Assembly: GCA_029934915.1 (NCBI GenBank)
Contig: JAOZLI010000011.1
Location: 1-21,499 of the forward strand
Length of the DNA: 21,499 bases
Direction: 5' to 3'
Source of the DNA: Desulfocapsa sp.
GTDB lineage: Bacteria; Desulfobacterota; Desulfobulbia; Desulfobulbales; Desulfocapsaceae
Below are positions 1-21,499 of this stretch, in pieces. The notes under the pieces were generated by a model. It made no database searches and had not been told where the DNA came from. It saw only the letters and a program-made list of their open reading frames with translations. The position numbers and the translations under genes were made by a program. Position 1 is the first letter of the stretch. Each line of letters starts with the position of its first letter.

Positions 1-99
1 AAATGCCTCGATTTTGAACAAAATGTCTATTCTCGGACAATCTCCTAGTGGATACTGGAACAAATGTGAATTTGATTCATGTTTCTTAAATCTGCCTCA

Positions 100-1743
100 T
101 TAGATAGTAAAACGTTTTACCAGAATTTTCAAATCTTCAGAAAGGGCGCCTAGTTCCTTAGCACTTACAGATAGTTCTTTACCTGAGTTGTATATTTCCC
201 CTGATTCTGAATTGACTTCGGCAATATCACTGGCAACCTCACCAGCAACAGTAGAACTCTGTGCAACATTCTCTGTGACTTCCAAAATACCTTCTGATGC
301 CTGGCTGACATTCACAGCAATTTCCTGGGTGGTGGCATCCTGTTCCTCAAGTGCCACAGCAATTCCAGCGACTATTCCATTTACTTCATTTACAATCTTA
401 GAGATATTGGTGATTTCGGTTACTGTTAATGCAGTTGTTGATTGAATCGTTTCAATTTTACCACGAATATCACTTGTAGCATCAGCTGTTTGTTTGGCAA
501 GATCTTTAATTTCGTTAGCAACTACGGCAAAACCCTTACCAGCTTCTCCTGCGCGGGCCGCCTCAATGGTAGCATTTAATGCCAGTAGATTAGTCTGTTC
601 TGAAATTTCGGTGATGGATTCTGTTACTTTACCAATATCATCGGCGGCGCTGCCAAGCTCATTCACTCGATCCGATGCTTTTTTCGACTGCTCTACCGCA
701 TTTTCTGTTATATTTCTGGCATTCTCTGTATCACTTGAAATCTTGCCAATACTAGCTGTTACTTCCTGAACGGCATCTGCCATGATAGATACGTTGGTGG
801 CTGTTTCTTCAACTGCTGCCGCGACAGAGCTCATATTAACGCTCATTTCCTCCGCTGCTGCTGCTACTGAATATGATCGATCAGAAACGCTTTTTGTGCC
901 CTCTGTGACTTTTTCTGCAACTCCAAGCAGCTGCACTGAAGTTGAGCTCAAGGCCCCTGAATTATTACTGACCTTCCCTATAACATCATGTAATTTGCTC
1001 GCCATACCATCCAGGCTTTTCCCGATACGACCGAGTTCATCATTGCCTTCTATTCCAGACACTGTTGTCAAATCGCCATTGCCTAATACTTCAGCAAAGT
1101 CATCTGTTTTTTGTATACGTTTCAGAATCGAATTAATCAATAGATAAGCAAAAACTGCAAAGACAGCACCTATTATACTAAAAAATAACTGTATCCTGAT
1201 CAGGTAAGCCACACCTTTTTCAGCTTGTTTCTGCATCATCCCAACTGCTTTATTCATCTCCTTTAAAATTTTTACATTGTCTTTGTGGAGAATGTCCAGT
1301 TCTGTTTTTGTATACGTTCCAGAGAGGACCTTTTCCACCACTGGTATAAATCCAGCCCACATCTTATCGACCTTATTCAATTGACTCAGTGCTGGTTCTG
1401 TGGCAGTAGGGCATTCACGGAATTTTGTGTTATTCAGATCAAGTGACAGTGGCGCCTGGCCTGAATTTTTTAGCGCCTTCAGGGTCATCTCAAAAATGCG
1501 AATAGTTGCCCTGACCTTAGCCGCAGAAGCTTCATCTGGGCTACCCTGTTTGTCTGAAACATACATAAAATGATGCACTTCCTTTCCTAATTTCTGGGTA
1601 AGCATTCGCTGTCTTCCAGCAAGATTAATAACCAAACCATCATTTTTTTGAGTTTTGCTCACATACAGGGTGGCAAAAAAGATCATAAAAATAATGGTTA
1701 CAAAGGAGAGAATAATAAATTTTAGTTTCAGATTTATGCTCAT
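100..1743 (-). CDS. Methyl-accepting chemotaxis protein with PilJ/NarX-like sensor region
   Basis: Transmembrane chemoreceptor of 547 aa that would signal to a CheA/CheW complex at the inner membrane. A hydrophobic helix spans about residues 9-29. The periplasmic part opens with [15 protein letters not shown] (about 41-55), the hallmark of the type IV pili/NarX-like MCP N-terminal family. A second membrane helix lies at about 185-205, followed by a HAMP segment and a long methyl-accepting coiled coil. The conserved hairpin tip ([21 protein letters not shown], extending to VVANEIK) is at about 380-412. There is no C-terminal CheR-tethering pentapeptide. I chose the ATG at 1743 because GAGGG lies 7 nt upstream; an in-frame ATG at 1767 has no ribosome site. 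The ligand is unknown. No other che genes are in the window, and the nearest upstream DNA is a palindromic element. Confidence 0.93.
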
Positions 1744-1780
1744 GCTAAAGCCCTCGATAAATAACATATACTTGCAGTTA

Positions 1781-1961
1781 AGGAACGGGGACGAAATAAC
1801 TTCCCCATGTAGGCGCTCAGATTTAGGTCAGTTTTGATCGGTCTGATTGAAGGAAACCGCAGGCGTAGCTGGCTACGTTGAGGATTTCGTGATTGAAGAA
1901 CGATTAAAAATGGCCTGAAGATGAGATGTATAGATGGGGAAGTTATTTCGTCCCCGTTCCT
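1781..1961. repeat. 181-bp near-palindromic MITE/REP-like element
   Basis: The two 28-bp ends (1781-1808 and 1934-1961) are perfect inverted copies of each other, beginning AGGAACGGGGACGAAATAAC. The interior is also self-complementary with mismatches and ends at an apex CGTAGC-TG-GCTACG (1864-1877), centred within 1 bp of the element's midpoint. The whole unit could therefore fold into one long imperfect hairpin as DNA or RNA. It encodes no transposase, and the open frame through it (1740-1967) is just the repeat read through. I see no clear target-site duplication: the flanks are TTA on the left and AGG on the right. It resembles non-autonomous elements moved in trans, such as MITEs or REP sequences. 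The family is not identified, and no second copy is in the window. Confidence 0.85.
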
Positions 1962-1997
1962 AGGCATTCATCCACAATGGAAAAATGCTATTATTTA

Positions 1998-2027
1998 AGT
2001 ATGCCCAGCAAAAGGAAGCATTGTCAA
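1998..2027 (-). promoter_or_regulatory. Candidate sigma-70 promoter for the chemoreceptor gene
   Basis: On the minus strand a perfect -35 TTGACA (2022-2027) is followed after 18 nt by CATACT (1998-2003), a 4/6 match to TATAAT. Initiation would fall near 1990. The transcript would then run through the whole palindromic element before reaching the ATG at 1743, giving a leader of about 250 nt with a long hairpin in it. This is a motif match only. Confidence 0.4.
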
Positions 2028-2114
2028 CAGGAAACAAATAACGATAAATATAAGGCAAGATTCATGTTTGAGCATGTAAGCAAAAAACAGATACACTAAG
2101 AATGGAGAAATGCA

Positions 2115-2161
2115 GAAAAAAGGGGGGAGGATCCCTGTTGCCAAGAATTTGCAACAGGGAT
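2115..2161 (-). terminator. Rho-independent terminator of secA
   Basis: An 11-bp perfect stem, ATCCCTGTTGC (2131-2141) with GCAACAGGGAT (2151-2161), closes a 9-nt loop. On the minus strand it is followed by a C-rich stretch and then a run of T (complement of 2116-2121). It lies 33 nt past the secA stop. The C-run between stem and T-tract makes it less than ideal. Confidence 0.7.
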
Positions 2162-2193
2162 TTGACTGGGAGCCAACTACCAACGAGAACAGA

Positions 2194-4752
2194 TTAGCTT
2201 GGCTTCCCGCAGCATTTCTTATATTTCTTGCCAGAGCCGCAGGGGCACGGTGCGTTACGTCCAACTTTTGCACTTTCACGTGTTGCTGGCTTTTGAACTG
2301 GTGCGTCTTCTCCAGCTGCACCTTGATTCATTTTGGCCTGTTCCTGCTGTTCCTGCATGCGTCTGCGACGTTCCTCCTCCAGACGCTCAACATCATCCTG
2401 CTGCACAACACGCACCCGCATCAAGGTGCTTATTGTCTCATGTTTAACGGTCTCTATCATATTTATAAAGAGATTATAGCCCTCTTTTTTGTACTCATCC
2501 AAAGGGTTTTTCTGACCATACCCACGTAGACCAATGCCCTGTTTAAGATGATCCATGGACAGGAGATGATCTTTCCAGTGGGTATCAACGGTTTGCAGAA
2601 GGATTACACGCTCAAGATGACGCTGGGTCTCTTCGCCGTTTTCCTGCTCTTGTATTTTGTACTGTTCCTGAACATAGTTGCCGATTTTTTCACGGAAGGA
2701 GTCAGTATTCATCCCTGCCTTATCGTCATTGTTCCAATTTGGGTCGATATGAAAAAGTTCCATCATCTGCTCTTCAAATCCATCCCAGTTCCAATCTTCA
2801 GAAGTAAGTCGGCCATTAGCAAATGCAGCTACAACAGACTCAACCTGATCAGCAGTCATATCCTGAATAACATTGGTTAAATCATCACCACCCAATACTT
2901 CCCGACGCTGACGATAGATCACTTCACGCTGCTTATTCATAACATCATCATATTCTAGAAGATGTTTACGAATATCAAAGTTATGACCTTCGACCTTACG
3001 TTGAGCATTCTCGATGGCTTTGGAGATCATGTTGTGTTCAATGGGTTCATCTTCCTCCATACCAAGCTTATCCATAATTCCGGAAATTCGACCTGAACCA
3101 AAAATTCGAAGCAGATCATCTTCCAGAGAAAGGAAAAACCTTGAAGAACCAGGATCACCCTGTCGACCTGACCGACCACGAAGCTGATTGTCAATACGCC
3201 GAGACTCATGACGTGATGTCCCGAGAATATGCAAACCGCCCACTTCTATTGATTCATCGCTTAGTTTAATATCCGTTCCACGTCCAGCCATATTGGTGGC
3301 AATAGTCACCTTGCCATATTGTCCGGCGTGGGCAATAATTTCAGCCTCCCTATCATGCTGTTTTGCGTTCAGAACCTCATGTGGAACTTTAACTTTCTTG
3401 AGCATGTCGGAGATTTTCTCAGAGACATCGATGGAGATGGTTCCCACAAGTACCGGCTGACCATTTTTGTACAATTCCTCAATTTCACGAACCACAGCAC
3501 GATCTTTAGCAGCGACATTCTTGTAGATAACATCAGCAAAATCCTTCCGCACCATGGGCATATTGGTCGGCATGATTACAACATCAAGATCGTAAATCTT
3601 TTTAAACTCAGCAGCCTCGGTATCAGCGGTACCGGTCATGCCGGAGAGTTTATCGTACATACGGAAATAATTCTGGAAGGTAATTGAAGCAAGAGTCTGA
3701 TTCTCCTTCTCAATTTTCACATGTTCCTTGGCCTCAAGTGCCTGATGCAAGCCGTCACTATACCGACGCCCTTCCATGGTACGTCCTGTAAATTCATCAA
3801 CAATAACAACTTCACCATTTTGGACGATATAATCAACATCTCGCTCAAAAAGCGTATGAGCCTTCAGAGCTTGATTTAGATGGTGCAGATCTTCAATGGC
3901 TTCGGGTTCATAGAGATTTTCCACATTAAGCAACTCTTCACCAAGTGCGATTCCTTCCTCGGTGAGGGCAACCTGCTTTGATTTTTCATCAACTTCGTAA
4001 TGATCTTCAACTTTAAAAGCATCCATGATAGTATCCACACTCATGTACTTCTCGGTGGAGATATCGGCAGGGCCGGAAATAATCAACGGGGTTCTGGCTT
4101 CATCGATAAGAATCGAGTCAACTTCATCGACGATGGCATAGTTAAACCCTCGCTGACAAAAATCACTCTGCTCAAATTTCATATTATCACGAAGATAATC
4201 AAAGCCGAATTCGTTGTTTGTTCCATAGGTAACATCGGCATTATAGGCTTCACGGCGTTCAGCATCATCCATATTATGGATGATTTTCCCAACATTCATT
4301 CCAAGAAAATTGTACACCTGCCCCATCCAGTCTGCATCACGGGCGGCGAGGTAATCATTAACGGTCACCAGATGAACACCCTTGCTTGCGAGTGCGTTCA
4401 GATAGACAGGAAGCGTTGAGGTGAGGGTCTTTCCTTCACCGGTTTTCATCTCGGCAATTCTTCCCTGATGGAGAATCACACCACCCACTATCTGTACATC
4501 ATAGTGACGTTCACCCAGAACCCGTTTGCCAGCCTCACGCATAGTGGCAAAGGCTTCGGGTAGAAGCTGGTCAAGGGATTCTCCCTTTTCAATACGCTCA
4601 CGAAACTCTACTGTTCTGGCAGCAAGAGCTGCATCATCGAGGGGCGTAACCGTGTCTTCCAGTTCATTCACTCTGTTTACAAAAGGTTTGATTAGTTTCA
4701 GTACTCGATCATTCTTACTTCCAAAAACCTTTGTCAGTGCTTTTCCTATCAT
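2194..4752 (-). CDS. secA: Preprotein translocase ATPase SecA
   Basis: Motor ATPase that drives unfolded secretory proteins through SecYEG at the inner membrane. The 852-aa protein is full length. Visible motifs are Walker A GEGKT (about 105-109), the DEAD-like [13 protein letters not shown] (about 208-220), GTADTEA in the preprotein cross-linking region, and in the second nucleotide-binding fold [11 protein letters not shown] followed by [13 protein letters not shown]. The tail carries the zinc motif [13 protein letters not shown] (C-x-C-x8-C-C), the SecB/ribosome-binding site. It is the last gene of a leftward run, 74 nt after the GNAT gene, and has its own terminator. The ribosome site before the ATG is weak. 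A small dyad (ATCCC/GGGAT) lies in the gap upstream, but nothing like a secM arrest gene is present. Confidence 0.98.
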
Positions 4753-4826
4753 ATTAGTATGTCACTCTATTAATTGTATGAAAGTTAATCCCCGTCAGGG
4801 ATGAAAAATAAATAACTTCTAAGGTA

Positions 4827-5297
4827 CTAAAAACTGTTTTGACCATGAAGGTCATACTGCAGAGCCTCTTCATCACAATCTGGAAACTTTGGGCAATTGA
4901 TACAATCACTCCATATTTTATGAGGCAGATCACCTTTATCAACGTCGTGAAAGCCCTGCTTTCTGAAAAAATCAGCTTGGTACGTCAGGGTGAACACCCT
5001 TCCGATCTCAAACTGAGCAGCTTCTTGTAAACACGCACGTACAAGTTTTGCTCCCACCTGTTTACCCTGTACTTCTTCTGATACGGCAAGGGAGCGAATC
5101 TCAGCCAGGTCTTCCCATATTATATGCAAAGCACATATACCTACAGGATTGTCGTTCTGATCTACATACACTTTAAAATCACGCAATTGATCGTATAGCG
5201 CACTATAAGAACGTCCAAGAAGCAGACCTTCGCCTGCAAAATGATTCAGAAGCGTGTGAATTTTCTTCACATCACCCATTTTGGCATTTCGTATCAA
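4827..5297 (-). CDS. GNAT acetyltransferase, stand-alone N-acetylglutamate synthase-like
   Basis: 156-aa Gcn5-type acetyltransferase. The opening MIRNAKMGDVKKI is the usual first strand and helix of the fold, and VQGKQVGAKLV (about 76-86) is the acetyl-CoA pyrophosphate-binding loop. The tail carries LPHKIWSDC followed by CPKFPDC, giving Cys132, Cys135 and Cys141. From memory this tail is typical of the short NAGS-type ArgA proteins of deltaproteobacteria, which make N-acetylglutamate for arginine synthesis; that assignment is by family resemblance. The start is a TTG at 5297: AAGGA lies 7 nt upstream and only this start includes the conserved IR segment, whereas the in-frame ATG at 5279 would remove it. 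It begins 3 nt after the preceding gene and two genes after argS, consistent with an arginine link. Confidence 0.8.
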   Translation of the reverse strand: MIRNAKMGDVKKIHTLLNHFAGEGLLLGRSYSALYDQLRDFKVYVDQNDNPVGICALHIIWEDLAEIRSLAVSEEVQGKQVGAKLVRACLQEAAQFEIGRVFTLTYQADFFRKQGFHDVDKGDLPHKIWSDCINCPKFPDCDEEALQYDLHGQNSF

Positions 5298-5300
5298 GAG

Positions 5301-5564
5301 TTATCCTTTGATGATCTTCTTTTTTTTCTCTGCTTCCAGGCGAATCACATTATGAGTCTGTTTTTCCTTATCAATCTTGTGAAATGTTGCTGAAGATTTT
5401 GTCTGTTGCACTGGAGGATATATTAGTGACTGACCTGCCCAGACCCCTATTAAAAACATCCAGAGAAAAATACAGAAACAGACAACACCAATTCCTGCTA
5501 TTCCACTTCTGGTCAGTTGGAATTTGACCTTTTTAACAGGTTTTTTACGTTTTCTTGGCGGCAT
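5301..5564 (-). CDS. Small basic single-pass membrane protein, possible SPOR-protein remnant
   Basis: 87 aa. A very basic N-terminus (PPRKRKKPVKKVKFQLTRSG) is followed by one hydrophobic helix (about residues 22-47, containing CFCIFLWMFLIGVWAG) and a short polar, lysine-rich tail. The topology predicted from charge is N-in with a roughly 40-residue periplasmic tail. The basic-plus-helix layout beside argS resembles, from memory, the N-terminus of SPOR-domain (peptidoglycan-binding) proteins of related bacteria, but no SPOR domain follows. It lies 132 nt after argS and 3 nt before the GNAT start, so it is very likely translated with its neighbours. The function is unknown, and the ribosome site is weak. 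Confidence 0.7.
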   Translation of the reverse strand: MPPRKRKKPVKKVKFQLTRSGIAGIGVVCFCIFLWMFLIGVWAGQSLIYPPVQQTKSSATFHKIDKEKQTHNVIRLEAEKKKKIIKG

Positions 5565-5696
5565 TAATTTTCTGCATACTCAGAGTTACACGTCACATTG
5601 GAAGTAGAAGCGACCAAGGAGGGATGTCTGTGGTAAAAAATCTCCAACTGGCTCGACATTGAACGAAAATACTAATTTTTCAAGGTAGCCTGTAAC

Positions 5697-7361
5697 CTAC
5701 ATCTTTTCAGGAGCAGTCAAACCAAGCATCTCCAGACCATTTTTAAAAACCTGCTGCAAAGCCGTTATCAAACACAGTCTAGCATCCGTTACTGCCTGAT
5801 CCACATTTTCAGGATCAATAACTTTGTGTTTGTTATAATAACTATGCCAATCTCCTGCAAGTTCCATAAGGAAAAAGATGGATCGGTGTGGTGCCAGGTC
5901 AAGAGCAGCTGATTCAACAGCTGCTGGAAATGATGCGATACGTTTGAGGAGTTGCAACTCTTCCGGTTCCTGCAAAAGGGAAAGATCGGCATCTGTTGGA
6001 GCCTTAATCTTTATCTCCATGTCTTGAGCACGTCGTAAAATAGAACAAATACGGGCATGCCCATACTGTACATAATATATAGGATTTTCTTTTTCCTGAC
6101 TAGTGGCAAGATCAAGATCAAAATCAAGCTGACTGTCAGCTTTTCGCATCATAAAATAGAAACGAAGTACATCCTGTCCTACCAGCTCGAGTAACTCATC
6201 AACGGTAACAAATGTTGCCTTGCGGGTGGACATTTTCACCTGCTTCCCATCTCTGGTCAGCGTTACAAACTGGTGCAGAACAACTGTTATTTTATCAGAA
6301 TCATATCCAAGAGCTTTAACTCCAGCAAGCACATCCGGAACAGTGGCAATATGATCGGAACCCAACACATTTACCAGCCAATCAAAATTTCGACGGAATT
6401 TTTCACGGTGATAGGCGATATCAGGCAAACGATAGGTTGGCTCACCTGTTTTCTTAATAATTACCCTATCCTGTTCGTGGCCAAATTCTGTGGTTTTAAA
6501 CCAGGTTGCGTCATCTTTTTCATAAACAAGGCCCTTATCACGAAGTTCTTTAACCACGGAATCGATATGGCCATCATCATAAAGTGTATGTTCATTGAAA
6601 TAGTTATCAAAAGTTATTCCCATGCTTTTCAGGGTATCGGAAATATCCTTAAAAATTAGCTCCACCGCTTTTTCGGTAAAGGGCAAGACATCGTCATTTT
6701 CAACGAGTGAATCACCTTTCTCATCGATAAGAGACTGAGCAATATCTTTTATATATTCACCCTGATAGCCATCTTCTGGAAATTGTGCTTCTTTTCCGAG
6801 TAACTCAAGGTACCTGGCCCGGGTCGATTGCCCAAGCACACGCATCTGTCGACCTGCATCGTTGAAATAGTATTCACGGTACACAGAATGTCCAGTTGCC
6901 TCAAGAAGCCGTGCAATGGAATCACCTAAAATTGCCTGGCGGCCATGGCCAATACTTAAAGGACCTGTGGGATTTGCGCTGACAAACTCCACCATCACCT
7001 TTTTCCCCTTACCCACGGTTGATTTACCAAAATCAGCACCGGCATCAGATACCAGTTGCAGTACATCCTGCCAAACCTTAGGTTTTAAGAAGATATTGAC
7101 AAAACCGGGTCCTGCAATTTCCAATTTTTCTATAATTTCTTCTTTTTCAAGCCGTTCAATCACAAGAGCTGCAATTTCACGAGGATTTTTTTTCTCTATT
7201 CCAGCCATAACCATGGCTATATTTGTGGAATAGTCACCCTGCCCTTCACGTTTGGGCACTTCGACACTGTATTTGTGAGCGGCCTTATCAGACCACACAC
7301 CTGACTCCACGCCCTCTTGGAAGACGCTATTTATTATTTTTTCAAGACGTTGCTGTATCAT
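5697..7361 (-). CDS. argS: Arginyl-tRNA synthetase
   Basis: Class I aminoacyl-tRNA synthetase charging tRNA-Arg in the cytoplasm. The 554 aa show the ArgRS N-terminal domain, then VSANPTGPLSIGHGRQ (about 127-142) containing the HIGH-equivalent motif, and the KMSKS-equivalent VKMSTRK (about 375-381). The anticodon-binding DALR domain occupies the last 120 residues or so and ends near LEMLGLTAPEKM. The HIGH motif reads SIGH, with Ser136 in place of the first His; the second, more constant His139 is present. The start codon overlaps the alr stop as ATGA, so the two are translationally coupled. Confidence 0.97.
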   Translation of the reverse strand: MIQQRLEKIINSVFQEGVESGVWSDKAAHKYSVEVPKREGQGDYSTNIAMVMAGIEKKNPREIAALVIERLEKEEIIEKLEIAGPGFVNIFLKPKVWQDVLQLVSDAGADFGKSTVGKGKKVMVEFVSANPTGPLSIGHGRQAILGDSIARLLEATGHSVYREYYFNDAGRQMRVLGQSTRARYLELLGKEAQFPEDGYQGEYIKDIAQSLIDEKGDSLVENDDVLPFTEKAVELIFKDISDTLKSMGITFDNYFNEHTLYDDGHIDSVVKELRDKGLVYEKDDATWFKTTEFGHEQDRVIIKKTGEPTYRLPDIAYHREKFRRNFDWLVNVLGSDHIATVPDVLAGVKALGYDSDKITVVLHQFVTLTRDGKQVKMSTRKATFVTVDELLELVGQDVLRFYFMMRKADSQLDFDLDLATSQEKENPIYYVQYGHARICSILRRAQDMEIKIKAPTDADLSLLQEPEELQLLKRIASFPAAVESAALDLAPHRSIFFLMELAGDWHSYYNKHKVIDPENVDQAVTDARLCLITALQQVFKNGLEMLGLTAPEKM

Positions 7362-8485
7362 TCTATGTATTTTCTTTCATTATTATTTCCAAGTAAACAA
7401 AGTACCTCATAGGAGATACTACCCATCAATTCGGCTATTTCATCGCCGCTTATCACTTCCTGATCCTGCGTACCCATGAGCACGACTTCGTCACCGGCCT
7501 GAACCGATTCAATACCTGTTATATCAACCATGCAGAGATTCATACAGATGCGCCCAATAATAGCGGCACGTTTTCCATGCACAAGAACTTCTCCTCTGTT
7601 GGAGAGGCTTCGAGACAGACCATCTTCATAGCCTACAGGCAATATAGCAATTTTTGTTTTTTTTGTGGTGCTGTGAGTATGTCCATAACTCACTCCTGTT
7701 CCTGCTGGAACGGCTTTAACCTGTAGGACACGACTTTTAAATGTCATGGCAGGAAGAAGCCTGCTTTCTGTTTCCCGTAATACTCCGGCTTTACCGTCGG
7801 GATAATAGCCATATAATCCAATCCCCGAGCGAACCATATCACATGAACTCTCGGGAAAATAGAGAATTCCACCGGAATTTGCAGTATGAGCTACGATTCC
7901 AGGGACGTTGTCGACGCAGGTACGTAACGCAGTAAAGCGAAGCAATTGTTCAGAAGTATATGATGAATCAGGTTCATCAGCCCTGGGGAAGTGACTCGCA
8001 TAACCGCCATACTTGATACCTGGCATTGATTTAATTACAGCTACAAACTCTTCAAACTGTTCTGGGAAAACACCAAGCCTGGTCATGCCGCAGTCCACTT
8101 TTACATGAACCTCGATTTCCTTATTTTGTGTTATGGCTTCAGCTGAAAGGATTTCTGCACTTCTTATATCATAAATAACAGGTATCAGATCATGTTCAAA
8201 ATAGAGTGATACATCATGGGAATCAAAACCTAAAAAAACGAAGATATTTCCCTCAATTCCTTCTTCACGCAAGCATACGCCTTCAAAGGTCTCAGCCACG
8301 CCAAAATCACGACATCCCTCGCACTGGAAAACAGCAGCAGCTTCAAACATCCCATGACCGTAAGCATCTGCCTTGACCATGGCAAGGAACCTTGTAGCCG
8401 CCGGCACACGTTTTTTCAATACTGTGTAATTGTGTCGAAGAGCAGACCGATTAATTATTATTTTATTAAAGGAGTTACAAGTCAT
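7358..8485 (-). CDS. alr: Alanine racemase
   Basis: PLP enzyme that interconverts L- and D-alanine for peptidoglycan. 375 aa, normal length. The PLP-binding lysine lies in MVKADAYGHG (Lys38), and the second catalytic residue is the tyrosine of GTGVSYGH (Tyr267). The C-terminal beta domain holds VGYEDGLSR and RICMNLCMVDIT, both typical of Alr. It follows the membrane-protein gene by 31 nt and overlaps argS by 4 nt. The ribosome site before the ATG is weak, so expression may depend on coupling within the operon. Confidence 0.96.
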   Translation of the reverse strand: MTCNSFNKIIINRSALRHNYTVLKKRVPAATRFLAMVKADAYGHGMFEAAAVFQCEGCRDFGVAETFEGVCLREEGIEGNIFVFLGFDSHDVSLYFEHDLIPVIYDIRSAEILSAEAITQNKEIEVHVKVDCGMTRLGVFPEQFEEFVAVIKSMPGIKYGGYASHFPRADEPDSSYTSEQLLRFTALRTCVDNVPGIVAHTANSGGILYFPESSCDMVRSGIGLYGYYPDGKAGVLRETESRLLPAMTFKSRVLQVKAVPAGTGVSYGHTHSTTKKTKIAILPVGYEDGLSRSLSNRGEVLVHGKRAAIIGRICMNLCMVDITGIESVQAGDEVVLMGTQDQEVISGDEIAELMGSISYEVLCLLGNNNERKYIE

Positions 8486-8516
8486 TGGATTGTAGTTGCT
8501 TCATCGGAATTGTATG

Positions 8517-8963
8517 TTATACGATTGAAGTTTTCTTTTTTTCACGCATCCAGGCAAACCAACTCTTTCTTGATGCAAACAATAAGCCCCAGCCGATAGA
8601 AACATAAAATAAACCGAGAAATTCTTTTGGCAGTGACGAGTTACGCAGCAAACATCCCATGCTCATCATCAGGGCAACCAATAACCAGGTTTTCCAGGAA
8701 TAAACACCACCAAGGCATTTACCATTTCCACCACTCACAATGCGAACTATATTTTTTTGGGCAGAACGGTCGAGCATCAAAAGAGCTTTACAGGTGCCAA
8801 ACAGAATGCCTGGCAGGATAATCCACAATTTACTAATTCCCTGAAGCCAAATGGCTCCACGAAATAACAACAGTGAACCGACACAACTCCAAATGGCAGC
8901 AGCAACAAACAAATGTACCGAACGCGATGCTCCTGGTTTCAGTTGTGATATTTTACTGTTCAT
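8517..8963 (-). CDS. Conserved-type membrane protein of unknown function
   Basis: 148 aa with four hydrophobic segments: about 18-35, 43-60, 88-105 and 115-131. A polar cytoplasmic-type loop between the second and third contains LMLDRSAQKNIVRIVSGGNGKCLGGVYSWK, split here by the family motifs LDR and GKCLGG. The tail is basic (REKKKTSIV). The sequence resembles small four-helix membrane proteins I associate with deltaproteobacterial genomes, but I know no function. It is the first gene of the leftward run to alr, argS and secA. The ATG at 8963 is preceded by AGGGA at about 9 nt. No convincing -35/-10 pair was found upstream. Confidence 0.8.
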   Translation of the reverse strand: MNSKISQLKPGASRSVHLFVAAAIWSCVGSLLLFRGAIWLQGISKLWIILPGILFGTCKALLMLDRSAQKNIVRIVSGGNGKCLGGVYSWKTWLLVALMMSMGCLLRNSSLPKEFLGLFYVSIGWGLLFASRKSWFAWMREKKKTSIV

Positions 8964-9075
8964 GGTTGATGTCCCTATCTCCTCTGGACCCTCTTTTTAA
9001 ATTTAATATTTCACTCAAACCAAAGAGATAAAAAAATTGTCGCAATAACAATTTCACAAAGTGACCTGAAACAAG

Positions 9076-9109
9076 ACAAGCCCATTCCTCCGAGGAGGAA
9101 TGGGCTTGT
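9076..9109 (-). terminator. Hairpin terminator of the ferredoxin gene
   Basis: A perfect 15-bp stem (9076-9090 with 9095-9109; arm ACAAGCCCATTCCTC) closes a CGAG loop, 22 nt past the ferredoxin stop. On the minus strand the stem is followed by TCTTGTTTC, only a weak T-tract. The stem is strong enough to act as a terminator or as a 3'-end stabiliser of an abundant short mRNA. Confidence 0.7.
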
Positions 9110-9131
9110 AACAACCTAAAATGTAAACAAA

Positions 9132-9320
9132 TTACACTTCAGTTACAGTGATGGCCTCTTCAGGACATACTTCAACGCAGGTCTCACAACCGAGACATTC
9201 GTCTTCTTCAACAACCTCAGCTTTACCGTCAACCATCTCATAAACTTGAGCAGGACAAGCGTTTACACATTCTTCATCACCAGCACATTTGTCTTTGTCT
9301 ACAACTACTTCCCAAGCCAT
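9132..9320 (-). CDS. Seven-iron/eight-iron ferredoxin with Asp in place of a cluster cysteine
   Basis: Small cytoplasmic electron carrier, 62 aa, strongly acidic. The second cluster motif is regular: CLGCETCVEVCP (Cys42, 45, 48, 52). The first reads CAGDEECVNACP: Cys12, Asp15, Cys18, Cys22, so the second cysteine of CxxCxxCxxxCP is an aspartate. Ferredoxin III of Desulfovibrio africanus has the same arrangement, and there the site holds a [3Fe-4S] cluster that reversibly takes up a fourth metal using the Asp. The same chemistry is inferred here. An AGGAGG ribosome site 5 nt before the ATG predicts strong translation. It is monocistronic, with a candidate promoter about 100 nt upstream and a terminator downstream. 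Confidence 0.95.
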   Translation of the reverse strand: MAWEVVVDKDKCAGDEECVNACPAQVYEMVDGKAEVVEEDECLGCETCVEVCPEEAITVTEV

Positions 9321-9671
9321 AACAACCTCCTAAAATAAAATAATAAACAAACAGATACAAAAGCGTTTCTGTTTTAATCTCCATCAGCAACAACGCCATC
9401 TTGGAACACTCATTTTGTGTAATGATCAGATAATTCAAGCCCTGCTGTTTGTCAAGTTTATTTCACTCTTTCCTTATCAACTTTTTCGCATTCATATTCA
9501 CATCTGGATATCTTCTCCTGATTACCCAAAAATTCTTATATCACAGCTGTGAAAATCATTAGCTATCAGTCATTTTATCTAGTAGTGTCTGCTCTGGCAA
9601 AAAATGTAAATTATGACTCAGGGGGGTACTCAAAAATATTTCCTGTAATCCCTAACCAAGAGAAACAAAAA
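9321..9671. other. Divergent intergenic region, ferredoxin and 118-aa gene
   Basis: 351 bp with no gene I can support. It holds the ferredoxin leader and candidate promoter on the minus side. Toward the plus-strand gene it contains a perfect 12-bp palindrome TCACAGCTGTGA (9541-9552), a possible operator. The open frame from a GTG at 9549 runs into the next gene but has no ribosome site, so I treat it as untranslated. No clear plus-strand promoter was found. Confidence 0.5.
9427..9455 (-). promoter_or_regulatory. Candidate promoter of the ferredoxin gene
   Basis: On the minus strand a perfect TTGACA (9450-9455) stands 17 nt from TATCTG (9427-9432), a 3/6 match to TATAAT. The start would be near 9420, giving a leader of about 100 nt. 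It is supported by the -35 match and ideal spacing only; the -10 is poor. Confidence 0.4.
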
Positions 9672-10028
9672 ATGGCAAAAAAGAAAAAACTCTCGAAAAA
9701 GAATACCGCCTTGGTTGCAGAAAAAAATGAAGCAGCCATGGTTGAGGGTATCCTTGAAGGAAGTCCTGACGGAATAGGCGTTGTTATCATACGCCTTGAA
9801 TGCGGATGCAAGAAAATGGCGGCAGTTGGTCTTGATGGCGACGCCGCATCCGAAATAATTATCTATCGAGATCAGGCTGAAAGTATCTGCCACAAATGTA
9901 AAGAAGATAACGGCCACTACCTGCGCATAACCGAAGAGTTTATCCATTGGCAAAAGCCAGAACCAAGTGATGCTCAAAAAGAAATAATCAACACTAAGGT
10001 TTTTGGTCCCCCACCAATGACAAATTAA
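9672..10028 (+). CDS. Small protein with CxC and CxxC cysteine pairs, function unknown
   Basis: 118 aa from the ATG at 9672. A lysine-rich start (MAKKKKLSKK) is followed by an alpha/beta-looking body. Two cysteine pairs, CGC (Cys44, Cys46) and CHKC (Cys73, Cys76), about 30 residues apart, could bind one zinc ion; that is inference. There is no signal peptide or membrane segment, and I do not recognise a family. The frame stays open back to a GTG at 9549, but that extension (with runs like YSKIFPVIP) has no ribosome site and looks non-coding. The chosen ATG has only a weak AAGAGA upstream. The coiled-coil gene follows 116 nt later with no terminator between. Confidence 0.65.
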   Translation: MAKKKKLSKKNTALVAEKNEAAMVEGILEGSPDGIGVVIIRLECGCKKMAAVGLDGDAASEIIIYRDQAESICHKCKEDNGHYLRITEEFIHWQKPEPSDAQKEIINTKVFGPPPMTN

Positions 10029-10144
10029 GATACTGCCTCAATATCTATGTGATAAATGTTAGGCTTGATTTTTCGGGCACTCACGAGTAGTTTCACACAA
10101 GTTAATTTAAATTAAAATAGATCCATCGTTTGGGAGAAATTGTA

Positions 10145-12118
10145 ATGAATTCAAATGGAAAAATCATTTTCGGAGGCTTTATAGCCGTTTCTGCTGTCGT
10201 GGTGCTTCTTCTTTTTTCAATGCAGAACAGTGCGCAGTTGAAATTGGACATTGAAGATGTGAAACATACTGTTGCCGAAAAAGAGGCTGCAATTGATGCA
10301 ATCAACAGTGAGCTGGACACTGCTCAATCTAAAACTAAAACAGCAGAAGTAAAAAATCAGCTCATCCCTGAGTTAAGGAGTAGCCTTGAAACAACAGAAC
10401 AAGAAAAACTTGTTTATATCCAACAGCTGGACGATTTCCAAGCTGAACTTCAAAAACAGGTAGATATTGCTGCAAAACGATTATCAGAAATTACGTCTTT
10501 GCAAAAACAGCAAGAAGATCAGCAGCAACTGCTGACTGAAAAACAGATAGAGCATCAGCAACTGCTGGCTGATAGTAACGAAACAATAACAACTGCTGAT
10601 CAGCAAAAAACTGAGCTGAATACCGCCCTTATGTCTACATTGGCAGAGCTTGAGCTGCAGAAGCATGCACTTGAGCAAACATTGGATACACTGGGACAAA
10701 AGGACCGTGTTATTCAGATTTACAAGGAAAAACTTGATAAGTCTGCTGAAGAGATCATGATGCTTCACACCGTCGATAGCAGTGAACAGCTTAATCTTAA
10801 ATTAGTTCTTGACGAACTAGCTGTAAAAAACCAATTTGTTCAAAACCTTCCCAGTAACTGTAAGCCAAGTGATGACCCAGCTGCAGAAAAAGCTGATACT
10901 CCAGAGGCTAAATCTCCATCCGTTTTAAGCAATGAGTCCGATCAGGCGTTAATTGTGAAACTGAGCCTTGCAAATGATAATCTGGATACTGAACTAAATA
11001 TACAGCAGGAAACGATAGCAAATCTGCAAAGTAAAATCGCCGCAAGTGACGAACTTTCGTCCTCCTACGCTACAGAATCTGAACAATTATTACTCACCGG
11101 CAAAGCCAGAGAAGATGAGATACGTTTGCTGAAGCATAAGATCAATGGTCTTGAAGCATCGCTTACAGCAATTAACGATACCATTGCAAATAAAGAACAA
11201 GCAGTTAAGGCCGCGAGAGAACAAACTCAAGGAATTGCAGCCCCCCTTACCGAAAAGATTTCAGGACTGGAATTACAACTTTCTCAACTTGCAAATCGAC
11301 AGGCAGCTGTTACCAATGAACTTAGCGAATCAAGAACGACAATCACCACTCTTCAGAATGATAAACAAATTATCTCTGATGAACTGAATTCTACGGAGAC
11401 CGCCCTTGCAACTCTGCAAGAGCAAACGGACAAGCTTGTTGAGGAACTCAAAACTGCCAATGCTACTCTCGATAGTCAACAAAGCCAGGCAACTGAACTG
11501 AACGCAACCATAAAAAGCAAACGAATAGCACTCTCCAAAGAATCAAAGAGTAATAAAGCACTAAACAAGGAAGTAGTAACTCTTAAAAATTCACTGCAAA
11601 TATCAAAGGACGATGTTACCAGACTTAACAACCTTTCCTCCTCTTTTGATAAACGGATGCAGGACAGTACAGCATCTCAAATACAGATGAGTACCACGAT
11701 TAACAAACTTGAGAACTCGATTAGCGAAAGAGAAGCCGCTATTCAAAAGCTAGAGGGTGAGTACAAAGTTCGTACTGCTCAATTTATGGAGGTTCGTGAC
11801 AGACTTTCAACTGCTGGCAATATTAAATTGCACGACATGGACACAATTCATAAGCATGAAGCGCGCATTGCCAGACTTATTGAAGAAATTACCGAATACG
11901 AAAATTCGAACAAAAAGATGCGGACAAGAAACAAAGAGTTGCTGGATGCGTTAAATGAGAAGCAACCTGAGCCCCCTGTTGTGGAAGAGAAACCAGCCCC
12001 TGAAGCGGTACCAGAAGAAGTAACAAAAGAGGAAGTGCCCCAGGAAGAAGCTGTTCAAGAGGAAGCCATTAAGGAAGATGCTGCCCAGGAAACGCCTGAA
12101 GCAGAAGAAAATATGTAA
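10145..12118 (+). CDS. Membrane-anchored long coiled-coil protein with acidic tail
   Basis: 657 aa. One hydrophobic helix at about 6-26 (IIFGGFIAVSAVVVLLLF) is followed by some 580 residues rich in Glu, Gln, Lys, Leu and Ala with heptad-like spacing and almost no Gly or Pro, as expected of an extended alpha-helical coiled coil. A break near residues 235-265 contains the only cysteine (SNCKPSDDPA) and several prolines. The last 50 residues are low-complexity and acidic (EEV/EEA/QEE repeats with Pro). The start at 10145 has GGGAG 8 nt upstream; an in-frame TTG at 10130 is less likely. The topology suggests an inner-membrane anchor with a long rod. It could be an envelope or chromosome-organising scaffold, but no functional domain is visible. 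Confidence 0.85.
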   Translation: MNSNGKIIFGGFIAVSAVVVLLLFSMQNSAQLKLDIEDVKHTVAEKEAAIDAINSELDTAQSKTKTAEVKNQLIPELRSSLETTEQEKLVYIQQLDDFQAELQKQVDIAAKRLSEITSLQKQQEDQQQLLTEKQIEHQQLLADSNETITTADQQKTELNTALMSTLAELELQKHALEQTLDTLGQKDRVIQIYKEKLDKSAEEIMMLHTVDSSEQLNLKLVLDELAVKNQFVQNLPSNCKPSDDPAAEKADTPEAKSPSVLSNESDQALIVKLSLANDNLDTELNIQQETIANLQSKIAASDELSSSYATESEQLLLTGKAREDEIRLLKHKINGLEASLTAINDTIANKEQAVKAAREQTQGIAAPLTEKISGLELQLSQLANRQAAVTNELSESRTTITTLQNDKQIISDELNSTETALATLQEQTDKLVEELKTANATLDSQQSQATELNATIKSKRIALSKESKSNKALNKEVVTLKNSLQISKDDVTRLNNLSSSFDKRMQDSTASQIQMSTTINKLENSISEREAAIQKLEGEYKVRTAQFMEVRDRLSTAGNIKLHDMDTIHKHEARIARLIEEITEYENSNKKMRTRNKELLDALNEKQPEPPVVEEKPAPEAVPEEVTKEEVPQEEAVQEEAIKEDAAQETPEAEENM

Positions 12119-12139
12119 TTTATTTTCGAGTAAGCCTTT

Positions 12140-12187
12140 AAGGGTCTGCAGAAGTATATTTCTACTTCAGCAGACCCTTTTCTTTTT
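12140..12187 (+). terminator. Rho-independent terminator of the coiled-coil gene
   Basis: Stem AAGGGTCTGC (12140-12149) with GCAGACCCTT (12170-12179), extended by an inner stem GAAGTA/TACTTC with an A/A mismatch between, then TTCTTTTT. It lies 21 nt after the stop at 12118. Its right half is also the last codons of the opposing CbiA-family gene. Confidence 0.85.
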
Positions 12188-13538
12188 CAAGCTGACAACG
12201 CCTTATAAATCCAGCTGCCCAGGCTGGTGTCCCCAAGGCATGAACATGCGTATAGAGTGCCAGCGTGTTCTTGAATGTCAGACCATCCCTTCCATTTTGA
12301 AATCCTGTTCCCCTTTTCATTTTCAGCACCAGATCTTCCGGCTTACCATCCCACTCTAGAATTGTTGAATATCGAAATTCATGCCCCTTTACCTCCTGCC
12401 CTTTTGTGTAAAAAGGATTCTCAGTATCAGCGTTAAAAATTGAATAGCCATGGGCCTGCGGTTTCTTTGACATTCCAAAACGAATTGGGAAAACCCCGGT
12501 TAGGGAATACTCCTCGCCATCAAGTTCAATGGATTCTCCCAGATAAATAAGGCCCCCACATTCTGCATAGACGGGTAAACCGTTATGGATTGCGTCACGG
12601 AGAGATTCTCTAAATAAACTGTTTTGTGCAAGGAGTTTGGCCGATGTCTCGGGAAATCCACCACCAATATACAAGCCATCAAGTTCAGGCAGAGATTTAT
12701 CTTCAAGGGCATTAATGGCAATGAGTTCTGCCCCATGCTCTTCCAGAGCTTCGAGATTTTCTGAATAATAAAACTGAAAGGCAGCATCAACAAGCAGACC
12801 AATGCGTAATGTCTTTTGATTGTTTTGCTGTTCTGTTACGTTATCTGGTTCTGGTATATCTACCATGACCTCAAGGATACGATCTAAATCTAGATGTTCG
12901 GAAGCTGTTTCTGCCAAAAGTTCCATGGCCTGTTCACTTCCATCATACTCCTGATGTGGCGTAACACCCAGATGACGCATGGGAAAGATATCGCGTTTCA
13001 TTCGCGGAATTGCACCCAACACGGGAACCCCGGTATACTTCTCAATGGCCTGGGTAACGATAGACTGATGGCGTTTAGTCCCTATTTGATTAAGGATAAC
13101 ACCACGAATATCCACCCGCTCATCAAGTTTCATGCAACCAAGAACCATGGCAGCAACGGTGCGAGTTGTTTTAGTACAATTGACGACAAGAAGGATGGGA
13201 AGGTTAAGCGCAATGGCTAGTTCTGCAGTTGAATAGCCTCCTTCAGGGGTTACACCATCATACAGGCCACGATTCCCTTCCAGTACCACAACGTCAGCGC
13301 CACGACTCTTCTCTCTAAAAGAGGTGGTGATAACCTCAGCACTCATCAGGTAAGGATCCAGATTATAACAATTGTTACCTGCTGCCAGCTTCATCCAGCC
13401 GGCATCAATATAATCCGGCCCTTTTTTGAAGGGAATCACCTTCTCTCCCCTCTTCGTCAATGCCGCTGTTAAACCTACAGCTACGACACTTTTCCCTGAT
13501 CCACCGGCAAGACCGGCTACTACGATTCCTTTGGTCAT
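12162..13538 (-). CDS. cbiA: CbiA/DsrN-family glutamine-dependent a,c-diamide synthase
   Basis: ATP- and glutamine-dependent amidation of tetrapyrrole acetate side chains. 458 aa from the chosen ATG. The N-terminal dethiobiotin-synthetase-like domain has a P-loop (GLAGGSGKS, about 9-17) and FKKGPDYIDAGW (about 37-48). The C-terminal class I amidotransferase domain has the nucleophile in YAECGGLIYLG (Cys327) and a late HVHALGTPAW (His431, His433). The gene stands alone with no other cobalamin genes or cobalamin riboswitch nearby. Cobyrinate amidation (CbiA) is the standard call, while sirohaem amidation for dissimilatory sulfite reductase (DsrN) is a real alternative. The frame stays open to 13613, but those extra 25 residues come partly from a repeat, so I start at 13538. 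No good ribosome site precedes it. Confidence 0.88.
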   Translation of the reverse strand: MTKGIVVAGLAGGSGKSVVAVGLTAALTKRGEKVIPFKKGPDYIDAGWMKLAAGNNCYNLDPYLMSAEVITTSFREKSRGADVVVLEGNRGLYDGVTPEGGYSTAELAIALNLPILLVVNCTKTTRTVAAMVLGCMKLDERVDIRGVILNQIGTKRHQSIVTQAIEKYTGVPVLGAIPRMKRDIFPMRHLGVTPHQEYDGSEQAMELLAETASEHLDLDRILEVMVDIPEPDNVTEQQNNQKTLRIGLLVDAAFQFYYSENLEALEEHGAELIAINALEDKSLPELDGLYIGGGFPETSAKLLAQNSLFRESLRDAIHNGLPVYAECGGLIYLGESIELDGEEYSLTGVFPIRFGMSKKPQAHGYSIFNADTENPFYTKGQEVKGHEFRYSTILEWDGKPEDLVLKMKRGTGFQNGRDGLTFKNTLALYTHVHALGTPAWAAGFIRRCQLEKEKGLLK

Positions 13539-13593
13539 TTTTTTTATATTTATGAATGATGAACTTAGCGCACTACGTGCGGGTTTAAAAAGA

Positions 13594-13704
13594 GAATATC
13601 GAATTTCGAACAAGGAATGTCGAATGTCGATCGGAATAAAAGACGACAGCCTGAAGTTTTTCTCCTTCTACGGTTCGACATTCCCTGTTCGACATTCGAT
13701 ATTC
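13594..13704. repeat. Inverted repeat element with TCGAA-rich arms
   Basis: Two 31-nt arms, 13594-13624 and 13674-13704, are inverted copies with 29 of 31 positions matching, around a 49-nt core. The arms are built from repeated ATCGAA/TTCGAA/TGTCGAA words (for example GAATATCGAATTTCGAACAA). It looks like a dispersed palindromic repeat rather than a gene. It ends about 55 nt from the amidotransferase start and probably displaces or carries part of its 5' region. No second copy is in the window. Confidence 0.85.
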
Positions 13705-13752
13705 GTCTTTGTTTTTTGATAGGCTATAGCCTGAAATGCTAGCAACCTAAAA

Positions 13753-14424
13753 TTAATGTTCAACCTTTCCCTGTATCTTCCATGCCTGAACATACATATC
13801 GTTCAAACGCTCTTCCAGTATAATTCGATATTCCTCAAATGCGTCTGATTTTATTTTAGCCGGAACATCCAATGGTTCACCAAAAAAAATCTGAATATGC
13901 GAAAAAGGATACGGGATAATCGTTTTGTCCCAGGAGTTAAATCTGACATAACGATTGCAGGACCAAAGCGTAGGCAAGACTGGTATCCCCGTGCGTGAGG
14001 CAAGCATAATTATCCCGGACTGGACAACTCTGGCAGGCCCTTGAGAACCATCTGCCACGATACCCCCATTACGTCCTTCACGCATTAATCGTATCAGCTT
14101 TTTCAATGCAGCCATGCCTCCTCTGTTCCTTGAGCCACGCACAGTTTCAAAACCAAACTTCTCAGCAAGACGACTTATATATTCACCATCTTTGCTGGAA
14201 CTCACCATGACCACACCCGATGTTTTCTGAGCGTAGTAAAAAGTATACAGGAAGCCATAATGAAAAAATGATCCTATAAAATGATTGCCTCTGGCTACAA
14301 TCTGATCTTTATACTTCTCATTATGTACCGTTATTCTGCAGGTTTTGAATAATACTTTGGCAAGGATATAGACAAAGCCAGGGATAACCTTCAACGATAC
14401 CTTATACCAGAAATCACTTTTCAT
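13753..14424 (-). CDS. Lysophospholipid acyltransferase-like protein (DUF374 family)
   Basis: 223 aa, predicted membrane-associated acyltransferase of the LPLAT superfamily, DUF374 group. It likely transfers a fatty acyl chain to a lipid or lipid A-type acceptor. Recognisable segments are a hydrophobic N-terminal helix (about 11-27), [16 protein letters not shown] (about 71-86), [16 protein letters not shown] (about 92-107), [16 protein letters not shown] (about 123-138) and a final PLDVPA. The superfamily's HX4D motif is not clear: GNHFIGSFF (about 46-54) has the His but no Asp at the expected place. Its ATG overlaps the uvrB stop as ATGA, so it is translated from the uvrB message. Confidence 0.85.
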
Positions 14425-16442
14425 CCGATCTCAATCTCAAGTTTTCGAAGTGCTTTAATTTTATCACGTAATGCTGCGGCTTCTTCAAATGCCAACTCCT
14501 GTGCAGCCTCTTGCATCTCTTTTTCCAGTTTTTTAATTTCTGCCTCCAACTCACCAATACTATAATAAACAGGAAGCTCTTCAGCGGCTTTCAGCAAACT
14601 GTTTTCCATATCATCTGCGGCCTCATACCCACTGGCCTGCAAATGCTTCTGCAAGGTGTTTTTCACATTGGATCGAATGGTGGTGGGTGTGATTCCATGC
14701 TCTTTATTATGGGCTTTTTGGATTACCCTCCGTCGTTCTGTCTCATCGATGGTACGCTGCATGGATCCTGTCATATCATCTGCGTAGAGAATTACGATAC
14801 CGTTTGCATTCCTGGCTGCCCGACCGCAGGTCTGGATAAGAGAGCGTTCAGATCGAAGGAATCCTTCCTTATCAGCATCTAGAATAGCAACAAGAGAAAC
14901 TTCGGGGATATCCAACCCTTCCCGTAGCAGATTGATCCCCACCAGCACATTATATTCTCCCTTGCGCAGATCATGGATCAGTTCTATCCGCTCAAGGGTT
15001 TTAATATCTGAATGCAGATACCGCACTTTTACATCGAGTTTCTCGTAATAATCCGTAAGATCCTCAGACATTCGTTTCGTAAGTGTTGTCACCAGGACAG
15101 CTTCATTCAGATCCGTTCGTATCCTAATTTCTTCCAACAGATCGTCAACCTGGGTTGTGGCAGGACGGACTTCAATCTTGGGATCAAGAAGTCCTGTGGG
15201 ACGAATAATCTGATCGACAATCCTGCCCTCTGCCTGTTCTATCTCATAGGCGCCAGGCGTTGCAGAGACATAGATCACCTGGTGAATCCGCTCATTGAAT
15301 TCTTCAAAACGCAGCGGACGATTATCAAGTGCTGATGGTAAGCGGAATCCATATTCCACAAGTGTGGTTTTCCGTGCTCGATCCCCATTATACATGCCAT
15401 TTAACTGGGGTACTCCAATATGGGACTCATCAAGAAAAAGAAGAAAATCTTCAGGGAAATAATCAATAAGGTTTGGTGGTGCAACACCGGGCTCTTTTCC
15501 TGTAAGATGCCTGGAGTAATTCTCTATTCCGTTGCAATACCCAAGCTCCTGTATCATCTCAAGATCAAACATTGTTTTCTGCTCAAGACGTTGCAATTCA
15601 AGAAGTCTGTTTTCCTGATGGAAAAAGGCCAGTCGTTCCTTCAATTCTATTTTTATGGTCTCCACAGCCTTTTGCAGCCGATCTTTAGAAGTTACAAAAT
15701 GACTTCCTGGAAATACAGTAAATTCGTCAAGTTTCTCAAGAACTACACCACGCAAAGGGTCAATAACGGAAAGAGAATCTATGGTATCCCCAAAAAACTC
15801 AACCCGCAGAGCCACCTCTTCCTCATGCACCGGGAAGATGTCTATGACATCACCTCGTACCCTAAAGGTGCCACGATGAAAAGAGATATCATTTCGTTCA
15901 TACAACATAAAAACCAGTCGTCTCTGCACTTCTTCAGGCGGATATTCTTCATCCCTTCGCAAAAACAGGTGCATGTTCTTATATTCATCGGGAGAACCAA
16001 GGCCATAGATACAGGAAACTGAAGCAACGATCAGGACATCGCTCCTGGTAAGTAGTGAGCGAGTGGCAGAATGACGCATTTTATCAATGGCATCATTGAT
16101 GGCTGAATCTTTCTCAATATAAGTATCAGATTGTGGAATATAGGCTTCCGGTTGATAATAATCGTAGTAGGAAACAAAATACTCCACGGCATTCTCTGGA
16201 AACAACTCTTTAAATTCACCAAACAACTGCGCTGCCAGGGTTTTGTTCGGTGCTATAATCAAGGCAGGACGCTGCACCTTATCAATGACCGAGGCCATGG
16301 TGAAAGTCTTACCAGACCCGGTAACACCAAGAAGCACCTGACTTTTCGCCCCGTCTTCAATCCCTTTTGCAATTTTTGCTATGGCTTCCGGCTGGTCTCC
16401 CGAGGCTGAGTAGGGTGCTATAAGTTTAAAGGTTTTTTCCAT
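14421..16442 (-). CDS. uvrB: UvrABC excinuclease subunit B
   Basis: Damage-verifying helicase-like subunit of nucleotide excision repair, working with UvrA and UvrC. The 673-aa protein is full length. Walker A GVTGSGKT is at about 39-46, and the beta-hairpin region [20 protein letters not shown] that inserts behind the lesion is at about 91-110. DESH marks motif II, and the later helicase motifs include [13 protein letters not shown] and QTCGRAARN. The C-terminal UVR motif ([20 protein letters not shown]) contacts UvrC and UvrA. It leads a two-gene unit with the acyltransferase. No LexA box that I recognise lies in the 241-bp gap upstream. Confidence 0.98.
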
Positions 16443-16526
16443 GCCTTTTCATCTACTCCATTTCTCTGCTTCCAGCAAATAAATAGAACGTTGACGATCG
16501 CTTATTCATTTGATATCCTTTGATCA

Positions 16527-16553
16527 TATCAGGTAACCACGTGAAACCTGATA
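16527..16553. promoter_or_regulatory. Inverted repeat, candidate operator in the uvrB/regulator divergent region
   Basis: TATCAGGT (16527-16534) and ACCTGATA (16546-16553) form a perfect 8-bp inverted repeat with an 11-nt spacer that contains CACGTG. It is centred about 58 nt upstream of the expected start of the response-regulator transcript, a usual place for an activator or autoregulator site. It could equally serve uvrB on the other strand. The binding protein is unknown. Confidence 0.45.
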
Positions 16554-16582
16554 AGTGCCTTGTCGGTGCTTGTTTACTTTTT

Positions 16583-16591
16583 TGATATAAT
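16583..16591 (+). promoter_or_regulatory. Extended -10 promoter of the response regulator gene
   Basis: TGATATAAT is a perfect extended -10 (TGnTATAAT). No -35 with 17-nt spacing is present; TTGTCG at 16560-16565 is 20 nt away. Initiation is expected near 16598, leaving a leader of about 85 nt. The missing -35 with an upstream inverted repeat suggests activator dependence. Confidence 0.6.
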
Positions 16592-16683
16592 ACTACTCTC
16601 ATATTTTCTTGCTTTTTTCAGATTTGATGGAGTAAGGCACTAAATGACTTTGCACACGCACAGCATTCGGAGATTCGCTAGCA

Positions 16684-17328
16684 ATGAAAAAAACTGCTGT
16701 CTATATTATTGATGATCACCCTGTAATCAGACACGGGGTACGTTCCGTTCTCAATAAGACCACGGATATGGAAGTTATTGGAGAGTCCAGGGGCGCGAAA
16801 TCTGCAATGGCGGAATTCAAAACAATTGAGCCCGATGTTATTGTTCTCGATATTACCCTTGAAGGCATTAGTGGTATTGACCTTATTCCGCGCATTAGGG
16901 AAAAATTAGAAAACGTACTTATTGTCATTTACTCCATGCACGAAAATCCCAACCAGGTCTATCGTGCAATTAAAGCCGGAGCAAAGGGATATGTACTGAA
17001 GGGTGACGAAATAAAGGACCTGATCACCGCCATTCGTAATGTTACTCAGAATAAGCTCTACGTAAGCAGTGGTCTCTCCCCGAAAATACTCAACCAGGTA
17101 ACCAGCGGCAAAACAGACCAGAGTTCCCTGTCCATGTTAACGCCAAGAGAATACGAGATAGCCAATCTGCTTGTCCAGGGTATGAATCCCGATGAAATAG
17201 GTGAAACACTTTTTATAAGTCCCAAAACGGTTCGTGTCCATCGAACCAATATCATGCATAAACTTGGTTGCGCACGGGTGAACGAACTTCTTCTTTGTCT
17301 TGCCGACCACTTTCCTCGTTCCCACTGA
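16684..17328 (+). CDS. NarL/FixJ-type response regulator (orphan)
   Basis: 214-aa two-component regulator. The receiver domain (about 1-120) has the acidic pair Asp10/Asp11, the phosphorylation site Asp56 in VIVLDITL, Ser84 and Lys106. A LuxR-type helix-turn-helix fills about 150-214, with LTPREYEIANLLVQG and SPKTVRVHRTNIMHKLG. The ATG is preceded by GGAG at 11 nt. No histidine kinase is adjacent, so the partner is elsewhere. The methyltransferase gene follows 12 nt later and is probably co-transcribed; hcp lies further on behind its own promoter. The targets cannot be told from sequence. Confidence 0.95.
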   Translation: MKKTAVYIIDDHPVIRHGVRSVLNKTTDMEVIGESRGAKSAMAEFKTIEPDVIVLDITLEGISGIDLIPRIREKLENVLIVIYSMHENPNQVYRAIKAGAKGYVLKGDEIKDLITAIRNVTQNKLYVSSGLSPKILNQVTSGKTDQSSLSMLTPREYEIANLLVQGMNPDEIGETLFISPKTVRVHRTNIMHKLGCARVNELLLCLADHFPRSH

Positions 17329-17340
17329 CATTCTTCAACG

Positions 17341-18111
17341 TTGACACCCGCCCACACACCTCACAGGGAACCTGAGGAGATCTTCCTTCCGCTCTCGCAG
17401 GAACGTTATGCTGAGTTTTATGCCCTGGAAATGAATTCCTTCAAAGAGGATATCCATTTCTATAAAAACCATATCAACGAAGGATCACGAGTTCTGGAAC
17501 TGGGTTGCGGCACAGGACGAATCTGTCGTGCATTGTCAGCACGTTGCCAGATTACAGGGCTTGATCTTTCGCTTTCAATGCTCACACAGGCCGTAATAAA
17601 AACAAACGATTCTGAATCCTATGTCTGCATGGATATGTGCAGGATGGCCTTTCGTGCTGGTTTCGATCACATCCTTATCCCTTATAATACCTTAAATCTG
17701 TTACGCGATGAAGGTCTTATCAGCAGATGTCTTTACCAGGCCGCCACATTACTTAAACCTCGAGGTACCCTGCTCTTTCAACTCTACATCCCTGATCCGG
17801 AAACTCACGCGTCTCAGGGCAAAAAAACATTTCAGTTCCAAAGCTTTTCCTTACCTGAAAAAAAAGGACAAGTAATTAAAGAAACCCTTCGCAGCTTTGA
17901 CGCCATTTCAGAAACGATTCGTCTTGAAGAACGCTATCGTGTACGCCCTGCGTGTCATCCAGCGAACAAGGAAGATCTGTCTCACATTCTTTATCTAGCT
18001 GGTTTTTCTACAGAGAAATGGGCAAACCTTTTTTCAAAAGCCGGTTTCAATTCATCTCCTTTCAAATCTTCCTCCCAAAACGTCCTCTTGGCACAAACGT
18101 CTCTTTTTTGA
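17341..18111 (+). CDS. Class I SAM-dependent methyltransferase
   Basis: 256 aa. The SAM-binding motif I is VLELGCGTGRI (about 51-61), the acidic end of strand 2 is ITGLDLSLSML, and a post-motif strand reads LKPRGTLLFQLYIPD. The substrate is unknown; the fold is that of small-molecule type 11/25 methyltransferases. The start is uncertain: the longest frame begins with TTG at 17341 without a ribosome site, but an ATG at 17431 would remove the conserved-looking segment ERYAEFYALEM that usually precedes motif I. The 12-nt gap after the response regulator argues for co-transcription and perhaps translational coupling. Confidence 0.85.
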   Translation: MTPAHTPHREPEEIFLPLSQERYAEFYALEMNSFKEDIHFYKNHINEGSRVLELGCGTGRICRALSARCQITGLDLSLSMLTQAVIKTNDSESYVCMDMCRMAFRAGFDHILIPYNTLNLLRDEGLISRCLYQAATLLKPRGTLLFQLYIPDPETHASQGKKTFQFQSFSLPEKKGQVIKETLRSFDAISETIRLEERYRVRPACHPANKEDLSHILYLAGFSTEKWANLFSKAGFNSSPFKSSSQNVLLAQTSLF

Positions 18112-18127
18112 TAAAAAAAATAATCTC

Positions 18128-18141
18128 TTGATCTACGTCAA
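18128..18141. promoter_or_regulatory. HcpR/FNR-type activator box of hcp
   Basis: TTGATctacGTCAA matches the CRP/FNR-family pattern TTGAY-N4-RTCAA. Its centre (18134.5) lies 28.5 nt before the -10-like TATAGT at 18163-18168, so it sits near -41 of the predicted start, the class II activator position. HcpR is the known CRP/FNR-family regulator of hcp in deltaproteobacteria; its use here is inferred from motif, place and gene. Confidence 0.7.
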
Positions 18142-18162
18142 GGTTCTTTCTCCTGAAAAGGA

Positions 18163-18168
18163 TATAGT
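18163..18168 (+). promoter_or_regulatory. -10 element of the activator-dependent hcp promoter (P1)
   Basis: TATAGT, a 5/6 match to TATAAT with no -35 of its own because the HcpR-type box occupies that place. The expected start is about 18175, giving a leader of about 100 nt. Confidence 0.55.
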
Positions 18169-18190
18169 CAGCACATAATTTGCGGAAAGC

Positions 18191-18231
18191 AATGATTTTC
18201 ATTTGACAATCATTACTTTCAGCACGATACT
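18191..18231 (+). promoter_or_regulatory. Second hcp promoter (P2) overlapped by an inverted repeat
   Basis: A perfect -35 TTGACA (18203-18208) is 17 nt from GATACT (18226-18231), a 4/6 -10. The -35 lies inside an inverted repeat AATGATT (18191-18197) / AATCATT (18208-18214), which could be a repressor site. The core AATGATTTTCATT also resembles part of a Fur box. Both readings are motif-only. Confidence 0.4.
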
Positions 18232-18276
18232 TACGATAAGTTTTTTATACCCATTCATATAAACGGAGGATTGCCC

Positions 18277-19908
18277 ATGTATTGTAATCAATGTGAACAA
18301 ACTGCCAAAGGTGTAGCTTGTACCAAAATTGGCGTTTGCGGAAAAAATGAAGGTGTTGCCGGTCTCGAAGATCTGCTTACTCATGCTGTTCAAGGACTCT
18401 GCATTGTAGCAGAGGCAGGTCGCAAAGTTGGTGTTATTGATAATGCAGTTGATCATTTCACTGCAGAGGCTATTTTTGCCTGTCTGACAAATGTTGATTT
18501 TGACCCCAAACGTTTTGAAGACTGGATCCGTAAGGCTGTTACATTACGTGATGAGCTCAAAACAAAAGTTGAAGCAGCCGGTGGCAAGATCGAATCCACC
18601 GCAGCAGCCCTTACTTTTACTCCAGCTGATTCTACTTCAGGATTGGAAGAGCAGGGAGCAGCCCTTAATTTTATCACTACTCTTGATGCCAACGAAGATC
18701 TGCAATCACTGAAGCAAATCACCATGTATGGACTTCGTGGGCTCGCAGCATATGCTGACCACGCAGCTATTCTTGGTCAGGAAGATCCTGAAGTATATGC
18801 ATTTATCCATCATGCAATGGCAGCAATTACCACGGAAATGGAACTGAATGACCTGGTTGCTCTTTGTCTCAAAACCGGTGAAGTAAACATCCGTGCCATG
18901 GAACTTCTTGATGCAGGAAACACCGGAACCTATGGTCATCCTGTACCCACTTCTGTTCCTCTTGGCCACATCCCTGGAAAATGTATCCTTGTTACAGGAC
19001 ATGATCTGAAGGATCTAGATATGATCCTGCAGCAGACAGCAGGAAAAGATATTAATGTCTACACCCACGGTGAGATGCTGCCCTGTCATGGTTATCCAGA
19101 GCTGAAGAAACATAAACACTTTTATGGACACTTTGGGACTGCATGGCAGAATCAGCAGAAAGAGATGCCTGAATTTCCTGGTTCCATCATCTTTACCACC
19201 AACTGTATCCAAAAACCAAAGGACTCGTATAAAGATGCTGTCTTTACTACCGGTCTTGTGGGATGGCCGGATGTTGCCCATATTGGTGATGACAAAGATT
19301 TTGGTCCTGCCATTGAAAAAGCACTTGCCATGGACGGTTTCACCGATGAAGTGGACAATGGCTCTGTAATGGTTGGCTTTGCAAGAAATACCGTTCTTAG
19401 CGTTGCTGACAAAGTTATCGAAGGTGTGAAGTCAAAGGCAATTCGTCATTTCTTCCTCCTAGGTGGTTGTGATGGTGCCAAGCCCGGTCGTAATTACTAC
19501 ACCGAAATGGCAGAGCAGATCCCATCTGATTGTATGATCCTCACCCTAGCCTGCGGAAAATTCCGCTTCTTCGATAAGGATCTTGGTGATATTGGTGGTA
19601 TTCCACGTCTGCTTGACGTTGGACAGTGTAACGATGCCTACTCTGCAATTCAGATTGCAGTTGCTCTGGCCGGTGCATTTGAGTGCGGTGTGAATGATCT
19701 GCCACTCTCCTTTGTCCTTTCCTGGTACGAGCAAAAAGCAGTAGTTATTCTTCTTTCCCTGCTGCATCTCGGGATTACTGATATCCGTCTTGGACCCAGT
19801 CTGCCTGCATTCATTACACCAAACGTGTTGAATGTACTGGTAGAGAATTTTAACATTATGCCCACAGCAGAGACTGCTGCGGAAGACCTGAAAACCATCC
19901 TCGGATAA
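18277..19908 (+). CDS. hcp: Hybrid cluster protein (hydroxylamine/NO reductase)
   Basis: Cytoplasmic iron-sulfur-oxo protein that removes reactive nitrogen species; hydroxylamine reductase and NO reductase activities are known for the family. 543 aa. The N-terminal motif C-x2-C-x8-C-x5-C (Cys3, 6, 15, 21) is the strict-anaerobe [4Fe-4S] type, unlike the enterobacterial [2Fe-2S] type. All hybrid-cluster ligands are in place: His242, Glu266, Cys310, Cys398, Cys426, Cys451, Glu485, with Lys487. The ATG at 18277 has GGAGGA 6 nt upstream; an in-frame TTG at 18271 overlaps that region and is rejected. An HcpR-type box and two candidate promoters precede it, and a strong terminator follows. Confidence 0.98.
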   Translation: MYCNQCEQTAKGVACTKIGVCGKNEGVAGLEDLLTHAVQGLCIVAEAGRKVGVIDNAVDHFTAEAIFACLTNVDFDPKRFEDWIRKAVTLRDELKTKVEAAGGKIESTAAALTFTPADSTSGLEEQGAALNFITTLDANEDLQSLKQITMYGLRGLAAYADHAAILGQEDPEVYAFIHHAMAAITTEMELNDLVALCLKTGEVNIRAMELLDAGNTGTYGHPVPTSVPLGHIPGKCILVTGHDLKDLDMILQQTAGKDINVYTHGEMLPCHGYPELKKHKHFYGHFGTAWQNQQKEMPEFPGSIIFTTNCIQKPKDSYKDAVFTTGLVGWPDVAHIGDDKDFGPAIEKALAMDGFTDEVDNGSVMVGFARNTVLSVADKVIEGVKSKAIRHFFLLGGCDGAKPGRNYYTEMAEQIPSDCMILTLACGKFRFFDKDLGDIGGIPRLLDVGQCNDAYSAIQIAVALAGAFECGVNDLPLSFVLSWYEQKAVVILLSLLHLGITDIRLGPSLPAFITPNVLNVLVENFNIMPTAETAAEDLKTILG

Positions 19909-19938
19909 TTACGCAGTACAGCATTTTTTTCTCCTCCT

Positions 19939-19978
19939 GCAGGGTACGACGAGCATTTTTCGTACCCTGCTTTTTTTT
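19939..19978 (+). terminator. Rho-independent terminator of hcp
   Basis: Perfect 10-bp stem GCAGGGTACG (19939-19948) with CGTACCCTGC (19961-19970), a 12-nt loop and eight T. It lies 30 nt past the hcp stop and only 27 nt before the next gene's start. Confidence 0.92.
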
Positions 19979-20005
19979 GCCCGGGTTTTAAGAAATAATG
20001 ATCCA

Positions 20006-20653
20006 ATGAGTTACATTATGAACAATGAAAATATAAAACAAAATTTTTCCGTTATTCCAGGTCTCAATATGGGTCTTTTTTCACCAAAGGATCTTGCTGG
20101 TATTCTTGACATCATCAACAGATACGATGTTCCTGCCACTAAAATAACAGGGGCCCAACGCTTAGCGCTCCTTGGCGTGGAAAAGGAACAGATGAAAGCC
20201 ATACACGAAGAGCTGAAACCATTCATACGAGAATCTGTCCCAAACGGAGTGACTTACGTACAGGCCTGCCCCGGCCAGGAGTGGTGTAGATACGGCAAGG
20301 CAGACTCATTTGCCCTTGGTAAAAAATTAGAAAAATTAAGTTTTGATGAGCCATTTACAGCAAAGGTAAAAGTTGGTGTTTCAGCATGCCGTATGTGCTG
20401 TACCGAACCTTACCTGCGTGACGTTGGACTCTATGCCTCGAAAAGCGGATGGACTCTTGTTTTTGGTGGTAACGGTGGTGGACGCCCACGGATAGGTGAC
20501 GTGGTTGCTAAAAAGCTAAGTGACGATGAAGCTGTTGATCTTGCTCAAAAATGTCTTACTTTTTATCAAAAGGAGGCCAGACCGACATCACGATCTTCCA
20601 GATTTATGGAACGTATTGGAATAGAGGAATTAAAAAAGCACGTATTTGAATAA
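20006..20653 (+). CDS. Small nitrite/sulfite reductase-like sirohaem [4Fe-4S] protein
   Basis: 215 aa. It contains a ferredoxin-like half-domain and the sirohaem/[4Fe-4S] signature of nitrite and sulfite reductases: ACPGQEWC (Cys88-x5-Cys94) and SACRMCCTEPYLRDVG (Cys128-x3-Cys132). The length is close to the low-molecular-weight assimilatory-type sulfite reductase of Desulfovibrio vulgaris, so it likely reduces sulfite or nitrite by six electrons. Placement next to hcp favours a role with nitrite or hydroxylamine, which is inference. No Shine-Dalgarno precedes the ATG at 20006 or the in-frame ATG at 20018. The hcp terminator is immediately upstream. It is followed by the zinc-ribbon gene with no terminator between. 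Confidence 0.88.
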   Translation: MSYIMNNENIKQNFSVIPGLNMGLFSPKDLAGILDIINRYDVPATKITGAQRLALLGVEKEQMKAIHEELKPFIRESVPNGVTYVQACPGQEWCRYGKADSFALGKKLEKLSFDEPFTAKVKVGVSACRMCCTEPYLRDVGLYASKSGWTLVFGGNGGGRPRIGDVVAKKLSDDEAVDLAQKCLTFYQKEARPTSRSSRFMERIGIEELKKHVFE

Positions 20654-20705
20654 TCTCAAAGAAAAAGCCTATTAAAGCAACTGGTCCCTCAACAGGAGTC
20701 ACTTT

Positions 20706-21260
20706 ATGCAATGCCCAGGACAAGATAACAGATATTGGGATGGTGAGGCCGTTTTTGAATCCCCCTGCCCTCACTGCGGAAACGTTCTTGAATTTTTCAA
20801 AGATGACAGTCAACGAAGCTGCAAACAATGTGGAAATAAAGTTTTAAATCCACGTATGGATTTTGGTTGTGCTGCATATTGTTCTCATGCAGAACAATGT
20901 CTTGGCTCCATGCCCCCAGAACTTTTGGCGCAACAAAAAAACCTCTTTAAAGATAAACTCTCCATTGCGGTACGAAAGCATTTTGCCGGTAACGATTCAT
21001 TGTTCAAACTTGCCGCCAGCCGTACCGAATTTGCAGAAGAATTATGCAAAGAGGAACAGCGCGGTGATATGGCCGCTATAATTGCCGCAACGCTGATCAC
21101 TGGCTGTGAAAACCCCATGGAACTCCTTCGCAATCTCACCAATGACGAAAACATGCTGACAGCAGTGGATGCATTACTTTTGGGAAAGAATCCAGAATCA
21201 GACAAAGAGCGGGCATCTTCTGAGATTTACAATAAAGTTTTAAAAAAAGTAGATCCTTGA
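20706..21260 (+). CDS. Zinc-ribbon protein with degenerate HD-like C-terminus
   Basis: 184 aa. The N-terminus has a zinc-ribbon-like CPHCG (Cys21, 24) and CKQCG (Cys39, 42), followed by NPRMDFGCAAYCSHAEQCLG (Cys55, 59, 65), a possible second metal site. From memory, proteins with this MxCPGQD start in sulfate reducers continue into an HD phosphohydrolase domain. Here the equivalent stretch (about 85-135) keeps the helical pattern (AEELCKEEQRGDMAAIIAATL) but shows ITGCEN where an HD pair would be expected, and it ends early. It is therefore probably non-catalytic. AGGAG lies 7 nt before the ATG. The gene is 52 nt after the sirohaem protein gene, likely in one operon. Its stop codon overlaps the activator box of the next gene. 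Confidence 0.8.
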   Translation: MQCPGQDNRYWDGEAVFESPCPHCGNVLEFFKDDSQRSCKQCGNKVLNPRMDFGCAAYCSHAEQCLGSMPPELLAQQKNLFKDKLSIAVRKHFAGNDSLFKLAASRTEFAEELCKEEQRGDMAAIIAATLITGCENPMELLRNLTNDENMLTAVDALLLGKNPESDKERASSEIYNKVLKKVDP

Positions 21261-21270
21261 CTCAGATCAA
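21257..21270. promoter_or_regulatory. HcpR/FNR-type activator box before the FrdX-like gene
   Basis: TTGACtcagATCAA, the same TTGAY-N4-RTCAA pattern as before hcp. Its centre (21263.5) is 28.5 nt before TATTAT (21292-21297), exactly the hcp geometry. It begins on the last coding base before the TGA of the upstream gene, so it reads as the gene's own promoter embedded at an operon end. Confidence 0.7.
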
Positions 21271-21291
21271 AGACTTAGCATGACAATGTGA

Positions 21292-21297
21292 TATTAT
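21292..21297 (+). promoter_or_regulatory. -10 element of the FrdX-like gene promoter
   Basis: TATTAT, a 5/6 match to TATAAT, at class II distance from the activator box; no -35 of its own. The expected start near 21304 leaves a leader of about 54 nt. Confidence 0.5.
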
Positions 21298-21357
21298 ACA
21301 GGAGTCAAAAGTAGAAAACAAAGACTCAAAGCTTTCCAATTTAATGAGGATATCACC

Positions 21358-21499
21358 ATGAAAATCATGCGTAAAATTATAGAAATAGATGAAGAACTCT
21401 GTAACGGCTGTGGAGAATGTGTAACCGATTGTGCGGAGGGTTCGTTACAGATCATTGACGGTAAAGCAAAACTTGTTTCAGATAATCTTTGTGACGGAC
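21358..21499 (+). CDS. frdX: FrdX-like iron-sulfur protein, N-terminal part only
   Basis: The frame runs off the window after 47 codons. It starts MKIMRKIIEIDEELCNGCGE and contains CNGCGECVTDC (C-x2-C-x2-C-x3-C, Cys15, 18, 21, 25) followed by AEG instead of the usual Pro, then LVSDNLCDG, where a second cluster motif should begin. This matches FrdX, the ferredoxin-like protein co-regulated with hcp by HcpR in Desulfovibrio and relatives, thought to pass electrons to Hcp. GAGG lies 8 nt before the ATG. The presence of the HcpR-type box supports the assignment. Confidence 0.8.
   Translation, partial: MKIMRKIIEIDEELCNGCGECVTDCAEGSLQIIDGKAKLVSDNLCDG

Follow-up and report, generated by a model that had tools for sequence, protein, structure and literature searches.

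The hcp and frdX promoters of the Desulfocapsa sp. analysed here most likely represent a new example of the known HcpR regulon, in which this nitric-oxide-stress type of regulator would activate a pair of genes that protect a bacterium of the sulfur cycle. Judging from sequence comparison, it is highly probable that the palindromic boxes upstream of the two genes are operators of an HcpR1-type activator of the CRP/FNR family, predicted to bind there and to activate both hcp and frdX from class II promoters. A regulon predicted in 2004–2005 is now extended to a genus that has been little studied and for which a specific protein can be put forward as regulator, and one promoter geometry can be followed over several phyla.

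The window, the whole 21,499-nucleotide stretch that was analysed, carries both boxes on the forward strand, where its other features described below also lie. The box at hcp (TTGATctacGTCAA / TTGATCTACGTCAA; 18128–18141) is of the HcpR1 type and is followed by the −10 element of promoter P1, TATAGT (18163–18168), which predicts a start at about 18175 and places the box centre at about −40.5. Read directly from the sequence, AAGGTT stands 17 nt before TATAGT, in other words there is no −35. The HcpR1-type box at frdX (TTGACtcagATCAA / TTGACTCAGATCAA; 21257–21270) overlaps the 3′ end of the gene before it and is followed by the −10 element TATTAT (21292–21297), extended by a preceding TG, with a predicted start at about 21304. 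At both genes the distance from the box centre to the first base of a −10 hexamer matching at five of six positions is 28.5 nt. The letters, positions and common offset given in a preliminary description of this DNA were verified and are all correct in the window, as is its reading of hcp P1 as lacking a separate −35.

The hcp gene (18277–19908, ATG at 18277) encodes a hybrid cluster protein/hydroxylamine reductase of 543 amino acids. On its 3′ side lies a hairpin resembling an intrinsic terminator (19939–19978), with an 11-bp outer stem followed by T8 (−20.2 kcal/mol, z −3.48), which a separate terminator scan with a loop limit of 8 did not list. Next come genes for a small protein of 215 aa that is NirB-like and has NIR_SIR domains (20006–20653) and for a 184-aa protein with no NCBIfam or Pfam match (20706–21260). 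Only the 5′ part of the gene for the frdX-like ferredoxin is present (21358–21499, ATG at 21358), the contig ending at 21499 inside it.

At class II promoters of FNR and DNR the box is centred near −41.5, in place of the −35 element. The geometry here is alike, with a conserved distance to the −10, no −35 and a box near −41.5 (starts being predicted from the −10), although our candidate regulator lacks the FNR Fe–S cysteine set and DNR, unlike the regulon here, drives denitrification genes. In the mechanism we propose, NO or nitrite stress (a signal suggested by the family) would switch the regulator on, and its dimer would bind a TTGAY-N4-RTCAA site whose centre lies about 40.5 nt upstream of the start, beside the missing −35, and touch RNA polymerase as at other class II promoters. 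The two genes would be activated separately, each from its own promoter, with Hcp removing NO or hydroxylamine and FrdX probably acting as electron supplier.

Comparison with relatives supports an HcpR-type box in class II geometry, as had been put forward for this DNA. The box is found in all 28 hcp upstream regions of whole-genome relatives, window included (30 loci less L151 and L160, for which no start was found), and within 350 bp of hcp in 58 of 78 named GTDB loci (80 less L097 and L123), being absent from that interval in the other 20; this gives 86 of 106 loci, with at least one locus (L076, identical to L152) common to both sets. After the relatives' hcp box, TAnnnT stands at +29.5 in 25 of 28 cases and at +28.5 in three, namely the window, G014 and G034, the last from another family. 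In the boxed named loci it stands at +29.5 in 38 of 58 and at any other single offset in four at most. For frdX, 28 loci could be compared (30 less L189 and L190, which have no FrdX). All 16 loci found in the window's own family (f1), window included, have the box, at 28.5 nt from the −10 in 15 and 29.5 in one. The 12 frdX loci with no box within 320 bp upstream all lie outside this family; in eight of them frdX begins 0.8–1.1 kb after hcp, and the two genes are therefore likely to form one operon there. Since the spacing is usually 29.5 at hcp and 28.5 at frdX, the identical spacing that the preliminary description took to define the regulon is not the rule. Both values fit class II activation, and the pattern suggests conservation of 1-nt differences, specific to each gene, in the distance between box and −10. 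On these comparative grounds both boxes are evolutionarily conserved promoter elements.

A second, sigma70-like promoter, P2 (TTGACA-N17-GATACT, 18203–18231; 10 of 12 positions matching, predicted start about 18238), lies between P1 and hcp and corresponds to a conserved block in a 16-genome hcp alignment, where the strict pattern is present in 13 genomes and a looser block in 15, at 74–78 nt from the start of the box. P2 could, as a predicted promoter, drive hcp without HcpR. That it is the main hcp promoter, with the box acting from about −103.5, or that P1 goes unused, is improbable. The good match and the conservation in the genus speak for such an arrangement, as does the position of −103.5, a known class I position. 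Against it, the distance from box to P2 varies over those 74–78 nt whereas that from box to the P1 −10 is nearly fixed, in distant taxa too, and no P2-like block is visible in the frdX alignment.

A CRP/FNR-family protein encoded elsewhere had been predicted, and a search for an hcpR-like gene did find one on contig C37 (G000:C37:1381-2040), a contig other than that of hcp. Its product, a Cys-free protein of 219 amino acids, has a PETLSR helix, the stretch TIPETLSR giving, in an alignment by eye, Pro180-Glu181 in CRP numbering; position 180 is thus not Arg and position 181 is Glu, and an FNR Cys motif is lacking. In PMC545781 and PMC1274295, Ser/Pro180 is tied to TTGA rather than TGTGA half-sites. 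We identify this protein as HcpR1 because its homologues (34–67% identity) stand upstream of hcp, in divergent orientation, at 27 of the 78 named loci; the gap is below 400 nt in 24 of these, and 26 have a TTGA box at hcp. Linkage of hcpR to hcp is, according to PMC545781, frequent but not universal. The nearest solved sequence is that of DNR, described as NO-responsive in PMC1274295. The C37 protein is most likely the regulator of the boxes. Autoregulation finds no support, since the 350 bp ahead of hcpR contain no box at any of 30 loci, although in this genome part of that stretch reads N.

It is very unlikely that the boxes are instead sites of a classical oxygen-sensing FNR (TTGAT-N4-ATCAA) or of another CRP/FNR protein. 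Their sequence is compatible with the FNR consensus given in PMC1274295. The C37 orthologue was not found in 4 of 36 genomes, and two of these four, G016 and G017 (95 and 88% complete), nevertheless retain the hcp and frdX boxes. On the other hand, only two proteins in the assembly have a CRP-type HTH, those on C37 and C365, and neither has an FNR-type Cys cluster (the C365 protein, with helix VRVVVTR, was dropped as a regulator). An FNR with an N-terminal Cys cluster was not found in this assembly, which is 83% complete and from which an FNR could be missing. Among 11 further loci from the genus, six gave a CRP-type protein, always with helix SRQTVST rather than PETLSR, three gave none and two were read in a wrong frame; one of the six (L359) shows four Cys before the first Met, in a probably untranslated stretch. 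Across phyla, moreover, the protein encoded beside hcp is of the HcpR1 type.

Dinucleotide shuffles of the window contain the exact box pattern 0.222 times on average. In 1000 of them a second box joined the first 13 times, counting higher numbers too, and a pair with a common offset to a five-of-six −10 never arose, in line with the earlier argument that chance matches would not keep exact spacing; the comparison with relatives is the stronger evidence. The bare pattern is not specific, because many of its sites in the assembly lie in ORFs or a repeat and one-mismatch boxes are not enriched in the window (four seen, 5.08 expected). The whole assembly has 28 sites against nine for the reversed control; eight fall in an interspersed repeat and 17 have a formal overlap with ORFs of 100 aa or more, or 15 once the C127 and C447 sites, judged to lie 5′ of the real gene start, are removed. 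In promoter context the pattern is enriched over control: box plus TAnnnT at +28.5 or +29.5 (21–22 nt between box and −10) gives 139 sites against 30, summed over 36 genomes. Given this enrichment, the shuffles and the conservation across phyla, it is scarcely credible that the boxes are chance palindromes without a regulatory role, for all the intragenic and repeat-borne sites and the want of one-mismatch enrichment. The C127 site itself (TTGATATACGTCAA, followed at 28.5 by TATAAT) was left out of consideration because the contig seems to be a mobile or foreign element (DUF4326, a SLOG-family gene).

With an FNR-like palindrome upstream of both hcp and frdX, the system is most likely an HcpR1 regulon of the delta-proteobacterial type, and those of Desulfotalea psychrophila and Desulfuromonas (PMC545781, 2004; PMC1274295, 2005) share with it TTGAY-N4-RTCAA at hcp and frdX, Pro/Ser at 180 and no FNR Cys motif; the D. 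psychrophila sites in PMC545781 agree with the boxes here. The present case differs in organism, in the 1-nt difference between hcp and frdX spacing, in the second conserved hcp promoter and in its probable further targets. Desulfovibrio HcpR (PMC545781, PMC5701242) shares the core targets hcp and frdX, and its gene is linked to hcp-frdX. It differs in its CRP-like half-site (TGTGA-N6-TCACA), in Arg180 and in a predicted repression of sat and apsAB.

The regulon had been described as small; hcp and frdX are most likely members, but it probably exceeds two genes. Upstream regions of similar architecture precede resB (C447, with a weak −10; L325 of 30 resB loci, with 42 nt upstream, was left out) and a gene for a multiheme cytochrome that is HAO-like (C439), which we name as probable co-targets. 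No paper was found on HcpR in Desulfocapsa or on an HcpR regulon with a multiheme cytochrome. It seems to us evenly balanced whether the regulon of the genus forms a nitrosative-stress module in two compartments. In such a module one regulator and the same class II box geometry would join Hcp and FrdX in the cytoplasm to a multiheme cytochrome of the HAO family and to ResB, a factor for cytochrome c maturation; each gene would have its own usual spacing, and hcp would in addition have a basal P2 independent of the regulator. A likeness is offered by Desulfuromonas, whose published targets (PMC545781, PMC1274295) include polyferredoxin and cytochrome c genes.

The HcpR-type boxes lying before hcp (box 1, 18128–18141) and frdX (box 2, 21257–21270) very probably mark an HcpR1 regulon of the kind known from delta-proteobacteria, with class II promoters; this is the most likely reading, and both the conserved promoter architecture and a candidate regulator are established. 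The window is the entire contig C45 (21499 bp) of a genome in 606 contigs that is 83% complete. A methyltransferase gene is followed by box 1, hcp (18277–19908; PRK05290 at 794.9 bits; Prismane), a terminator-like hairpin (19939–19978), genes for a small NirB-like protein (20006–20653) and an orphan 184 amino acid protein with no family match (20706–21260), box 2 and the ferredoxin-like frdX, which is truncated by the contig end. Over the best segment the hcp product is 81–82% identical to the nearest named records, which come from MAGs bearing the labels Deltaproteobacteria, Desulfobulbaceae and Desulfocapsa sp. By coordinates, the hcp-to-frdX distance is similar in the sister genome G001.

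The box letters, coordinates and 28.5-nt offsets (box centre to the first base of the −10 hexamer) of the preliminary description were correct on re-reading. The sequence preceding hcp, to a limit of 350 bp, was searched at 106 loci, comprising 78 of 80 named loci and 28 of 30 whole-genome relatives (the window among the 28; one place, L076 = L152, is in both sets). TTGA-N6-TCAA was found at 86 of these (58/78 named, 28/28 relatives). TAnnnT lies at +29.5 in 38 of the 58 named loci with a box, any other offset occurring in at most four, and in 25 of the 28 relatives; the remaining three (the window, G014 and G034, the last from another family) have +28.5. Alignment of 16 genus members reveals conserved islands at TTGATcTAnGTCAAgG and the −10 (TATAGT at 18163–18168 in the window); the sequence ahead of them is rich in A (65% vs 34% downstream of the −10).

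For frdX, 30 loci were taken, FrdX was obtained in 28 and a box was sought within 320 bp. All 16 loci of the window's family have one, with TAnnnT at +28.5 in 15 and +29.5 in one (G017), and by eye TG plus one base precedes the −10 in 14. The equal spacing at hcp and frdX claimed earlier thus holds in the window (28.5 at both) but not as a rule, the usual values being 29.5 and 28.5, respectively. If transcription starts 7 nt after the −10, the box centres are predicted at about −41.5 (hcp) and −40.5 (frdX). Outside the family, none of 12 loci has a box within 320 bp; frdX may share the hcp promoter in eight of these, since by coordinates it starts 0.8–1.1 kb after hcp. In the window, the hairpin after hcp and the box of its own before frdX, for whose product we infer a role in electron transfer, make separate control of the two genes plausible.

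A second, sigma70-like element (P2, TTGACA-N17-GATACT, 10/12 match) lies at 18203–18231, and the 16-genome hcp alignment has a conserved block at this position. The strict pattern is present in 13/16 genomes. A looser one places the block 74–78 nt after the start of the box in 15/16, with poor matches in G009 and G006; the sixteenth, G015, also has the element, but with a 16-nt spacer. Since the distance from box to P2 is variable and that from box to the first −10 nearly fixed, P2 is read as a putative independent basal promoter of hcp.

That both boxes arose by chance at equal offset had been thought unlikely, and shuffling bears this out. TTGAYN4RTCAA is expected 0.222 times per shuffled window and at least two boxes occurred in 13/1000, but two with a common offset to a 5/6 −10 in 0/1000. 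Counting against this, the box is not enriched in the window once one mismatch is allowed (4 matches vs 5.08 expected). Genome-wide there are 28 exact sites (reversed control, 9), of which 17 overlap with ORFs of 100 amino acids or more, two of these (C127 and C447) being judged upstream of the real start, and eight are supplied by an interspersed repeat. Taken alone, the pattern carries little weight, and what decides is its promoter context. The repeat copies are intergenic (L006, L010, L011, L012, L013, L033, L040 and L042, on contigs C58, C272, C277, C284, C342, C436, C501 and C567) and begin with TTGATTACCATCAA (one variant); next come a CTCAGCTAARCTATRTTT stretch and GAGCTCGCCCC.

A CRP/FNR-family regulator encoded elsewhere had been predicted, and a candidate was found: the assembly holds two CRP-type HTH proteins (C37 and C365), and in 27/78 named loci a homologue of the 219 amino acid C37 protein (G000:C37:1381-2040; 34–67% identity) is encoded upstream of hcp in divergent orientation, with a gap below 400 nt in 24/27 and a TTGA box at hcp in 26/27. 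The protein has no cysteine and a TIPETLSR helix; in the 27 hcp-linked homologues the residue preceding the Glu is Pro (22), Gln (3), Gly (1) or Ser (1). Among PDB sequences, the C37 protein is closest to DNR (3dkw, E 1.9e-32). Orthologues occur in 32/36 genomes; none was found in G016, G017, G019 or G028, and G016 and G017 retain both boxes despite this.

According to PMC545781 and PMC1274295, Desulfotalea psychrophila hcp and frdX have the same kind of box (e.g. tcTTGACtTAGGTCAAAg), the TTGA half-site is tied to Ser/Pro180 of the regulator and such regulators lack the FNR Cys motif; activation of hcp-frdX is predicted in Desulfovibrio (PMC545781). The C37 protein would be expected to bind these boxes and to respond to NO; as Desulfovibrio desulfuricans HcpR1 binds heme (PMC5701242), sensing by heme is suggested by family membership.

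Box plus TAnnnT at +28.5/+29.5 gave 139 matches vs 30 for the control across both strands of 36 genomes, a palindrome possibly counting on both strands in either tally. Apart from hcp and frdX, the probable targets that recur in the genus are those encoding a multiheme cytochrome, ResB and a polyferredoxin-like protein (four relatives, judged by eye from a CGWICP motif). The cytochrome (8 CxxCH in G013; own copy 71% identical, truncated by its contig) is related to hydroxylamine oxidoreductases, 6t5e being its top PDB match (E 1.8e-23). As targets, cytochrome and resB are lineage-limited, because a box is upstream in 15/27 (TAnnnT at +28.5/+29.5 in nine) and 9/29 loci (TAnnnT in 9/9); the own −10s are TAATAT (cytochrome, C439) and a poor TAAGGT (resB, C447). 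Cytochrome c and polyferredoxin genes are already among the Desulfuromonas HcpR targets in PMC545781, so a regulon extension of this kind is known; in the one library searched, no paper came up on HcpR in Desulfocapsa or on an HcpR regulon and multiheme proteins, and one came up on HcpR together with hydroxylamine oxidoreductase.

On C127, a mobile- or foreign-looking contig, TTGATATACGTCAA (G000:C127:5178-5218; L009:1501-1541) has a perfect TATAAT at exactly +28.5 and stands ahead of a DUF4326 plus SLOG-family gene; it is either a chance match or an HcpR-like promoter carried by a mobile element. A palindromic box also lies between hydroxylamine-oxidoreductase-like cytochrome and tatC-like genes (L264, L265; L034:1031-1044), with TAnnnT on both sides in G008 and on the tatC side only in G011, and may serve both divergent promoters.
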